From: Sulfurirhabdus autotrophica
GTDB lineage: Bacteria > Pseudomonadota > Gammaproteobacteria > Burkholderiales > SMCO01
Length of the DNA stretch: 64,000 nt
Assembly: GCF_004346685.1 (NCBI RefSeq)
Contig: NZ_SMCO01000016.1
Location: forward strand, 1-64,000
Direction: 5' to 3'
How positions within the stretch are numbered: the stretch's first letter is position 1; each line of letters opens with the position of its first letter. Positions 1 to 64,000 of this stretch are shown piece by piece. Position numbers and translations under genes: made by a program. Under the pieces are notes generated by a model, which was not told the DNA's origin, searched no databases, and saw nothing but the letters and a program-made list of their open reading frames with translations.

Positions 1-175
1 TTGAACAATCGCCCCAGAAAACGACTTGGATATCAAACGCCCAATCAGGTATTCTTCGAATCAACAGGCCTTGCACTTCAAACTTGAATCCGCGTTCTAA
101 ATGATGATTCATGGAACCGAGAAACTAGTCTTGCTGGAGTTTGCCGTTGCCCAATCATTCTTCGCAATGGCTTCT

Positions 176-1414
176 TTAGCCAGGTTTTCCATCTGCCCTG
201 GGGCGCCAGTAATTGGGCGCATACTTGAAAACCCAGGGAACGAAGCTCATCAACCACACTATAGCTGCCAGCAAATAAGCATAAGAAATATGACTGTTAG
301 CCACCATTAACAGATCAGGTAACACGCGCAGCAATGTAACTAGCTGGAAGCCCCAGAAAAAAATACTTGTCACTAAATCTGCCACCAGAGGATGACCGGA
401 ATGCCCAAGCGTCACCCTTGAAACCATGCCCAGCATCATGGTTGCAAAAAAACCAATGGTCAGTGCATGCAAAGGCGCCAGTCCAAACAGGAACACCTCC
501 CCACCACTCAAAAACATTGCGATACTTTGCGTTGCATAAAGCGCGATGGCGATTCCCAGCCAGAAAAATGCGACATGCAGCACAGCCAGCAATCTGTTTT
601 TAAAGCTACGATGTATTCCCCACAAATAGGTCAGAACCAAAGCAGCAATTGAAAGAGGAAGATCAAACAGCCACTGGTAGGCGTATGCACCCGCAAACTG
701 CAACACGCCATGGCCTACCGAGCATATCAGCATCAGCCACAGCACCCAATACGGTCGCACAACCACATAATGATCAATCACTTTACTGGAAAAAAACGGA
801 ATCATACGATGGCTGACCGTCATGAAAACCGGCAGCAGAAAAAACCAGATACCCCCGATCCGTGCAAAATCCAGCGCCCAATTGTAATCAGCAACCAGCC
901 ATAACAGCATGCCGCCCATCCCCATCCAGCCCATTATCAGGGCGATAGTGGTTACCAGCGGATGCCGCTTATCCGGGTGAGAAGCGTTGATAAATATTCG
1001 CAACAGGGCATACAGTGCGATACCCCATCCCGCCATCATCAGCATTACTCCTGCCGCCATAACACTTAAGCCTGCGATCATTCCCACGTAAAATAAAACC
1101 ACCCCACCCGCCATCAGCAAAAATGCAGGGACATAATATCGTGCCGATACCTTTTCGCCATACATCCAGCTCGGATAGGTTGTAAACAAAAAACCGAAAA
1201 TAAAAAACGGGAAAAATCCGTAGATCATCAGATAAGCATGGGCCCAGATCGAGGGAAGCGTCCATGTGCCCAATTGAGGACCAATGCCGTATCTTCCTGA
1301 AAGGTCGATCAGCCACCAGAGTATGGTTGCGATACCTTGCACAGCACCGGCCAAAAACATCACTCTGTGCGGTGCCGCTGTAAAGTTGCGCCATGTCGTT
1401 GACTGGGGGTTCAT
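176..1414 (-). CDS. nnrS: NnrS family heme/copper membrane protein
   Basis: This 412-residue, roughly 12-segment membrane protein matches the NnrS family, which protects cells against nitric oxide and nitrosative stress in denitrifiers. Visible family marks are an N-terminal PHRVMFLAGA segment, HAYLMIYGFFPFFIFGF near residue 60, SHRMIPFFSS near 200, and a late HALTIGFFATMMLGMVSR stretch followed by LGHSGHPL. The histidines on these segments are the presumed heme or metal ligands. It is the last gene of a five-gene minus-strand operon that starts with a DUF2249 protein. A putative NsrR operator lies at the head of that operon. The start is the ATG at 1414. Family assignment is firm; the exact biochemical role of NnrS is not settled. 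Confidence 0.9.
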   Translation of the reverse strand: MNPQSTTWRNFTAAPHRVMFLAGAVQGIATILWWLIDLSGRYGIGPQLGTWTLPSIWAHAYLMIYGFFPFFIFGFLFTTYPSWMYGEKVSARYYVPAFLLMAGGVVLFYVGMIAGLSVMAAGVMLMMAGWGIALYALLRIFINASHPDKRHPLVTTIALIMGWMGMGGMLLWLVADYNWALDFARIGGIWFFLLPVFMTVSHRMIPFFSSKVIDHYVVVRPYWVLWLMLICSVGHGVLQFAGAYAYQWLFDLPLSIAALVLTYLWGIHRSFKNRLLAVLHVAFFWLGIAIALYATQSIAMFLSGGEVFLFGLAPLHALTIGFFATMMLGMVSRVTLGHSGHPLVADLVTSIFFWGFQLVTLLRVLPDLLMVANSHISYAYLLAAIVWLMSFVPWVFKYAPNYWRPRADGKPG

Positions 1415-1451
1415 GAGATTTCTCTTTTTTTAAAGGCCAACTAAACTGGTT

Positions 1452-2000
1452 CTACGCTATATAGGTGACTGAACCGCCTAAATAAGCAAACATTTCCGTC
1501 ATTGCCGCATAGGCTTCAGGCTGAATTCCGGCTCCTTGAAAATTCAGACTGTCAGGGTATCCACTCGCGGCTTGCGCTCTCGTGATGGCATCCTCACACC
1601 AGCTTTTTGCCCAGGCTGTCGACACGACCAACTCCTCTGACAGCAATTGAGCAATAGCCTGTTTCGCCACCAGCATGAATCCATTACGAGACAGTGCTGC
1701 ATGAATGTGCGTAATTTCATGTTGATTTCGCTCACGCAGCGCCCTTACCAGCGCAATAGCGCTTTCTTCCAGCAGTCGTGCTCTAGTGGCAGTTGCGTGC
1801 TGCTCTATCACTGCCATTATTTCCCGATATACTGGCAGCCCGTGGTCACCGGAAGGCACCATGGTTGCCAGGCAAGTTTGCAATCCCGTCAGTGCAGCAA
1901 GCGTATGGCCTGCACTGGCTGATTGCTTGTCCAGTTCCTGGCAATGGGCTGCTATTTTCTCCGGTGTCAGCCTGACTTGAATTTCATTTGGTAAGGGCAT
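1452..2000 (-). CDS. Unrecognised soluble protein in an NO-response operon
   Basis: I do not recognise this 182-residue protein. It is predicted to be soluble and mostly alpha-helical, with no signal peptide or membrane segment and no obvious catalytic motif. It has two cysteine-containing helices early (AAHCQELDK, LQTCLATM), one later (SWCEDAIT), and a His-rich stretch HEITHIHAALSRNG near residue 115. Its start overlaps the 3' end of the upstream FmdE-like gene by 17 bases, so the two are translationally coupled and probably act together. It lies between that gene and nnrS, which suggests a role in nitric oxide response or metal handling. That is inference from position only. Confidence 0.75.
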   Translation of the reverse strand: MPLPNEIQVRLTPEKIAAHCQELDKQSASAGHTLAALTGLQTCLATMVPSGDHGLPVYREIMAVIEQHATATRARLLEESAIALVRALRERNQHEITHIHAALSRNGFMLVAKQAIAQLLSEELVVSTAWAKSWCEDAITRAQAASGYPDSLNFQGAGIQPEAYAAMTEMFAYLGGSVTYIA

Positions 2001-2622
2001 TTTCCTCCGCAGGCTGGAATGTCATTTTCACCATTTCCGGATCATCAAAGTGGTCGATTAAAATCCGTTTAACCCGAACCTGCCAAAGCTCTCTGAATTT
2101 TTCCATCTCCCCTTCGGTCGCATTACCAGACAAGGATTTCTGCATCAGCTCTTGCGTTTCAGGCATGGGAGGTACCATATCCGGGTGGTATTGCATCGAG
2201 ACACTTGCCCCTGTGTCTATTCTCACAAAACAAATGTCGTCATTAATTCCGGCATTAAAGCTCAATAAATTCCTTCGATCGAATTTACCTGCAATACCTT
2301 TGAATCCGGTTTCCTGGGTTGCGCCTGTAATTAAACCCACAACATTAGCAATCACCCCTGTCACACCTTTTGCTGCATCCTCTTTAAACTGAACCTTTAC
2401 TTTCCCTCGCTCCGGAATGTTGCCATCAAATAATTTATACAACGCCTTGACTGCCATTAAATAGGCTCCCGCTACTGTCGGGCAAGAATGGCCTGCGAGT
2501 TTTACTGCATCGGTATAGGTGTATTCAATCAAACCATTGGTCGCTGCACCCAGAAATTCAGCCAAGGGGTCATGCATCGTTATTTTTCTTACCTGATCAA
2601 AAAATACGGGATAAGTCATCAT
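1984..2622 (-). CDS. FmdE-like domain protein
   Basis: This is a 212-residue soluble protein. The segment VKLAGHSCPTVAGAYLMAVK near residues 40-60 resembles the HGHxCPG metal-binding signature of FmdE domains, named after subunit E of formylmethanofuran dehydrogenase. The His and Cys could bind a metal or heme. There is no signal peptide. FmdE-like proteins occur widely outside methanogens with mostly unknown roles. The gene is third in the DUF2249/NnrS operon and overlaps the following gene by 17 bases. A strong ribosome site (AGGAGG) precedes the ATG at 2622. The domain call is moderate; function in NO response is inferred from neighbours. Confidence 0.55.
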   Translation of the reverse strand: MMTYPVFFDQVRKITMHDPLAEFLGAATNGLIEYTYTDAVKLAGHSCPTVAGAYLMAVKALYKLFDGNIPERGKVKVQFKEDAAKGVTGVIANVVGLITGATQETGFKGIAGKFDRRNLLSFNAGINDDICFVRIDTGASVSMQYHPDMVPPMPETQELMQKSLSGNATEGEMEKFRELWQVRVKRILIDHFDDPEMVKMTFQPAEENALTK

Positions 2623-2654
2623 ATCCTCCTAAATGTTACGCTTTGCTTTTTAAG

Positions 2655-3782
2655 TTACTTTCTGGCAGCGAGCAAGCCTTTCACCAGTTGCAGAGCAAAC
2701 ATGCCCAAACCAGCCAGCGCAATATAAACGCCCCAATGCCACCCTGAACTCACTACGACACCGGCTGCAAGGAATAAACTGGCACGCAATCCAGCCATAT
2801 AGGTTAGTTGTTGCCTGAGTTGAGTATGCCACTTATTTTGTTGGCCGGGGCGAATCCATACAGGTAATAATTGACTGGCTGCACCCGTTACCAAAGGAAA
2901 AAGGAAACTGATAATATAAGCAATCGCGGCATTATTCGCGCTAATCATGCCTGCGCCATGTAACCCACCGAACAGCACTGCCATGACAAACCCCAGCAAG
3001 GCTATACCCAGTGCTGGTGCTGCGCCGCTCCTGCTTATTATTTCATGCCTGTAAAGACTCAACCACACCTGCAAGAGCCGCATCACCGGGTAGATTAGCA
3101 TCAGCAAACCAGGCCACACCAGCAATGGCACCCAACCTGCACCAGTGGCAATCAAAAGCACCCCCGCCACCATCCATTTCAAGTCACTACGTAACCGCTG
3201 CGCAACATGCCCATCCGTTTTGCCTGTTGCAGTAGGAAGCAACACTTGCAAGGTGGAAATGGCTGTCAAGCCGATAAAACCCAAGGTATTCAGGTGCAGG
3301 TGGAATCGCCGAAGCGGCAGGCGTTGCTCCGGGAAAAAATTCATCAACAGTATGGCAGTCAACGCAAGCATCAGGCACCCAATCGCCGCCAGATACCAAT
3401 TCAGACAAGGATGCGGCCTACCAAGGCTTATTGCACCACGCTGAAATATCCACCATCCCATTGCTCCCGCAACAATCCACCCCAGTAACCCAGCAAAATA
3501 ATAAGTGTTCGTTGCTTCAGCTGGGTAGGCAAAAGAGATAAATGCCAGCAAACCTGCCAGCAACGCCCATACTGGCAAGGTTTTTGCGCTGCGCGAGGGT
3601 GATGCACTGCGGGTTAACACTGGTACAAAGTGCATCATCGCCCCAATGATCAGCGGCATGATGCCGACTGAAAACACCAGATGAATAAAAGCTACCAGCG
3701 ATGCATTAAGCAACCAGGGCAAGATCAACGCGGCAATGAATGCCACAATCGCTATGAAAACAAGGACGGGTAGCACAATCAC
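2655..3782 (-). CDS. NnrS-like polytopic membrane protein
   Basis: This is a 375-residue protein of about 11 transmembrane helices. It carries NnrS-like features: a first block HLVFSVGIMPLIIGAMMHFV near residues 33-52 and a central HLHLNTLGFIGLTAISTLQV segment near 160. Histidines in such blocks are metal-ligand candidates. It is shorter and more divergent than the NnrS copy at the end of the same operon, and I would place it in the wider NnrS/heme-copper-oxidase-like superfamily rather than in NnrS proper. The gene follows the DUF2249 gene by about 100 bases. The GTG or ATG near 3782 gives a hydrophobic N-terminus that acts as the first membrane helix. The role is presumably in nitric oxide tolerance. 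Confidence 0.6.
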   Translation of the reverse strand: MIVLPVLVFIAIVAFIAALILPWLLNASLVAFIHLVFSVGIMPLIIGAMMHFVPVLTRSASPSRSAKTLPVWALLAGLLAFISFAYPAEATNTYYFAGLLGWIVAGAMGWWIFQRGAISLGRPHPCLNWYLAAIGCLMLALTAILLMNFFPEQRLPLRRFHLHLNTLGFIGLTAISTLQVLLPTATGKTDGHVAQRLRSDLKWMVAGVLLIATGAGWVPLLVWPGLLMLIYPVMRLLQVWLSLYRHEIISRSGAAPALGIALLGFVMAVLFGGLHGAGMISANNAAIAYIISFLFPLVTGAASQLLPVWIRPGQQNKWHTQLRQQLTYMAGLRASLFLAAGVVVSSGWHWGVYIALAGLGMFALQLVKGLLAARK

Positions 3783-3883
3783 ACATCCATTTGGATAACT
3801 TAACTGGAAGCAGTATTACACTGCAAGATACGTCACTTATCGCTTATTTAAGCCCGGCGCCAACTATCATGTTTAAATTAGAA

Positions 3884-4141
3884 TTATATGCGGGTAAAGT
3901 CAATCACGATCTGCCCTGGTTCACGCTTCAGATAGTTAATATTTACAGCATCGCCATAGCGCGCTTTCAATTGATCCAGCAAAGGCAGGGGATCATGATC
4001 ATTCACAAAACGCATGGTTTCACCTGGATGCAACGCGTCCAATGACCCAAAAATGGCCGCGTGACGAAAGCGCTTGGCAACGCCTCTGGCATCAAATGGA
4101 TAGATCTGTTCCGGTAAAATATGTAAGTGCGGCTGCGACAT
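3884..4141 (-). CDS. DUF2249 protein, NO-response operon leader
   Basis: This 85-residue protein carries a DUF2249 domain, a small TusA/SirA-like fold. Visible marks are the early DARGVAKRFRHAAIFGSLDAL stretch and the conserved GETMRFVNDHDPLPLLDQL segment, in which an acidic and a basic side chain flank an HDP turn. DUF2249 genes travel with hemerythrins and NnrS in denitrifiers, and a second copy sits at 11610-11831 in just that context. It is the first gene of the minus-strand operon running to nnrS. A promoter and an NsrR-like operator lie about 90-120 bases upstream. The molecular function of DUF2249 is unknown; a redox or NO-related sulfur or heme carrier role is only a guess. Confidence 0.85.
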   Translation of the reverse strand: MSQPHLHILPEQIYPFDARGVAKRFRHAAIFGSLDALHPGETMRFVNDHDPLPLLDQLKARYGDAVNINYLKREPGQIVIDFTRI

Positions 4142-4232
4142 AGTATTCTCCTTTCACGATAAAAAATTCAAACAATCTTCTTCCTGCTTATTTGTTACAC
4201 CAACTCATCAATTCTTCAGCGAATCACTTCCT

Positions 4233-4260
4233 ATTTTAATAAGATGTATTAAAAATACAA
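4233..4260 (-). promoter_or_regulatory. Putative sigma-70 promoter of the DUF2249-NnrS operon
   Basis: On the minus strand a -35 element TTGTAT (complement of 4255-4260) and a -10 element TAAAAT (complement of 4233-4238) are separated by 16 bases. This predicts a start near 4226 and an 85-base leader. The -35 element and spacer are covered by the NsrR-like palindrome at 4241-4263, as expected for a repressed promoter. Confidence 0.5.
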
Positions 4261-4263
4261 GTT
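4241..4263. promoter_or_regulatory. Putative NsrR (nitric oxide repressor) operator
   Basis: The left half AAGATGTATTA, one central A, and the right half AAATACAAGTT form an 11-1-11 inverted repeat. The known NsrR half-site is AAGATGYATTT. The left half matches 10 of 11 positions and the right half (read as its complement) 9 of 11. It spans about -15 to -37 of the predicted minus-strand promoter. NsrR is the Fe-S, NO-sensing repressor of NO-response genes, and the genes behind it (DUF2249, NnrS) are typical targets. No nsrR gene is in the window. Confidence 0.6.
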
Positions 4264-4342
4264 TAATTTTAATTCATTTTTCCGACTTCAATTATTACTG
4301 ACAAATTACAATATTATCGCTTCCTGTATTTCGTATTTTAAC

Positions 4343-4371
4343 TTTACATTAAGATAGTCATGTCCTAATAT
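4343..4371 (+). promoter_or_regulatory. Putative sigma-70 promoter of the yhcC-ubiUV operon
   Basis: TTTACA at 4343-4348 and TAATAT at 4366-4371 are separated by 17 bases, which predicts a start near 4378 and a 49-base leader to yhcC. No convincing FNR box is seen upstream, although ubiUVT is oxygen-regulated in enterobacteria. Confidence 0.4.
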
Positions 4372-4426
4372 AAGCTTCAATACTTAGGTTACCCTGCTCC
4401 TGAAACGAACATACAATCATCGTTAA

Positions 4427-5374
4427 ATGGCACTGTCAGATCACATCAATACGTTCGGGCAACACATGCTGCGCCGCCATGGCAAGCGCGTGCACAAGAT
4501 TGCACTGGATGTCGGATTCACTTGCCCCAATCGAGATGGCAGCAAGGGCATAGGAGGCTGCACTTTTTGCAACAACACTTCGTTTAGCCCCAACGGAAAC
4601 AACCCACTTACCATGGAAGCGCAACTCGCATCTGGCAGAAAAGCCATCTTCAAGCGCACCCGTGCCAAACATTTCCTTGCCTATTTTCAGGCCTACACCA
4701 ATACCTATGCTGCTGTTGAACAACTTGAAGCACTCTATCAGGAAGCGCTGGCCAACCCAGATATCATTGGTTTGTCTGTAGGCACCCGTCCTGATTGCGT
4801 ACCTGACGAAGTATTGGATCTGCTGGTGAAATACATTCAACAAGGTCGCGAGGTTTGGCTGGAACTTGGATTACAGTCTGCTTTCGACGAGACGCTGCAA
4901 CGCGTCAACCGCGGGCATGGCCTCGAAGAATATGCAACTTCCGTTGTAGCAGCCAGAAAACGCGGCATTCCGGTTTGCGCCCATCTCATTATCGGCTTAC
5001 CTGGCGAAACTGAAGCGCATTATCACAGCACCCTGGACACGGTTCTCAGTTTGGGCGTGGATGGTCTGAAACTGCACCCGCTGCATGTTGTGAAAGGAAC
5101 AATGCTCGCCAACCAATGGCGACGGGGAGAATATCAACCGCTGGAAATGCACGATTATATCCGCATTACCGCCGACCTGATCGAGCGAACACCACGGGAG
5201 ATTGTATTTCATCGCGTGACCGGCACAGCACCTAAAGCTATTTTGCTGGCACCAGAATGGTGTTCGCAAAAGTGGAATGTGTTGAACGGAATCGAAAAAG
5301 AGCTTCGCAGACGCGATCACCAACAGGGGCAGTTCGCTCAACATGCAGTTTCCAGGCTGAAATATGTCGCATAA
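4427..5374 (+). CDS. yhcC: YhcC-type radical SAM protein (TIGR01212 family)
   Basis: This 315-residue radical SAM protein is close to E. coli YhcC. The iron-sulfur site is the N-terminal CPNRDGSKGIGGCTFC (about residues 29-44), the wide-spaced cysteine signature of the TIGR01212 group. Other family marks are the early HMLRRHGKRVHKIALDVGFT segment, FLAYFQAYTNTYA, and GLSVGTRPDCVPDEVL, where the SAM-binding barrel continues. The substrate of YhcC is not established. It starts the five-gene operon with ubiU, ubiV, the LplA-DUF116 fusion and ubiT, and its 3' end overlaps ubiU by 11 bases. No clear ribosome site precedes the ATG. Identity is firm; function in quinone biosynthesis or another anaerobic process is inferred from the cluster. 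Confidence 0.88.
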   Translation: MALSDHINTFGQHMLRRHGKRVHKIALDVGFTCPNRDGSKGIGGCTFCNNTSFSPNGNNPLTMEAQLASGRKAIFKRTRAKHFLAYFQAYTNTYAAVEQLEALYQEALANPDIIGLSVGTRPDCVPDEVLDLLVKYIQQGREVWLELGLQSAFDETLQRVNRGHGLEEYATSVVAARKRGIPVCAHLIIGLPGETEAHYHSTLDTVLSLGVDGLKLHPLHVVKGTMLANQWRRGEYQPLEMHDYIRITADLIERTPREIVFHRVTGTAPKAILLAPEWCSQKWNVLNGIEKELRRRDHQQGQFAQHAVSRLKYVA

Positions 5375-6380
5375 AGCTACCGCACCGGAACTGGTATGCC
5401 CTGCTGGAAGTCTGCCTGCACTCAAAGCCGCTGTTGACCACGGAGCGGACTGCGTTTACATCGGATTTCGCGACAACACTAACGCGCGCAATTTTGCAGG
5501 CCTCAATTTTGATGAGTCCAATGCCAGGGAAGGCATACGCTACGCCCATAATAAAGGCAAAAAGGTCTTACTGGCGTTGAACACCTATCCGCAAGCAGAC
5601 AACTGGGAACGCTGGCAAGGTGCGGTAGACAAGGCAGCTAAGCTGGGCATGGATGCCGTTATTCTGGCCGACATCGGCCTCATGCGCTATGCGGTTAAAA
5701 ACTATCCAGACCTGCGACTGCACCTGTCCGTACAAGGCTCCGCCACCAACTACGAAGCAATCAATTTTTTTCATGAACATTTCGGCATAAGCCGTGCAGT
5801 ACTGCCCCGCGTATTATCCTTGCCCCAAGTAGAGCATGTGGTGAAAAACACACCGGTAAAAATTGAGTTATTCGGTTTCGGCGGCCTGTGCGTAATGGTG
5901 GAAGGGCGCTGCGCTTTATCCTCTTATGCCACTGGTGAATCACCCAATACCTGTGGTGTATGCTCCCCTGCTAAAGCGGTGCGCTGGGAGCATACGGCAA
6001 AAGGCTTGGAGTCTCGTTTAAACGGGGTATTGCTGGACAGATATAACGATACAGAAAGTGCTGGATATCCCACGTTATGCAAAGGCCGGTTCGAAGTCGG
6101 CAATGAAACCTATTACGCTATCGAAGAACCAGCCAGCCTGAACACGCTTGCGCTGTTGCCTGAAATGCAACTCATGGGCATCGCCGCGATCAAGATTGAA
6201 GGGCGGCAACGCAGCCCGGCTTACGTGGCGCAGGTAACCAAAGTATGGCGAGCGGCAATAGATGCCTGTCAACGCGCACCTGACAGTTTTATTGTAAACC
6301 CGGAGTGGATGGCGCAGCTCAGCAGCGTAGCAGAAGGCCAGCAGCACACACTGGGGGCCTATCACCGACCATGGAAATAA
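5364..6380 (+). CDS. ubiU: UbiU, O2-independent ubiquinone hydroxylation (U32 family)
   Basis: This 338-residue U32-peptidase-like protein matches UbiU, which with UbiV and UbiT makes ubiquinone without oxygen. UbiU and UbiV form a 4Fe-4S heterodimer that hydroxylates the ring, with prephenate as the oxygen donor in E. coli. The four cluster cysteines are C176, C183, C200 and C239. Their spacings (7, 17, 39) equal those of E. coli UbiU C169, C176, C193 and C232. The region reads GLCVMVEGRCALSSYATGE, then NTCGVC and LCKGRFEVG. It overlaps yhcC by 11 bases and is followed by ubiV after about 110 bases. In a denitrifier this lets the respiratory chain keep ubiquinone under anoxia. Confidence 0.95.
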   Translation: MSHKATAPELVCPAGSLPALKAAVDHGADCVYIGFRDNTNARNFAGLNFDESNAREGIRYAHNKGKKVLLALNTYPQADNWERWQGAVDKAAKLGMDAVILADIGLMRYAVKNYPDLRLHLSVQGSATNYEAINFFHEHFGISRAVLPRVLSLPQVEHVVKNTPVKIELFGFGGLCVMVEGRCALSSYATGESPNTCGVCSPAKAVRWEHTAKGLESRLNGVLLDRYNDTESAGYPTLCKGRFEVGNETYYAIEEPASLNTLALLPEMQLMGIAAIKIEGRQRSPAYVAQVTKVWRAAIDACQRAPDSFIVNPEWMAQLSSVAEGQQHTLGAYHRPWK

Positions 6381-6489
6381 GACCACATTTAACCTTTTCC
6401 CACCTGGAAACGCTCAAGCACCAGGCAGCAGTGTTTCTCTGTGCCTTAACAGATCTACACCCAAAAAAACTGCATTGCGAAAAATCATC

Positions 6490-7392
6490 ATGAAAATATC
6501 ACTTGGTCCCATCCTTTACTATTGGGAAAGGGAAGCAATCTTCAAATTTTACGAAGAAATCGCTGCCACAGCAGTAGACATTGTCTATCTGGGAGAAACC
6601 GTTTGCTCTCGCCGCCATAACCTGCGACATGATGACTGGCTTTCAGTTGCAGAAAAGCTGGCATCGGCGGGAAAAGAAGTCGTACTTTCTTCACAGGCAC
6701 TGCTGGAATCTGAATCCGATCTGAAAATCCTGCGAAAACTTGCTGATAATGACCAATTTTCCGTAGAAGCCAACGACATGGGCGCGGTGCACCTGCTTAC
6801 TGGGCGGCTACCTTTTGTTATCGGCCCGCATATTAATGTCTACAACTCACCTGCTTTGTCGCTCCTCGCCGAAACAGGTGCCAAAAGATGGGTCATGCCG
6901 GTTGAAATGTCACGGGGCATGCTGCACAAAATGCAACTTGAAAAACCAGCCAACATGGAAACGGAAGTGTTCGCTTTTGGACGGTTGCCCCTTGCATTTT
7001 CCGCACGCTGCTTCACTGCCCGTCACCATAACCTGCCCAAGGATGATTGCCAGTTCCGCTGCCTGGATTATGCTAACGGCCTCACACTTAATACCCGAGA
7101 AGGACAGCCATTTCTTGTTTTGAATGGCATCCAGACACAATCTGCCAGCGTATACAACCTCATCAACGAATTAGTGGAAATGAATGAAATGGGTGTGAAT
7201 ATCGTCCGCATCAGCCCCCAAGCCTGGCATACCACAAAAATTATTGAACAATTCTGGCAATCTCTGAACAATCCAGATACCGCACAGAAATGCATGCAAC
7301 AACTGGCCAAATGGATGCCGGACAAAGGCTGCGATGGCTACTGGCACGGCAAAGCAGGTCTGGAACAATCCACGGGAATAACCGCACAATGA
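6490..7392 (+). CDS. ubiV: UbiV, O2-independent ubiquinone hydroxylation (U32 family)
   Basis: This 300-residue protein matches UbiV, the partner of UbiU. It begins MKISLGPILYYW, almost the same as the E. coli UbiV start. That match selects the ATG at 6490 over an in-frame TTG at 6475. The cluster cysteines are visible as ETVCSRRHN near residue 39 and as SARCFTARHHNLPKDDCQFRC near 175-195. VMPVEMSRGML and FVLNGIQTQSASVYNL are also family segments. The last bases overlap the next gene in an ATGA arrangement, so the lipoate ligase/DUF116 fusion is translationally coupled to it. It acts in the cytoplasm. Confidence 0.94.
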   Translation: MKISLGPILYYWEREAIFKFYEEIAATAVDIVYLGETVCSRRHNLRHDDWLSVAEKLASAGKEVVLSSQALLESESDLKILRKLADNDQFSVEANDMGAVHLLTGRLPFVIGPHINVYNSPALSLLAETGAKRWVMPVEMSRGMLHKMQLEKPANMETEVFAFGRLPLAFSARCFTARHHNLPKDDCQFRCLDYANGLTLNTREGQPFLVLNGIQTQSASVYNLINELVEMNEMGVNIVRISPQAWHTTKIIEQFWQSLNNPDTAQKCMQQLAKWMPDKGCDGYWHGKAGLEQSTGITAQ

Positions 7393-8966
7393 ACACCTCG
7401 GCAGAAAACATTCTATACATTGAAGAAACCCCTTCCTCCGGCATGCGAAACCTGTACCTGGACCAAGTATTGCTACAACAGCATGCGGCAGGGCTGCAAC
7501 CGGATACATTACGCTTCTACCGCAACCTGCCAACCGCTTGCGTCGGCTTTCATCAACCCCTAGACCGGGAGCTGCGACTGGAATATTGCCGTACCCACGG
7601 CATCGAGATTGCACGCCGCATAAGCGGCGGCGGTGCGTTGTATCTGGATGAAACGCAACAGTGCATCAGCCTGCTTATCAGCCGCAGGGGATTAGCAAAT
7701 TTGCGAGGGGCACAGCTTCTTGAAATGTTCTGTACCGGATTGGCCACTGGCCTGGCTACCATGGGCATATTTACCCGCTTCCACTTCCCTAATGACCTTG
7801 AGATAAACGGTCGCAAGATCGCCTCCGCTTTTCTTGCTGTCGAAGGCGACTCCCTGCTATTTCAGGCAACCCTTTTACTGGATGCAAACATTCAGTCCAT
7901 GCTTGAAGCATTGCGTGTGCCTACGGAAAAACTTTCTGCTGATGGACTGGCTAGCGCACGCGAACGGCTAGTAACGGTACGTCAGAGCCTGGGGAAAATT
8001 CCGGACTCCTTGCACATCATCGCCGCTATTCAAGAAGGACTATTTTTTCAATTTAATCTGCAGTCGGAATTCATCCACCACAAGTTGGCATTGAATCCTG
8101 AAACGGATGCTTCCTTTACAGATCGCATTAACTGGCAGAATGAAAGCAACATGGAAGCGATTTGGAAAACAGCCGGTGGCGTACTTCGCGCACGTGTTCA
8201 TTTCGACCATGCAGCCTACTCGATCAGGCATGTGCAACTAGCGGGAGACGTTCATGTATTACCACAAGATTTATTTCAGCAAGTGGAACAAGGCCTAGTG
8301 GGCTTATCACCATGTATGCTGGATGGCGCAATACACCGTATCTTGCGCAACAACCATGCTGAACTGGTTGGATTTACCGCAAGTGACCTTGCCCAGGTAC
8401 TGCAACTATCCATTGAAAAATCCCATTTACAACAAACACTCGGTATCAATGCTGACAAGTTGATGCTTTTTCGACCGGACGACAGTATGCCAGCGCAAGC
8501 CATTCTTGAATCCGCCGACGTCATGCTGATCCCCTATTGCGCAAAACCAACATGGTGTCATTGGCGCGAACTCGAAGACTGCCCGGAGTGCGGTCTGTGC
8601 GAAGTCGGTGAAGCTTACCGACTAGCCCGCGAGCGCAACATGCGACCCATCACCATTACAAAATACGAACACCTGGTATCCACGCTTAACACCTTGAAAG
8701 ATCAGGGCGTCAAAGCTTACGTAGGAATGTGCTGCAGTAATTTTTTCATCAAGCGCCATCAGGCTTTTCGCGATGCGGGTATTCCTGCCGTGCTGATGGA
8801 TATCGGCGGGGCCAATTGCTATGAACTGAAAGAAGAAAATCTCGCCTATGCTGGGCAATTTAAGGCACAGGCTGAGCTGGATACCCCGTTATTGCAACAA
8901 TTAATGCAATTTGTTCCGGGGCCTGTTTATAAACAGACTATCGCAGACTACACCTCCAAGGAGTGA
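7389..8966 (+). CDS. Lipoate-protein ligase A domain fused to DUF116
   Basis: This 525-residue protein has two parts. Residues 1-240 form a lipoate/biotin-ligase-type domain with RRISGGGALYLD (76-87) and FPNDLEINGRKIASAF, whose Lys143 is the expected catalytic lysine. These are the hallmark LplA motifs, and a shorter accessory region follows. Residues from about 370 match DUF116 and are cysteine-rich: C384, C390, C398, C401, C404, C448, C449 and C477, with the pattern CHWRELEDCPECGLC. That suggests an Fe-S or zinc site. The start at 7389 overlaps the ubiV stop by ATGA, and ubiT follows 7 bases after the stop, so it sits inside the ubiUVT unit. LplA normally attaches lipoate to target proteins; whether this fusion transfers lipoate, octanoate or something else cannot be seen. 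An upstream extension of the frame is possible but would overlap ubiV by about 100 bases. Confidence 0.85.
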   Translation: MNTSAENILYIEETPSSGMRNLYLDQVLLQQHAAGLQPDTLRFYRNLPTACVGFHQPLDRELRLEYCRTHGIEIARRISGGGALYLDETQQCISLLISRRGLANLRGAQLLEMFCTGLATGLATMGIFTRFHFPNDLEINGRKIASAFLAVEGDSLLFQATLLLDANIQSMLEALRVPTEKLSADGLASARERLVTVRQSLGKIPDSLHIIAAIQEGLFFQFNLQSEFIHHKLALNPETDASFTDRINWQNESNMEAIWKTAGGVLRARVHFDHAAYSIRHVQLAGDVHVLPQDLFQQVEQGLVGLSPCMLDGAIHRILRNNHAELVGFTASDLAQVLQLSIEKSHLQQTLGINADKLMLFRPDDSMPAQAILESADVMLIPYCAKPTWCHWRELEDCPECGLCEVGEAYRLARERNMRPITITKYEHLVSTLNTLKDQGVKAYVGMCCSNFFIKRHQAFRDAGIPAVLMDIGGANCYELKEENLAYAGQFKAQAELDTPLLQQLMQFVPGPVYKQTIADYTSKE

Positions 8967-8973
8967 CTCGCTC

Positions 8974-9444
8974 ATGAGCAATTTGCCATTTACCTTGCCA
9001 AAATCTGTCGGCAGCATACTTTCTTTACTACCACAACACCCGCATTCACTATTGTTCACCACACTGCTCAACATCACGCTCACCCGCCACCTCAAGCTGC
9101 AGGATTTAAAACCACTGCACGGTAAAAATATCTGCATCTGCATTAAAGATGGCGCTACCACTCTCCACTTCAGCATCACCCCTAAAAGCTTTGTAGCTAC
9201 GCGCCCAAAATCCAAACCGGATTTAATCATCAGCGCCAATGCCTACGATTTTTTGATGATGGGATTACGTAAAGAAGATCCTGATACGCTATTTTTCAAC
9301 CGCCGCCTTACCATGGAAGGCGACACAGAACTCGGCCTGTACGTCAAAAATACGCTGGATGCTTTAGATCTTCCCCCGCTGGATGCAACGAGCCTGCTTC
9401 CAGCTCCTTTGGTGGCACTGCTAAAGTCAACCATACGCCCGTAG
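8974..9444 (+). CDS. ubiT: UbiT, SCP2-domain accessory factor for anaerobic ubiquinone synthesis
   Basis: This 156-residue protein has the SCP2 lipid-binding fold, with family features HGKNICICIKDGATTLHFSI, PDLIISANAYDFLMM and LTMEGDTELGLYVKNTLD. UbiT is the anaerobic counterpart of UbiJ and carries the lipid quinone intermediates for UbiUV. AAGGAG at 8958-8963 lies 10 bases before the ATG at 8974, which fixes the start. A longer frame from 8911 would lie inside the upstream gene. Its 3' end overlaps that of the convergent dnr-like gene by 18 bases, which leaves no room for separate terminators and could give antisense interaction between the two transcripts. Confidence 0.88.
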   Translation: MSNLPFTLPKSVGSILSLLPQHPHSLLFTTLLNITLTRHLKLQDLKPLHGKNICICIKDGATTLHFSITPKSFVATRPKSKPDLIISANAYDFLMMGLRKEDPDTLFFNRRLTMEGDTELGLYVKNTLDALDLPPLDATSLLPAPLVALLKSTIRP

Positions 9445-10098
9445 TTTTTCAACATTCAAAATGGTGACATCTTTGCCCTCCACCCTAATGAGATTGGCGC
9501 TAACCAGGTCATGAAGGATGCGCGATAAGGTTTCCGGAGTGATGTTGAGGCGTGAGGCAATTACGTTTTTGCTCACCGATAAATGCAGCGTAGGGGCGGT
9601 ATCCAGATCTTCATGCTGCAATAGATAACCAATGACACGTTGGGCGCTGGAGCGAAGCGAATAGGCTTCAACATCGTGAATCAGTCCATGCAGTCGCATG
9701 CTAAGGCCAGCCAGCATTTTATGAGCAAATTGCTTATCCTGAGAAATCCCGTTCTCAACGGCAGATTTCGGAATATGCAGCAGCAGAGAATCAGAGAGCG
9801 TGATGGCTGAAAGCGGATAAGGTTTTTCCAAAAACATTAAAGCTTCCCCGAAGCTTTGCCCGGCTCCAAAGAGCTGCACCACTTTTTCAACCCCTTTTGC
9901 GGAAGTGAAAGCCAGCTTAACCTGGCCAAATACCACCACATGAAAACCTAGAGCCATTTCGCCAGCACGAAACAACACCTGTCCCTTTTCAGCATGAATT
10001 TCCTGAACAGATTTGGCGATGTATTCAATGTTGTCCGGCCCCATTTCATTGAACAGGGGCAATTTAGACAGAATTTCGCTGGTTCGGATTTTACTCAA
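9427..10098 (-). CDS. dnr: Dnr-type Crp/Fnr regulator without cysteines
   Basis: This 223-residue Crp/Fnr regulator has a cyclic-nucleotide-like sensor fold, a dimer helix near 125-150, and a winged helix with VIASRLNITPETLSRILHDL. The recognition helix carries E, S and R in the ETLSR order that reads the TTGAT half-site in FNR. The protein contains no cysteine at all, so it cannot hold the FNR 4Fe-4S cluster. This places it with the Dnr/NnrR NO-sensing type, which uses heme. TTGAT-N4-ATCAA boxes are found upstream of hemerythrin, nosZ and (with one mismatch) nosR, and this protein is the obvious candidate to bind them. It is convergent with ubiT. A separate FNR elsewhere could share the sites. 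Confidence 0.85.
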   Translation of the reverse strand: MSKIRTSEILSKLPLFNEMGPDNIEYIAKSVQEIHAEKGQVLFRAGEMALGFHVVVFGQVKLAFTSAKGVEKVVQLFGAGQSFGEALMFLEKPYPLSAITLSDSLLLHIPKSAVENGISQDKQFAHKMLAGLSMRLHGLIHDVEAYSLRSSAQRVIGYLLQHEDLDTAPTLHLSVSKNVIASRLNITPETLSRILHDLVSANLIRVEGKDVTILNVEKLRAYG

Positions 10099-10128
10099 TG
10101 GGTCTCCAGTGCTGAAATGTTTTTTTGT

Positions 10129-10173
10129 ATTATAAATGATTCAGGGTATGAAGAAAGTTGAACAACATGTTGT
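10129..10173 (-). promoter_or_regulatory. Promoter and palindromic operator of the dnr-like gene
   Basis: A consensus -10 TATAAT lies on the minus strand (complement of 10129-10134), predicting a start near 10122. Upstream is the perfect 12-base palindrome ACAACATGTTGT (10162-10173), centred at about -45.5. It sits within a longer imperfect dyad (TTGAACAAC / GTTGTCAA). There is no good -35 element, which would suit an activated promoter. The factor is unknown. Confidence 0.4.
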
Positions 10174-10312
10174 CAATGAAGAAGCCACTCCATTTTTGAA
10201 TTTCGTCAAGGGCAGGAAAGCGGAAAAGCCACACCAACCCTATCGTTAATCCTTTTTCACGACAAAGTGGCGAGCTAAAAGCGGTATTGAGATGGATGAT
10301 ATTGAATACGTT

Positions 10313-11605
10313 TCAAGAACGCATCTTTGCATATTTCATATACAAACGACCAGCCCGGAACAAATTTATCCATAGCAGCGCAGACGAAGCTGCAAGCGTA
10401 CAGGATGCTATAACTGTCATCCATACCGTCGGCCATATCACTGCAAATAGTAAAAATACACTTGAAAAAATATGTAAGTTCAGTTGAATCCATCCAAAAA
10501 CATCCGGTATGATTTCTTTCATATTGGGAACACCTCCTCCTCTGTTTCGCTGTGCATGCAGGTGAAACCACACCAGATACGGTACAATTTTATATAACAT
10601 GCCGGTAATGATTGAGGCAGCAAAACCCATGATGAACAATATTCCCAGCAAAACCGGGTAAACTGCCGATGTCTGAATCGAAGGCATGAACCGCCCTGCA
10701 GCCCAAAGCGTAATGCTTACCAAAAGGCTGGCCAATCCAAAACGCCAAAATTGCAGTGTCACATCTGGAATTCGCCTCCGTCTTTTTTGCTGCAGGTAAA
10801 TTGTTGTTACTGCAAATACGGTTAAACCGCCTGCCAAACAACTCAATAGCGCAGTGCTAACCCAGGTTATCTCATTTTGTTGAAATATGCTTCCAGACCA
10901 GAAAATCACCAATATGAACATGGCCCACGCAAGCCATCTGGACACCTGTTTAGGATAAACAGGTGTCAGTTGAAACATTGGGACTACTTGGTAAGCGACA
11001 CTGATCACCAGCAATCCTAACCATCCCAGCAAACCCCATGTTGCATGTAAACTGGTTAATTTCAGTATCGACACATCTGCGTATCCGCTTAATGCAGCTG
11101 CCAGAAGTACACCCAGTGCAACTGTCACAGCAAGCGATATAATGGCCAGACGCATAGCATTAACCGTTGAATTACGCGCAGTTGCGCGGATCAAACTAGC
11201 GCCGGTTGCCACCAAAAATACGACAAATCCTGCTATCAAAACCGGAATTGCGAGTCTTATCAGGGCATTCTGCCCAAGAAAAAAACCGGCAGAAAGCAAT
11301 AATGCGCCCGTTGTCAGAGGAAGATGTACTAGCAAGGCAATTAAACGCGGTTTCAACACGGGCGATCCTGCCACAACTGGTAGCATTTGCAGCATGGCGC
11401 CCATCATAACCATTGTCATGAACCCTAAGGTCAGCATATGCGTAACAGCCAACATAGCGGGTGACCAACGTGTGATCAGTGCATCAGGGCCCGCTGAAAG
11501 CAACAATATCGCCGCAAGCAGCATAAATAGCGGTGCACTAAGGAAGAAGCGAAACGGCACCGAAAGAGGTGGGGCTTGGTCCAATGACAGGCCGGCTAAC
11601 TGCAT
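10313..11605 (-). CDS. 12-TM NnrS-like membrane protein
   Basis: This 430-residue protein has about 12 transmembrane helices and belongs to the NnrS/heme-copper-oxidase-like group. Candidate metal-ligand segments are HMLTLGFMTMVMMGAMLQML near residue 55, LHATWGLLGWLGLLVISVAY near 185, and IVPYLVWFHLHAQ near 345. It is divergent from the other two NnrS-type proteins in the window. It is the third gene of the hemerythrin-DUF2249 operon, 4 bases after the DUF2249 stop, and a perfect FNR/Dnr box precedes the operon. A role in nitric oxide defence during denitrification is inferred. No experimentally defined function is known to me for this subfamily. Confidence 0.65.
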   Translation of the reverse strand: MQLAGLSLDQAPPLSVPFRFFLSAPLFMLLAAILLLSAGPDALITRWSPAMLAVTHMLTLGFMTMVMMGAMLQMLPVVAGSPVLKPRLIALLVHLPLTTGALLLSAGFFLGQNALIRLAIPVLIAGFVVFLVATGASLIRATARNSTVNAMRLAIISLAVTVALGVLLAAALSGYADVSILKLTSLHATWGLLGWLGLLVISVAYQVVPMFQLTPVYPKQVSRWLAWAMFILVIFWSGSIFQQNEITWVSTALLSCLAGGLTVFAVTTIYLQQKRRRRIPDVTLQFWRFGLASLLVSITLWAAGRFMPSIQTSAVYPVLLGILFIMGFAASIITGMLYKIVPYLVWFHLHAQRNRGGGVPNMKEIIPDVFGWIQLNLHIFSSVFLLFAVIWPTVWMTVIASCTLAASSALLWINLFRAGRLYMKYAKMRS

Positions 11606-11609
11606 TAAT

Positions 11610-11831
11610 CTACTGAAGCCTGATGATTATTTCGTAGTAGCCATCCTCGCTCCATGTTGTGCTGTGAACATAGCCCTGCTCATCCAGCATGGCATACAGC
11701 GGAAAAGGCTCTCGATGAATCGCCACACAAAGTGCTTCTCCTGGCTGCAACGTATCTAACGCATCCATTATTTTTACCATCGGCTCGGGTGGCTCCAACC
11801 CGCGAACATCCAGCATGATTTCGCAATTCAT
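11610..11831 (-). CDS. DUF2249 protein, hemerythrin operon
   Basis: This is a 73-residue DUF2249 protein, paralogous to the one at 3884-4141. It begins MNCEIMLDVRGLEPPEPM, which shows the typical start D-[AV]-R-G and the PPEPM motif, followed by LQPGEALCVAIHREPFPLYAML. The ATG at 11831 is preferred: it is 4 bases after the hemerythrin stop and gives the family length, whereas an upstream in-frame start at 11879 would overlap that gene. It lies between hemerythrin and an NnrS-like membrane protein, the same company kept by the first DUF2249 copy. Domain function is unknown. Confidence 0.8.
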   Translation of the reverse strand: MNCEIMLDVRGLEPPEPMVKIMDALDTLQPGEALCVAIHREPFPLYAMLDEQGYVHSTTWSEDGYYEIIIRLQ

Positions 11832-11835
11832 TATG

Positions 11836-12285
11836 TTACGCACCTGACTTATCAAAGGCCTGCATACGCCTGACAACATCGTCGCGTCCAGTGCCTAGCA
11901 CCTGATCTGACATGGGGTACAGCATTTGCTCTTCTTTCATGTTGTGCTGCTGCATAACGATCAAGAGCGTTTCCGACTGCCCTAGATAATCAATTGCATT
12001 TTTCGCCGCAATGGCATTGTTCATACTGTCAAACACTTCGCGCATTTGTTCATGTTCCATACGCATCATCCAGGTTGGCCCATTGTTAACACCTGTTGCC
12101 TGTTCGAAAGCTGGAAATGCAATTTCTTCTTCCATTCCAAAATGGTGCCGCATGGCTGCAAGGAACTGGGCAAAGTTTGCATTAGCCTTTAACCAGTCCC
12201 CCTTTGCGACAGACTCTTCGGCTTGGGCAAATAATTCATCACAACGATGATGGTCAGACGTGAGATAAGTGCTGATCATGCTCAT
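11836..12285 (-). CDS. Hemerythrin HHE-domain protein
   Basis: This 149-residue protein is a non-heme di-iron hemerythrin-like four-helix bundle. Ligand candidates are the early SDHHRCDELF, RHHFGMEEEIAFPAF near residues 46-60, MEHEQM near 80, and QQHNMKEEQMLYPM near 112-125. Together these give the H...HxxxE...HxxxE pattern. Such proteins bind oxygen or NO and are common in denitrifier NO-response operons. It leads an operon with DUF2249 and an NnrS-like membrane protein. A perfect FNR/Dnr box is centred at -41.5 of its predicted promoter. It is probably cytoplasmic, as no signal peptide is visible. Confidence 0.88.
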   Translation of the reverse strand: MSMISTYLTSDHHRCDELFAQAEESVAKGDWLKANANFAQFLAAMRHHFGMEEEIAFPAFEQATGVNNGPTWMMRMEHEQMREVFDSMNNAIAAKNAIDYLGQSETLLIVMQQHNMKEEQMLYPMSDQVLGTGRDDVVRRMQAFDKSGA

Positions 12286-12318
12286 GAGTTACTCCTAAAT
12301 GCTGTTTATATTGCAGCC

Positions 12319-12360
12319 ACTCTATGCTCGTTTAACGAAAATCTCCTTGATTCAAATCAA
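12319..12360 (-). promoter_or_regulatory. FNR/Dnr-activated promoter of the hemerythrin operon
   Basis: TTGAT-TCAA-ATCAA at 12347-12360 is a perfect FNR/Dnr box. A minus-strand -10 TAGAGT (complement of 12319-12324) places the start near 12312, with the box centred exactly at -41.5, the class II activator position. The leader would be about 27 bases. Confidence 0.75.
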
Positions 12361-12422
12361 CTCGGTTATGCAGCGCCATCTCGGGCAATTTAAGCATTTT
12401 TCTTTTTTGAATATTAAAAACA

Positions 12423-12474
12423 TTGATCTCAATCAAGAAAACGGGATGCGTTTATCCTGTTTAGTGGCTATACT
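12423..12474 (+). promoter_or_regulatory. FNR/Dnr box upstream of nosZ
   Basis: TTGAT-CTCA-ATCAA at 12423-12436 is a perfect FNR/Dnr box. Two -10 candidates follow: TTTAGT at 12460-12465 (box centre about -42.5) and TATACT at 12469-12474 (centre about -51.5). It lies 62 bases from the box serving the divergent hemerythrin operon. Confidence 0.75.
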
Positions 12475-12559
12475 GTGACAAAATGTCGCAGGAAAAGTGT
12501 AGTCCTGTTGTTTTCAAGCTCGCAGCAAATTTTGTAAAAAATAGTTTAAGGAGACGATC

Positions 12560-14509
12560 ATGGAAGAAAAGAATAAATCGGACAAAAGCACCCCTATTAA
12601 TGCAGAACGACGCAAATTTCTCAACACGGCGGCATTTGTCGGGCTTGCTGGTGCAGGCCTGTCGGTTGGACTTTCTTCCTGCAAGAAAACTGAAGAAGCT
12701 GCAAAACCAGTTAGTGCTGCAGGCAATGCGCCAGCTACAACTATGGCTAGTGAATTTGGAAAATATGAAGTACCCCCTGGCAAACTGGATGATTACTATA
12801 TGTTTTCCAGTGGTGGGCATTCCGGAGATGTGCGGATTTACGGGCTACCATCTGGTCGGACGCTAAAGCAGATTCCAGTGTTTAATATGGACTGTATGGT
12901 GGGATGGGGCATTACCAACGAATCCAAGGCAATCATCGGCACAAAACCTGATGGTAGTGTCAAATATAATACTGGCGATACCCACCATGTGCATGGCTCT
13001 TATGTTGATGGCACATATGATGGTAAATATATGTGGACCAACGACAAAATACATGGCCGAATTGCACGCATTCGCATGGATACGATGGAATGCGACAAAA
13101 TTACTGAGTTGCCAAATATTCAGGGTTTTCACGGAATTTTCACTGATAAACGCGATCCGGTAGATCAAAGTATCAATCACACAACGCGCGTATTTTGTGG
13201 CAGTGAGTTTCATATTCCGCACCCGAATGATGGGCGAGATCTGAACGACCCATCGAAATACGGCTGTTTGTTTACCTGCGTCGATTCAGAAACAATGGAA
13301 GTGCGCTGGCAGTGCAAGGTTGATGGCAATATGGATTTGACTGCCACTTCTTACGACGGGAAATTAGCGTGCTCAAACCAGTACAACACCGAAAATGGTG
13401 TACATTACGAAGACATGATGGCGGCCGAACGTGATGCTTGCGTCTTCTTCAACATCGCTCGCATTGAGGCTGCTGTCAAGGCAGGAAAAACTTATACCAT
13501 TGGCGATTCAAAGGTACCAGTGGTTGATGGTACATCTGCTGCCAATCAGGACCCAAAAACTTCATTGACCTGTTATGTACCTGTACCGAAAAACCCGCAT
13601 GGCGTGAATATCAGTCCAGATGGCAAGTACTATGCCTGTTCAGGAAAATTATCGCCTACTGCCACCCTGATTGAACATAGTTTGGTATTGAAGTGGTTCG
13701 ATGGTGAGTTAAAAACAGCCCGCGATGCAGTTGTAGCTGAACCGGAAATTGGCCTGGGCCCACTGCATACTGGCTTTGATGGTCGTGGTAATGCCTACAC
13801 AACGCTGTTCCTGGATAGCCAGATCGTCAAATGGAATCTGGATGCGGCCATTAAGTCATTTAAAGGAGACAAGTCCGCCAAACCTGTAGTAGATCGCATT
13901 GACGTGACATATCAGCCTGGTCATGGCTTTACCTCCATGGGTGAAACCAAAGAAGCCGACGGCAAATTCTTTATTTCAGATAATAAATTTTCCAAGGATC
14001 GTTTCCTTCCCGTCGGACCTTTGCACCCTGAAAGCGCACAGCTAATAGACATCAGTGGCGACAAAATGAAGCTGGTAGCGGACCATACAACCTATTCGGA
14101 GCCACATGACGCCATTGTGGTCAGACGCGACAGGGTAAAAACCAGACAAGTCTACAATCTGGATGATTTCCCACTGGCTACCAAGGATGCAAAAGATTGT
14201 CGCGTTGAACGCAAGGGCAACAAGGTTACCGTGCATCTCACTTCCCAAGCCCCAACGATAGGTTTACGTGAGTTCACAGTTAAACGTGGCGATGAAGTAA
14301 CCATTATTCTGACCAATTTGGATAAAGTCGAAGATTTGACCCATGGTTTTGCGGTTCCGAAATACAACATCAACTTTATCGTGAACCCGCAGGAAACCAA
14401 ATCCGTCACCTTTAAGGCTGACAAGCCAGGCGTTTACTGGTGCTATTGCTCTCACTTCTGTCATGCGCTGCATCTGGAGATGCGTAGTCGGATGTTGGTT
14501 GAAGCTTAA
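12560..14509 (+). CDS. nosZ: Nitrous-oxide reductase NosZ, clade I, Tat-exported
   Basis: NosZ reduces N2O to N2 in the periplasm as a homodimer with a CuZ (4Cu:S) site and a CuA site. This 649-residue protein has a twin-arginine signal (RRKFL at 17-21). It also has the beta-propeller CuZ histidine signature DTHHVHGS (140-147) and further His in the propeller such as NPHGVN and PHDAI. The C-terminal cupredoxin domain holds the CuA ligands C630, C634, H638 and M641 in CSHFCHALHLEM. Two oddities are seen. LSSC at 38-41 directly after the signal hydrophobic stretch looks like a lipobox, so the enzyme may be a Tat lipoprotein. The usual Trp in CSWFC is His here (H632). AAGGAG at 12548-12553 precedes the ATG. 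A hairpin terminator follows at 14544-14569, which separates it from nosR. Confidence 0.97.
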   Translation: MEEKNKSDKSTPINAERRKFLNTAAFVGLAGAGLSVGLSSCKKTEEAAKPVSAAGNAPATTMASEFGKYEVPPGKLDDYYMFSSGGHSGDVRIYGLPSGRTLKQIPVFNMDCMVGWGITNESKAIIGTKPDGSVKYNTGDTHHVHGSYVDGTYDGKYMWTNDKIHGRIARIRMDTMECDKITELPNIQGFHGIFTDKRDPVDQSINHTTRVFCGSEFHIPHPNDGRDLNDPSKYGCLFTCVDSETMEVRWQCKVDGNMDLTATSYDGKLACSNQYNTENGVHYEDMMAAERDACVFFNIARIEAAVKAGKTYTIGDSKVPVVDGTSAANQDPKTSLTCYVPVPKNPHGVNISPDGKYYACSGKLSPTATLIEHSLVLKWFDGELKTARDAVVAEPEIGLGPLHTGFDGRGNAYTTLFLDSQIVKWNLDAAIKSFKGDKSAKPVVDRIDVTYQPGHGFTSMGETKEADGKFFISDNKFSKDRFLPVGPLHPESAQLIDISGDKMKLVADHTTYSEPHDAIVVRRDRVKTRQVYNLDDFPLATKDAKDCRVERKGNKVTVHLTSQAPTIGLREFTVKRGDEVTIILTNLDKVEDLTHGFAVPKYNINFIVNPQETKSVTFKADKPGVYWCYCSHFCHALHLEMRSRMLVEA

Positions 14510-14543
14510 TAACAATTAGCGGTTTTCCCTGTCGCGAGCAGGG

Positions 14544-14569
14544 AGGGGGATTTCGGTCCCCCTTTTTTT
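14544..14569 (+). terminator. Rho-independent terminator after nosZ
   Basis: Arms AGGGGGA (14544-14550) and TCCCCCT (14557-14563) enclose a 6-base loop and are followed by a run of T to 14569. It lies 35 bases after the nosZ stop. A second small GC-rich hairpin (CCCTG...CAGGG) precedes it. Confidence 0.88.
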
Positions 14570-14590
14570 GTTTCAAAATAATCAATTAGC

Positions 14591-14632
14591 TTGATCTACC
14601 TCAAACTAAGTGTGTTGCCAGTTTGTTAATAT
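14591..14632 (+). promoter_or_regulatory. FNR/Dnr-type promoter of nosR
   Basis: TTGAT-CTAC-CTCAA (14591-14604) differs from the FNR/Dnr palindrome at one position. TAATAT at 14627-14632 fits a -10 element, which puts the box at exactly -41.5 with a start near 14639. So nosR and the genes behind it have their own promoter as well as any read-through from nosZ. Confidence 0.65.
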
Positions 14633-14673
14633 GAATCTTCCGGATACACGAACAAAGCAGGCTGATTCTTACT

Positions 14674-16854
14674 ATGATTTTAAATAAATACATTTCAGCA
14701 TTGATTCGAGGATTTTTGTTTATCCTCATCGTGGTGGCACCTGTCTGGTCAACGTCAGCCATTGCTTCCAGCGGTACCTATGAAGCGCCCCTCCCAGCTC
14801 AACTTTCGACTGATCCAAATTTATGTGCATACGTCCCTTGCCAGGACGTGATGCCTGGCGCAGACAGTTTTTCCAACCGTAAGGGAAAACCTCCTTATGT
14901 GGAGGCTTACCAGGGTGATTCTGGTGATAAAAAACTAATCGGATATGTATTTCTGTCCACGGACATTGTGGATATTCCTGCTTATTCAGGCAAACCGGTG
15001 GTCACGCTTATTGGTATGGATAAACAAGGCATTATTACCGGTGCAAAGGTCCTGCGCCATAGCGAGCCAATTCTTCTGCTGGGAATTCCTGAGGCCGAAC
15101 TGACCAAATTTATTAAGCAATACTTAGGCAAATTTGTCGGTAGCAAAATTGAAATTGGAAAGTCGCGCGAAGGGCAAGGTTATATTGGGCTTGATGCAAT
15201 AAGCGGCGCTACAGTGACAGTGATCGCGCAAAACCAGGTGATGCTGCGCAGCGGTATGGAAATAGCCAAACAAGTTGGTATCATCAAACCAACTATCAGG
15301 CCCCAGGCAAAATTTACCGCCATCTCGAACAAGTTAAGTTGGGAAGAGATGGTCAAACAAGGCGTGGTACAGCACCTCACCGTTTCCACGAAAGATGTTG
15401 GCGTCGAAGGTGAGGGACCATACATCGACATGTACTTTGGTTATCTTAATACCCCGGCTGTGGGTAAAAACGTGCTGGGGGAATTTGGTTATAACAGATT
15501 GATGTCTGACCTGAAACCGGGTGAGCACGCTATATTTATCATTGCCAATGGTATGGAATCATTCAAAGGCTCCGGCTTCGTACGGGGCGGCATCTACGAC
15601 CGTATTCAGGTATCTCAGGAAATGGATACCTTCACTTTCCGTGATCTGGATTACCTTAATCTGTATGGAATTGAAGCAGCTGGCGCACCGGCTTACCATG
15701 AAGCCGGGATCTTCATCATCCGCAGTAAGAGTTTTAGTGGTGCTTATCCTTGGAGTCTGGTGTTCCTGGCTAATAAAGCCGATAAAGAAACCGGTACCAA
15801 AACCTTTACGAATTTTGATAAGGAATACTGGTTACCTGCGCGCTATCTGGAAGGCGGACGTCCTGCCGTAGAACGCCCCGAGCCTGTCTGGGTTCGCGTG
15901 TGGAAGGACAAGAAAATTGAAATCGGGCTGTTTGTACTACTGCTTTTAGGAACAGCCATTGTTTATGGTCTGCGCGACAAGCTGGTACGTCGCGCTAAAC
16001 GCAAGGACAAACGCTGGGTAAGCATTCCAAAGTATTTCATATGGATTACCAGTGTTGGCTTTGTGGGATTCTATCTGATGGCACAGCCAAGTATCACCCA
16101 GATCCTGACCTGGTTCCATTCCATACTGTATCAATGGAGATGGGAACTATTCCTGTCCGACCCCTTCATTTTCATTTTCTGGTGGTTCATCATCATCACT
16201 GTGTTTTTCTGGGGGCGCGGATTATTCTGTGGATGGTTATGTCCCTATGGGTCGCTTTCCGAGCTGGCTTTCAAGTTTGGCGAACGGATCGGCCTTAAGC
16301 GCTTCCAGTTTATGCTGCCTCACGCGGTACACGACAAATTAAAGTGGCTAAAATACGGGATATTTGCCGGGCTGCTTGCCGTATCATTCTACTCTATGGG
16401 AATGGCGGAAAAAATGGCAGAAGTTGAACCCTTCAAGACTACCTTCCTGGTGGGCGTATGGAATCGATCCTGGCCATTTGTCTTGTTCTGGGGAGCATTA
16501 TTTGGCATTTCGATATTCACAGAGCGGCCGTTTTGCAAGTATCTTTGCCCTCTTGGTGCAGGGTTGGCCATACCGTCCACTTTCCGTTTTTTTGGGCTTA
16601 AGCGCAAAAAAGAGTGCAATACATGTACGGCCTGCGCTGTTGGCTGTGGGTCTCTTGCCATAGACAAGCAGGGAAAAATTGACCAGCGGGAGTGTCTGTT
16701 ATGTCTGGACTGCATGGTGATGTATTATGATTCACACGCATGTCCGCCCCTCTCGAAAGAACGTAAGTTGCGAGAGAAAGCGGGGCAACCGTTAACGAAA
16801 ATTTCACCACAGGGATACTTTATCCCTATAAAGGAAATACAGCAGAAGAAATAA
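14674..16854 (+). CDS. nosR: NosR, membrane flavo-iron-sulfur protein for NosZ
   Basis: NosR supplies electrons to NosZ and is needed for nos expression. This 726-residue protein has a signal-like N-terminus and a periplasmic FMN-binding domain with the covalent flavin threonine motif DAISGATVT (about residues 172-180). About five to six membrane helices follow (410-640), with two CxxxCP pairs, CGWLCPYGSL and CKYLCPLGAG. A cytoplasmic double 4Fe-4S ferredoxin region shows CNTCTACAVGC and CLLCLDC. Length is typical (about 700-730). It follows a FNR/Dnr-type promoter and heads nosR-orf146-nosDFYL-orf90-orf123. The gap after nosZ holds a terminator. Confidence 0.95.
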   Translation: MILNKYISALIRGFLFILIVVAPVWSTSAIASSGTYEAPLPAQLSTDPNLCAYVPCQDVMPGADSFSNRKGKPPYVEAYQGDSGDKKLIGYVFLSTDIVDIPAYSGKPVVTLIGMDKQGIITGAKVLRHSEPILLLGIPEAELTKFIKQYLGKFVGSKIEIGKSREGQGYIGLDAISGATVTVIAQNQVMLRSGMEIAKQVGIIKPTIRPQAKFTAISNKLSWEEMVKQGVVQHLTVSTKDVGVEGEGPYIDMYFGYLNTPAVGKNVLGEFGYNRLMSDLKPGEHAIFIIANGMESFKGSGFVRGGIYDRIQVSQEMDTFTFRDLDYLNLYGIEAAGAPAYHEAGIFIIRSKSFSGAYPWSLVFLANKADKETGTKTFTNFDKEYWLPARYLEGGRPAVERPEPVWVRVWKDKKIEIGLFVLLLLGTAIVYGLRDKLVRRAKRKDKRWVSIPKYFIWITSVGFVGFYLMAQPSITQILTWFHSILYQWRWELFLSDPFIFIFWWFIIITVFFWGRGLFCGWLCPYGSLSELAFKFGERIGLKRFQFMLPHAVHDKLKWLKYGIFAGLLAVSFYSMGMAEKMAEVEPFKTTFLVGVWNRSWPFVLFWGALFGISIFTERPFCKYLCPLGAGLAIPSTFRFFGLKRKKECNTCTACAVGCGSLAIDKQGKIDQRECLLCLDCMVMYYDSHACPPLSKERKLREKAGQPLTKISPQGYFIPIKEIQQKK

Positions 16855-16940
16855 AGCAATAGTCAGACTCGTACCAAAAGTGCATGCTTTGTTTATCTTA
16901 GATACGTGGCCCATCCGATATCCAAACAGGAGGATTTATC

Positions 16941-17381
16941 ATGGTTGAGCAACATACACCTGGAAGCAATTTATCCTTGCCACCAAGTGAAAAGGAAAAG
17001 AGTTGGCCTCAATGGCTGTGGGATGAAGTCAAATATCATCTTTTTCCTTGGGGGCCCGGATTTTTGGCTCAAAAACCAGCCATTATTGCGGCAAGCATTG
17101 GTTTGTTATTGGCAGTTACAGTGGCATGGATGCTGGCAGCAACCGGACGGGTAGCGCCTGCTGTAGTAATAGCATGGTGGACAGGCTGGAGTGTGTATGA
17201 ATGCTTCTGCCGCATGCATTGCAAACCCTGGGTAAAGGAAGGCCCATGGTGGGGACGCCAGTACCGCCGTGCTAACGTACCGGATATGATTGCCTATGTA
17301 GCAACCAAAAACTTGCTGATTGGCGCTGGATTGTTTTGGGTACTTTATCTGCTTGGCGTATTGCCTGATGTAACCAGTTGA
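16941..17381 (+). CDS. Unrecognised small membrane protein in the nos operon
   Basis: I do not recognise this 146-residue protein. It has a polar N-terminus of about 45 residues and about three transmembrane helices (near 47-67, 70-88 and 120-140). The first cytoplasmic or periplasmic loop carries a striking cysteine cluster, SVYECFCRMHCKPWVKEGPW, with three Cys and one His. That could bind copper, heme or an iron-sulfur cluster. An excellent ribosome site AGGAGG lies 7 bases before the ATG at 16941. It lies between nosR and nosD, a place where other denitrifiers carry small electron-transfer or assembly genes, so it may help electron delivery or copper assembly. That role is inference. Confidence 0.75.
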   Translation: MVEQHTPGSNLSLPPSEKEKSWPQWLWDEVKYHLFPWGPGFLAQKPAIIAASIGLLLAVTVAWMLAATGRVAPAVVIAWWTGWSVYECFCRMHCKPWVKEGPWWGRQYRRANVPDMIAYVATKNLLIGAGLFWVLYLLGVLPDVTS

Positions 17382-17419
17382 GAATCGCACTATTGCATAC
17401 CTATTAAGGCCATGATGTT

Positions 17420-18715
17420 TTGATCCATATAACCAATAAATATAAGATCGTGAAACAGTTATTTTATTATTTTTGCTTATGCTTATGCTTTGTGGCTTTT
17501 CCGGTTGCGGCGAAAGAATGGCGTGTAGCGCCAGGCGAATCTATTGCTAATGCAATTAAATCTGCAGCGTCAGGCGATTCTATCAAGGTTGAACACGGCT
17601 ATTATCATGAGCAAATTATTATTGATAAACCGCTCTCCCTTATTGGAATGAATCGGCCAACAATAAGTGGCGATAACCAACCCGGAGATGTAATCCGTAT
17701 CAAGTCCCCTGACGTAAGCGTGAAAGGGTTTATCGTACGTGACAGCGGCAGTGATTTAACAGCACAGAATGCCGGTATTTATGTAGCGCCCGGTTCTGAT
17801 CGCGCAGTGATCAGCGGCAATGATTTGATCTATACGCTTTTTGGATTATGGATAGAAAAGGCCAAAGATGTGCAGATAATCAGCAACCTGATTACAGGCA
17901 AACGTGATTTCATGTCATCTCAACGAGGTAATGGCATTCAGCTATATAACACAATCGGCGCAAAGATTATCGGGAATAACATCAGTTTTACCCGGGATGG
18001 TATCTACGTAGACGTCTCGCATCACGCACTATTTCGAGATAATAAAATCCATCACCTGCGCTATGGTACGCATTACATGAATTCCTATTACAACGTGTGG
18101 GAAGGCAATGAGTCCTATCTTAATCGTGGTGGCCTGGCTCTTATGGAAGTGCGTAATCTGACCGTTCGAAATAATCGTGCATGGGGAAATTCCGATCATG
18201 GCATCATGTTGCGCACCATTCAGGATTCCGTCATCGAAGGCAACATTGTAGCGGGTAATGCACGCGGGTTTTTTATTTACGATGCTGAATACAATACGAT
18301 AAAGAATAATCTGGTTGTAGCAAATCGTATAGGGGTACACCTTTGGGCTGGCTCGAAAAATAACAAGGTCAATGGCAATGACTTTATAGCCAACCAGGAC
18401 CAGATAAAATACGTGGCGTCGAATGATCAGATCTGGGGCGAAGAGCAGGGAAATTATTGGAGTAACTATGTCGGCTGGGATCGGGATGGTGACGGCGCGG
18501 GAGACGTATCGTATGAAGCGAATGATATTGTTGATCGAATGACCTGGAAACATCCGATGATTAAACTCCTGTTAAACAGTCCGGCAGTCCAGACGTTACG
18601 GCTGGTAGCACAGCAGTTCCCCTTGTTACGCGCCCCATCTATAGTGGACCGCCATCCGCATATGCGTCCTTATCATGAAAACTGGAGTAGCTGGATTGAA
18701 AAACAACGTCATTGA
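17420..18715 (+). CDS. nosD: NosD, periplasmic beta-helix maturation factor
   Basis: NosD is a periplasmic right-handed beta-helix protein that works with the NosFY ABC transporter to build the CuZ site of NosZ. This product is 431 residues if it begins at TTG 17420, or 421 from a GTG at 17450. The GTG gives a clean Sec signal (MKQLFYYFCLCLCFVAFPVAA, cut before KEW) and may be the true start. Parallel-helix repeats are visible through the middle (NGIQLYNTIGAKIIGNNIS, GHNIMLRTI-like turns, NNKVNGNDFIANQDQ), ending in a long tail with WGEEQGNYWSNYVGWDRDGDG. It overlaps nosF by 20-41 bases, so the two are translated together. Confidence 0.93.
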   Translation: MIHITNKYKIVKQLFYYFCLCLCFVAFPVAAKEWRVAPGESIANAIKSAASGDSIKVEHGYYHEQIIIDKPLSLIGMNRPTISGDNQPGDVIRIKSPDVSVKGFIVRDSGSDLTAQNAGIYVAPGSDRAVISGNDLIYTLFGLWIEKAKDVQIISNLITGKRDFMSSQRGNGIQLYNTIGAKIIGNNISFTRDGIYVDVSHHALFRDNKIHHLRYGTHYMNSYYNVWEGNESYLNRGGLALMEVRNLTVRNNRAWGNSDHGIMLRTIQDSVIEGNIVAGNARGFFIYDAEYNTIKNNLVVANRIGVHLWAGSKNNKVNGNDFIANQDQIKYVASNDQIWGEEQGNYWSNYVGWDRDGDGAGDVSYEANDIVDRMTWKHPMIKLLLNSPAVQTLRLVAQQFPLLRAPSIVDRHPHMRPYHENWSSWIEKQRH

Positions 18716-19607
18716 GGTAAACGCTGTTGCGAAGCAATTTGGCGAAATCCGCGCTGTCGGGGGTGTCGATCTTGCTGTGCAGGAAGGCGAAATATTTGGA
18801 CTGATTGGCCATAATGGCGCAGGCAAGAGTACGCTCTTCAAGATGATGCTAGGTCTTCTGCCTGCGAGCGAAGGCGAAATCCGCATTCTTGGCAAATCAA
18901 TACAGGGTGAGGCATTTCGTCAGGTGCGTCGTAACATCGGTTATTTACCAGAAAACGTGGTTTTCTACGATAACCTGACGGGGCTGGAAACACTGGGGTT
19001 TTTTGCTGATCTTAAAAGTGTCAGTAAAAACACATGTGCCGAACTGCTAGATAAAGTGGGGCTTAGCCATGCAGCAAACCGGCGTGTGCGAGGTTATTCC
19101 AAAGGGATGCGGCAGCGTCTGGGGTTTGCTCAGGCACTGCTGGGCAAACCGGCCATCCTGTTTCTGGATGAACCCACTACGGGTCTTGATCCAGAAGGAA
19201 TCCGAGAGTTTTATCAGATCTTGCGAGAAATGCGCGAACAAGGTGTGACGGTAATTTTGACCTCGCATATCCTGGCAGAAATTCAGGAGAGAGTAGATCG
19301 ACTGGCCATCATGAAGATGGGCAAGATACAAGCCTTAGGCACGGTGCAAAGTTTGCGCGATGAAATGGATCTGCCACTGATTATGCAAATAAAAATGCAG
19401 CCTGGAACGTTAGATGATCTCAAAACGGCGCTATTACCACTCGGCTTGGACGAAGCAGTAGAAGAAGATGGGAAATTGCTGATACGTTGCCCGCGCAATT
19501 CAAAAATGGCTGCTTTATCCATTATTGCCGGGCTAGATGGCAAAGTGGCGGATTTGCATGTACGGGAACCTTCACTGGAAGATGTCTTTTTAGGTTATTC
19601 AGGATAA
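18696..19607 (+). CDS. nosF: NosF, ABC transporter ATPase
   Basis: NosF is the ATPase of the NosDFY machinery for NosZ CuZ maturation. Visible elements are Walker A GHNGAGKST, signature YSKGMRQRLGFAQA, Walker B ILFLDEPTTGLDP, and the H-loop TSHIL, followed by a C-terminal regulatory domain of about 80 residues. The TTG at 18696 is preceded by GGAG (18684-18687) with 8 bases between, and it gives a family-like start MKNNVIEVNAVAKQF. An ATG at 18675 would add 7 residues. The gene overlaps nosD and is followed after 5 bases by nosY. Confidence 0.94.
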   Translation: MKNNVIEVNAVAKQFGEIRAVGGVDLAVQEGEIFGLIGHNGAGKSTLFKMMLGLLPASEGEIRILGKSIQGEAFRQVRRNIGYLPENVVFYDNLTGLETLGFFADLKSVSKNTCAELLDKVGLSHAANRRVRGYSKGMRQRLGFAQALLGKPAILFLDEPTTGLDPEGIREFYQILREMREQGVTVILTSHILAEIQERVDRLAIMKMGKIQALGTVQSLRDEMDLPLIMQIKMQPGTLDDLKTALLPLGLDEAVEEDGKLLIRCPRNSKMAALSIIAGLDGKVADLHVREPSLEDVFLGYSG

Positions 19608-19612
19608 GCGGA

Positions 19613-20434
19613 ATGTTAAACATCGAGTGGCATCAAATTGGCGTAGTCGCATCCAAAGAATTTTGGGATCGGATACGCAATCGCTGGGTACTGGCAGTAG
19701 CTGCAGTGTTTACTGCTTTCGCGCTGGTGATTGCGTATTTTGGCGCGGCACAACAGGGTGCCGTCGGCTTTAACAACATCGAGGTAACTATCGCCAGCCT
19801 GGTTTCTCTGGTAATTTATCTTATTCCGCTGATTGCACTGATTCTGGGATACGACGCTATTGTTGGTGAACGTGAGAGAGGATCGCTCGATCTGCTGCTT
19901 TCCATGCCAATTACCCGTTTCGAACTGCTATTTGGAAAATTTTGTGGATTGTCCGGTGCGCTGGCTTTCTCAACTTTGGCTGGATTCGGGGTTGTCGGGC
20001 TTCTCCTGTCCTATCAGATTGATGCCGCTTCACTGTTCCACTATGCCGGTTTTATGTTCAGTGCCATCCTGATGGGTATGGCATTTCTGAGTATGGCGGT
20101 GGCAGTTTCAGTAATCGCTACAGATCGCACGAGCGCAAGCGGCATCGCCATTGCGTTGTGGTTCTTCTTTGTATTGGTATTCGATCTGTTGCTGTTGGGA
20201 GCGTTAGTCGTAACAGGAGGAGAATATGGTGGCGATATTTTTCCTTATTTGTTGTTCCTGAACCCGGCAGATATTTTCCGTATTCTGAACATTTTCGGCA
20301 TGGAAGAAGTAAAGTCGCTCTATGGATTGTCTACGGTATTCCCTGAAAGTTTGGCCAACCCCTGGATATTAGGAACAGCAATGATGATATGGATTATCGC
20401 CCCACTTGGGTTTGCTTCCTGGAGATTTAAATGA
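19613..20434 (+). CDS. nosY: NosY, ABC transporter permease
   Basis: NosY is the membrane part of NosDFY. This 273-residue protein has six transmembrane helices and the YxGAAQQG-like first loop after helix 1. The motif LGYDAIVGERERGSLDLLLSM near residues 80-100 is typical of ABC-2 type permeases that couple to the ATPase. It begins at the ATG 19613, 5 bases after the nosF stop, with AGGA just before. Any longer in-frame start lies inside nosF and is not credible. It overlaps nosL by ATGA. Confidence 0.93.
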   Translation: MLNIEWHQIGVVASKEFWDRIRNRWVLAVAAVFTAFALVIAYFGAAQQGAVGFNNIEVTIASLVSLVIYLIPLIALILGYDAIVGERERGSLDLLLSMPITRFELLFGKFCGLSGALAFSTLAGFGVVGLLLSYQIDAASLFHYAGFMFSAILMGMAFLSMAVAVSVIATDRTSASGIAIALWFFFVLVFDLLLLGALVVTGGEYGGDIFPYLLFLNPADIFRILNIFGMEEVKSLYGLSTVFPESLANPWILGTAMMIWIIAPLGFASWRFK

Positions 20435-20940
20435 AACAGACAAATTTAGTACTGATGTCGTTATTGCTTGCAGCATTAACTTTCGGTTGTACCAAACAGG
20501 ATGAAGCGATCAAAGTTGTCGAAATCAATCAGGGCACTTCCTGTTCACTGGATGGCATGATTTTGGCAGACTACCCGGGGCCAAAAGCACAGATTCACTA
20601 TGATAAAGGTGATCCGGATTTCTTCTGCGACACCATGGAAATGTTTTCCATCTATCTGCGGCCAGAGCAGAAAAAACGTGTAAAGGCTTTGTTCACGCAA
20701 GATATGGGCAAAACCCCTTGGGATCAGCCTAAAGGGAACTGGATTGATGCTAAATCCGCTTATTATGTGCTTGATAGCAAAAAGTCTGGCTCTATGGGCC
20801 CGACACTTGGTGCATTTTCACGCATCGAAGATGCACAAACCTTCGTTAAACAATTTGGTGGGAAAATATTGAAATTTGACGAAGTAACCATCAATATGGT
20901 CTCACTGGATGGTGGCGCTCAGCATGATGAAAGGATGTAA
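20431..20940 (+). CDS. nosL: NosL, copper-binding lipoprotein chaperone
   Basis: This 169-residue lipoprotein matches NosL, an outer-membrane copper chaperone that supplies Cu(I) to NosD/NosZ. The lipobox LTFGC ends at Cys20. CSLDGM near residues 38-43 fits the CxxDGM metal-binding signature of the family, and DFFCDTMEMFSIYL follows. Length is typical. It starts in the nosY stop (ATGA) and is followed by two small genes with coupling overlaps. Confidence 0.93.
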   Translation: MKQTNLVLMSLLLAALTFGCTKQDEAIKVVEINQGTSCSLDGMILADYPGPKAQIHYDKGDPDFFCDTMEMFSIYLRPEQKKRVKALFTQDMGKTPWDQPKGNWIDAKSAYYVLDSKKSGSMGPTLGAFSRIEDAQTFVKQFGGKILKFDEVTINMVSLDGGAQHDERM

Positions 20941-20942
20941 AA

Positions 20943-21215
20943 ATGAAAAATTATTTTGAGGGGCTGGATCAAGACGATGCTGAATTAATCGAATCGCTTT
21001 CTCGCCTGACTTATGTTTTACGAGAAAACCGAAAATCATTGCTTGAGCAACATGGTGTAGAAGATGAGCAGGCTTTGCTGAGTAAAATCATGGCTGGCGA
21101 AACGCCTGAACACCCGGCTTACGAAAATTATTTGAGCGCCTGTATTCTGGCTGAAACGCGCGATGCAATTCGCAATGAAATGAGCAATGCAGTAAAGGAA
21201 GCCAAATTGTCATGA
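20943..21215 (+). CDS. Unrecognised 90-residue protein at the end of the nos operon
   Basis: I do not recognise this protein. It is small, acidic and helical (MKNYFEGLDQDDAELIESL... ending EMSNAVKEAKLS), with no signal peptide, cysteine motif or membrane segment; its single cysteine is near residue 66 (SACILAE). It begins 2 bases after nosL and overlaps the next gene by ATGA. Its place in a nos transcript is unlikely to be chance. A regulatory or assembly role in N2O reduction is inferred. The next gene is its probable partner. Confidence 0.75.
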   Translation: MKNYFEGLDQDDAELIESLSRLTYVLRENRKSLLEQHGVEDEQALLSKIMAGETPEHPAYENYLSACILAETRDAIRNEMSNAVKEAKLS

Positions 21216-21583
21216 GTCTCCATATAGATCTGAAAGAAAGTATAGAGGCACATTATCCGGATCAGCTTGATGGTGAAATTCAGTTAAAGCAGGATGCACT
21301 GCTAGTGATGTTCGACTCTGGTTTAGCCCTTGAATTGCGTTACCTCAATCCTCATGAGTATTCCATACAATGGGCATGGGGAGATGCCGAATTACGTATC
21401 GACACAGCGCCTTTACATAAAGAATTGTCCACTTTTCCAAATCATCTGCATAATGCCGATGGTCATTTGCTTCCAGATTTGCTGACTGTACCCGGTCGCG
21501 CACCGTGGGATAACGTTAAGCAATTAATAGATGCTTTGCTGCTGGACCCCTTGCTTGAATCCGCAAGATTGAATGTAACCTAG
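21212..21583 (+). CDS. Unrecognised 123-residue protein at the end of the nos operon
   Basis: I do not recognise this protein. It is soluble, beta-rich and acidic and lacks a signal peptide. It contains a short Trp-containing segment SIQWAWGDAELRIDTAPLHK and no cysteines. It starts within the stop of the preceding gene (ATGA) and ends the nos run, with a terminator hairpin 41 bases later. Co-transcription with nosL and the 90-residue protein is expected. Its function is unknown. Confidence 0.75.
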   Translation: MSLHIDLKESIEAHYPDQLDGEIQLKQDALLVMFDSGLALELRYLNPHEYSIQWAWGDAELRIDTAPLHKELSTFPNHLHNADGHLLPDLLTVPGRAPWDNVKQLIDALLLDPLLESARLNVT

Positions 21584-21620
21584 GTATATACATTGCTCTC
21601 GTAAAGAGAATATTGAGCAG

Positions 21621-21644
21621 AAAAAAGGGGGCAGAACCCCCTTT
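21621..21644. terminator. Bidirectional terminator between nos operon and cytochrome c5
   Basis: Perfect 8-base arms AAAGGGGG (21624-21631) and CCCCCTTT (21637-21644) enclose the loop CAGAA. Six A at 21621-21626 give a U-tract for the minus-strand transcript, and TTT gives a short one for the plus strand. The two convergent units end on either side. Confidence 0.85.
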
Positions 21645-21667
21645 CAGGTTTAACACACTAACCTCGC

Positions 21668-22126
21668 TTACTTGGCTTTGCTTACCATGTAATCAACGGT
21701 TGCCTTAACATCATCATCCGACAAAGAAGCATTAGCACCTTTAGGTGGCATCATTCCCTTTTTACCAGTGAACCCTTTAATAGCGTGTTCATAAAGCGTA
21801 GGCATCCCCTGAGCAATACGTGGACCCCAATCTTCTTTATTACCCAAAATTGGCGCGCCGGCAGCTCCAGTCTGGTGACACATTGAGCAAGTAGCCTTGA
21901 ATGTTTTTTCAGCTTTAATACTCGCTTCATCAGCAGCATGCTCTTCTGGCTTAGCTTCTTCAGCCGGTTTCTCCACTTCTGCTGGTGCAGCAGTCTCAGC
22001 GGGCTTGGCAGCTTCGGCGGTGGGCTGAGCTGGAGCGGCAGTCTGTGCTTCTTCTTTTTTTCCGCAAGCAGAAAGTGCAAGAGCAATAACAAGGGCGGGG
22101 ATGAATTTATTGCCAGTTTTAATCAC
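21668..22126 (-). CDS. Lipoprotein cytochrome c5-type monoheme cytochrome
   Basis: This 152-residue protein begins with a lipobox (LALSAC, Cys at 21), then has a long Ala/Glu/Lys/Pro linker. A class I cytochrome c domain follows with the heme motif CSMCH and a distal methionine near MMPPKG. The core GNKEDWGPRIAQGMPTLYEHAI matches the cytochrome c5 group. It is probably a periplasmic, membrane-tethered electron carrier that could serve NosZ, NarX-type sensors or the oxidases. It is paralogous to the gene at 63366-63920. A FNR/Dnr-like box precedes it, so it is likely induced under anoxia. Confidence 0.9.
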   Translation of the reverse strand: MIKTGNKFIPALVIALALSACGKKEEAQTAAPAQPTAEAAKPAETAAPAEVEKPAEEAKPEEHAADEASIKAEKTFKATCSMCHQTGAAGAPILGNKEDWGPRIAQGMPTLYEHAIKGFTGKKGMMPPKGANASLSDDDVKATVDYMVSKAK

Positions 22127-22159
22127 TTTACATACTCCTTAGTTGGATATTGAAATTTG

Positions 22160-22200
22160 ATATTACCAGAACTGCGATTCATCTCATTGACTAACATCAA
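22160..22200 (-). promoter_or_regulatory. FNR/Dnr-like promoter of the cytochrome c5 gene
   Basis: TTGAC-TAAC-ATCAA at 22187-22200 differs from the FNR/Dnr palindrome at one position. A minus-strand -10 TAATAT (complement of 22160-22165), identical to the one at nosR, puts the box at about -40.5 with a start near 22153 and a 27-base leader. Confidence 0.55.
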
Positions 22201-22571
22201 GAAAGCAAGCCAATAAACTGATAAATTGAATTTTAGGTTAGTTTCATAGAGTAAGCACTGACCTTTTATCAATGATTAATGTTAGCAAAATCGCACTGAC
22301 CTGCCCCCCCCATTAAACAGCACCAACCGAAATCAATTTAAGTGTGCACTGTAATTACCGCTGATCGGGAATTTTAAAAGGTAGCCAGCTCAGAGGCTAG
22401 ATGGCTGCATACCTTTCCAGCAAGCTAACATACACAATTAATTTAACTGCCATTATCCCACTGTAGTGGCTAAAAACAGGCTTGAAGCCTTGGCCCGACA
22501 AATCTGATTACCATAAATTACAGCAAGAATAATCACAGTCATTTTATAGATAAAAATACCTTTAATTCCTC
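22201..22571. other. Non-coding stretch with a weak inverted repeat
   Basis: No convincing gene is seen in this AT-rich interval. It contains an imperfect inverted repeat at 22377-22416, with arms AAAGGTA and TACCTTT around a GCC/GGC inner stem, but no T-run follows. It may be the far upstream part of the nrdD promoter, a small structured RNA, or nothing. Confidence 0.3.
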
Positions 22572-22627
22572 TTGACAGTCACACCACATGGAGTATATTT
22601 AATAAAAAATAACACTATATATTGTGT
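22572..22627 (+). promoter_or_regulatory. nrdD promoter with tandem NrdR boxes
   Basis: TTGACA (22572-22577) and TATATT (22594-22599) with 16 bases between form a good promoter, start near 22606. ACACTATATATTGTGT at 22612-22627 is a consensus NrdR box. A weaker copy, ACACCACATGGAGTAT at 22581-22596, matches 10 of 16 positions and lies exactly 31 bases upstream, the three-turn spacing typical of NrdR pairs. NrdR represses ribonucleotide reductase genes when dATP is high. The boxes flank the start, at about -25/-10 and +7/+22. Confidence 0.8.
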
Positions 22628-22719
22628 TTAGTAATCGAAGCTTAATCAACCGGCAATAAAATATTTAATAACTGCCAGTGCATTCAGATAGCTACCAAAG
22701 ATTAACTGGAGGAAAAAAA

Positions 22720-24765
22720 GTGACAACATTCGTAACGGAACCCCCTAACCAACGATTAGTTTCAATACCCAATGAAGCGCTCAAGCGCGATGGCACGCGC
22801 GCAGCGTTTGACCCAGATAAAATTCGCTCGGCCATTCAGAGAGCAGGCCAGGCTAGCGAAGAGTTTGACGGCAATGAAGCAGAACTGCTTACCGCCCATG
22901 TGATAAAAGTGCTATCTCACAAATTTCACAACAACGCACCTGCCATTGAAAATATTCAGGATGTGGTTGAGCAGGTATTGATCTCGGCCAATCACTTTCA
23001 GACTGCCCGCGCTTACATTGTCTACCGCGAACAGCACAAGAAACTGCGCCAGGATCGCAACACCATGGTGGATGTTGCCTCTTCTGTTAACGAATATCTG
23101 GAACAACAGGACTGGCGCGTCAATGCCAATGCTAATCAGGGTTACAGTCTGGGCGGGCTGATTCTCAACGTATCCGGAAAAGTGGTTGCCAACTACTGGC
23201 TAAACCATGTGTATGCACCGGAAGCAGGGGCGGCACATCGCGCAGGGGATATTCACATTCATGATCTGGACATGCTGGCGGGCTACTGTGCGGGATGGTC
23301 GCTGCGTACTTTGCTCCACGAAGGCTTGAATGGTGTGCCGGGCAAGGTAGAAGCCGGGCCACCCAAGCACATGTCCAGCGCGGTGGGGCAGATCGTGAAT
23401 TTTCTGGGTACGCTGCAAAACGAATGGGCGGGGGCGCAGGCATTCAGTTCATTTGACACCTACATGGCACCCTTTATCCGCAAGGATAACCTGAGCTACG
23501 AAGAGGTCAAGCAATCTATTCAGGAATTGATTTACAACCTGAATGTGCCTTCACGCTGGGGTACACAAACTCCCTTTACCAATCTGACTTTTGACTGGGT
23601 ATGCCCGGAAGACCTGCAGGAGCAAATCCCCATTATCGGTGGTGAAGAAATGCCTTTCACCTATGGTGATCTGCAGGTAGAAATGGACATGATCAACCGA
23701 GCTTATATTGAAGTCATGACAACGGGCGATGCCAAGGGGCGAGCATTCACTTTCCCTATACCCACCTATAACATGACTACTGACTTTCCCTGGGAATCAG
23801 AAAATGCCACGCTGCTGTTCGAAATGACGGCAAAATACGGCTTGCCGTATTTTCAGAATTTCATTAACTCCGAGCTCAAGCCCAATATGGTCCGATCCAT
23901 GTGCTGCCGTTTGCAACTGGATTTACGGGAGCTACTCAAACGCGGTAATGGCTTGTTTGGCAGTGCAGAACAAACAGGCTCTATCGGCGTGGTAACCGTA
24001 AACTGTGCAAGACTGGGTTATCTCTACAAAGGCAACGAGCCTGCATTGCTGGCACGCCTGGACGAACTAATGGAGATTGGCAAAAACACTTTGGAGATCA
24101 AACGCAAAGTAATCCAGCGCCATATCGACAACGGATTGTTCCCCTACACCAAACGCTACCTGGGCACCCTGCGTAATCACTTTTCCACTCTGGGCGTCAA
24201 CGGCATCAACGAAATGATCCGTAACTTCAGCGGTGACGAGTACGGCATCACCAGCGAAGCAGGGCATCAGCTAGCAGTACGGCTATTGGACCACATCCGC
24301 GCAAAAATGCTGGCATTTCAGGAAGAAACCGGCCACATGTACAACCTGGAAGCCACCCCGGCAGAAGGAACCACTTACCGTTTTGCCAAGGAAGACAAAA
24401 AACGCTTTCCTGATATTCTGCAAGCCGGCACGACTGAAACACCTTATTACACCAACTCTTCACAGCTCCCTGTCGGCTTCACCGATGACCCGTTTGAAGC
24501 ACTGGAACGCCAGGAAGAACTTCAGAAAAAATACACGGGTGGAACAGTGCTACATCTTTACATGACCGAACGCATCTCCAGCGGAGAAATGTGCAAAGCA
24601 CTGGTGCGTCGTTCGTTGGAACGATTCGGACTGCCCTACATTACCATTACCCCGACCTTTTCCATTTGCCCGAAACATGGCTACCTGGAAGGAGAGCACA
24701 AGTTTTGCCCGAAGTGCGATGCAGAAATCATCGCAGAAAAGCGCAAAAAATCAGCTACAGCTTGA
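22720..24765 (+). CDS. nrdD: Anaerobic ribonucleotide reductase NrdD large chain, lacking its own glycyl radical segment
   Basis: This class III reductase makes dNTPs from NTPs without oxygen. It starts at GTG 22720, behind GGAGG at 22708-22712. The 681-residue chain has an N-terminal ATP-cone (about 15-115), the active-site stretch HDLDMLAGYCAGWSLRTLL, the finger-loop MCCRLQLDL cysteine with the neighbouring Met, and a C-terminal zinc ribbon (C650, H653, C663, C666). It stops 15 residues after the last zinc cysteine and contains no RVxGY motif, so it cannot form the glycyl radical alone. The next gene supplies that motif. The stop TGA is real, as a strong ribosome site for the next gene follows. 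Confidence 0.95.
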   Translation: MTTFVTEPPNQRLVSIPNEALKRDGTRAAFDPDKIRSAIQRAGQASEEFDGNEAELLTAHVIKVLSHKFHNNAPAIENIQDVVEQVLISANHFQTARAYIVYREQHKKLRQDRNTMVDVASSVNEYLEQQDWRVNANANQGYSLGGLILNVSGKVVANYWLNHVYAPEAGAAHRAGDIHIHDLDMLAGYCAGWSLRTLLHEGLNGVPGKVEAGPPKHMSSAVGQIVNFLGTLQNEWAGAQAFSSFDTYMAPFIRKDNLSYEEVKQSIQELIYNLNVPSRWGTQTPFTNLTFDWVCPEDLQEQIPIIGGEEMPFTYGDLQVEMDMINRAYIEVMTTGDAKGRAFTFPIPTYNMTTDFPWESENATLLFEMTAKYGLPYFQNFINSELKPNMVRSMCCRLQLDLRELLKRGNGLFGSAEQTGSIGVVTVNCARLGYLYKGNEPALLARLDELMEIGKNTLEIKRKVIQRHIDNGLFPYTKRYLGTLRNHFSTLGVNGINEMIRNFSGDEYGITSEAGHQLAVRLLDHIRAKMLAFQEETGHMYNLEATPAEGTTYRFAKEDKKRFPDILQAGTTETPYYTNSSQLPVGFTDDPFEALERQEELQKKYTGGTVLHLYMTERISSGEMCKALVRRSLERFGLPYITITPTFSICPKHGYLEGEHKFCPKCDAEIIAEKRKKSATA

Positions 24766-24793
24766 TCAGATCAACTTCAAGGAGGTAACAAAA

Positions 24794-25009
24794 ATGACTG
24801 ACTTATCCATACAAAATCATGCCAGTGAAAATACCATCACGCTCACCGACGAAGAACGCCAACCATGTGAAATATGGACCCGCGTCATGGGCTACCACCG
24901 GCCGGTTTCTTCATTCAATATCGGCAAGAAGGGCGAACATGGCGAGCGTACTTTCTTTCAGGAATCACGTGCCAGTTTATGCAACCCAGCACAAACTTCG
25001 GCAAATTAA
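24794..25009 (+). CDS. Separate glycyl-radical polypeptide of NrdD
   Basis: This 71-residue protein contains RVMGY (residues 30-34), with Gly33 the expected radical glycine, preceded by CEIW and followed by HRPVSSFNIGKKGEHGER, which matches the end of ordinary NrdD (RVxGYxRPVxxWNxGK). It starts 28 bases after the large chain, behind AAGGAGGT at 24779-24786. It is therefore a designed gene and not a frameshift remnant. It must assemble on the large chain for activity. NrdG, which activates the glycine, is next. A role as a spare part in the manner of YfiD for pyruvate formate-lyase is possible, but the large chain has no copy of its own. The first 20 residues are not conserved-looking. Confidence 0.88.
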   Translation: MTDLSIQNHASENTITLTDEERQPCEIWTRVMGYHRPVSSFNIGKKGEHGERTFFQESRASLCNPAQTSAN

Positions 25010-25036
25010 CTACTGCATCGGCACACAATTCTCAAC

Positions 25037-25735
25037 ATGGACGACTTACGGATAGGTGGTTTTACGCCACTCACCACAACCGACTACCCCGGCCATCTTG
25101 CTGCCGTAGTATTTTGCCAAGGTTGTCCATGGCGCTGCAGTTATTGCCAAAATCCACATCTCATTCCGGCAAATGAACCAACGCAAATCTCATGGCAAGA
25201 CATAATCGAATTCATGAAAAAGCGAAATGGATTACTGGATGCTGTTGTTTTTAGCGGCGGCGAGCCTACTTTACAAGGCGCGCTGGAAACGGCAATCCAC
25301 GAAATCCATCACCTTGGCTTTAAAGTGGGGTTGCATACGGCAGGCATGTATCCGGAGCGCTTGGCGAAAATCCTTCCCTTGGTAGACTGGGTGGGCATGG
25401 ATATAAAAGCGCCATTTGAGCAATATGAAAAAATCACCGGTGTATCGAATAGCGGAGAAAAAGCACGTATCAGCACAAAACTGTTAATTAAAAGCGGGGT
25501 TGCACATGAATTTAGAACAACCTGGCACCCTCAACTGCTCAATGAATCTGATCTGCTGACACTAGCGACTGAGCTTGTGGAAATGGGAGCCACAAATTTC
25601 GTACTTCAGGAATTTCGGGCATCAGGTTGTGCCGATCAAAATCTGCTTGAGACCATAATTTCTGCAGCAATGAAAAATCTGGTAATAGCCCGTATCTCCC
25701 CCAGCTTTGATCAGTTTTTTATGCGAACTGCCTGA
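25037..25735 (+). CDS. nrdG: NrdG2-type radical SAM activase for NrdD
   Basis: This 232-residue radical SAM protein activates the NrdD glycine by hydrogen abstraction. The iron-sulfur motif is CPWRCSYC (C33-x3-C37-x2-C40), preceded by GGFTPLTTTDYPG and FCQG. SGGEPTLQ is the SAM-binding GGE motif. The length and start of this protein place it in the NrdG2/YjjW-like group rather than with the shorter E. coli NrdG. It begins 27 bases after the glycyl-radical gene. Location and class fit a single operon nrdD-glycyl segment-nrdG. Confidence 0.92.
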   Translation: MDDLRIGGFTPLTTTDYPGHLAAVVFCQGCPWRCSYCQNPHLIPANEPTQISWQDIIEFMKKRNGLLDAVVFSGGEPTLQGALETAIHEIHHLGFKVGLHTAGMYPERLAKILPLVDWVGMDIKAPFEQYEKITGVSNSGEKARISTKLLIKSGVAHEFRTTWHPQLLNESDLLTLATELVEMGATNFVLQEFRASGCADQNLLETIISAAMKNLVIARISPSFDQFFMRTA

Positions 25736-25778
25736 TCAAAGCACTACCTTCAAAACAGCACCATGCTTTTTCCCCGGT

Positions 25779-26132
25779 TTATACAACAGTTGAGTTGCGC
25801 GAATCAACATCCAGTGCAGTTTCGAATGCAGGGTCTCCTTGCAGAAAATGAGAAAGCGCGAAGGCTGCAGTTGGCTGCATATGAATACAGACCATACGGA
25901 CATTCATGGTGCAACAGGCGCGTGCCAATAATTCCAGCCAAGTGTAATAGACCGGATCAATGATTGTGATTTCACCCAGATCATAATATAGCCGCACAGA
26001 TTTTGAAGCCTGCAAACGCAAAAGAATGCCTTCGATTAACTCGTCGGCTTTACTGGTATCCAATCCGTACATCGGTTCCAGCAGAAAGTCGCCGCCACCA
26101 ATAGGCGTCAGATGGTAGCCATACTGGTTCAT
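25779..26132 (-). CDS. RsbS-like STAS protein with Pro at the phosphoacceptor position
   Basis: This 117-residue protein has the size and strand pattern of an RsbS STAS domain (YDLGEITIIDPVYYTWLELL). In RsbS the residue after the conserved Asp is the serine phosphorylated by RsbT (D-S); here it is Asp59-Pro60. Thr64 nearby is another possible site. It overlaps the RsbR-like gene (ATGA), as RsbS does in stressosome operons. The protein is therefore a candidate stressosome core subunit that cannot be switched at the normal site. The STAS assignment rests on position and short motifs, so it is moderate. Confidence 0.6.
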   Translation of the reverse strand: MNQYGYHLTPIGGGDFLLEPMYGLDTSKADELIEGILLRLQASKSVRLYYDLGEITIIDPVYYTWLELLARACCTMNVRMVCIHMQPTAAFALSHFLQGDPAFETALDVDSRNSTVV

Positions 26133-26995
26133 GCTTTGGCCGATACCTCAATACCCAAAATCTTGAATGCTTCTTTCAATCCATCAGATAGGCTGGCGCG
26201 CGTGGTGACATTACCCAAATCAATATTCAGACTGGTCATTGCCCGCGCAATCTCCGGACGGATACCAGTCAGAATGGCTGTTGCCCCCATCAACTGAATC
26301 GCACGTACCATCTGAATCATGTGATGCGATACTTGCGAATCGACGGAATGCACACCTGTCACATCCATCACCACTGCGCTGGCGCGTTCGGCTGCAATGC
26401 GATTCAAGAGCGCTTCCATCACGACCATGGTACGACTGGAATCAAGTGTACCGATGATCGGCAGAGTCAGCACACCATCCCATATTTCGGTGATTGGTGT
26501 TGAGGTTTCCCGCAACTCCTGCTGTTGTGCATAAATGGTTTTTTCTTTTTCCTCGATGTAAGCCTGAAATACCGAAAGCGTCAATTCATTGAATACGCTG
26601 GAAAGAAGCAACAAAATGCCACGCGTATCTTCAACCGTCACATTTTTATCTTCTTTCAGCGACTCAATAAAGCAACGCTGAAGAAACTGCATATAGCGTA
26701 CAAAATCCTCCATTTTACCGCCGCGCACCAATATCTGCTTGGACATACTGCCGAAAAATCCCTGCAGAGCCTGGAAAGCCGGTTGGTCATGGTCAAGAGG
26801 ATTAGGGACGTCCAAAAGGACAACCATGAGCTCCAGAAACTCAATACTGAAATCGGTAATTTCATCCCCACTCATTAAATTACTGCTACCGAACACCGTT
26901 TGACCTTGCGATTCAATTGCTGCTGAAATATTACCAACCTGTAGTTTGAGCTGTTCGATCATAGTGTGATGAGCAGTATTTTTTTTCTGGGCCAT
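26129..26995 (-). CDS. RsbR-like stressosome protein with STAS domain
   Basis: This 288-residue protein has an all-helical N-terminal sensor region (about 1-160) and a C-terminal STAS domain that fits RsbR (VMDVTGVHSVDSQVSHHMIQ, ILTGIRPEIA). The two sites phosphorylated by RsbT in RsbR correspond to Ser220 and Thr243. The N-terminal region resembles the non-heme globin-like RsbR sensor domain in length, but no heme ligand is obvious. It is the third gene of a four-gene operon after GGDEF and RsbT/PP2C. It probably forms a stressosome-type complex with the following RsbS-like protein. Confidence 0.82.
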   Translation of the reverse strand: MAQKKNTAHHTMIEQLKLQVGNISAAIESQGQTVFGSSNLMSGDEITDFSIEFLELMVVLLDVPNPLDHDQPAFQALQGFFGSMSKQILVRGGKMEDFVRYMQFLQRCFIESLKEDKNVTVEDTRGILLLLSSVFNELTLSVFQAYIEEKEKTIYAQQQELRETSTPITEIWDGVLTLPIIGTLDSSRTMVVMEALLNRIAAERASAVVMDVTGVHSVDSQVSHHMIQMVRAIQLMGATAILTGIRPEIARAMTSLNIDLGNVTTRASLSDGLKEAFKILGIEVSAKA

Positions 26996-27117
26996 GCAGT
27001 TCTCCTTGGATAATCTTTATTTATTTGTTATTTACCATTCAACCTTGCACACTTTTATCAAAAAAATAAAATGCATCTAATCAAGGCTTACATTTCCTTC
27101 CTATCCGGCTTACAGGC

Positions 27118-28194
27118 TCAATTTAACCGAATAACGCAGATGGATTGATCGTCTGTCACCCTGGGCATCACATTCCCTAACACATAGGCAATTAATTGTG
27201 GATGCTGATTGAACAACCTGGGAAATGAATCCTTGTCCCAACCACGGCGGATACCGTCGCTCGCAGTAATGAACAATGTTTTCTTTTCAAAAACGAGTTG
27301 CGTGGCAGTAGGCGTTTTATGTTCTCTACCCAAAATGCCGGGGGCAAATGACAAATTATTTATTGAGTCATGAATATACACATAGGCGCTCATATCACCT
27401 ACACCCAACACATTCAGGTTCTTCTTCGACAAATCAAACTCAGCGGCAATGGCCACAGCACCACGTTCGCCGGTAGTTAAATGATGATCCACTGCTGCCA
27501 GTAATTTATCCAAACCTTCCACACTCAAATAACATCCCAGATTGGATGTAACCCGTTGCGCAATTTCTCCGTGACCCAACCCATCCAGATGCAAAAGCCT
27601 GAGCTTTGCACCATGTTGTTGAAGATATATTTTATCCCCATTAAAACGATCATCATTGAGCGCACGTGAAAAAACACCTATTTCAAATCCTGATTGGGCA
27701 ACAGCAGGCATATTCAAACCGGCCGAACCAGCAGAATTATGCTTGTTCAAATAAAACCGAGTCCAGAGTGCCGTGCCATGCCAGCGGCCATGTTTTGCAT
27801 CTTTTTCCTGCTGCGTATAGATACCAAACTCATCGCTCAGGCGCTGCATACTGCCAAGCCCTTTACCCAATGTTTTGCTGGTTGAGTAGCCATCCTGTTG
27901 AGCCAGAGCAAGGTCATCGACACCCGGACCAAAATCAAATGAAATAATATCAAGCGCAGGGCCAGGTTGCTGCCATACCTGAATCATGCCTTTTCCGCCT
28001 GCGTGCTTTATTAAATTAGTGACCATTTCAGATGCAACCAGCACCATATTTTCACGGCGGACATCAGAAAAACCCATACGTCTGCCGCTAGCCTGCAAAC
28101 GCGAGCGAAGCAGAATACCTGCACTTTCGCTTTGTATGGGATCAGCAAATAAGAGCTTGCATTCATTGCTGTCAATTTTCAATTCCTGACTCAT
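27118..28194 (-). CDS. RsbT-like kinase fused to PP2C (RsbX/SpoIIE-type) phosphatase
   Basis: This 358-residue protein has an N-terminal GHKL ATPase domain with the N-box SEMVTNLIKHAGGKG (about 51-65) and G1 box DFGPGV near 88. This is the RsbT switch-kinase family. A C-terminal RsbX/SpoIIE-type PP2C domain shows HLDGLGHGEIAQR near 205. Kinase and phosphatase for the stressosome, normally separate RsbT and RsbX, are thus one chain. It starts inside the stop of the GGDEF gene (ATGA), so it is tightly coupled to it. It precedes the RsbR gene by 122 bases. Confidence 0.85.
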   Translation of the reverse strand: MSQELKIDSNECKLLFADPIQSESAGILLRSRLQASGRRMGFSDVRRENMVLVASEMVTNLIKHAGGKGMIQVWQQPGPALDIISFDFGPGVDDLALAQQDGYSTSKTLGKGLGSMQRLSDEFGIYTQQEKDAKHGRWHGTALWTRFYLNKHNSAGSAGLNMPAVAQSGFEIGVFSRALNDDRFNGDKIYLQQHGAKLRLLHLDGLGHGEIAQRVTSNLGCYLSVEGLDKLLAAVDHHLTTGERGAVAIAAEFDLSKKNLNVLGVGDMSAYVYIHDSINNLSFAPGILGREHKTPTATQLVFEKKTLFITASDGIRRGWDKDSFPRLFNQHPQLIAYVLGNVMPRVTDDQSICVIRLN

Positions 28195-29171
28195 TTGGAA
28201 TCCGGCAGAAAGTGAGCCCAGGTGATGCTGCCATCGGGATGCCAGGTATCCACCACAACACGGCCTCGTCCTGCTCGCTTTGCTTCATACAATGCGACAT
28301 CCGCGCGGTGAATAAAATTTTGCATATCGCGCTCACCCGGCTCATCCGCAGAAAGTGAGGCGATACCAATACTCACCTTATTATTCATTTGGCTCAACAC
28401 ATGCATCGCTTTGTTGCAGGCAATATCTTTATTGGCATAGAGCAGAATAGCAAATTCGTCGCCACCAAACCGGATAGCATGGTCTACGCCATCACGAATA
28501 GAATGTAGCATTGCCTGCGCCATTTTAATCAGATAGGCATCGCCATACTGATGCCCGTGTTCATCATTGATCTGCTTGAAAAAGTCCAGATCAAACAAGA
28601 TCAGGGATAACACCTCATCACGCTGTCGGAGTGTGCGCTGAAATCCAGTACTCAATCTTTCATCATAGGCACGACGATTCAACAGTCCGGTGAGCGGGTC
28701 CGTCTCTGCATTGCGGATAGACTCACCCAATTCTTCCTGACGTTTTGCCAGTGTCTGCTGCATGATTTCAATTTCTTTTTCAGTACGTATCCGCGTTTCA
28801 TCAAGATGGCGAATCATTTCTGCATTCCGTCTCAGCAGCAATGCGGGATCTGCAATTTCTGTGGACTGTTGCAAATGAAGGCGTAATTGTTCAACAATTC
28901 CTGCTTCGGGTGAATCTTTCAGATCGACAACACTGGACGCAACACCTTGACCAAAATGTACGGTGAGCTGACTATCCTCAAGGAGCAGTGTCACGGGAAG
29001 AGGAAGGCCAGTGCCTGCACCGGCAAGTCGTAAACTGGCAACAATTTGAAGGCAAGAAGATGTGGCAGAAAATTGATTTCCCCCCAGACTTTTCACAGCC
29101 AAGAGCACGAAACCCATAAAATTTTGAATATCTGGTTCGATCACCAGATTTTGTTTTAATAATTCCACCAT
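28191..29171 (-). CDS. Diguanylate cyclase with coiled-coil sensor domain
   Basis: This 326-residue GGDEF protein has a roughly 110-residue N-terminal domain without a recognised motif, a coiled coil (about 115-160), and an intact GGDEF domain: LTGLLNRRAYDERL, FDLDFFKQIND, RFGGDEFAILL. It should make c-di-GMP. The inhibitory I-site RxxD five residues before GGDEF reads DGVD, so product inhibition is probably absent. The ATG at 29171 is preferred to a TTG at 29186, because a plausible promoter lies at about 29202-29229. It is first in the stressosome-like operon and overlaps the kinase/phosphatase gene, so it is the likely output of that module. Confidence 0.85.
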   Translation of the reverse strand: MVELLKQNLVIEPDIQNFMGFVLLAVKSLGGNQFSATSSCLQIVASLRLAGAGTGLPLPVTLLLEDSQLTVHFGQGVASSVVDLKDSPEAGIVEQLRLHLQQSTEIADPALLLRRNAEMIRHLDETRIRTEKEIEIMQQTLAKRQEELGESIRNAETDPLTGLLNRRAYDERLSTGFQRTLRQRDEVLSLILFDLDFFKQINDEHGHQYGDAYLIKMAQAMLHSIRDGVDHAIRFGGDEFAILLYANKDIACNKAMHVLSQMNNKVSIGIASLSADEPGERDMQNFIHRADVALYEAKRAGRGRVVVDTWHPDGSITWAHFLPDSK

Positions 29172-29473
29172 CGACAAATTATGCAACCCTGATTTAGCCG
29201 CTTATAACAACCTAAAGGAAATTGGTCATGCAGGATGGATTATGCTACTAAATGATCGAAAGATACAAAGAAATTAAAGCCAGATAACATTTACAATCAA
29301 AATAGTACAAACAAAAACGAATACTGGCTACATTTCCGAATAGCACTGTCAAATCAGCGAAAAGATTTACACCCCCCTATTTTTAACCCGCTTTATCCGC
29401 ATAAGCCCGGTCAGAAATGCTTGGCATTGCCATCTAATATCGTCATGAAAACCCCATGAAATCCTAAAGAGTT

Positions 29474-30031
29474 TTATCTTGAACGCATCCCGCCTTGGCC
29501 TTTTCTTTCACGAGGAGCACCATTCATAGGCGCCCCACCCTCTTGCATGGGACGCTGCCGTCTGTTTTTAAAATCATCCGACAGACGCTGACGATCTTCC
29601 TGGCTCATATTTTTCCAGCGCTCACGTAATGCCTCACGTTTTGCCTGACGTTCTTCGGGCGAAGTATTTTGTGAACGCTCCCTGAATTTTTGTTTAAGAT
29701 TTTCCCGGTCCTCCGGGCTCATTTGCTGCCAACGATCGCGCAACTCCTGACGCTTTGCCTGGCGTTCTTCGGGCGAAGCATTTGGATTGCCCTGACGGAA
29801 TTCCTGCTGCCTTGCCGTTCGCTCCTCAGGGGTCATACTTTGGCGCTGCTCACGCATCTTTTCACGTATAGCCTGGCGTTCTTCTGGTGGCATATTTCTA
29901 AACTGCTCCCTCTGCTCAGGTGAAATTCGATTCTGAGCAGATGTGAGCTGATCTGCAAATACCGGGGAACCCAACAAAACCCAGGTTGCTGATACAGTAA
30001 CCAGCAATAACCTTTTGGTCATGTTTTTCAT
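29474..30031 (-). CDS. Secreted protein with charged tandem repeats
   Basis: This 185-residue protein has a Sec signal (MKNMTKRLLLVTVSATWVLLGSPVFA) and then repeats of a charged unit of about 30 residues. The unit reads approximately SPEERQAKRxxLRxRWxxMS, and three good copies and two partial ones are visible between residues 38 and 160. The repeats should form long charged helices. I do not know a function; a role in periplasmic stress, metal binding or envelope packing is possible, as in CpxP/Spy-like or EF-hand-like proteins. AAGGA precedes the ATG at 30031 with good spacing, better than for an in-frame ATG at 30037. It is next to a second small secreted protein and OmpR/EnvZ. Confidence 0.75.
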   Translation of the reverse strand: MKNMTKRLLLVTVSATWVLLGSPVFADQLTSAQNRISPEQREQFRNMPPEERQAIREKMREQRQSMTPEERTARQQEFRQGNPNASPEERQAKRQELRDRWQQMSPEDRENLKQKFRERSQNTSPEERQAKREALRERWKNMSQEDRQRLSDDFKNRRQRPMQEGGAPMNGAPRERKGQGGMRSR

Positions 30032-30079
30032 AATCATTTTCCTTAGTAAAGTTGTATTCCCCGAAAAAGCAAATAAGGG

Positions 30080-30460
30080 CTAACGACGCTCCGCATCATG
30101 TTTTTCGTTATAGATATCTTTGCTGGCTGCACGCTGATCCTGATGCAAATCTTTACGTTCATCTCTGGTCAAAACGCCATCGGATTTATATTGGCGTTCT
30201 TCCTGACGAATAGACCTCTGCTCGGACCTGAGATTTTTTGCTTCACTGTGAGTCAACTCACCTGAACGAACGCCTTGCTGAATACGCTCATGCTGATGAA
30301 TCTGATGTCTGTTTACGCCAGGGTCGCGCGTTGCTGCATTCACACGATGGGCATGCGCTTCTCCATGATGCACGCCGGGTTGTGCAAACGCAGATGAAGC
30401 AGCAACAGAAGCAAGTACCAAGCCTATCACAGTAACGAAAGTGTTTTTTAATGCATTCAT
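30080..30460 (-). CDS. Small secreted charged protein of unknown function
   Basis: This 126-residue protein has a Sec signal (MNALKNTFVTVIGLVLASVAASSAFA), then a His-rich stretch (HHGEAHAHR), and then a helical, charged region LTHSEAKNLRSEQRSIRQEE and VLTRDERKDLHQDQRAASKD. The paired segments resemble EF-hand-like or SHOCT-like helical repeats seen in small periplasmic proteins of betaproteobacteria. GGAG lies 7 bases before the ATG at 30460, better than the longer start at 30481. It is likely transcribed with, or next to, the repeat protein after it. Function is unknown. Confidence 0.75.
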   Translation of the reverse strand: MNALKNTFVTVIGLVLASVAASSAFAQPGVHHGEAHAHRVNAATRDPGVNRHQIHQHERIQQGVRSGELTHSEAKNLRSEQRSIRQEERQYKSDGVLTRDERKDLHQDQRAASKDIYNEKHDAERR

Positions 30461-30574
30461 GATATTCTCCATTGTATTCAAGTTTGGGGGTATTTCGCTA
30501 ACTCTTGATCAATTTCAAGCGTTAATGCCATCTTAAAACCGAGATGTAAATAACCTGTTTAAGGAATACTGAAA

Positions 30575-30622
30575 GTTGTAACAAATTGTTGCACCGGAGA
30601 GTTTCGTTACAATTATTAACAA
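30575..30622. promoter_or_regulatory. Possible operator with repeated GTTACAA-like elements
   Basis: Two copies of a TTGTAACAA/GTTACAATT-like element lie upstream of ompR, at 30576-30584 and 30606-30614, with further ACAATT/TTGTTG copies between and after. They could be OmpR or another factor's sites. This is a visual match only, and no -10 element is assigned. Confidence 0.25.
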
Positions 30623-30654
30623 TTATGTCCGCGTTGACGTTTATGATAGCCACT

Positions 30655-31374
30655 ATGAACACACCTGCCCACATTCTGATTATTGACGATGACGACCGCA
30701 TTCGCGAGTTGCTGTTCCGCTACCTTACCGAACAGGGTTTCGAAGTCAAAGCGGTAGCTAACGGGCGCGAAATGTCTCAGGCCATTGAACGCGCCCGATT
30801 TGATCTATGGATACTTGACCTGATGTTACCGGGTGAAGATGGGTTATCCATACTCCGCCGTACACGTGGCACAGGGGAAACCACACCCGTTATATTACTG
30901 ACGGCAAAAGGAGATGAAATTGACCGCATTGTAGGTCTGGAAATGGGAGCAGATGATTATCTGGCTAAACCTTTCAGCCCTCGCGAACTGGTTGCGCGTA
31001 TTCATGCAGTTCTGCGTCGCCAGGGTATGGTACAACCAGGCGCACCCGTCGAAAGTGCTGGCGAAGTGATTTTCGGCCAATGCCGGCTTGATCTGGGTAG
31101 CCGCACTTTGTTCCGTGATGAAGTCGCCACACAGCTCACCACCGGTGAATTTTCCTTGCTGAAAGTATTGGTTAATCATCCGAGACAGGCGTTATCACGG
31201 GACCGCCTCATGGAATTAGCGCGTGGCCGTGACCATGAAGCATTTGACCGTACTATCGATGTACAGATTTCCAGACTACGCAAGCTGATCGAGCCGGACT
31301 CGGCCAAACCACGATATATCCAGACAGTGTGGGGGCACGGCTATACATTTGTTCCTGACGGGACGACTGCATGA
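30655..31374 (+). CDS. ompR: OmpR-family response regulator
   Basis: This 239-residue response regulator has the receiver domain (ILIIDDDDRIRELL, phospho-Asp in WILDLMLPGEDG, then LTAKGDEIDR and LAKPFSPREL) and a winged helix (SRLRKLIEPDSAKPRYIQTVWGHGYTFVPDG). The order and spacing resemble OmpR. The ATG at 30655 is chosen because the sequence begins MNTPAHILIIDDD, as in other OmpR proteins; longer in-frame starts reach 30586 without a ribosome site. It overlaps envZ by ATGA. Target genes cannot be read from the window. Confidence 0.9.
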   Translation: MNTPAHILIIDDDDRIRELLFRYLTEQGFEVKAVANGREMSQAIERARFDLWILDLMLPGEDGLSILRRTRGTGETTPVILLTAKGDEIDRIVGLEMGADDYLAKPFSPRELVARIHAVLRRQGMVQPGAPVESAGEVIFGQCRLDLGSRTLFRDEVATQLTTGEFSLLKVLVNHPRQALSRDRLMELARGRDHEAFDRTIDVQISRLRKLIEPDSAKPRYIQTVWGHGYTFVPDGTTA

Positions 31375-32684
31375 ACCTGTTTCCCCGCAGCCTGGCTACA
31401 CGGGCCTTTCTGCTGATCGCTTTACTGATATTGCTGTCACTTATCGCAAGCACCATTTTATTCCGCCAGGCAGAGCGCACCCCCCGCGCTATGCAACTTG
31501 CGCAAATGGTCACATCAGTTGTCAATCTCACCCGCGCCGCCGTGCTTTCCGCTGACCCTACACTCAGATCCGCTTTACTGGATGAAATGGCAGAATCTGA
31601 CGGCATAAGGGTTTTTCTGGCTGATCCCCATGAACAGTTGGTGCCATTTGCATTACATTATGGCGTTAATCAAAAAATGGCTACAGATATACGTATACAG
31701 CTAGGCCCGAATACGCGCTTTGCATCAGCCAGGAATGGCGAAGAAGGCTTTTGGGTAAGTTTTTTTATTGGCGATCAGGAATTCTGGATCATGATGCCAG
31801 CTGAACGTATTGAGCGACCAAAACCCTGGCAGTGGCTCGGTTGGAGTGTACTTGTCATGTTCTTTGCACTGATCGGCGGCGCTTTAATTGCTCGACAAGT
31901 GGGCAAGCCACTCAAAAAACTGGCGAGTGCGGCTTATGCTGTGGGGCATGGCGAAACCCCCACGCCACTGGAAGAAAGCGGTGCTGCAGAAACCATTGCT
32001 GTAGTGCGCGCTTTTAACCAGATGTCGTCAGATTTAGCAGCGATCGAACAAGAACGTGCACTGGTATTGGCCGGAATTTCCCATGACTTGCGAACCCCCC
32101 TCACCCGGTTGCGCATTGCAGCAGAATTTATTGATGACGAAGCCAGCAGGGAAGGGATGATATCCGACGTGGAACAAATGGACGCAGTAGTGGGCCAGTT
32201 TCTTGAATATGCCCGGCTCGGTGAGCAAGAACCCATAGCCGAGATCGATCTGCAAGAACTGGTCAGTACTGTAGCCGCACCCTACATGAAGCGTGGCAAA
32301 AGCCTGCTGATCACATTGGCAGAATTTCCGCCTGTTAAAGCGCGTCCGCAATTGCTCAAGCGTGCACTCACCAACCTGCTAGACAACGCAATCAAATATG
32401 GCGGGGACGAAATCTCTCTGGAAAGCTTTAATGCTGACTGGCATGGGCGCCCCTGTGCGTTTTTTGTCATACAGGATCGCGGACCAGGCATACCGGTAGA
32501 AGACATAGAAAAAGCCAAACGCCCCTTTGTTCGTCTTGAAAGCGCTCGAAGCGGCGTAGGTGGATCGGGGCTTGGATTGGCTATTGTAGAACGCGCAGCG
32601 CGCATACAGGGAGGGGAATTGAGATTAGAATCACGCGAAGGTGGGGGATTAAAAGCAACGTTTATTATCCCAATCGTTTCCTGA
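31371..32684 (+). CDS. envZ: EnvZ-like sensor histidine kinase
   Basis: This 437-residue kinase has two membrane helices (about 10-30 and 155-178), a periplasmic loop of about 120 residues, a HAMP (RQVGKPLKKLASAAYAVG), and HisKA with the phospho-His in GISHDLRTPLTRLRIAAEF. A GHKL ATPase follows with LLDNAIKYG, DRGPGI and GGSGLGLAIV. The length and the SHDLRTPL motif match EnvZ. It starts within the ompR stop. It is thought to sense osmotic or other envelope signals; nothing in the sequence says which. Confidence 0.9.
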   Translation: MNLFPRSLATRAFLLIALLILLSLIASTILFRQAERTPRAMQLAQMVTSVVNLTRAAVLSADPTLRSALLDEMAESDGIRVFLADPHEQLVPFALHYGVNQKMATDIRIQLGPNTRFASARNGEEGFWVSFFIGDQEFWIMMPAERIERPKPWQWLGWSVLVMFFALIGGALIARQVGKPLKKLASAAYAVGHGETPTPLEESGAAETIAVVRAFNQMSSDLAAIEQERALVLAGISHDLRTPLTRLRIAAEFIDDEASREGMISDVEQMDAVVGQFLEYARLGEQEPIAEIDLQELVSTVAAPYMKRGKSLLITLAEFPPVKARPQLLKRALTNLLDNAIKYGGDEISLESFNADWHGRPCAFFVIQDRGPGIPVEDIEKAKRPFVRLESARSGVGGSGLGLAIVERAARIQGGELRLESREGGGLKATFIIPIVS

Positions 32685-32813
32685 CAGTCACTTTCTATCC
32701 GATTTATCCAGTTAGAAACAGCTCGCAGAACAACTGTTCCATAGAGCAACTGCGGCAACAACATAAATAACCCATCACTTCAAGCTAGTTAACCAAGTAC
32801 TGTTACAGCATCC

Positions 32814-35800
32814 TCAAAAAGAGTGATTCAGAATATCCTCGACAGTTTGATAGATGGTCCGCAGACGCCCAATTCCACTCCTTGACTCATTGATCTTACC
32901 AGAATGGTACAGATGCATTAATTCATTGCCAACAGAATGAAGTTCATCATGAGAATGTTCTAATTGATTGAGCCATTCTTGGGGAATGTCTTTTTCCTCC
33001 CTTGCTTGTTCTACCCAACGACCACAGTGGCACTTCTCTTTTATCATAATAGGCCAGCGCAATTCTGATTCAGCGCTTGAGTTCAGTTTTTTTTCTAATT
33101 GTTCCAGCCAGTAAGTGCATTCGATTCGAAGCAACTGTAATTGTGTTTCTTTAGGTGTGAGAAGCAATTTGGCACTTGCTTTCCATTCCTCTGGAATCTC
33201 AAAAAATCGAACCCAGGCAGGTATTGCGTCAGGTGGCATCGGGCGTGCAATGCCATAACCCTGTGCAAAAGTACAACCCATATTTAACAGCATAAGCCCA
33301 TGTTCCTTGGTTTCTACTCCCTCTGCAATGACCTCACGTCGGAACGCCTTACTCAACGCCAGCACTGCTTCCACTATGGCGTAATCATCGGGATCGCCAA
33401 TCATGTCGCTCACAAAACTTTGGTCGATTTTGACGACACTAACATCCAAATTACGTATATGGGTAAGCGATGAATAGCCTGTGCCAAAGTCATCAAGTGA
33501 AAATTTAATTCCAAGCCGGTGATGGCAATCTCGGATTACTCTGCTTACCAGCAGCAGGTCTTCCATCGCACTACTTTCCAGCACTTCCAGTTCAAATTGC
33601 TGCGGAGAGATTTCCGGGTATTGCGCAAGCGCGGACTCAATATGCATGAAAAAATCTTCCCCTTGCAAATGGCGCGGAGAGATATTAACGCTCACTTTGA
33701 TCTCTAAACCAGATTCTTTCCACTCTGCCATTTGCCGAAGCGCCTCATCGATCACCCAGTTACCAACCATAATCTCCAAAGACGTGCCTTCTATCACGGG
33801 AAGAAAATCGGAGGGCGGTAATATGCCATGCTCTGGATGGTTCCATCTGATCAGGGCTTCCAGACCAACAACTTCACCTGTCATCATATTCACCTTCGGC
33901 TGGTAGTACAGACAGAACTCTTTCCGAGCAAAGACTCCTTCAATAATGTGCAGCTGATTACGATAGCTTTGCACCTGCAAATCATGTTCGGGATCGAATA
34001 ACTGATAATGATTCCGTCCACTCAACTTAGCCAGGTACATTGCTTGATCGGCATGGCGTAATAACGTATCAGGCTCATCAGCTTCATCTAATGGATAGAT
34101 AGTTATGCCGCTACTGGCGCTAAGGGTAACAATCTGGCCATCTATTACATATGGCTGGACGATGGCACGATGGATCCGTTCGAGCATGTTAAAGCATTGC
34201 TCGACCCTATCTAGCCCTCCCAGTAGCAATGCGAATTCATCTCCTCCCTGTCGTGATATTGTATCCTCTTCGCGCATAACAGACTTGATGCGCCGCGCAA
34301 TTTCGATCAGCAATTGATCACCTGCTTCATGCCCATAGGTATCGTTTACTTTTTTAAAATCATCCAGATCGAGATAACACACACCCAAAAGAGATTTATC
34401 ACGCTTGCAGTGATTCATGGCTTGTTTGAAACGGTCTGCGAACAGCACCCGGTTAGGCAGTTGCGTCAGGGCATCATAGTGTGCCATCAGTTCCAGCGAC
34501 TGCTGCTGTTGTTTGGTTTGGGTAATGTCAGAGAACAGGCCAACAAAGTTTACGGCATTGCCAAGCTTGTCGCGCAAAGCAGAAATGGTGAGGTGTGCCG
34601 CATATACTACCCCATTATTTTTACGGTTCCACATTTCCCCTTGCCAATAGCCTGCTTCGGCAAGTGACTGCATCATCAAAGTGTAAAACTCCGGAGGCTG
34701 TCTGCCTGAATTAAAAATGCGCAGATTCTGACCTATCGCCTCCTCGCGTCTATAACCCGTAATATCGCAAAATGCCGGATTGACATCAATGATGTTAGCA
34801 TCTGCATCCGTGATTACAATGCCTTCATGGGCCTCAGCAAATACACGCGCGGAGAGTTGGAGTTTTTCTTCAGCTTTCTTTTGAATACTGATATCGAAGC
34901 AAATACCAGCCATACGCAATGCGTTGCCTTGCTCATCATAGGTCGTGTTACCCAGTGCCCGTATCCATCTTTCCTCACCGCTTTCAAGAACGATTCGGTA
35001 GTCGTTGCTGAGAGCTATGCGTTCTCGTATTGCATCCATAATACGATCTTCTGCTGCTTGCGCATCATCGGGATGCAACACACCTCTCCAAGCTTCAAAG
35101 GTAGCCTCTTTTCTCTCAGAATCCATACCGAACAAACTGTAAAGTTCATTCGACCAATCAAGCTTCCCTGATCGCATGTCCCAATCCCATGAACCAGCTC
35201 CAGCAGCGCTCAACGCAAACGACAGCCGCTCATTGGCAAGCTTGAGGGCATGCTCTGTTTGCTTGAGAACAGTAATATCCTGGGCTATAAGCACAATACA
35301 TTGCTTATTTTGTATTTCAACGAGTTCCGCAGAGACCAGACAAGTTACTTCTTTGATTTTTGTCTTGAAATGAAATTCCAGATTGGTGACACGCCCTTTT
35401 TCAGTTAGCTCTGAGATAAAACTAGCGCGATTAATAGCTTTTTCCCAAATATCCAATTCAATGGATGTATGACCAACCGCTTCTTCGCGGGTATAACCAG
35501 TAATGCGAACCCAGGCATCATTAACCTCAATGAATCTGCCTTCTGAAAGCGTTGTAATTGAAATAGGATTAGGTGAGCTATGAAATGTTTTTGAAAATTT
35601 ATTTTCACTGATTCGTAAAATCTCTGCTGTCAATTTGCTCTCGGTGATATCTCCTCCAGAGCCGAGGGTGCCGATGATATTGCCACGCTCATTGCAGAGA
35701 GCCGTATTGTGCCATGCGATCATCCGCTCGCTTCCGTCACGGCATAGCACGGGGTTTTCAAAATACTCTACCGCATTGACATCTCCGACCAAGAGCTTAT

Positions 35801-36791
35801 GAAAAGTAGATAACACCTTGTCCAAATCATGCTGAGGCAGGCAGGTAGCGAACCAGTTACGCCCCAACAATTCGTCTTCCTTGTAGCCCAGCAATACGCA
35901 GCCGGCTCGATTGATCATAGTGATGCAACCATCGTGATCCAGCGCTACCATCATAGTTTGCATTGTGTCGAGATAACGCTGATTGAGATCATGCTCATGG
36001 CGCAGTTCCATTTCGGCCTGCTTTCGCTCAGTTATATCCTCAGCGATGCCGGCAATGCGATAAACCTTTCCTTCTGCATCAATAACGGGAAAAGCACGAG
36101 CATATATCCACCGCTCAGAACCATCCGGCCGGAGTATTCGATATTCTGGAAATGTTATGTCAGATAAATTACCAGCACTTTTCTTGCTGATAGCTGCAAT
36201 GATTTGTTCGCGGTCTGCATCCACCACGGCATCCAGCCAATCCAGCGGTCTGGAATAAAGACTCTCGCAAGAACGTCCCCAAATTTTTTCATAAGCCGGA
36301 CTAATGAAGAACACCTCATTCCAATCTGGAGCACCTAGCCAGAAAACTTCGCGTATATTTTCCGTCAGTTGCCGGAAAATGGTATTGCTCTCTTTCAGCG
36401 CCTTTTCCGTCTGCTTACGCACACTGATGTCGCGCAGAATCGCCGTGAAGGTTTTTTTTCCATCAATTTCCACCTGCGAGATCGATGCCTCGAACAAAAA
36501 TTCTTCGCCATTGGCACGCAAAGCGTAAGATACTCCGGGCGCTGTCATAGTGCGCGTTGTAATTCCTGACCTGCCAAAATTTTCTACATGTTGACGATGA
36601 GAAGCATGAAAGCGAGCAGGGATGAGTTTCTCTAGTGGCTGACCAATGATTTCGTCTGCGCGGCGGCCAAACATAAGCTCGGCAGCATGATTGAATATGA
36701 TGATGTTCTGGCTCTCGTCCGTTGAGACAATAGCGTCCATCGCAGAGTCAATCAGATTACTAAGGAGGGTAGCCTGTTCTTGCGTTTTCAA
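32814..36791 (-). CDS. Six-PAS GGDEF-EAL c-di-GMP protein with C-terminal CZB-like domain
   Basis: This long (about 1325-residue) protein has no membrane helix. It has six PAS domains (about residues 5-760), then a GGDEF domain with RQGGDEFALLL and the I-site REED five residues before it, an EAL domain (EALIRW, DDFGTGYSSL, KIDQSFV, AEGVET), and a C-terminal CZB-like segment. The last part shows ECTYWLEQL, about 26 residues, CHCGRW, about 18 residues, then HSHDELHSV. That is the Hx[WFYL]...CxxGxW...HxxxH zinc pattern, with Cys in place of the first His. Both enzyme domains look intact. The TTG at 36791 is preferred, behind GGAG, over a TTG at 36845. The CZB assignment is by motif. Confidence 0.85.
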   Translation of the reverse strand: MKTQEQATLLSNLIDSAMDAIVSTDESQNIIIFNHAAELMFGRRADEIIGQPLEKLIPARFHASHRQHVENFGRSGITTRTMTAPGVSYALRANGEEFLFEASISQVEIDGKKTFTAILRDISVRKQTEKALKESNTIFRQLTENIREVFWLGAPDWNEVFFISPAYEKIWGRSCESLYSRPLDWLDAVVDADREQIIAAISKKSAGNLSDITFPEYRILRPDGSERWIYARAFPVIDAEGKVYRIAGIAEDITERKQAEMELRHEHDLNQRYLDTMQTMMVALDHDGCITMINRAGCVLLGYKEDELLGRNWFATCLPQHDLDKVLSTFHKLLVGDVNAVEYFENPVLCRDGSERMIAWHNTALCNERGNIIGTLGSGGDITESKLTAEILRISENKFSKTFHSSPNPISITTLSEGRFIEVNDAWVRITGYTREEAVGHTSIELDIWEKAINRASFISELTEKGRVTNLEFHFKTKIKEVTCLVSAELVEIQNKQCIVLIAQDITVLKQTEHALKLANERLSFALSAAGAGSWDWDMRSGKLDWSNELYSLFGMDSERKEATFEAWRGVLHPDDAQAAEDRIMDAIRERIALSNDYRIVLESGEERWIRALGNTTYDEQGNALRMAGICFDISIQKKAEEKLQLSARVFAEAHEGIVITDADANIIDVNPAFCDITGYRREEAIGQNLRIFNSGRQPPEFYTLMMQSLAEAGYWQGEMWNRKNNGVVYAAHLTISALRDKLGNAVNFVGLFSDITQTKQQQQSLELMAHYDALTQLPNRVLFADRFKQAMNHCKRDKSLLGVCYLDLDDFKKVNDTYGHEAGDQLLIEIARRIKSVMREEDTISRQGGDEFALLLGGLDRVEQCFNMLERIHRAIVQPYVIDGQIVTLSASSGITIYPLDEADEPDTLLRHADQAMYLAKLSGRNHYQLFDPEHDLQVQSYRNQLHIIEGVFARKEFCLYYQPKVNMMTGEVVGLEALIRWNHPEHGILPPSDFLPVIEGTSLEIMVGNWVIDEALRQMAEWKESGLEIKVSVNISPRHLQGEDFFMHIESALAQYPEISPQQFELEVLESSAMEDLLLVSRVIRDCHHRLGIKFSLDDFGTGYSSLTHIRNLDVSVVKIDQSFVSDMIGDPDDYAIVEAVLALSKAFRREVIAEGVETKEHGLMLLNMGCTFAQGYGIARPMPPDAIPAWVRFFEIPEEWKASAKLLLTPKETQLQLLRIECTYWLEQLEKKLNSSAESELRWPIMIKEKCHCGRWVEQAREEKDIPQEWLNQLEHSHDELHSVGNELMHLYHSGKINESRSGIGRLRTIYQTVEDILNHSF

Positions 36792-37308
36792 GAGGTGTCT
36801 CCGTTTGATTCGAAAAAGCCCACATCTTTTGATGAAACCTTGCAATTAATTGTTTACTATCCCACGAGATATGCAAAAAGAGCTTCGTTAACAGGCTCAT
36901 CCACCTGCTTTCGTATAGTTTTTCTTGGTGCCAATGGTTATTAACCATAGATTATTTTTCACTTATCGCATGACAACAGTTGCGTTCACGCTATGAAATA
37001 AAGCGTATCGCACCTACCAAATATAGAGCATTCTTCAAGAAATGTACGTGTGAGTTTATTATATATAACAATGCATCATAATTTTTCAAAATCAAGATCG
37101 ACGGCTGCCATTTGTCAGACTACTAGCACAGTTCTGGTTGATTTACTTCAGCACAAGGCTTGAATGCTTTAGCTATATAATTCCGCCATTGACGCGTTTA
37201 TTTGGCATGCCTTATCTTTACCTATTTATGGCTGAGCCATTTATAATCACATGAAGGATTATTTTCTACAGAACATCCGAATATCAAAAAAATCAAAGGA
37301 GAAACACC
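36792..37308. other. Non-coding stretch between divergent genes
   Basis: No gene is seen. The stretch is AT-rich and presumably carries the promoter of the PAS-GGDEF-EAL gene on the left and that of the ATT-start gene on the right (for example TATAAT at 37176-37181, with no clear -35 element). I see no operator or repeat that I can name. Confidence 0.3.
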
Positions 37309-37713
37309 ATTAATATCGCCACTTTCGAAGCACTATTAAGCGCAGCAGCACAACAACCCGAACCGCAGCGCATGCTCTTTGTATTCGCCCAGACTGAGCT
37401 ACCTGAAGAACATAGCGATATTGAAGCCCAACGATTTCAGGCTGGGCAGGGCGGCGCTTTAAATCCTGTTATGTACGTGGATAAGACCCTGAAGGAATTA
37501 AGCAATTTTACAGATCTGATTTCGGAATCTCAACAAATGGGTCAGCCTTGGCAGGTTGTTTTTGTTGCCGGCCTGGCAGGTAAACAAGGCGAATTACCTA
37601 GTAGTAGCGAAGCACAAGCAGCGATGGAAATGATGGTTAAATCGATCCAGCAGGGTGCGATTTCCAATTTTCTGGCTTATGACCGGGAAGGTTCCCCGAT
37701 GCAGTTTGAATAA
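37309..37713 (+). CDS. Conserved small cytoplasmic protein with an ATT start codon
   Basis: This protein is 134 residues when started at ATT 37309. AAAGGAG at 37295-37301 lies 7 bases before it, and the new N-terminus (M-N-I-A-T-F-E-A-L-L-S-A-A-A-Q-Q-P-E-P-Q-R) is in frame and reads as real protein. The first ATG in frame is 63 bases later (37372), has no ribosome site, and would cut off this part. ATT starts are rare (infC and pcnB in E. coli). The rest, RMLFVFAQTELPEE and GQGGALNPVMYVDK, resembles a conserved betaproteobacterial family of about 130 residues that databases sometimes mislabel as a ribonucleotide reductase subunit. Its function is unknown. Confidence 0.75.
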   Translation: MNIATFEALLSAAAQQPEPQRMLFVFAQTELPEEHSDIEAQRFQAGQGGALNPVMYVDKTLKELSNFTDLISESQQMGQPWQVVFVAGLAGKQGELPSSSEAQAAMEMMVKSIQQGAISNFLAYDREGSPMQFE

Positions 37714-37741
37714 GCTTGCGGCTAATTAACCAGCCCTAAAA

Positions 37742-38188
37742 ATGCGCAATAACAAACTATTACGTGCTATTTACACCCTGGCAGTTTATCTATGGGCAGC
37801 ACCCATTTCACTGCTTGGCCTGGCACTTGGGATCCTCTCGCTGCCGGGGGGTTGCAAACTGAGTGTGAATGAAGGTGTGCTTGAGTGTGCAGGAGGACGT
37901 ATTTTGTCCGGACTCCTTTCAGCACTTGGACGAAATATGCAGATTCAGGCCATTACCCTCGGGCATGTGGTACTCGCTCGCAACCATGAAACCATGCATG
38001 CATTGCGTTTCCACGAACGCATACACGTGAAACAATACGAACGATGGGGTTTGCTTTTTTTGCCACTGTATTTTGGCTCAAGTATGCTGGCCTTAATGGT
38101 TGGCAAAGATCCCTATTTTGACAATCACTTTGAAAAAGCGGCTTTTGAAGGTGCTGCAAAGCACGCTGATTCTCAAATCAACTCATAG
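37742..38188 (+). CDS. Membrane protein with an HExxH motif
   Basis: This 148-residue protein has a hydrophobic N-terminus (about 10-33) and a second hydrophobic segment near 103-118. Between them is FHERIHVKQYERWG, which contains HExxH (HERIH), the zinc-metallopeptidase signature, on a predicted helix. Histidine and glutamate residues nearby (GHVVLARNHETMHALRFHE) could add ligands. I do not recognise the family by name. A protease or a non-catalytic metal site is possible; the motif alone is short. It follows the ATT-start gene by 28 bases and may be in the same transcript. Confidence 0.7.
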   Translation: MRNNKLLRAIYTLAVYLWAAPISLLGLALGILSLPGGCKLSVNEGVLECAGGRILSGLLSALGRNMQIQAITLGHVVLARNHETMHALRFHERIHVKQYERWGLLFLPLYFGSSMLALMVGKDPYFDNHFEKAAFEGAAKHADSQINS

Positions 38189-38333
38189 TTGTTCAATAAA
38201 TCAGTTTGATGGTCTCATTCAATCAGCTATATAAGCCAAATCCCTCCCCCGTATAAGGGAGAAGGAAGCACTTAACTTTCACAGTTAGTGGCGGTCGTGA
38301 TTACACGCTCACCACACTCCGCGAACCATTGCC

Positions 38334-39893
38334 TTATGTTCCTCCACCGTGAAACTCAACCCCCGGTTGATTCTCCGGCAAATCCGCTATCATCAGGTCA
38401 TGCCGGAATTTTTGCATATCATCCAGTTTAACCCCTGCCAGTAAGGATTTTGCATCACGCAGAGCAGACTCTAACAAGGCTGCCGCAAGTGCGTGCTCTT
38501 CCTGGCCCAGAGTTTGCGATAATGCCCGTAGATCGTAATCAAAGTCTTTTTTAACCGGCACTGCCAACGGCCTTGTTGCAGCACGCGAACTCACAGAAAC
38601 TTTAGCGCTTTCACCCTCAGGGGTTTGCAGTTTCCGCATTAGCGTTGCGATATGGCTTGATACGGGGACGCCAGCGGTTGCGGGTTTAAGTTTGATCTTG
38701 TTGATGAAGTAGTTTTCAAAATCCACTTTGGCGAGATGCACCCATTTACCTTCTTTGAGCCAATTGATGTTGCGTAGTGGAATCTGTGGCTCTGAATGAT
38801 ACAGTGCACCGGATTTGGACATGTCAGTCAGCCACTTGGCACGGATAGGTGCTGGACTGGTGAGCGCCTCCCCTTTCAGCGTTGCTTCTATGTTACGCAC
38901 AGCGGCATCCACTTCATTTTGAATGGTATAAACGGAATCAGGCGCGCCTAATGGTAACGGTGATTTGGATACGGAAGGATGTGCGCCGCACACGCCCACT
39001 GCGTAGATATTAGGGTAGGCAGTACTGCGCAGGTATTCATCCGTTTTCACAAAACCACGTTCATCAGTCAGGCCGGTGCTATCGCGAAGCGCATGAATAC
39101 CTCGGAAAGCGGCCCAATAAACAGAATAGGCGAAAGGCACATCACTTGTACGGGCTTCATTTCCCAGTGCATCGCATTCTGCAATATGCACCACACCCGA
39201 CTCTATCTTTTTGGTTTTTACATTGGTGAGATAGGTAATATTCCGGGCGGCAAGTGCTTCTTCCAGTAAGCGGCGCGTATCACTTTCTATACCCAAACCG
39301 AGGTGCCCTACATAGGGTTCAGGGGTGATCAGTGTAATTGGTACACGGTCCCGAATATTGCGACGGCGCAGATCAGCATCGACCAGAAAAGCAAATTCAT
39401 ACACAGGGCCAATGATCGATGAGTTTTGTACTGCTCCAATCACAATCGGGCCAGGATTTTTCACAAACTCCTGATAGTCCGTAAAGGATTTATGGGCATC
39501 TTCCATGTGTACAACAGAGTGAACATAGCCTTTGTCGGGGTCCAGTCCTTCAATTTCATCAAACGCCGGCTTAGGGCCTGTAGCCAGTATCAGGAAATCG
39601 TAAGCCAGCTTTGTGCCATCTACCAGTTCTACCTGGTTATTGGCACCATCCACTTTTTTCAGCGCTTTAGGGATAAAATCGATACCTCGATCTGCCAGAC
39701 AGCGGCCAATAGGAAACGAGATGTCTTTCGTATCTCGCCACCCCATGGCAACCCATGGGTTGGACGGTACAAAATGAAAATAATCCTTATCTGAAACCAC
39801 TGTGACCTTATCCTGCGGGCCTAGCCTGTTTTTGATGGCGTAAGCTGCAGGAACCCCTGCTATACCTGCTCCTGCAATTACTACATGTGTCAT
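38334..39893 (-). CDS. SQR-like flavoprotein lacking the catalytic cysteine, downstream of nar genes
   Basis: This 519-residue FAD/NAD(P)-type protein has the FAD motif VVIAGAGIAGVPAAYAIK at its start, the second Rossmann-type segment ILATGPKP, and the tail motif for FAD (VGVCGAHPSVSKSPLPLGAP). The overall pattern fits sulfide:quinone oxidoreductase (SQR) or NDH-2-type enzymes. In SQR the motif GASCFGPAYEF holds the catalytic Cys; here it reads NSSIIGPVYEFAFL, so that Cys is absent. A C-terminal extension of about 100 residues has no known motif. It follows ppiC in the nar run. Quinone reduction from an unknown donor is a guess, and the sulfide activity is unlikely on sequence. Confidence 0.75.
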   Translation of the reverse strand: MTHVVIAGAGIAGVPAAYAIKNRLGPQDKVTVVSDKDYFHFVPSNPWVAMGWRDTKDISFPIGRCLADRGIDFIPKALKKVDGANNQVELVDGTKLAYDFLILATGPKPAFDEIEGLDPDKGYVHSVVHMEDAHKSFTDYQEFVKNPGPIVIGAVQNSSIIGPVYEFAFLVDADLRRRNIRDRVPITLITPEPYVGHLGLGIESDTRRLLEEALAARNITYLTNVKTKKIESGVVHIAECDALGNEARTSDVPFAYSVYWAAFRGIHALRDSTGLTDERGFVKTDEYLRSTAYPNIYAVGVCGAHPSVSKSPLPLGAPDSVYTIQNEVDAAVRNIEATLKGEALTSPAPIRAKWLTDMSKSGALYHSEPQIPLRNINWLKEGKWVHLAKVDFENYFINKIKLKPATAGVPVSSHIATLMRKLQTPEGESAKVSVSSRAATRPLAVPVKKDFDYDLRALSQTLGQEEHALAAALLESALRDAKSLLAGVKLDDMQKFRHDLMIADLPENQPGVEFHGGGT

Positions 39894-39929
39894 GACGATC
39901 TCCTTTGGTGCGATGTTTAAGTTAACCCG

Positions 39930-40727
39930 CTACTGCACGAGAGGCGTCTTCGCGCCTTCTAATTCCACTCCTTGAATATTAGCTTGTCCTACCAGAATTT
40001 TTAGGTATTGTTTGAGCGCGCGAGCGCGAACTTGCTCAGCCAGATAGTGCGCGAGCTGATCTTTAATCATGTCAAACGGCAGTGTGCGGCCCTCTGCACT
40101 ACGCTCAACCCGGACAATATGCAGCCCGAAACGGGTTTCAACCAGCTTGGGCGAAATTTCTCCGGCTTCAAGGCTGAAAATCACCCGTTCAAATTCCGGA
40201 ACAGTTTGCCCTTTGGTCAACTGGCCCAGGCTGCCACCCACTTCTGCCGAGGTGCAGTTGGAATAAGTACGTGCCAGTTCTTCAAATTGCGCTGGTTGCG
40301 CCAATGCCTGCTGAAGAATTTCTTCAGCTTTACCCCGCAACGCATCCAGGGGGACATTGGGTGTGACCTGAAACAGTATATGACTGGCTTCTACCAGATC
40401 ACCATTGCGGAACTGATCGAGATTCTTGCGATAATAGGTTTCGCATTCTTCGTCGGTCGGAACCGGTGATTGCACTTCCATTTCGATCAATCGATCAATA
40501 AGTGCATCTTCGATCAATGATTCTGCATCTTCAGCCTGGGAGGTTTCCAGTGCCCGCAGTTCTTCCTGGGCCATGGCAACTTTGTTACGTGCTGCCTGCA
40601 ACAATACTTCACGCAGCACCAGTGCTTCTACCGCAGCTTTAACGGGCGCAGGTGCATTGGCATGGTGCGGCAACTCGCGCTCTACCGCTTCATCTGTAAT
40701 TTCAACATCATTGACGCTGATACCCAT
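39930..40727 (-). CDS. ppiC: Parvulin-type peptidyl-prolyl isomerase
   Basis: This 265-residue protein has a SurA/NifM-like N-terminal helical region and a parvulin domain (VEASHILFQVTPN..., then GGSLGQLTKGQTVPEFERVIFSL and ETRFGLHIVRVERS). It has no signal peptide, so it is cytoplasmic. Parvulins often follow narI in betaproteobacterial nar operons and are thought to help NarG or NarI mature, in the way NifM helps nitrogenase Fe protein. It is separated from narI by 229 bases that contain an imperfect palindrome. Confidence 0.85.
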   Translation of the reverse strand: MGISVNDVEITDEAVERELPHHANAPAPVKAAVEALVLREVLLQAARNKVAMAQEELRALETSQAEDAESLIEDALIDRLIEMEVQSPVPTDEECETYYRKNLDQFRNGDLVEASHILFQVTPNVPLDALRGKAEEILQQALAQPAQFEELARTYSNCTSAEVGGSLGQLTKGQTVPEFERVIFSLEAGEISPKLVETRFGLHIVRVERSAEGRTLPFDMIKDQLAHYLAEQVRARALKQYLKILVGQANIQGVELEGAKTPLVQ

Positions 40728-40776
40728 GATTCTTTCTCCATGATTCAGGTTGCTTTTATGAAACTTAATTAGTTCT

Positions 40777-40905
40777 CATCCGGATACACATGCCCCCCCA
40801 TTTGACGGGGAGGACCAAGGAGAGAGGGGTAACACCTTGACGCTTACCTCCCCTCTCCCCAATCCTCTTCCAAAAGGGGCGAGGGAGTTATGGCATTTCC
40901 GGATG
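40777..40905. repeat. Imperfect palindromic element between ppiC and narI
   Basis: CATCCGGA (40777-40784) and TCCGGATG (40898-40905), with ATGCC (40790-40794) and GGCAT (40892-40896) inside, bracket a C/G-rich core. In the core, GGAGAGAGGGGTAA faces TTACCTCCCCTCTCC with a small offset. The CTCCCCTCTCCCC-type core resembles abundant interspersed repeats of proteobacteria. It could be a processing or attenuation structure or a REP-like element. Confidence 0.45.
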
Positions 40906-40956
40906 GAAACTCATGAACTCTTGGGTGCGGCTAACGTCCAATAGCCGGTCCCTGGA

Positions 40957-41643
40957 TTAACCACGCTGCCTGACAACCTGGTAACTACGCACCAGATACG
41001 AGACGGCACCAAAACCACTCCACACATGCACCAGACGGGTGAACGGGAAGAGCACAAATACCGTCATACCAAAGAACAGATGCAGCTTGTAGATAAATGG
41101 CACAGATACCAATGCATCCGCCGCACCAGCACGGAAGGTAACAATATGCTGCGCCCAGTAGCCAAGCTGCAACATCACGCCGCCTTCTCTATGCTGCAGT
41201 GAAAACAGGATACTGATCAATCCAAGTACCAGGGTGGCAAATATCCAGAGCAGGATAATGATATCCATCGGCTTGCTGGTGGCCAGAATGCGTGGGTCTG
41301 TCAAACGGCGATGCGTCAGCAGGGTAATCCCCACCAGACAAATAGATCCCGCAATACCCCCACTGATAATCGCCATCATCTGTTTGTTCGGTGTAGAAAG
41401 CCCTAATCCCTCGTACAACCAGTGAGGGGTAAGCAGTCCGGCCATGTGCCCGAAAAACAGAAATAACACGCCAATGTGAAACAACGTACTACCCAGACGT
41501 AACTGTTTACCACGCAGCATTTGACTGGAGTCACTCTTCCAGGTGTATTGCTCACGGTCGAAACGAATCAGGCTACCCAGTAAAAAGATGGCGAGGGCCA
41601 CATAGGGGTAAATCCCGAAAAGCAGATTATGTAAGTAATCCAT
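40957..41643 (-). CDS. narI: NarI, nitrate reductase diheme cytochrome b subunit
   Basis: NarI is the membrane anchor of NarGHI and passes electrons from quinol to NarH. This 228-residue protein has five transmembrane helices. The four heme-ligand histidines fall at H56, H66, H188 and H206, essentially the positions of E. coli NarI (56, 66, 187, 205), in LFHIGVLFLFFGH and YKLHLFFG...RLVHVW. It follows narJ by 23 bases on the minus strand. Confidence 0.97.
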   Translation of the reverse strand: MDYLHNLLFGIYPYVALAIFLLGSLIRFDREQYTWKSDSSQMLRGKQLRLGSTLFHIGVLFLFFGHMAGLLTPHWLYEGLGLSTPNKQMMAIISGGIAGSICLVGITLLTHRRLTDPRILATSKPMDIIILLWIFATLVLGLISILFSLQHREGGVMLQLGYWAQHIVTFRAGAADALVSVPFIYKLHLFFGMTVFVLFPFTRLVHVWSGFGAVSYLVRSYQVVRQRG

Positions 41644-41666
41644 GACTTGATCTCCTTAATGACAGT

Positions 41667-42341
41667 TCAGTTTGCGCCGCCAGCAGCTGCAGCGGCTGCT
41701 TTGCGGGACTCGGGCATACGTACATAGGCCGTTTGCGGTTTCGGCACCATCAGCGGTTCGGTGCCATCGGCTGTTGGCCCAAACTGGATGATGGTTTCTT
41801 CCATTTCGCGAATCGGGACTTCCGGCAATGGTTTGGCTTCTACAGGCGACATCCCTTCCAGCACTTTAAATACAGTGTGGTACGGGCTATTGTTGCCTTC
41901 GAGCTTGCGACCAATCAGCGCCAGCACATCCACTGCCTCACTTAGCATTTTGATAGCATCCTGATCCGGCAGCTGGGAAAGATATTCCAGAAACAGCGGG
42001 ACATAATCCGGCAGTTCGGCGGCATCCATATCCAGCCCGTGTTTACGGTATTCCTCAATCAGGTTCACCATCGCCGAACCACGATCACGTGACTCACCAT
42101 GAATATGCTCGAACAGGTGAAGGGAGTGAGAAGGGTTGCGATCAAACGTACCTACGTAAGTTTGCTCAGCTTCAAGCAATGTCTCCGCACGCAGTGACTG
42201 AAACAGATCAGCAACTTGTTGCTTTGCTGATCCGTTCTGTCCTTTTTCTTCCTCCAGAACGGCCTCCATCAAATCCAGCTCATTCACCCATTCAGCCTGC
42301 GGGTAGCTCAACAACAGCGAAAGAATTTTAAATGTTTTCAT
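41667..42341 (-). CDS. narJ: NarJ, nitrate reductase assembly chaperone
   Basis: NarJ is the cytoplasmic chaperone that inserts the molybdenum cofactor into NarG before membrane attachment. This 224-residue helical protein starts MKTFKILSLLLSYPQAEWV and contains RNPSHSLHLFEHIHGESRDRG, close to the family core. It overlaps narH by ATGA, consistent with tight coupling. Confidence 0.93.
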   Translation of the reverse strand: MKTFKILSLLLSYPQAEWVNELDLMEAVLEEEKGQNGSAKQQVADLFQSLRAETLLEAEQTYVGTFDRNPSHSLHLFEHIHGESRDRGSAMVNLIEEYRKHGLDMDAAELPDYVPLFLEYLSQLPDQDAIKMLSEAVDVLALIGRKLEGNNSPYHTVFKVLEGMSPVEAKPLPEVPIREMEETIIQFGPTADGTEPLMVPKPQTAYVRMPESRKAAAAAAGGAN

Positions 42342-43900
42342 GATGATGCTCCTTCCAAGTCTTTTTTCTTCCGCGACTTTGGCATGTCAACGAAAATCAT
42401 TGAACCCTGTTTTTTGGTGCCAAACAGACTGGTTTCAGACGTGCCATCAGAACAGGCATTACCGAACGAGAATCCACAACTGCCTTTCTCGTCGAAGGTG
42501 TCTACCACTTCTTCACGATGGCCGCTTGGAATCACAAAGCGATCTTCGTAGTTGGCAATAGCCATATAACGATACATGTCATTTACCTGCTCTTCTGTCA
42601 GACCAACCTGCTGGAGTACCGATGTATTGGCTACGCCTTCCACCGACTTGCCCCGCATGTAGGCACGCATGGCCAGCATACGATCCAGCGCAGTAACGAT
42701 CGGCGCTTCTTTACCGGCAGTCAGCAAATTAGCCAGGTATTTAACCGGGATACGCAATGACTTGGTGTCCGGAATAATGCCGTTCATACCCATCTGGCCG
42801 CTTTCTGCTGCGGACTGAATTGGCGAGAGGGGTGGAACGTACCAGACCATCGGCAATGTCCGATATTCCGGATGCAGTGGGAAGGCAATTTTCCAGTCGA
42901 TCGCCATTTTGTAAACCGGCGATTTGCGTGCGGAGTCCAGCCATGCTTCTGGCACGCCATCGGCACGCGCCTGTGCGATGATCTTGGGATCATTCGGATC
43001 CAGGAACAATCGCAACTGCGCTTCGTACAAATCTTTTTCGTCAGGAACGCTGGCTGCCGTCTGAATCTGGTCAGCGTCATACAGCAACACACCCAGATAA
43101 CGAATCCGGCCTACGCAGGTTTCGGAACAAACAGTCGGTTGACCAGCTTCAATCCGTGGATAGCAGAAGATGCACTTTTCTGCCTTGCCAGACTTCCAGT
43201 TATAGTAAATTTTCTTGTAAGGGCAACCGCTGATGCACATGCGCCAGCCGCGACATTTGTCCTGATCTACCAGCACGATACCGTCTTCTTCACGCTTGTA
43301 GATGGAACCGGAAGGACAGGAGGCTACGCAAGTGGGGTTCAGACAGTGCTCGCACAACCGTGGCAAGTACATCATGAAGGTGTTCTCGAAGGTCGAGTAC
43401 ATTTCCTTCTGTACATTGTCGAAACACTTGTCGCGACCGCGGGAGGAGAACTCGCCACCCAGATCGTCTTCCCAGTTTGGACCCCATTCAATCTTGTCCA
43501 TTTTCTTGCCGGTAATCACGGATACAGGACGTGCTGTAGGTGGTGTTTCCGACAATTTGGCATTTTGCAGATGCTCATAGTCGTAAGTGAAAGGCTCGTA
43601 ATAATCGTCTATCTCAGGCAAGTTGGGGTTGCCGAAAATGTTGGCCAGAATGCGCCATTTAGCGCCCTGACGGGGCTCAATGGTGCCATTGCTGTTGCGC
43701 TTCCAGCCGCCGTTCCAGATATCCTGATTTTCCCACTGTTTCGGGTAGCCAATACCTGGTTTGGTTTCTACGTTGTTGAACCAGACATATTCCACACCAT
43801 CACGCGAGGTCCACACGTTTTTACACGTAACAGAGCAAGTATGGCAGCCGATACATTTGTCCAGATTGAGCACCATTGCTACTTGGGCACGGATTTTCAT
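42338..43900 (-). CDS. narH: NarH, nitrate reductase iron-sulfur subunit
   Basis: NarH carries three 4Fe-4S clusters and one 3Fe-4S cluster between NarI and NarG. This 520-residue protein shows the first motif CIGCHTCSVTC, the second CEHCLNPTCVASC, and the third CRGWRMCISGC, in which Trp takes the place of a Cys to give the 3Fe-4S cluster. A fourth motif is CIFCYPRIEAGQPTVC. It begins MKIRAQVAMVLNLDKCIGCH and overlaps narG by 4 bases. Confidence 0.97.
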   Translation of the reverse strand: MKIRAQVAMVLNLDKCIGCHTCSVTCKNVWTSRDGVEYVWFNNVETKPGIGYPKQWENQDIWNGGWKRNSNGTIEPRQGAKWRILANIFGNPNLPEIDDYYEPFTYDYEHLQNAKLSETPPTARPVSVITGKKMDKIEWGPNWEDDLGGEFSSRGRDKCFDNVQKEMYSTFENTFMMYLPRLCEHCLNPTCVASCPSGSIYKREEDGIVLVDQDKCRGWRMCISGCPYKKIYYNWKSGKAEKCIFCYPRIEAGQPTVCSETCVGRIRYLGVLLYDADQIQTAASVPDEKDLYEAQLRLFLDPNDPKIIAQARADGVPEAWLDSARKSPVYKMAIDWKIAFPLHPEYRTLPMVWYVPPLSPIQSAAESGQMGMNGIIPDTKSLRIPVKYLANLLTAGKEAPIVTALDRMLAMRAYMRGKSVEGVANTSVLQQVGLTEEQVNDMYRYMAIANYEDRFVIPSGHREEVVDTFDEKGSCGFSFGNACSDGTSETSLFGTKKQGSMIFVDMPKSRKKKDLEGASS

Positions 43901-46900
43901 TTTGCAGCCTCCTTGCTTTCGTCCAGTGGGCCTTCCATCCAGTCCACATTTTTCATTTTGCGAACAATCACGTATTCATCACGATTTGAACCCACCGTTC
44001 CGTAGTAATTGAAACCGTAGGAAAGCTGTGCATAACCGCCAATCATATGCGTTGGCTTGGTTACCGTGCGTGTCACACTATTATGAATACCGCCGCGATA
44101 GCCGCTGGTTTCTGCACCTGGGACGTTGATGATTTTTTCCTGTGCGTGATACATCAGCGCCATGCCCCGTGGCACACGCTGGCTGACCACAGCGCGAGCG
44201 GTAAGCGTACCGTTCACGTTATAGACTTCAATCCAGTCGTTATCCACAATGCCGGTTTCCTTCGCTTCTACTTCCGAAATCCAGACATGAGGGCCACCGC
44301 GGGATAACGTCAGCATGCGCAAATTATCCGTATAAGTACTGTGGATACCCCATTTCTGGTGCGGCGTGATCCAGTTCAAAACGAGCTGCTTGTTGCCGTT
44401 ACCCATTTTATCGATCACCGGCTTGACGGTTTTGGTGTCAATAGGCGGTTTGTAAACACAGAGCCCTTCACCAAAATCCAGCATCCATTTGTGATCCTGA
44501 TAGAACTGCTGACGTCCTGTCAGAGTACGGAATGGAATGTACTCATGAATATTGGTGTAGCACGCGTTGTAGCTCACATGTTCAGATTCCAGCCCGCTCC
44601 AGGTGGGTGAAGAAATAATCTTGCGAGGCTGTGCCTGCACATCACGGAAACGGATCTTGTCATCTTCACGCGGAATTGCCAGATGAGTGTGATCAAGCCC
44701 CGTGATTTTAGACAACGCTTCCCAAGCCTTCACTGCAACCTGACCATTGGTTTCCGGTGCCAGCATCAGGATCATTTCACAGGCGTCAATCGCTGATTCA
44801 ATTTTTGGCAAGCCTTTGCTGATACCTTCTTCCTGCACCGTGTAATTAATTTCGGCCAGTTGTTTGACTTCGCTTTCGGTATTCCAGGAAATGCCCTTAC
44901 CGCCATTACCCACTTTGGTCAGTAGCGGCCCTACTGAAGTAAACTTCTTGTAAGTGTCTCCATAATTACGTTCCACGACTGTCATGTTAGGCATGGTTTT
45001 ACCGGGAATTGCCTCGCACTCGCCTTTTTTCCAGTCTTTCACGCCCATTGCCTGGCCTAACTCGCTTGGGGTATCGTGCATCAGCGGGGTCAGTACCAGA
45101 TCTTTCTGCGTACCCAGATGGGTTGCAGCCAGTTCGCTGAATTTCTTGGCGATGGCTTTGTAGATTTCCCAGTCGGACTTGCTTTGCCAAAGTGGCTGCA
45201 CTGCTTCGGACAATGGATGGATGAAAGGATGCATATCTGAGGTATTCAGATCGTCTTTCTCATACCATGTGGCGGTTGGCAGTACGATATCGGAATACAG
45301 GCAGGTGGTAGACATACGGAAATCCAGTGTCACCAGTAAATCCAGCTTGCCTTCAGCACCTTTGTCATGCCATACCACTTCCTTCGGCTTAGCTTCACCC
45401 AGTTCCCCCAGATCAGGGCCAAACACGGCGTTTTGTGTACCCAGCAAATATTTCAGAAAATACTCGTGACCCTTGCCGCTGGAACCCAGAATATTGGAGC
45501 GCCATACAAACAGGTTACGCGGGAAGTTTTTAGGATTGTCCGGATCTTCACAGGACAACTTCAACTCGCCGCTTTTGAGTTTCTCTGTCGCATATTTAAC
45601 AGGATCCATACCCGCTGCTTCAGCAGCTTTTACCACATCCATCGGGTTGGTTTGAAGTTGCGGTGCAGAAGGCAACCATCCCATACGTTCTGCTTTCACG
45701 TTGAAATCAATCAAACGATAGTCGGCAGCGGTCGCATCGCCTGTTGGAGACAGAATTTCACCCGTATCCAGTTTCTCATGACGCCATTGGCTGGTATGAG
45801 CATAGAAAAAGGACGTACCGTTCATCTGACGGGAAGGACGGTGCCAATCCAGACCAAATGCCAGTGGAGCCCAACCGGTTTGCGGACGCAGTTTTTCTTG
45901 CCCCACATAGTGTGCCCAACCGCCGCCAGACTGACCCACGCAACCGCACATCATCAACATGTTAATGATGCCGCGATAGATCATGTCATTGTGGTACCAG
46001 TGATTCAGCGCAGCACCTACTATCACCATGGATTTACCATGGGTTTTATCGGCGTTGTCAGCAAACTCACGGGCAACAGTGATAATGTCAGCGCGCTTTA
46101 CCGTGGTATGTTTTTCAGCCCAGGCCGGTGTATACGGTGTCATATCATCATAACTGGTGGCCACATTACCGCCACCCAACCCGCGATCAATCCCGTAATT
46201 GGCTAACATCAGATCATATACAGTAGCGACTTTAACGTCAGTACCATGCACACTGATGGTTTTCACCGGCACATTGCGCACTTGTACATCATTCGCATCG
46301 GTACCACCAAAATAAGGAAAACCAATACCAACGACGGTGTCGCCATGATCTTTCAAACTCAGCTGAGGTTTGATTTCCTCACTCGAACCGGCATCGCGCA
46401 TTTCCAGGTTCCACATGCCGCTCTGGCCCCAGCGAAACCCAATGGAACCATTAGGCGCAACCAGATAACCGGTTTTCTCATCAATGACGATGGTTTTCCA
46501 GTCCGGATTATTTTCTTGCCCCAGACTGCCATCCAGATCAGATGCACGCAGGAAACGATCAGGCACCAGTGTGCCATTGAAATCTTTCAACATGACCAGC
46601 ATGGGCATGTCGGTATATTGGCGGCAATAATTGTTGAAATATTCGCTTTGCTTGTCTACGTGAAACTCTTTCAGAATCACGTGGCCCATGGCCATGGCTA
46701 AAGCGGCATCTGTACCTTGCGTCGGTGCCAGCCAGATATCTCCAAACTTGACCATCTCGCCATAGTCACTGGAAACAGCAACTGTTTTTGTTCCCTTGTA
46801 ACGTACTTCAGTATAGAAATGCGCGTCCGGTGTACGGGTTTGTGGGATATTGGAACCCCACACCATGAGGTAAGTGGAATTATACCAGTCAGCGGATTCA

Positions 46901-47613
46901 GGCACGTCTGTCTGCTCGCCCCAAACCTGTGGAGAAGACGGAGGCAAATCGCAGTACCAATCATAGAAAGATAACGGTACACCACCGATCAACGACAGAT
47001 AGCGTGAACCAGCTGCGTAACTCACCATGGACATGGCTGGAATGGGTGAAAATCCCATCACACGGTCCGGACCGAAGTCCTTGATCGTATAGACATTGGA
47101 AGCGGCTATCAGCTCGGTTACTTCATCCCAGGTAGCCCGCACAAAACCACCCTGACCACGTACTGACTTATATTTCCTGGCGGTTTCAGGATTCTGGCTA
47201 ATTGCCTTCCAGGCTTCTACAGGCTCCATAGTTTTACGGGCTTCACGCCATAATTCCATCAGACGACCGCGAATCATCGGGTATTTCACGCGCTGTGCGC
47301 TATACACATACCAAGAGTAACTGGCACCACGGGGGCAGCCGCGTGGCTCATGGTTTGGAAGGTCTGGACGAGTACGCGGGTAATCTGTTTGCTGGGTTTC
47401 CCAAGTGATCAATCCGTTCTTGACGTAGATCTTCCAGCTACAAGAACCGGTACAGTTAACACCGTGGGTAGAACGCACGATTTTATCGTGTTGCCAGCGC
47501 TGGCGATAACCGTTTTCCCAGCTTCTGTCTTCGTTTGTCACCACGCCGTGTTCACCGGAGAAGTTTGCGACATTCTTTTTAAAGAATGACAGTCTGTCTA
47601 TGAAATGGCTCAT
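43897..47613 (-). CDS. narG: NarG, nitrate reductase molybdenum subunit
   Basis: NarG reduces nitrate to nitrite on the cytoplasmic face. This 1238-residue protein (E. coli 1247) has the FS0 cluster ligands H50, C54, C58 and C93 (THGVNCTGSC, RGCPRG) and Asp222, the molybdenum ligand, in CDLPPSSP. The vestigial Tat-like N-terminus MSHFIDRLSFFKKN is present. The gene sits after narK2 and before narH with a 4-base overlap. It is part of a long minus-strand nar run. Confidence 0.98.
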   Translation of the reverse strand: MSHFIDRLSFFKKNVANFSGEHGVVTNEDRSWENGYRQRWQHDKIVRSTHGVNCTGSCSWKIYVKNGLITWETQQTDYPRTRPDLPNHEPRGCPRGASYSWYVYSAQRVKYPMIRGRLMELWREARKTMEPVEAWKAISQNPETARKYKSVRGQGGFVRATWDEVTELIAASNVYTIKDFGPDRVMGFSPIPAMSMVSYAAGSRYLSLIGGVPLSFYDWYCDLPPSSPQVWGEQTDVPESADWYNSTYLMVWGSNIPQTRTPDAHFYTEVRYKGTKTVAVSSDYGEMVKFGDIWLAPTQGTDAALAMAMGHVILKEFHVDKQSEYFNNYCRQYTDMPMLVMLKDFNGTLVPDRFLRASDLDGSLGQENNPDWKTIVIDEKTGYLVAPNGSIGFRWGQSGMWNLEMRDAGSSEEIKPQLSLKDHGDTVVGIGFPYFGGTDANDVQVRNVPVKTISVHGTDVKVATVYDLMLANYGIDRGLGGGNVATSYDDMTPYTPAWAEKHTTVKRADIITVAREFADNADKTHGKSMVIVGAALNHWYHNDMIYRGIINMLMMCGCVGQSGGGWAHYVGQEKLRPQTGWAPLAFGLDWHRPSRQMNGTSFFYAHTSQWRHEKLDTGEILSPTGDATAADYRLIDFNVKAERMGWLPSAPQLQTNPMDVVKAAEAAGMDPVKYATEKLKSGELKLSCEDPDNPKNFPRNLFVWRSNILGSSGKGHEYFLKYLLGTQNAVFGPDLGELGEAKPKEVVWHDKGAEGKLDLLVTLDFRMSTTCLYSDIVLPTATWYEKDDLNTSDMHPFIHPLSEAVQPLWQSKSDWEIYKAIAKKFSELAATHLGTQKDLVLTPLMHDTPSELGQAMGVKDWKKGECEAIPGKTMPNMTVVERNYGDTYKKFTSVGPLLTKVGNGGKGISWNTESEVKQLAEINYTVQEEGISKGLPKIESAIDACEMILMLAPETNGQVAVKAWEALSKITGLDHTHLAIPREDDKIRFRDVQAQPRKIISSPTWSGLESEHVSYNACYTNIHEYIPFRTLTGRQQFYQDHKWMLDFGEGLCVYKPPIDTKTVKPVIDKMGNGNKQLVLNWITPHQKWGIHSTYTDNLRMLTLSRGGPHVWISEVEAKETGIVDNDWIEVYNVNGTLTARAVVSQRVPRGMALMYHAQEKIINVPGAETSGYRGGIHNSVTRTVTKPTHMIGGYAQLSYGFNYYGTVGSNRDEYVIVRKMKNVDWMEGPLDESKEAAK

Positions 47614-47647
47614 TTAATTACTCCTGAACGTTATTCTGTTACGCTTT

Positions 47648-49033
47648 TTAGCAAGGCATCGCTGCATTTTTACGGGAATAGAACCACCAGGTGACCACCA
47701 GGCAACTCACATAGAAACTGATAAAGCCGTAAATTGCTGCGTCTGCCCCGCCTGTCAAGGCGATGGAAGTTCCAAACATTTTTGGAATAAAGAAAGCTCC
47801 GTAAGCAGCAAAAGCAGCGGTAAAGCCCAGCACAGCAGCGGCTTCCTTATTCGCATCCTTGATAGCCTGTTCTTCGGCAGCTTTACCTTTACCGGCCACT
47901 TCTCTTTGACGCTGGGTCATGAAAATCACAGGGATCATGCGGAAAGTAGAGGCATTACCCACACCGCTGGCTGCAAACAGGATCATGAACATGGTAAAGA
48001 ACATCCAGAAATTGCCACCGACACCGCCATGGGGAAGAAAAACAATCACACCATACGCAGCACACGCCATGATTAAAAATGTCCAGAACGTTACCGAAGC
48101 ACCACCCAGTTTGTCAGCTACCCAGCCTCCAGCCACACGTGCTAAAGCACCTACCAAAGGACCCAGAAAGGCGTATTGAGTCGGGTTGATATCAGGAAAC
48201 TGGGTTTTGGTTAACAACGCAAAACCAGCTGAGTAACCGATAAATGAACCGAAGGTCCCAAGGTAAAGCCAGCACATAATCCAGGTATGCGAACGTTTGA
48301 AAATAACAGCCTGCTCAGCAAAAGAAGCCTTTGCTGAAGCCAGATCATTCATGCCAAACCATGCTGCCAATGTAGATACAACGATAAATGGCACCCAGAT
48401 AAACCCAGCATTCTGTAGCCACATATCCTTGTGTAAGTCACCTTTGACCCATGCTTGAGGGTCTCCACCCAAAGCACCAAACACTCCTGCAGTAATTACA
48501 ACAGGCACTACAAACTGCATCACAGAAACGCCCAGATTACCTAAACCGGCATTCATCCCCAATGCCATCCCTTTTTGGGATTTAGGAAAGAAAAAGCTGA
48601 TATTTGCCATGCTGGATGAGAAATTCCCACCGCCAAAACCGCACAACAGGGCCAAAATCAGGAAGGTCGCATAGGGAGTTGTGGGATCCTGAACAGCAAA
48701 CCCGATTCCCAGCGCGGGTAATAGCAAGGAGGCGGTACTGATAGTGGTCCATTTACGACCACCAAAAATCGGCACCATGAATGAATAAAAAATACGGAGC
48801 GTAGCGCCTGAAAGACCGGGCAAAGAAGCCAGCCAGAACAATTCGTTGTTATCAAATTTGAAACCCACATTAGGCAGATTCACTACCACCATGCTCCAGA
48901 CCATCCATACCGAGAACGCCAGTAGCAACGCGGGAATGGATATCCACAAGTTTCTCGTGGCGACTCCCTTGCCTTCCTTTTCCCAGAATGCTTTATCTTC
49001 TGGTTCCCATTTTGTAATTACGTGAGATGACAT
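47648..49033 (-). CDS. narK2: NarK2-type nitrate/nitrite transporter
   Basis: This 461-residue, 12-TM major facilitator exchanges nitrate for nitrite. The signature GGNFSSSMANISFFFPKSQK and NAGLGNLGVSVMQ matches E. coli NarK, and a second family repeat lies near KVFGNAS-like GVGNASTFRMIP. The ATG at 49033 is preferred: GGAGG ends 5 bases before it, and a longer start at 49063 has none. It sits between narK1 and narG. The pairing narK1-narK2 mirrors the fused NarK of Paracoccus. Confidence 0.93.
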   Translation of the reverse strand: MSSHVITKWEPEDKAFWEKEGKGVATRNLWISIPALLLAFSVWMVWSMVVVNLPNVGFKFDNNELFWLASLPGLSGATLRIFYSFMVPIFGGRKWTTISTASLLLPALGIGFAVQDPTTPYATFLILALLCGFGGGNFSSSMANISFFFPKSQKGMALGMNAGLGNLGVSVMQFVVPVVITAGVFGALGGDPQAWVKGDLHKDMWLQNAGFIWVPFIVVSTLAAWFGMNDLASAKASFAEQAVIFKRSHTWIMCWLYLGTFGSFIGYSAGFALLTKTQFPDINPTQYAFLGPLVGALARVAGGWVADKLGGASVTFWTFLIMACAAYGVIVFLPHGGVGGNFWMFFTMFMILFAASGVGNASTFRMIPVIFMTQRQREVAGKGKAAEEQAIKDANKEAAAVLGFTAAFAAYGAFFIPKMFGTSIALTGGADAAIYGFISFYVSCLVVTWWFYSRKNAAMPC

Positions 49034-49071
49034 ACCAACCTCCAAATGATTTGAATCAATCAAAAACCTGT

Positions 49072-50331
49072 TTATTCAAGGAAATCCACTGCCTTACGTT
49101 TTTTTTCCCGCGCAGCATATACGGGACGCACTTCCGCAAAATACATCCACATCAAAGACACCCACACCACGCCAAACATCAACATAAATGCAGAGGAACG
49201 AATACCAGTGAGGTCTACCAGCGCGCCAAATGCGATTGGCAGAAAAAAACCGCCCAATCCACCCACCAGCCCAACAATGCCGGATATCACACCAATGTTA
49301 TGTGGATACTCATCAGAGATATATTTGAATACAGAGGCTTTACCGAAAGCAAAGGACACACCCACCACAAACATGAGAATCGTAAACATGGTGGGATTTA
49401 ACCCGATGTGGAAAGTTTTAGGCCCACCTACTGTCACGATGGTGAATTGGGTTTGCGGGTAAGAGAGGAAAAACAGCGCCACCAGCGAAACCCACATCAC
49501 CCACCATGTAACGGTGTGTGCACCAAATTTATCGGAGAGGTAACCACCAAAAGCACGCAATACACCGCCAGGTAAAGAAAATGCAGCAGCCAGCATGGCA
49601 GCCACTTCAATGTGGAAGCCATATTCTGCAACGTAGTATTTGGTCATCCACAATGCCAGCGCGACATACCCGCCAAACACGATGGAGTAGTACTGGCAGT
49701 AGCGCCATACACGGGGGTCTTTCAGTGCGTGCAACTGTTCCCGCACGCTAATTGACGTACTGACTTTGTGCTCGGGATCTGTAAAGGTAAACATCCAGAA
49801 AACCAGGGCGGTGATGAACATTGCCACTGCATAAACTTTAGGCACCATTTCCCAACCGAAGGCCAGTAAAATGGCTGGCGCAACAAATTTTGTCAGCGCA
49901 GCGCCGGAGTTTCCGGCACCAAATATCCCCATTGCAAAACCCTGCTGCGTTTTTGGAAACCACCGGGCAACATAGGCGATACCCACTGAAAATGATCCAC
50001 CAGCCAGGCCAACAAACAGACCTGCCACCAGAAAATGCCAGAATTCAGTAGCCTGAGAAATCAAGTAGATAGGTAATACTGTGGATAGCATGAGCACGAA
50101 AAACACAATTCGCCCGCCAAATTTGTCTGTCCACATACCAAGCGGAAGTCTGCTCAATGCACCTGTCAGCACTGGCGTCGCAACCAGCAGGCCAAACTCG
50201 GTTTCATTCAGGCTCAGCATTTTCTTGATTGGAATGCCAATCACTGCAAACATCATCCATATGGCAAAACATACCGTAAAGGCAATGGTGCTGGCAGTTA
50301 CTACGGAGATTTGTTGTTTACTTAAAGCCAT
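49072..50331 (-). CDS. narK1: NarK1-type nitrate/proton symporter
   Basis: This 419-residue MFS transporter resembles the NarK1 type that brings nitrate in with protons. Family marks are SRLPLGMWTDKFGGR in helix 2-3, GGSFSVGIAYVARWFPKTQQGFAMG-type segments near 110 (the nitrate signature is GxGNxG-like FGAGNSGAALTKF), and FGKASVFKYISDEYPHNIGV near 330. It is the first gene of the nar run, behind a GAGGAG ribosome site. The intergenic region to narX holds the NarL-type palindrome, about 115 bases upstream. Confidence 0.92.
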   Translation of the reverse strand: MALSKQQISVVTASTIAFTVCFAIWMMFAVIGIPIKKMLSLNETEFGLLVATPVLTGALSRLPLGMWTDKFGGRIVFFVLMLSTVLPIYLISQATEFWHFLVAGLFVGLAGGSFSVGIAYVARWFPKTQQGFAMGIFGAGNSGAALTKFVAPAILLAFGWEMVPKVYAVAMFITALVFWMFTFTDPEHKVSTSISVREQLHALKDPRVWRYCQYYSIVFGGYVALALWMTKYYVAEYGFHIEVAAMLAAAFSLPGGVLRAFGGYLSDKFGAHTVTWWVMWVSLVALFFLSYPQTQFTIVTVGGPKTFHIGLNPTMFTILMFVVGVSFAFGKASVFKYISDEYPHNIGVISGIVGLVGGLGGFFLPIAFGALVDLTGIRSSAFMLMFGVVWVSLMWMYFAEVRPVYAAREKKRKAVDFLE

Positions 50332-50445
50332 TTTTACTCCTCTACCCGTTTCAGGATATTTTTATCTTAAATATAATTTAATTGCAGTCTAGGCCGCTTC
50401 TATTCAATAAACCAGTGTGCAAGTAGTTGACTAAAATAGAAGGAA

Positions 50446-50461
50446 TACCACTAAAGTGGTA
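50446..50461. promoter_or_regulatory. Perfect NarL/NarP 7-2-7 binding site
   Basis: TACCACT-AA-AGTGGTA is two inverted NarL heptamers (consensus TACYNMT) separated by two bases, the exact 7-2-7 arrangement. One further matched pair flanks it. It lies between narK1 and narX and could serve both. For narX, an extended -10 (TGGTATACT, hexamer at 50487-50492) gives a start near 50499 and puts the site at about -45.5. Confidence 0.8.
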
Positions 50462-50483
50462 TAGTGAAAATGCACTAACCTGT

Positions 50484-50492
50484 TGGTATACT
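50484..50492 (+). promoter_or_regulatory. Extended -10 promoter of narXL
   Basis: TGGTATACT forms an extended -10 with TATACT at 50487-50492 and a start near 50499, leaving a leader of about 96 bases to the narX ATG at 50595. There is no clear -35 element, consistent with activation from the NarL site just upstream. Confidence 0.45.
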
Positions 50493-50594
50493 GTTACTTT
50501 TAGAATTCACAAGACCAACCCACACAATGAAATTTTCTTTGGTGGTACTTCTTCTGCCCCTGCAATTCAATTTGGTTTTTACCGGTTATTTGAT

Positions 50595-52526
50595 ATGAAA
50601 ATTTTCAACAAGCTTTTTGAACGTTCCCTGCTGCTGCGTCTTGGCATTGCCATGGCCGCGATTACGCTCCTTGGCGTCATTGGCATGGCCAGCTCCATCA
50701 TCATTGCCGGCATTACACAGGGCAGCGCCGAAACCATCAACGTAGCAGGCTCACTGCGGATGCAAAGCTACCGCATGTCTAGCCTGGTCTTGATTGCACA
50801 AAGAAACGATTCAGCAGAAAACTGGCGAAATGTCGAGAATGCCATCCAGCGCTTCGAAAGTACTTTGCAAAAACCAAAATTACGAATGATTTCAGTTTCA
50901 GAATCTCAGGATAATCTGTCTCCGAATGCCAGTTATCAAGACATTATGCTGGATTGGCAATCCAGCATAAAACCTCGGATACAAGCCTTCGCCCCCAACA
51001 GCCATTCAGTTACTTTCGCCGAAACTTCCAAGCGAGACACGGAGTTAGTCAATGAAATAAACGATTTCGTGGTAAAGATAGATAACTTGGTCCAGCAATT
51101 AACCCTGCAAGCCGAAAATCGTATCGTTATGTTAAGTACAATTCTCGGCATTTCCCTGTTTTCCACCTTGATAGTGGTGTTTGCCACCATGTACGTGATG
51201 TACACCGATGTATTCACCCCATTGCGCGATCTGCTCTCCTGTGCGGAACATGCCGGTAAAGGGGATCTCAGTGTCCGGTCCCAACATACGGGTGAAGACG
51301 AACTGGGTCGACTGGGTGAAGCATTTAATGCCATGGCTGAAGATTTATCCAAAATGTACCAGAACCTCGAATCCAGAGTCGCTGAAAAAACAGCTGATCT
51401 GGAGCGCAGTAATCGCTCTCTGGAACTGCTCTATCATTCCATTTCAAGACTCTACGATGCGCCCATTGCAAAAGACTCTTATGTCGCCTTGCTCAATGAC
51501 ATTGAACATTTACTGGGTGTCGGTCATGGCATTACCTGCCTGATCGAGAACGAAAATGACCAGGCTGCCGTATTGGCTTCGACACTTGAACCAGGCAAAG
51601 GCAATATCAACATTTGCACACTGACAAATTGCGCCAAATGTTTGGAGACGACCATGCTGCATGTTCGACACTTGGGTGAGCACCAGGAAAGGCAGATCTT
51701 GGCTATTCCTTTGCATGACCTGGAGAAACAATATGGCATCATGCAGCTTGAAATACCCAATAACAAACCGCTTGAGCCATGGCAAACCACCTTGCTGGAA
51801 GCATTGAGTCGACACATAGGCATTGCAATTGGTACCGGTAAACGATCAGAGCAAAACCGTCGCTTATCTTTACTTGAAGAACGTGGATCTATCGCTCGTG
51901 AATTGCACGATTCACTGGCCCAATCCCTGTCTTACATGAAAATTCAGGTCAGCCGTCTGCAAACCATCATGTCAAAACACAATGGTGCAGAAGACGCAAA
52001 TCAAGTACTCAGCGAATTACGCGAAGGCTTGAACAGTGCCTACCGGGAGTTACGAGAATTGCTCACCACTTTCCGCTTAAAAATCGAAGGGGATGGATTG
52101 ATCCCCACGCTTGAAAAAACCACCCTGGAATTTACTAAACGTGCAGGCATTCCTATTCAGTTTGATGCTTCCCTCAATGGTTGGCATTTATCCGCCAATG
52201 AAGAAATTCACATCATGCAAATCGTGCGTGAAGCGCTCGCGAATATCACCCACCATGCCAAGGCACAGCACGCCTGGGTTAGCATCACCCATATCGCAGA
52301 CAACACGATTTCAGTTAACATTGAAGATGATGGGGTGGGAATTTCCACCAAACGCGCTGATACGCATCACTACGGTACGTCCATCATGCAAGAACGCGCG
52401 CGCAGCTTAGGCGGCACTTTGAAGATAGACCAGCGGGAAGGAGGTGGAACGCATGTCAATTTAAGCTTTCGTTCCGGTAACCGATTTATCCCCATCCAAC
52501 CACTTCAGGACAACCTTGCGACATGA
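50595..52526 (+). CDS. narX: NarX nitrate/nitrite sensor kinase
   Basis: This 643-residue kinase has two membrane helices (about 15-38 and 185-205), with the nitrate-binding P-box (ETINVAGSLRMQSYRM) just after the first. A HAMP domain (LRDLLSCAEHAGKGDL) follows, then a central region with Cys clusters (CTLTNCAKC), and a HisKA_3/GHKL core with the phospho-His in IARELHDSLAQSLSYMK. The ATG at 50595 is chosen because the protein then begins MKIFNKLFERSLLLRL, right before helix 1. A longer frame begins at 50427 but would run through the NarL site. It overlaps narL by ATGA. Confidence 0.92.
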   Translation: MKIFNKLFERSLLLRLGIAMAAITLLGVIGMASSIIIAGITQGSAETINVAGSLRMQSYRMSSLVLIAQRNDSAENWRNVENAIQRFESTLQKPKLRMISVSESQDNLSPNASYQDIMLDWQSSIKPRIQAFAPNSHSVTFAETSKRDTELVNEINDFVVKIDNLVQQLTLQAENRIVMLSTILGISLFSTLIVVFATMYVMYTDVFTPLRDLLSCAEHAGKGDLSVRSQHTGEDELGRLGEAFNAMAEDLSKMYQNLESRVAEKTADLERSNRSLELLYHSISRLYDAPIAKDSYVALLNDIEHLLGVGHGITCLIENENDQAAVLASTLEPGKGNINICTLTNCAKCLETTMLHVRHLGEHQERQILAIPLHDLEKQYGIMQLEIPNNKPLEPWQTTLLEALSRHIGIAIGTGKRSEQNRRLSLLEERGSIARELHDSLAQSLSYMKIQVSRLQTIMSKHNGAEDANQVLSELREGLNSAYRELRELLTTFRLKIEGDGLIPTLEKTTLEFTKRAGIPIQFDASLNGWHLSANEEIHIMQIVREALANITHHAKAQHAWVSITHIADNTISVNIEDDGVGISTKRADTHHYGTSIMQERARSLGGTLKIDQREGGGTHVNLSFRSGNRFIPIQPLQDNLAT

Positions 52527-53176
52527 ATCAGGTAATACATCAAACCATATTGATCATTGACGACCATCCCTTGTTTCGCAAAGGGGTCATCCAGTTAATT
52601 CAAACAGCGGAAGAATTTACCATCGTCGGAGAAGGTTCCAGCGGCGAGGAAGGCATCGAACTTGCCTATGACAAACAGCCTGACATGATCCTGCTGGATC
52701 TCAATATGAAAGATATGTCGGGCATAGATGTACTGAAAATATTGAAGGCAGCAGGTATTGAATCACGCATTATCATGCTGACCGTTTCCGACAGCGCCGA
52801 CGATCTCATTGATGCCCTGCGTGCTGGTGCAGATGGCTATTTGCTAAAAGACATGGAACCGGAAGACTTACTCGCCAGCATTCGTTCCGCAGGTCAGGGT
52901 CAAATGGCGTTAAGTAATAGCCTGACGGGGTTGCTCGCCCACGCCCTGAAGGCAGAGAGCCGTCCCAAAAGCACTGATGAGGCAGGCTTAACCGACCAGG
53001 AAGGTAAAATACTGGATCATATCGCCACAGGAAAAAGCAACAAACTGATTGCCCGTGAACTCAATATTACCGAAGGTACGGTTAAAGTCCACGTAAAACA
53101 TTTGTTAAAGAAACTGAATCTTAAATCACGCGTTGAAGCGGCCGTCTGGGCAGTGGAAAAAGTTAGAAGAGCTTAA
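52523..53176 (+). CDS. narL: NarL response regulator
   Basis: This 217-residue LuxR-type response regulator pairs with NarX. The receiver domain shows ILIIDDHPLFRKGVIQL and the phospho-Asp in ILLDLNMKDM. The C-terminal HTH reads GKSNKLIARELNITEGTVKVHVKHLLKKL. It should bind heptamer pairs such as the site at 50446-50461 and activate the nar genes in response to nitrate. It is translationally coupled to narX. Confidence 0.93.
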   Translation: MNQVIHQTILIIDDHPLFRKGVIQLIQTAEEFTIVGEGSSGEEGIELAYDKQPDMILLDLNMKDMSGIDVLKILKAAGIESRIIMLTVSDSADDLIDALRAGADGYLLKDMEPEDLLASIRSAGQGQMALSNSLTGLLAHALKAESRPKSTDEAGLTDQEGKILDHIATGKSNKLIARELNITEGTVKVHVKHLLKKLNLKSRVEAAVWAVEKVRRA

Positions 53177-53378
53177 AGCAAGCATCACTTTGCAACCGGA
53201 TTCCAACTATCTATTTGCACATGTAAATTAATTGCAACGCCCATTATTCTTGAAAAGCTTTCATATTTTCCAGACACATCTATCATGAATGATCTAGCTT
53301 AGAATCAATATGAAGCTGTATTTCCTTGCCAATCCAATCTTCCTGATACAAATCAGGCTTTATTCTGGAAGGTGATAC
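53177..53378. other. Non-coding region after narL, with a small dyad
   Basis: No gene is seen. CTGAT-ACAA-ATCAG (53343-53356) is a dyad that could be a weak FNR/Dnr site (both outer bases differ) or a hairpin at the end of the narXL transcript; no T-run follows directly. Confidence 0.3.
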
Positions 53379-53405
53379 TAAAGTTTTAAGCCCAGATTCC
53401 GATAT
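53379..53405 (+). promoter_or_regulatory. Sigma-28 (FliA) promoter of the chemotaxis operon
   Basis: TAAAGTTT (53379-53386) matches the FliA -35 element in all 8 positions. After an 11-base spacer, TCCGATAT (53398-53405) matches GCCGATAA in 6 of 8. The spacing is that of the consensus. It lies about 150 bases upstream of the first chemotaxis gene, so the operon is probably in the late flagellar/chemotaxis class. Confidence 0.75.
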
Positions 53406-53557
53406 AAACAGATGCGAGCACAATTTAACGATGCTACAAATATTGCCATCGTAAAAAAAACTTAACTTTTTGCAGAGCGGCTCTTGCGAACGGATTAACC
53501 ATAGTTAAATCTGCAAATCCTAATACAAACTGGTGCACCATTAAGGCTATCAATCAA

Positions 53558-54364
53558 TTGGTTAGTTTTCAAAAGAACAAAACCATCATCACAACGACAC
53601 TGCAAGTCCTGTTGCTTATTACAGTCATTGCCGGCATCAAAATGGTGTCCACCTCAAACTGGCAGTTTGCACCGGAAGATTACATCCTGCTGCTGTTTTT
53701 CATTGCTGGATGGATGCTGATTATTAGACGCGCCCTTACCTTCAAAACACAAAATTACACAGACTGGCAAAAAACCAGCGCAGAATTTGAGCAGCTAACC
53801 CAGAAAACCCAAGGGCTCTTTAATGATATGGCGCGTGAATTCAATGCTCAGTTTAACGAGGCCAAACATGAGCTGACCCAACTCAGAGTCCTTCTGGAAG
53901 ATGCTATTCACAAATTACTCACCAGCTTTACTGCTATAGAAAATCAGACGCGGCAGCAGCACGCTATTTACTTGAAGCTAACAGAGAACATCAGCCATGA
54001 AAAGCTGATTGAAACTGAAAGCAGTGCCAACAATGATGCTCTCGTCGCGCAAATCGGAACATTATCAGAGCAAACCGGACAAAATGTACGTACCACCATT
54101 ACCTCATTACAGTTTCAGGATCTGGCAGCACAAATTATTGCCCACGTAAGCAATCGGTTAGACTCCCTCGAAAGCATCATGAAAAACATTTCAAATGTTC
54201 ACATGACACTCAACCAACATGATTCGGATAACTTAAGCAACTTGATTCAGAATCTGAATCACTTCAAGAAAGCGATCAACGAAGCCTCAGAACTGATCAG
54301 CAAAGCAAAATACAATCCGGTCTCTCAAACTCATATGGGCGCAGGTGACATTGATTTGTTTTAA
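53558..54364 (+). CDS. Membrane-anchored CheZ-like protein
   Basis: This 268-residue protein has two N-terminal membrane helices (about 9-28 and 40-58) and a long helical coiled-coil region. Near residue 187 it contains SLQFQDLAAQIIAHVSNRLD, close to the CheZ catalytic stretch DFQDLTGQVIKRV, including the Asp and Gln that CheZ uses to remove phosphate from CheY. It is not a canonical CheZ: it is membrane-anchored and has no clear C-terminal CheY-binding tail. It starts at TTG 53558 behind TAAGG and is followed by cheY after 69 bases. No other CheY phosphatase is in the operon. A plain signalling coiled coil is the alternative. Confidence 0.55.
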   Translation: MVSFQKNKTIITTTLQVLLLITVIAGIKMVSTSNWQFAPEDYILLLFFIAGWMLIIRRALTFKTQNYTDWQKTSAEFEQLTQKTQGLFNDMAREFNAQFNEAKHELTQLRVLLEDAIHKLLTSFTAIENQTRQQHAIYLKLTENISHEKLIETESSANNDALVAQIGTLSEQTGQNVRTTITSLQFQDLAAQIIAHVSNRLDSLESIMKNISNVHMTLNQHDSDNLSNLIQNLNHFKKAINEASELISKAKYNPVSQTHMGAGDIDLF

Positions 54365-54433
54365 CCGTTTTATATTATAGAACTTTTAACTTAACGCACG
54401 CTAACGCCAATAAAAGGCACAGGGACTAACACA

Positions 54434-54799
54434 ATGGCAAAAACGATTCTTGCAGTTGACGATTCAGTATCCATTCGTCAAATGGTTGCTTATACGTTAA
54501 AAGGAGCTGGTTACAATGTCGTAGAGGCAGTCGACGGACAAGATGGGCTGGACAAAGCCAAGTCACAAACCATCAACCTGGTGCTCACAGACCAGAATAT
54601 GCCAATAATGGATGGACTTACGCTCATCAAAACCTTGCGCACATTACCAGAATACAAAACCACCCCCATTCTGATGCTGACCACAGAAGCAGGTGAAGCC
54701 ATGAAAAGCCAGGGCAAAGCTGCTGGTGCAACCGGATGGATGGTAAAACCCTTCGATCCGGAAAAACTGATTGAAGTTGTCAAAAAAGTCATCGGTTAA
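54434..54799 (+). CDS. cheY: CheY chemotaxis response regulator
   Basis: CheY carries the phosphoryl group from CheA to the flagellar motor. This 121-residue single receiver has the acidic pocket D9, D10, phospho-Asp D53 (VLTDQNMPIMDG), a switch Thr in MLTTEAGE, and the Lys in MVKPFDP. Its length is that of a stand-alone CheY. It sits between the CheZ-like gene and cheA. Confidence 0.92.
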   Translation: MAKTILAVDDSVSIRQMVAYTLKGAGYNVVEAVDGQDGLDKAKSQTINLVLTDQNMPIMDGLTLIKTLRTLPEYKTTPILMLTTEAGEAMKSQGKAAGATGWMVKPFDPEKLIEVVKKVIG

Positions 54800-54889
54800 A
54801 TTCACCCGACGATAAGGATGATACCGGTTTGCAAAAACGCATCACACCACTGATACCCTGCACGAAAATGCTGGGATTAAAGGCATGAA

Positions 54890-57028
54890 ATGACCATTGA
54901 TATGAGTCAATTTTATCAGGTGTTCTTCGAAGAAACCGCAGAACACCTGAAAACCATGGAAAGCCTGCTGGTTGATATCGATGTTGCTGCGCCCAGTCTG
55001 GATGACCTGAACGCGATTTTTCGTGCTGCCCATTCCATCAAGGGCGGAGCAGCCACCTTCGGCTTCAACGACATGACCGAAGTAACGCATATTCTGGAAT
55101 CGCTGCTGGACAGGCTGCGTAAGGAAGAACTGCCGCTACGCACAGAAATGATAGACGAATTTCTAAAAGCTGGCGATATACTCAAAGCGCAACTGAATGC
55201 CCATCAGAATGGTGGCACAGTAGAACAGTCCGTGATCTCCGAAGTGTGTCGAAAGCTGGATGCCCTCGCAAAAAAAACGGCTGAACAGGTTGCCATTGAA
55301 ACACCTGTAAATACCTCTTCTGCAACCGACACAGCGCCCACAAAAAAACATTACCATATCGAGTTTACCGTTGAACCCGAGATCAATCTGGACAATCTTT
55401 TTGCTGAGCTTTCCGGTTTAGGCAACCTGAAAATCATCCAGAATGGCGCTGCCTTATCCCCATCCTTGTGGCAAATCGAACTGTCCACCTACGCCGACTC
55501 AGCCGAATTGCTTGATACCATCGCTTACTTTACCAAGCCCGATCAGGTTGATATTCAGCTACAACCTCAAAGCAGCGAGGATGAAAGTTACGGTTTCTTC
55601 ACTTACAGCGAAACAGCGGATTCAGACCCCGGTTATGGTTTTTTCACGCATATTGAAACGCCGCAGGATACTCCCGCTGAAAATACCAGCTACGGTTTTT
55701 TTACTGAAATTACCCCTGCCCAGGTCACACCTGATGAAGATGCCGGTTATGGATTTTTTACTGATATTGAGGAAATAAAAGCACAGCCTGCACAAACGCC
55801 CCCTCCAACAACAACTGCCTCGCAAGTGCAAACTACACCTGCAGCCACCCCAACTGCTGATACGTCTATCCGGGTCAACATAGACAAAGTTGACCAACTC
55901 ATCAACCTGGTTGGTGAGCTGGTCATTACCCAAGCCATGCTGGCTCAAGCAGCTTCTACTGTCGATCCTGTCATTTACGAAAATCTCATGACCGGCATGG
56001 CACAACTGGAACGCAACACCCGTGATCTGCAAGAGTCCGTCATGTCGATTCGCATGCTGCCGATCAACTTCGTTTTCAGCCGTTTCCCCAGGCTGGTTCG
56101 GGATTTAGCCTCCAAACTCAACAAGCAGATTGAACTGAAAACCATCGGCGAAGATACAGAACTGGACAAGGTGCTAATAGAGAAACTCGCCGACCCCCTC
56201 ACCCATTTAGTCCGTAACAGTCTGGATCATGGAATTGAATTACCTGAAAAACGCATCGCAGCGGGTAAAGACCCCAAGGGCACCATCACCTTGCGCGCTT
56301 TCCACCAGGGTGGCAGCATCATCATCGAAGTCAGCGACGATGGTAGCGGCTTGCATCGCGACAAAATACTGGATAAAGCCAAAGAACGGGGTTTATCTGT
56401 AACAGACAACATGCCTGACCAGGATGTCTGGCAATTGATTTTTGCACCCGGATTTTCCACAGCCGAAGAGGTCACGGATGTTTCTGGACGTGGCGTGGGC
56501 ATGGATGTTGTGAAACGCAATATCCAGGAAATGGGCGGACGTGTTGAAATCCAGTCAGAAGCAGGCTGGGGCTCTAAAATCACCATTCGTCTACCTCTTA
56601 CACTGGCGATACTGGACGGCATGTCCATTGGCGTGGGCAAAGAAGTATTTATTATCCCTCTCGCCTTTATATCAGAGTCCTTGCAGCCTGCTCCAGCCGA
56701 CATCAAAACCGTCACGGGCGAGGGTCAGGTTGTACAGGTACGTGGCGAATATCTGCCCCTGATTGCACTGCACAAACTGTTTAACATGCGGCCTAAAGTA
56801 ACCGAACCGAGTCAGGGCATTCTGGTGCTGCTGGAGGCAGAAGGCAAGAGAGTCGCACTATTTGTAGACGAACTTCTGGGCCAGCATCAGGTAGTGATTA
56901 AAAGTCTGGAGACCAATTTCCGCAAGGTTCCGCACGTTTCAGGCGCTACCATCATGGGGGATGGCCGTGTAGCGGTCATACTGGATGTCGCTTCGCTGGT
57001 TACAACCAGTACACAGAATAAAGATTAA
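54890..57028 (+). CDS. cheA: CheA histidine kinase with a YGFFT repeat linker
   Basis: CheA is the kinase of the chemotaxis array. This 712-residue protein has an Hpt domain with phospho-His48 ([15 protein letters not shown]), a P2-like domain (about 153-225), and a linker with four copies of YGFFT (Y234, Y249, Y268, Y287) in 15-19-residue periods. Dimerisation (about 326-390), ATPase ([27 protein letters not shown]) and CheW-like domains follow. A ribosome site is not obvious before the ATG at 54890. Catalytic residues are intact. It is followed after 11 bases by cheW. Confidence 0.95.
55586..55765 (+). repeat. Four-copy YGFFT-coding repeat in cheA
   Basis: The region encodes four copies of a Tyr-Gly-Phe-Phe-Thr core, with Ser/Glu/Pro-rich spacers of about 10-14 residues, between the P2-like domain and the dimerisation domain. 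Copies are diverged at DNA level. Function is unknown. Confidence 0.75.
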
Positions 57029-57039
57029 GGAGACAGACC

Positions 57040-57534
57040 ATGCAGACATCACAAGAAACCAGAGTTGATGCCAGCACAGGCAACACCAACGAGTTTCTGA
57101 CCTTTACTTTGGGCAAGGAAGAATATGGCATTGATATTCTCAAGGTACAGGAAATTCGTGGCTATGATGCAGTCACCCATATTGCTAATACCCCGGAATT
57201 TATCAAGGGCATAATTAACTTGCGCGGCATTATTGTCCCTATAGTGGATATGCGCATCAAGTTCAAACTAGGCACACCCGTATATGACCAGTTTACGGTT
57301 GTCATTATTCTGAATGTTGCCAACCGCGTTGTTGGCATGGTGGTCGATGGTGTTTCAGATGTGATTACACTTCCCGCATCACAAATTCAGCCCCCACCGG
57401 AATTCGGAGCCGCCATGGATACCCAGTACATAGTGGGGTTAGGCACATTTGAAGAACGCATGATCATACTGGTGGATATTGAACGGCTCATGACCAGTAG
57501 AGAGATGGAACTGGTAGACAACGTTGCAATCTGA
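57040..57534 (+). CDS. cheW: CheW coupling protein
   Basis: This 164-residue CheW links receptors to CheA. It has the two-barrel fold pattern ([23 protein letters not shown], then [18 protein letters not shown], and [13 protein letters not shown] near 105). The ribosome site AAGGAGA at about 57027-57033 precedes the ATG at 57040. It lies between cheA and the receptor gene. Confidence 0.95.
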
Positions 57535-57576
57535 TCGCCAAAAATTAAAATTTAACCTGTTAAAGGGAACCACAAA

Positions 57577-60396
57577 ATGCGCATGAACATGCCTGTGACC
57601 AACAACGAATACGTGCTGACAGAAAACGATTCCGTTGTTTCAAAAACTGACCTGAAAGGCGTTATTACCTATATCAACCAGGATTTTCTGCGGGTAAGCG
57701 GATTTACCTCGCAAGAATTGATAGGGCAACCTCACAATGTTGTGCGGCACCCGGACATGCCATCAGAAGTGTTCGCCGATTTGTATGCCACTCTGAAATC
57801 CGGCAAGCCCTGGACCGGCATGGTCAAAAATCGCTGCAAGAATGGTGATTTTTATTGGGTGCTGGCCAATGCTACGCCAATCCGGGAAGGCAACCAGGTC
57901 ATAGGTTATATGTCCGTGCGTAGCAAGCCCAGCCGCAACCAGATTGAAGAAGCATCCCGAGACTATCAGTTATTCCGGGATGGCAAAGCCGGCAGCATGA
58001 AAATTCAGGAAGGAAAAGTCATCAAACCCAGCATCGCCGCGAGACTCAATCTTTTCAGGAATAAAACCATTAAATCCCGTCTGATATTAGTCATGGGGTT
58101 ATTATCAGCCCTGCTGATCCTGATTGGCGTCATGGGAATGATGGGCATGAGCACGGCAAACCATCGCCTGCAATCAGTCTACGAAAACAATGTGATCCCC
58201 ATCGGACAACTGGACACCGTTATTCGTAGGATGAACCGCAATCAGATTAATATCTTGCAATCCCTCGCCAATCCGGAACCGGCCTCAATAACCAAATATA
58301 CAGATGAAATTTATCAGAATAAGGAAGTGATAACTAAGGCATGGGATGGCTATATGGAAACCACCCTCACGCCTCAAGAAAAACAACTGGCGGAAAAATT
58401 TATAGTTGATCGCACGAAGTTCCTCAAGGAAGGATTAGATCCAGCAGTTACGGCTTTGCGTGCCGGCAAACTCAATGAAGCGAAACAAATCTTTGAGGAA
58501 ATAGCGTTACCGGATTTTGCGCCTGTTCGAGAAGGTGCAGACGCCCTGATCAAACTTCAGCTCGATATTTCCAAGGAAGAAAATGACATTTCTAAGCAGC
58601 GCTATACTACTACACGCAATATCGCCATCTCACTCATTACGGCAGGGCTGATCATTGCACTATGGATTAGCTTCTTCCTGATCCGCGCCATCGTGAAACC
58701 ATTGGAAGAAACAATCAGTTACTTTAACAAAATCTCTGAAGGCAACTACAACAATAAAATTGAAGTTACCAATAATGATGAAATTGGCAAGGTACTGAAT
58801 GCTCTGCGTTCCATGCAGATCAAGCTGGGATTTGATGTTGCCGAATCAAAACGCGTCGCTAACGAATCCCTGCGCATCCAGACAGCATTGGACAATGTGA
58901 CTACCAGCGTGATGATTGCCGACAATGAGCGCAACATTATTTACATGAACCGCTCTGTTCAAAACATGTTCCGTACTGCCGAACAGGATATTCGCAAAGA
59001 CCTGCCGAATTTCAGCCTCGCTGGTCTGAAGGGTGGCAACATTGACGGCTTTCACAAGAATCCGGAACATCAGAAACAACTATTGGCAACTTTCACTTCT
59101 ACCTACCGCGCTACCATCTTGATGGGGGGGCGCACATTCGCCCTCACCGCCAACCCGGTAATGAATGATCGGGGCGAACGCCTTGGGGCTGTTGTGGAGT
59201 GGCATGACCGCACCGTTGAAGTAGCTACCGAACAGGAAGTGGCGAGAATTGTAGAGGGTGCGGTCATGGGTGACTTCAGCAATCGCATGGACATAACTGA
59301 CAAAACCGGCTTCTTCAAGCAGCTGGGTGAAGGTGTCAATCAGCTCATGCAAACCAGTGAAACAGGCCTCAACGAAGTAGTGCGCATGTTGGGCGCGCTT
59401 GCACAAGGCAATCTGACTGAAAAAATATCCAATGAATACTTCGGAACATTTGGCCAGCTCAAAGATGACTCCAATGCTACGGTAGAAAAACTCAAGGAAA
59501 TTGTTACCCTGATCAAAGAATCCACCGATGCCATTAACACAGCATCAAAAGAAATTGCAGCGGGAAATAGTGACCTGTCACAACGTACAGAACAGCAAGC
59601 CTCTTCTCTGGAAGAAACAGCTTCCAGCATGGAAGAATTAACATCCACTGTGAGACAGAATGCTGATAATGCCAAACAGGCAAACCAACTGGCCAACGGC
59701 GCATCTGAAATTGCTGTGCGAGGCGGTGCTGTCGTTAACCAGGTAGTTCAGACCATGAGTGCCATCAATGATAGCTCTCGCAAAATCGTAGACATCATTT
59801 CCGTCATTGATGGCATTGCCTTCCAGACCAACATTCTGGCGTTGAATGCTGCCGTTGAAGCAGCCCGTGCCGGAGAGCAAGGCCGCGGTTTTGCTGTGGT
59901 CGCTGGCGAGGTACGCAACCTGGCGCAGCGTTCCGCAGCGGCTGCAAAAGAAATCAAAGGCCTGATTGGTGATTCCGTAGACAAAGTGGAAGGGGGAACC
60001 AAACAGGTGGAAGAAGCGGGCCGCACGATGCAGGAGATTGTCACAGCGGTGAAACGCGTCACCGACATCATGGCTGAAATTTCTGCCGCTTCCATGGAGC
60101 AAAGCGCCGGCATTATGCAAGTCAATCAGGCTATCACACAGATGGATGAAGTGACTCAGCAAAACGCAGCACTGGTTGAAGAGGCTGCTGCTGCCGCAGA
60201 ATCGCTCGAGGAACAAGCGCAATCATTGGTTGATGCAGTCAGTGTCTTCAAACTGGAAGAATTCACAAGCTACCGGGGCGCACCCAAGCAACTCGCAGCC
60301 CCCAGGCACGCCCCCATTCAGCCCCCTGCCCGTTCAACCAGAAAACCTTCAGCAAAGTCTCTTCCCCCTGCCGAAGACGAGTGGGAAGAATTTTAA
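57577..60396 (+). CDS. Aer-type methyl-accepting chemotaxis receptor with CheR tether
   Basis: This 939-residue receptor begins with an Aer-like cytoplasmic PAS ([16 protein letters not shown]..., [27 protein letters not shown]). A membrane helix (about 168-190), a periplasmic four-helix sensor region, a second helix (about 347-368), and HAMP follow. After a second PAS (about 428-545) come more HAMP-like helices, then the MCP signalling hairpin with the conserved tip ([24 protein letters not shown]). It ends EWEEF, the xWxxF CheR-binding pentapeptide. The Aer-like PAS suggests redox or energy taxis with a flavin. It probably needs the CheR and CheD that follow. The ATG at 57577 has AAGGGA before it. 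Confidence 0.9.
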
Positions 60397-60401
60397 TGAA
60401 G

Positions 60402-60431
60402 GCCATACTCGATTCTCGAAACGAGTATGGC
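60402..60431. other. Perfect intercistronic hairpin between receptor and cheR
   Basis: GCCATACTCG (60402-60411) and CGAGTATGGC (60422-60431) are exact 10-base arms around a 10-base loop. No T-run follows, so it is not a typical terminator. It could protect or process the transcript or adjust cheR expression. Confidence 0.7.
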
Positions 60432-60467
60432 AACTTAAACAAACCGGCAATCCCAAGATAAATAACC

Positions 60468-61331
60468 ATGGCTGAAAGCAATAAAAACACTGAGCAAACC
60501 CGCGAATTTCACTTTACCGTGAAAGATTTCGATCGCATTCGCAAACTCATCTACGATCATGCCGGCATATCACTTAATCAGTCTAAAGAAGACATGGTCT
60601 ACAGCCGCCTGGCAAGACGCCTGCGCGCTACCGGATTACAGACATTTGACCAATATCTGGCCTTTCTTGAGACCAATGATGCCGCAGAGTGGGAAGCGTT
60701 CACTAATTCCCTTACAACCAATCTCACCTCTTTTTTTCGTGAGCCCCATCATTTTCCAATTCTGACAGAGCACATACAGCAACACAAAAACACACACCCC
60801 ATCATGTTATGGTGCTCAGCTTCCTCAACAGGAGAAGAACCCTACTCCATGGCCATGACAATGGTCGATTTATTTGGCAGCTACACGCCGCCAGTCAAAA
60901 TTCTGGCAACGGATCTGGACACCAATGTTTTAGCGATTGCCCGAGAAGGCGTTTATCCTTTGGATCGCATAGAAAAGTTACCTGAAGATACGGTTAAACG
61001 CTTTTTTTTAAAAGGCACAGGAACGCAGGCAGGGCACGTTAAAGTTCGCCAGGAATTACGTGATATGATCACTTTCAGGCAAATAAATCTGCTGGCCCCC
61101 ACCTGGTCAATCAGGGGGCCATTTGATGCTATTTTTTGTCGCAACGTGATGATTTATTTTGATAAGCAAACCCAGTACAACATACTGGAAAAATTTGTGC
61201 CGCTGATGCAACCGGACGGCTTATTATTCGCAGGCCATTCTGAAAGTTTTTACCATGCGGCCAATTTATTTAAATTACGCAGCAAAACAGTTTATGAGCT
61301 TGCTGCAAATGCCCAACATAAAACGCGCTGA
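60468..61331 (+). CDS. cheR: CheR receptor methyltransferase
   Basis: CheR methylates receptor glutamates with SAM. This 287-residue protein has the N-terminal helical domain (SLNQSKEDMVYSRLARRLRA), NLTSFFREPHHFP, the SAM site WCSASSTGEEPYSM, and FCRNVMIYFDKQTQ. The beta-subdomain that binds the receptor pentapeptide is present in length, which fits the EWEEF tail of the receptor just upstream. A perfect hairpin separates it from that gene. Confidence 0.94.
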   Translation: MAESNKNTEQTREFHFTVKDFDRIRKLIYDHAGISLNQSKEDMVYSRLARRLRATGLQTFDQYLAFLETNDAAEWEAFTNSLTTNLTSFFREPHHFPILTEHIQQHKNTHPIMLWCSASSTGEEPYSMAMTMVDLFGSYTPPVKILATDLDTNVLAIAREGVYPLDRIEKLPEDTVKRFFLKGTGTQAGHVKVRQELRDMITFRQINLLAPTWSIRGPFDAIFCRNVMIYFDKQTQYNILEKFVPLMQPDGLLFAGHSESFYHAANLFKLRSKTVYELAANAQHKTR

Positions 61332-61382
61332 CCCGCATGAAGATCAAACCAATTTTTAGCAGCCAAACGGAATATTGCTTTC

Positions 61383-61997
61383 ATGGCTAACCACGGGTTT
61401 GAAGAAGTTGCCGCGCCCAATGTATATTGGGATCGGACTTTCGATATCGATGCGGCAAAAATCATGCCGGGCGAATACTTTGTTACAGGGCGCGATATGG
61501 TATTGGTTACGGTGCTCGGCTCCTGCGTTGCCGCCTGTATCCGCGACCGCACCACCGGCATTGGTGGTATGAACCACTTCATGCTGCCAGATAGTGGCCA
61601 GGATCAAAACAATCCGCTCAGTAGTTCCGCCCGCTATGGCACTTATGCAATGGAAATGATGATCAACCAACTCACCAAGCTTGGTGCAAAACGTCAGAAT
61701 TTTGAAGCCAAACTGTTTGGTGGCGGCAATGTGTTACGTGGATTTACGGTAGCGAACATAGGTGAGCGCAATGCCCAGTTTGCATTAGACTATCTTGCTA
61801 CAGAACGTATCAAGGTTGTCGCTCAGGACTTGCTGGACATCCACCCTAGAAAAGTCTATTACTTCCCGGCAACAGGAAAAGTTATGGTCAAAAAACTCAA
61901 ACGTGTTCATAACGACACAATTATTGCCCGTGAAAAAGAATACAATTCTCGCCTGAGTTATTCCAAAATGGAAGGCGACATCGAACTGTTTACATGA
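61383..61997 (+). CDS. cheD: CheD receptor deamidase
   Basis: CheD deamidates receptor glutamines. This 204-residue protein has the catalytic Cys in LGSCVAACIRD, the His in GGMNHFMLPD, and the Thr/Ser site in KLFGGGNVLRGFT. It begins at ATG 61383, 51 bases after cheR. It lies between cheR and cheB, the usual order in betaproteobacteria. Confidence 0.93.
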   Translation: MANHGFEEVAAPNVYWDRTFDIDAAKIMPGEYFVTGRDMVLVTVLGSCVAACIRDRTTGIGGMNHFMLPDSGQDQNNPLSSSARYGTYAMEMMINQLTKLGAKRQNFEAKLFGGGNVLRGFTVANIGERNAQFALDYLATERIKVVAQDLLDIHPRKVYYFPATGKVMVKKLKRVHNDTIIAREKEYNSRLSYSKMEGDIELFT

Positions 61998-62036
61998 TAT
62001 TCAAGTTTACTCCTCCATGAGGGTTATGAAGAAAAT

Positions 62037-63107
62037 ATGAAAATAAAAGTACTCATCATTGACGACTCCGCCTTAATCCGCAGCGTGTTGAAGGAAGTGA
62101 TCAACAGCCAACCTGATATGGAAGTGGTGGGTACCGCCCCTGATCCGCTAATAGCACGTGAAATGATCAAAGAGCTCACACCGGATGTGTTAACTCTGGA
62201 TGTAGAAATGCCCAAGATGGACGGCCTGAACTTCCTCGAAAAACTGATGCGACTTCACCCCCTGCCTGTCGTAATGATATCCGCCTACACAGAAGGTGGC
62301 TCAAGCATCACCTTCAAGGCACTTGAGTTAGGCGCAGTGGACTTTGTCACCAAGCCCAAACTCGATATTTCTAAAAACATTCTGGAGAATAGTAACGAAA
62401 TTACAGACAAAATACGCGCAGCTGCCAAGGCAAAACTGAAAAACACTGCCTCGTTCAATATCACCCAAAGCCATACTGCTGACGCTGTATTACCTTCAGT
62501 ATCCAACGCTATCATCAGCACTGAAAAAATCATTATCATCGGGGCATCTACCGGCGGAACAGAAGCGATTAAAGAAGTGCTAATACAAATGCCGGCAGAC
62601 TGCCCTGCCATTGTGGTAACCCAGCACATGCCGGAAGCCTTTACCAAATCTTTTGCAGAACGCTTAAACAGCGTATGCAAAATCACTGTCAAAGAAGCAG
62701 AAAACAATGAGCGAATATTGCCAGGGCATGCTTACATAGCACCCGGGCATTCACATTTACTGATCAGGCGCAGTGGTGTCAATTACATGACCGAACTCAG
62801 TCAAGCACCTCCCGTCAACCGTCACCGACCGTCGGTAGATGTGCTTTTCAGATCAGCCGCCAATTTCGCAGGAAAAAACGCTATCGGCGTTATCCTCACA
62901 GGCATGGGCAAAGATGGCGCACAGGGAATGCTGGAAATGAAACAGGCCGGGGCCTATAACTTTGCTCAAAACGAAGCAAGTTGCGTGGTATACGGCATGC
63001 CTAAAGAAGCTGTTGCTGCGGGGGGCGTAGATGAAATCGTTGTGTTGCAGGACATATCACGAAAAATCCTCGCGTATATTTCCAGCCAGAAAAGCAAAAC
63101 TACTTAA
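62037..63107 (+). CDS. cheB: CheB receptor methylesterase
   Basis: CheB removes receptor methyl groups when phosphorylated by CheA. This 356-residue protein has a receiver domain ([14 protein letters not shown], phospho-Asp in [12 protein letters not shown], then VTKPKLD). A catalytic domain follows with the Ser in [10 protein letters not shown], the His in [12 protein letters not shown], and the Asp in [11 protein letters not shown]. It is the last chemotaxis gene. There is no clear terminator behind it; the tRNA gene on the other strand begins about 50 bases on. Confidence 0.95.
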
Positions 63108-63156
63108 AGTTAAAAATTTAACAGTTTTAAAGTGGCTACTCAGGGAAACACTTGAT

Positions 63157-63233
63157 TGGTGCGCCCGACAGGAGTCGAACCTGTGACCTTTGGCTTCGGA
63201 AACCAACACTCTATCCAACTGAGCTACGGGCGC
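63157..63233 (-). tRNA. tRNA-Arg (anticodon CCG)
   Basis: On the minus strand the sequence folds as a full cloverleaf: acceptor GCGCCCG/CGGGCGC, D stem GCTC/GAGT, anticodon stem TTGGT/GCCAA with loop TTCCGAA (anticodon CCG, codon CGG), variable AGGTC, T arm ACAGG-TTCGACT-CCTGT, discriminator A and encoded CCA. Length is 77 bases. A TATAAT (complement of 63243-63248) just upstream is its likely -10. Confidence 0.97.
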
Positions 63234-63282
63234 AAAAATGCCATTATAACGATTTTTCTTAAAAACTCCTACGTTGATGCTT

Positions 63283-63310
63283 TTGCGGTTTTGCATTTTC
63301 CCGTTATAAT
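63283..63310 (+). promoter_or_regulatory. Promoter of the membrane cytochrome c5 gene
   Basis: TTGCGG (63283-63288) and a consensus TATAAT (63305-63310) with 16 bases between predict a start near 63317 and a leader of about 49 bases. No FNR box is seen, so this copy is probably constitutive. Confidence 0.6.
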
Positions 63311-63365
63311 TGCGGGTTTATTAAATAGCATTTAAGACCATCTACTCAATATTAAGGATGCAATC

Positions 63366-63920
63366 ATGAGCGAACAAAATGTCGGGATGACAAAAACAAC
63401 CCCGCAACAAGTCATCATCGCCACACTGGCAGGCTTGTTTGCGCCGTTACTTGCCATATTTCTAGTCATACAACTGGTATTGGGCATTCAGTCCGGGCAC
63501 AGTAACAAAGTTACTGCGGATACTTCTGATACCGCTGTTATCGAACGGATCAAGCCTGTTGGTGAAGTAAAAGTCGTGGATGCTAATGCACCTAAAGTTG
63601 AAAAGAGCGGTGAAGAAGTTTTCAATGCCGTCTGTACTGCATGCCACACACCGGGTGCTCTGGGTGCGCCTAAATATGGCAACAAGGGCGATTGGGGTCC
63701 TCGCATAGCTCAAGGCTACCAGACACTGATCAAGCATGCGATCGAAGGTATTCGCCAGATGCCAGCCCGTGGTGGTGATGCCGAGTTGTCTGATACAGAA
63801 ATGGCTCGTGCCGTTGCTTACATGGCAAATTCTGCAGGTGCCAAGTTTACCGCGCCAGAGCCAGCTGCTGCTCCTGCACCTGCCGCTGCTGCCGCACCTG
63901 CGGACGCCGCCAAGAAATAA
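63366..63920 (+). CDS. Membrane-anchored cytochrome c5
   Basis: This 184-residue protein has one N-terminal membrane helix (about 17-42), a linker, and a class I cytochrome c domain with heme motif CTACH and distal Met near RQMPARGG. It ends in an Ala/Pro-rich tail. The core GNKGDWGPRIAQGYQTLIKHAI matches the lipoprotein cytochrome c5 at 21668-22126. It is probably a periplasmic electron carrier anchored in the inner membrane. Confidence 0.92.
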   Translation: MSEQNVGMTKTTPQQVIIATLAGLFAPLLAIFLVIQLVLGIQSGHSNKVTADTSDTAVIERIKPVGEVKVVDANAPKVEKSGEEVFNAVCTACHTPGALGAPKYGNKGDWGPRIAQGYQTLIKHAIEGIRQMPARGGDAELSDTEMARAVAYMANSAGAKFTAPEPAAAPAPAAAAAPADAAKK

Positions 63921-63938
63921 TCTTCAATTTTTTGAAGA
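63921..63938. other. Hairpin just after the cytochrome c5 stop
   Basis: TCTTCAA (63921-63927), a loop of four T, and TTGAAGA (63932-63938) form a small hairpin. The full terminator follows at 63946-63977. Confidence 0.5.
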
Positions 63939-63945
63939 TATCTGA

Positions 63946-63977
63946 AAAAGCACCGGTTAGCGCCGGTGCTTTTTTTT
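63946..63977 (+). terminator. Rho-independent terminator after cytochrome c5
   Basis: Arms AAAAGCACCGG (63946-63956) and CCGGTGCTTTT (63963-63973) with loop TTAGCG are followed by T to 63977. It is strong and may also act in the other direction because of the leading A-run. Confidence 0.92.
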
Positions 63978-64000
63978 ACACATAACATTTTCGATCACAC

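Follow-up and report, generated by a model that had tools for sequence, protein, structure and literature searches.

A stressosome-type gene cassette of Sulfurirhabdus autotrophica without RsbT and without the RsbS phosphoserine, and its putative control of a diguanylate cyclase

ORF analysis of the minus strand between positions 25779 and 29171 of the window (the whole stretch of 64,000 nucleotides from Sulfurirhabdus autotrophica that was analysed) revealed four genes: DGC, followed by TX, RsbR and S. The first (28191..29171, minus strand), recognised by its GGDEF match and by synteny, encodes a diguanylate cyclase (DGC) consisting of an N-terminal domain, a helical linker and a GGDEF domain; the second (TX, 27118..28194, minus strand) encodes a GHKL ATPase domain and an RsbX-type PPM phosphatase in one chain; the third (RsbR, 26129..26995, minus strand) a globin-like N-terminal sensor domain, a long helix and a STAS domain; and the fourth (S, 25779..26132, minus strand) a single-STAS protein assigned to the RsbS group by family profile, fold and profile alignment. 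Pfam searches of the window proteins matched GGDEF (2.2e-34), HATPase_c_2 (1.5e-8) and the STAS domain of RsbR (1.7e-12), with a weak match to SpoIIE (0.05). Two starts were considered for the DGC, a TTG at 29186 and Met6 at 29171, and the latter, the better match to the starts in relatives, is probably the true one. The start of TX overlaps the stop of DGC by 4 bp, as does the start of S the stop of RsbR, and the DGC/TX overlap is present in most relatives; a gap of 122 bp separates TX from RsbR. The coupling of all four genes proposed in the first-pass annotation is thus seen for the pairs DGC/TX and RsbR/S but not for TX/RsbR, while its wider proposal, that these are proteins of the stressosome type whose likely output is a c-di-GMP enzyme, is supported.

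A search with S alone across 399 genomes of the window's order gave 30 genomes with a match, and the DGC-TX-RsbR-S order was kept in 28 of the 29 others, six of these 28 being cut by contig ends; the sole exception (G073, locus L060) was a Vibrio-type R-S-T-X operon. A class-wide search with TX added 14 cassettes beyond the order, spread over many families, bringing to 42 the further genomes in which the gene order is identical. Given this shared order and a protein identity of 47–78% among the relatives within the order, the cassette is not a chance arrangement. The flanking genes differ between cassette genomes and are not common to the relatives, which argues that the cassette is a self-contained module; nrdD/nrdG and a two-component pair, considered as conserved neighbours, were rejected as they are not conserved, and no functional hint is to be taken from them. 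No close copies of the cassette were found in the plasmid collection. Across the family, the kinase, phosphatase and GGDEF residues and Ser186 and Ser220 of RsbR are invariant, and position 60 of S varies freely.

The GGDEF signature of the window DGC (residues 241–245; 28452..28466, minus strand) is intact, and the position of the I-site Arg (232) is occupied by Asp in the window and by residues other than Arg in 20 of 22 family members, in agreement with the initial description of a cyclase without an I-site. The N-terminal domain of about 120 aa (28812..29171, minus strand) has no family match in Pfam or NCBIfam. It was detected in 28 of 369 genomes of the order, of which 27 are cassette genomes and one (G061) holds a short remnant, and the cyclases encoded in the surveyed R-S-T-X-DGC operons lack it. 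An RsbU_N domain was also considered and gave no Pfam match in the 22 members or with the N-terminal domain alone, an absence that is not proof. By analogy with RsbU and GGDEF proteins and their coiled-coil linkers (PMC12143880), this domain is a natural candidate for the receiver of the signal, which would be passed through the helical linker into the GGDEF domain.

In TX, the ATPase domain (27745..28167, minus strand) carries an N-box (E56/N60) and G1 (DxGxG) and G2 (GKGLG) motifs, and the RsbX-type PPM domain (27121..27693, minus strand) carries D204 of HLDGLGHG, D313 and D348/D349. With these catalytic residues intact and invariant in 25 family members, both kinase and phosphatase activity would be expected to be retained. 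The TX family profile matched the RsbX-like chain 3zt9 of Moorella at 2.4e-16 and B. subtilis RsbX at 4.3e-9, which, together with the HATPase_c_2 match, upholds the reading of the protein as a kinase and an RsbX/SpoIIE-type phosphatase in one chain. Such a fusion had been put forward as a special feature, and it proved to be common: RsbR loci were surveyed across Pseudomonadota to place the TX ATPase domain, and many of the operons were of an R-S-T-TX type (19 in the survey), in which a stand-alone RsbT is followed by an ATPase-RsbX fusion, others being R-S-T-X or R-S-T-T-X. A careful tree placed the ATPase domains of the cassettes on one side of a branch (support 98/95) together with those of TX proteins from R-S-T-TX operons, apart from stand-alone RsbT, and a quick ATPase tree agreed with lower support. 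Judged by this placement, the fused ATPase of the cassette is the companion ATPase of RsbX and not an RsbT orthologue, contrary to its earlier designation as RsbT-like. A tree of RsbR conflicts with the ATPase tree in placing the cassette nearer to some R-S-T-X operons than to R-S-T-TX operons (support 94, long branches). No stand-alone RsbT was found in the operon or in the window genome (100% complete), and the further RsbT-like matches in the genome included none above 32 bits and none outside the long frames typical of histidine kinases; the ATPase tree and the lack of another RsbT-like protein in the genome together indicate that the cassette kept the companion ATPase without RsbT itself.

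The STAS domain of the window RsbR aligned in PDB searches with Vibrio RsbR (7o0i, 1.2e-33) and Listeria RsbR (4.9e-29), and the full-length model matched Listeria RsbR with a Z-score of 19.1. The N-terminal half was modelled as a helical bundle resembling the non-heme globin domains of RsbR and pXO-type proteins (Z 13–15, in a range where helical bundles generally score high), and Pfam RsbRD_N was touched by 16 of 27 RsbR relatives (best 6e-4). The absence of an invariant His from the N-terminal domain in the 27 relatives suggests that the sensor does not carry heme. Two codons correspond to known phosphosites, both invariant in 27 sequences: Ser186 (26438..26440, minus strand), equivalent to T171 of B. 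subtilis RsbRA and Ser199 of VvRsbR, and Ser220 (26336..26338, minus strand), equivalent to RsbRA T205 and VvRsbR Thr233, Ser199 and Thr233 of VvRsbR having been equated with the two RsbRA phosphosites by Heinz 2022 (PMC9237108). Ser220 had been named as a phosphosite from the start, along with Thr243; the latter, although invariant, is rejected as a known site by the PDB alignments and by the Heinz 2022 numbering.

The S sequence alone gave no Pfam match, and a family profile of S searched against the PDB returned B. subtilis RsbS as its first, weak match (E 0.013). An AF2 model of S (pLDDT 82.6) showed a STAS fold whose four best solved structures were RsbS proteins of Listeria, B. subtilis and Moorella (Z 12.1, 12.1, 11.7, 11.4), the margin over an RsbR structure (Z 11.3) being small. 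In profile-profile alignment, which favours the RsbS-like identity first given to the small protein, RsbS was matched with a probability of 97.7% (score 73.8) and the STAS domains of RsbR with one of 89% (42.7). By profile and fold, S is thus best placed in the RsbS group, with a modest margin over RsbR. Membership of another STAS group was rejected, with RsbS ahead of RsbR and RsbV/SpoIIAA chains found only further down the fold list.

Pro60 of S (codon 25953..25955, minus strand) occupies the position of the RsbS phosphoserine (Ser59), directly after a conserved Ile-Asp and as the first residue of helix alpha2 in the AF2 model. A misaligned site was considered and rejected, since profile alignment pairs I-D-x-x-Y with I-D-S free of gaps and the motif sits at the start of helix alpha2, and the location first proposed for Pro60 therefore stands. 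Pro is not, however, the conserved state at this position but only the commonest of 11 residues: among the S proteins of 43 cassettes, position 60 is P in 18, E in 5, Q in 5, T in 4, R in 4 and D in 2, with single occurrences of L, G, K, N and A, and Ser in none (0/43). Beside this variable position, Asp51, Ile58, Asp59, Tyr62 and Trp65 are near-fixed in the 43 proteins.

Comparison of operon types showed Ser (18) or Thr (1) at the RsbS site in all 19 R-S-T-TX operons, Ser or Thr in 13 of 21 operons of R-S-T-X types (separate T plus X), neither in five R-S-TX operons without RsbT (Q, Y, Y, Y, L), and Thr in 4 and Ser in none of the 38 cassettes included in this survey. The simplest reading of these sequences is that the serine may drift freely where RsbT is gone. 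Over the tree, RsbT presence switches state only about three times, leaving an independent-pairs test with two to three pairs and no statistical power, and a correlated loss of RsbT and the RsbS serine is suggested by the counts but not established; some operons with a free T also have no Ser, and in Vibrio-type operons the serine was lost despite a free T. Nor is an RsbS without the serine unique: RsbS of V. vulnificus has Gly at the position, and in V. brasiliensis, according to Jia 2016 (PMC4976288), the RsbS sites of B. subtilis are not conserved.

Several known systems share parts of this arrangement. The stressosome of Moorella acts on a diguanylate cyclase, according to citations in PMC4976288, PMC7647112 and PMC12143880, and that of Moorella thermoacetica (MtR/MtS/MtT/MtX with the cyclase MtG) resembles the cassette in that homologues of RsbR, RsbS and RsbX are accompanied by a diguanylate cyclase as their target. 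The TX phosphatase domain has its best match in the RsbX-like structure 3zt9 of Moorella, and S matches MtS structures. The Moorella system differs in having MtT as a separate kinase, a phosphorylatable Ser58 in MtS and, in its cyclase, RsbU_N and GAF domains (PMC12143880); none of these features was detected in the cassette. The rsbRSTX modules of V. vulnificus and V. brasiliensis are likewise proteobacterial, with an RsbS without the Bacillus serine (PMC4976288) and RsbR sites equivalent to Ser186 and Ser220, but they have a heme globin sensor, stand-alone RsbT and RsbX and the order R-S-T-X, and the output in V. vulnificus is a two-component system. Proteobacterial R-S-T-TX operons share the ATPase-RsbX fusion and carry the nearest kin of the cassette's ATPase domain, whereas they have a separate RsbT, Ser or Thr at the RsbS site and no cassette-type DGC. 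In SiaABCD and similar Pseudomonas switches a kinase/phosphatase couple controls a diguanylate cyclase within one operon, but SiaC and SiaB belong to other families, there is no RsbR sensor and SiaA is a separate phosphatase. Further stressosomes controlling c-di-GMP are listed by Heinz 2022 (PMC9237108). Stressosome control of c-di-GMP, a non-Ser RsbS (in Vibrio) and the ATPase-RsbX fusion are accordingly already known; searches of the openly accessible literature gave no description of the DGC-TX-RsbR-S cassette or of their combination with a missing RsbT and a dedicated DGC domain.

In the textbook stressosome, RsbT phosphorylates RsbS and is then released; the cassette has neither this kinase nor the RsbS residue that it targets. 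Other stressosome features are present, namely the sensor-linker-STAS architecture of RsbR, a single-STAS RsbS scaffold, the RsbR phosphosites and an RsbX-type phosphatase; a stand-alone RsbT and a phosphorylatable Ser at the start of helix alpha2 of S are absent. The reading that we favour, with a probability of about 0.5, is a stressosome variant whose TX protein would act solely on RsbR and whose signal would reach the DGC with no release of RsbT. RsbR, with its globin-like sensor and STAS domains, and S would form a STAS core, as expected from homology; since the scaffold position of S lacks the phosphoserine, TX would write and erase phosphate on Ser186 and Ser220 of RsbR only, and the retention of both residues agrees with the earlier suggestion that RsbR alone may set the switch. 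There being no RsbT to be released by phosphorylation of RsbS, the RsbR/S core and docked TX would themselves carry the output: their state could be relayed to the co-translated DGC, by way of its N-terminal domain specific to the cassette and its helical linker, and so set c-di-GMP synthesis. A precedent exists in B. subtilis, where RsbS S59A and even T171A S59A stressosomes keep signalling and S59 phosphorylation has been suggested to be an overlay on a more basic mechanism (Gaidenko and Price, PMC3944199). That the cassette as a whole is a natural stressosome without RsbT and the RsbS phosphosite, in which a kinase-phosphatase modifies RsbR alone and the core controls a DGC through a dedicated domain, is a fuller claim that we hold tentatively, at somewhat short of even odds.

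Against this model count the discordant RsbR tree and the few lineages behind the link between loss of RsbT and loss of the serine. Against it also stands the Thr found at position 60 of S in 4 of 43 cassettes, which a GHKL kinase could use, and an ordinary release switch can be envisaged in which TX phosphorylates S at Thr9, Thr88 or, in these few species, Thr60, is released like RsbT of Bacillus and binds the DGC. Thr9 is Thr or Ser in all 43 S proteins, the only position of which this is true, and a phosphosite away from position 60 would be compatible with this conservation; RsbS of V. brasiliensis is itself phosphorylated despite the absent Bacillus site (PMC4976288). Thr9 is nevertheless located in strand beta1 of the model, whereas known complexes have the kinase facing the beginning of helix alpha2, and Thr88, although Thr in 31 of the 43, is not conserved beyond the clade to which the window's order belongs, so that release through another residue appears unlikely.

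A different division of labour would make S a direct effector of the DGC, like SiaC on SiaD, with RsbR and TX deciding whether S is free to bind and activate it. Every complete cassette encodes S alongside the DGC, partner switches acting on diguanylate cyclases are known (PMC7647112) and SiaD is the second-best NCBIfam model on the DGC; its score of 115 bits is, however, far under the cut-off of 290 and covers the linker and GGDEF domain only, and S groups with RsbS and is co-translated with RsbR, which fits a core subunit better and leaves an effector role markedly improbable. Allostery alone, in which a conformational change of RsbR alters the docking of TX or the DGC and phosphorylation is mere tuning, as Gaidenko and Price proposed for the mechanism underlying the stressosome, would agree with the continued response of T171A S59A stressosomes in B. 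subtilis (PMC3944199) and with the unconstrained position 60. It is decidedly unlikely in view of the invariant kinase motifs, phosphatase metal-site aspartates and RsbR Ser186 and Ser220, from which phosphorylation seems to be under selection.

How stressosomes pass on their signal is unsettled, Gaidenko and Price (PMC3944199) having argued that phosphorylation of RsbS was added later to a more basic mechanism, and a conserved module without RsbT and the RsbS serine would allow that mechanism to be studied apart from the release step. Were the proposed action of TX on RsbR alone correct, the cassette would amount to a natural counterpart of the RsbS S59A experiment, conserved in many families of a single large proteobacterial class, and would provide a defined sensory route to c-di-GMP for several iron- and sulfur-oxidising bacteria. 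The named cassette genomes include Sulfuricella, Sideroxydans, Gallionella, Thiobacillus, Hydrogenophilus and Sulfurimicrobium.

No family in Pfam or NCBIfam matched the N-terminal domain of the cassette's GGDEF diguanylate cyclase (DGC; domain at 28812-29171), which, in the 369 genomes of the order searched, was restricted to the company of the cassette; we regard it as a candidate new signalling domain. A 33-residue remnant of this domain was located in genome G061 (locus L292, contig C33, 9410-9508), a member of a genus that bears the cassette, and the search across the order for S, the RsbS-group single-STAS protein, gave no match in this genome; L292 is possibly a decayed cassette. Upstream of the cassette, a two-component pair (30586-32684) is flanked by genes for two small proteins (29474-30481) that look secreted and contain many charged repeats; none of these genes is conserved with the cassette.

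R-S-TX operons (RsbR, S and a GHKL ATPase fused to an RsbX-type phosphatase) without a separate RsbT occur in other classes, with Q, Y, Y, Y and L at the RsbS phosphoserine position (L170, L177, L179, L182 and L193). Their ATPase domain clusters with RsbT-like kinases, and these operons are therefore a distinct case from the cassette. R-S-T-T-X operons (L185, L188, L224, L225, L230), in which two stand-alone ATPases precede RsbX, possibly represent the R-S-T-TX arrangement in unfused form. The R-S-T-X-DGC operons (L196-L200) encode an RsbR of ~140-160 aa that consists of STAS alone and lacks a sensor domain, and the RsbS site is occupied by S, H, H, C and R. Elsewhere in the S proteins of the cassette, residue 9 (codon near 26108) is Thr or Ser in 43/43, being Thr9 in the window, and residue 88 (codon near 25871) is Thr in 31 of the 43.
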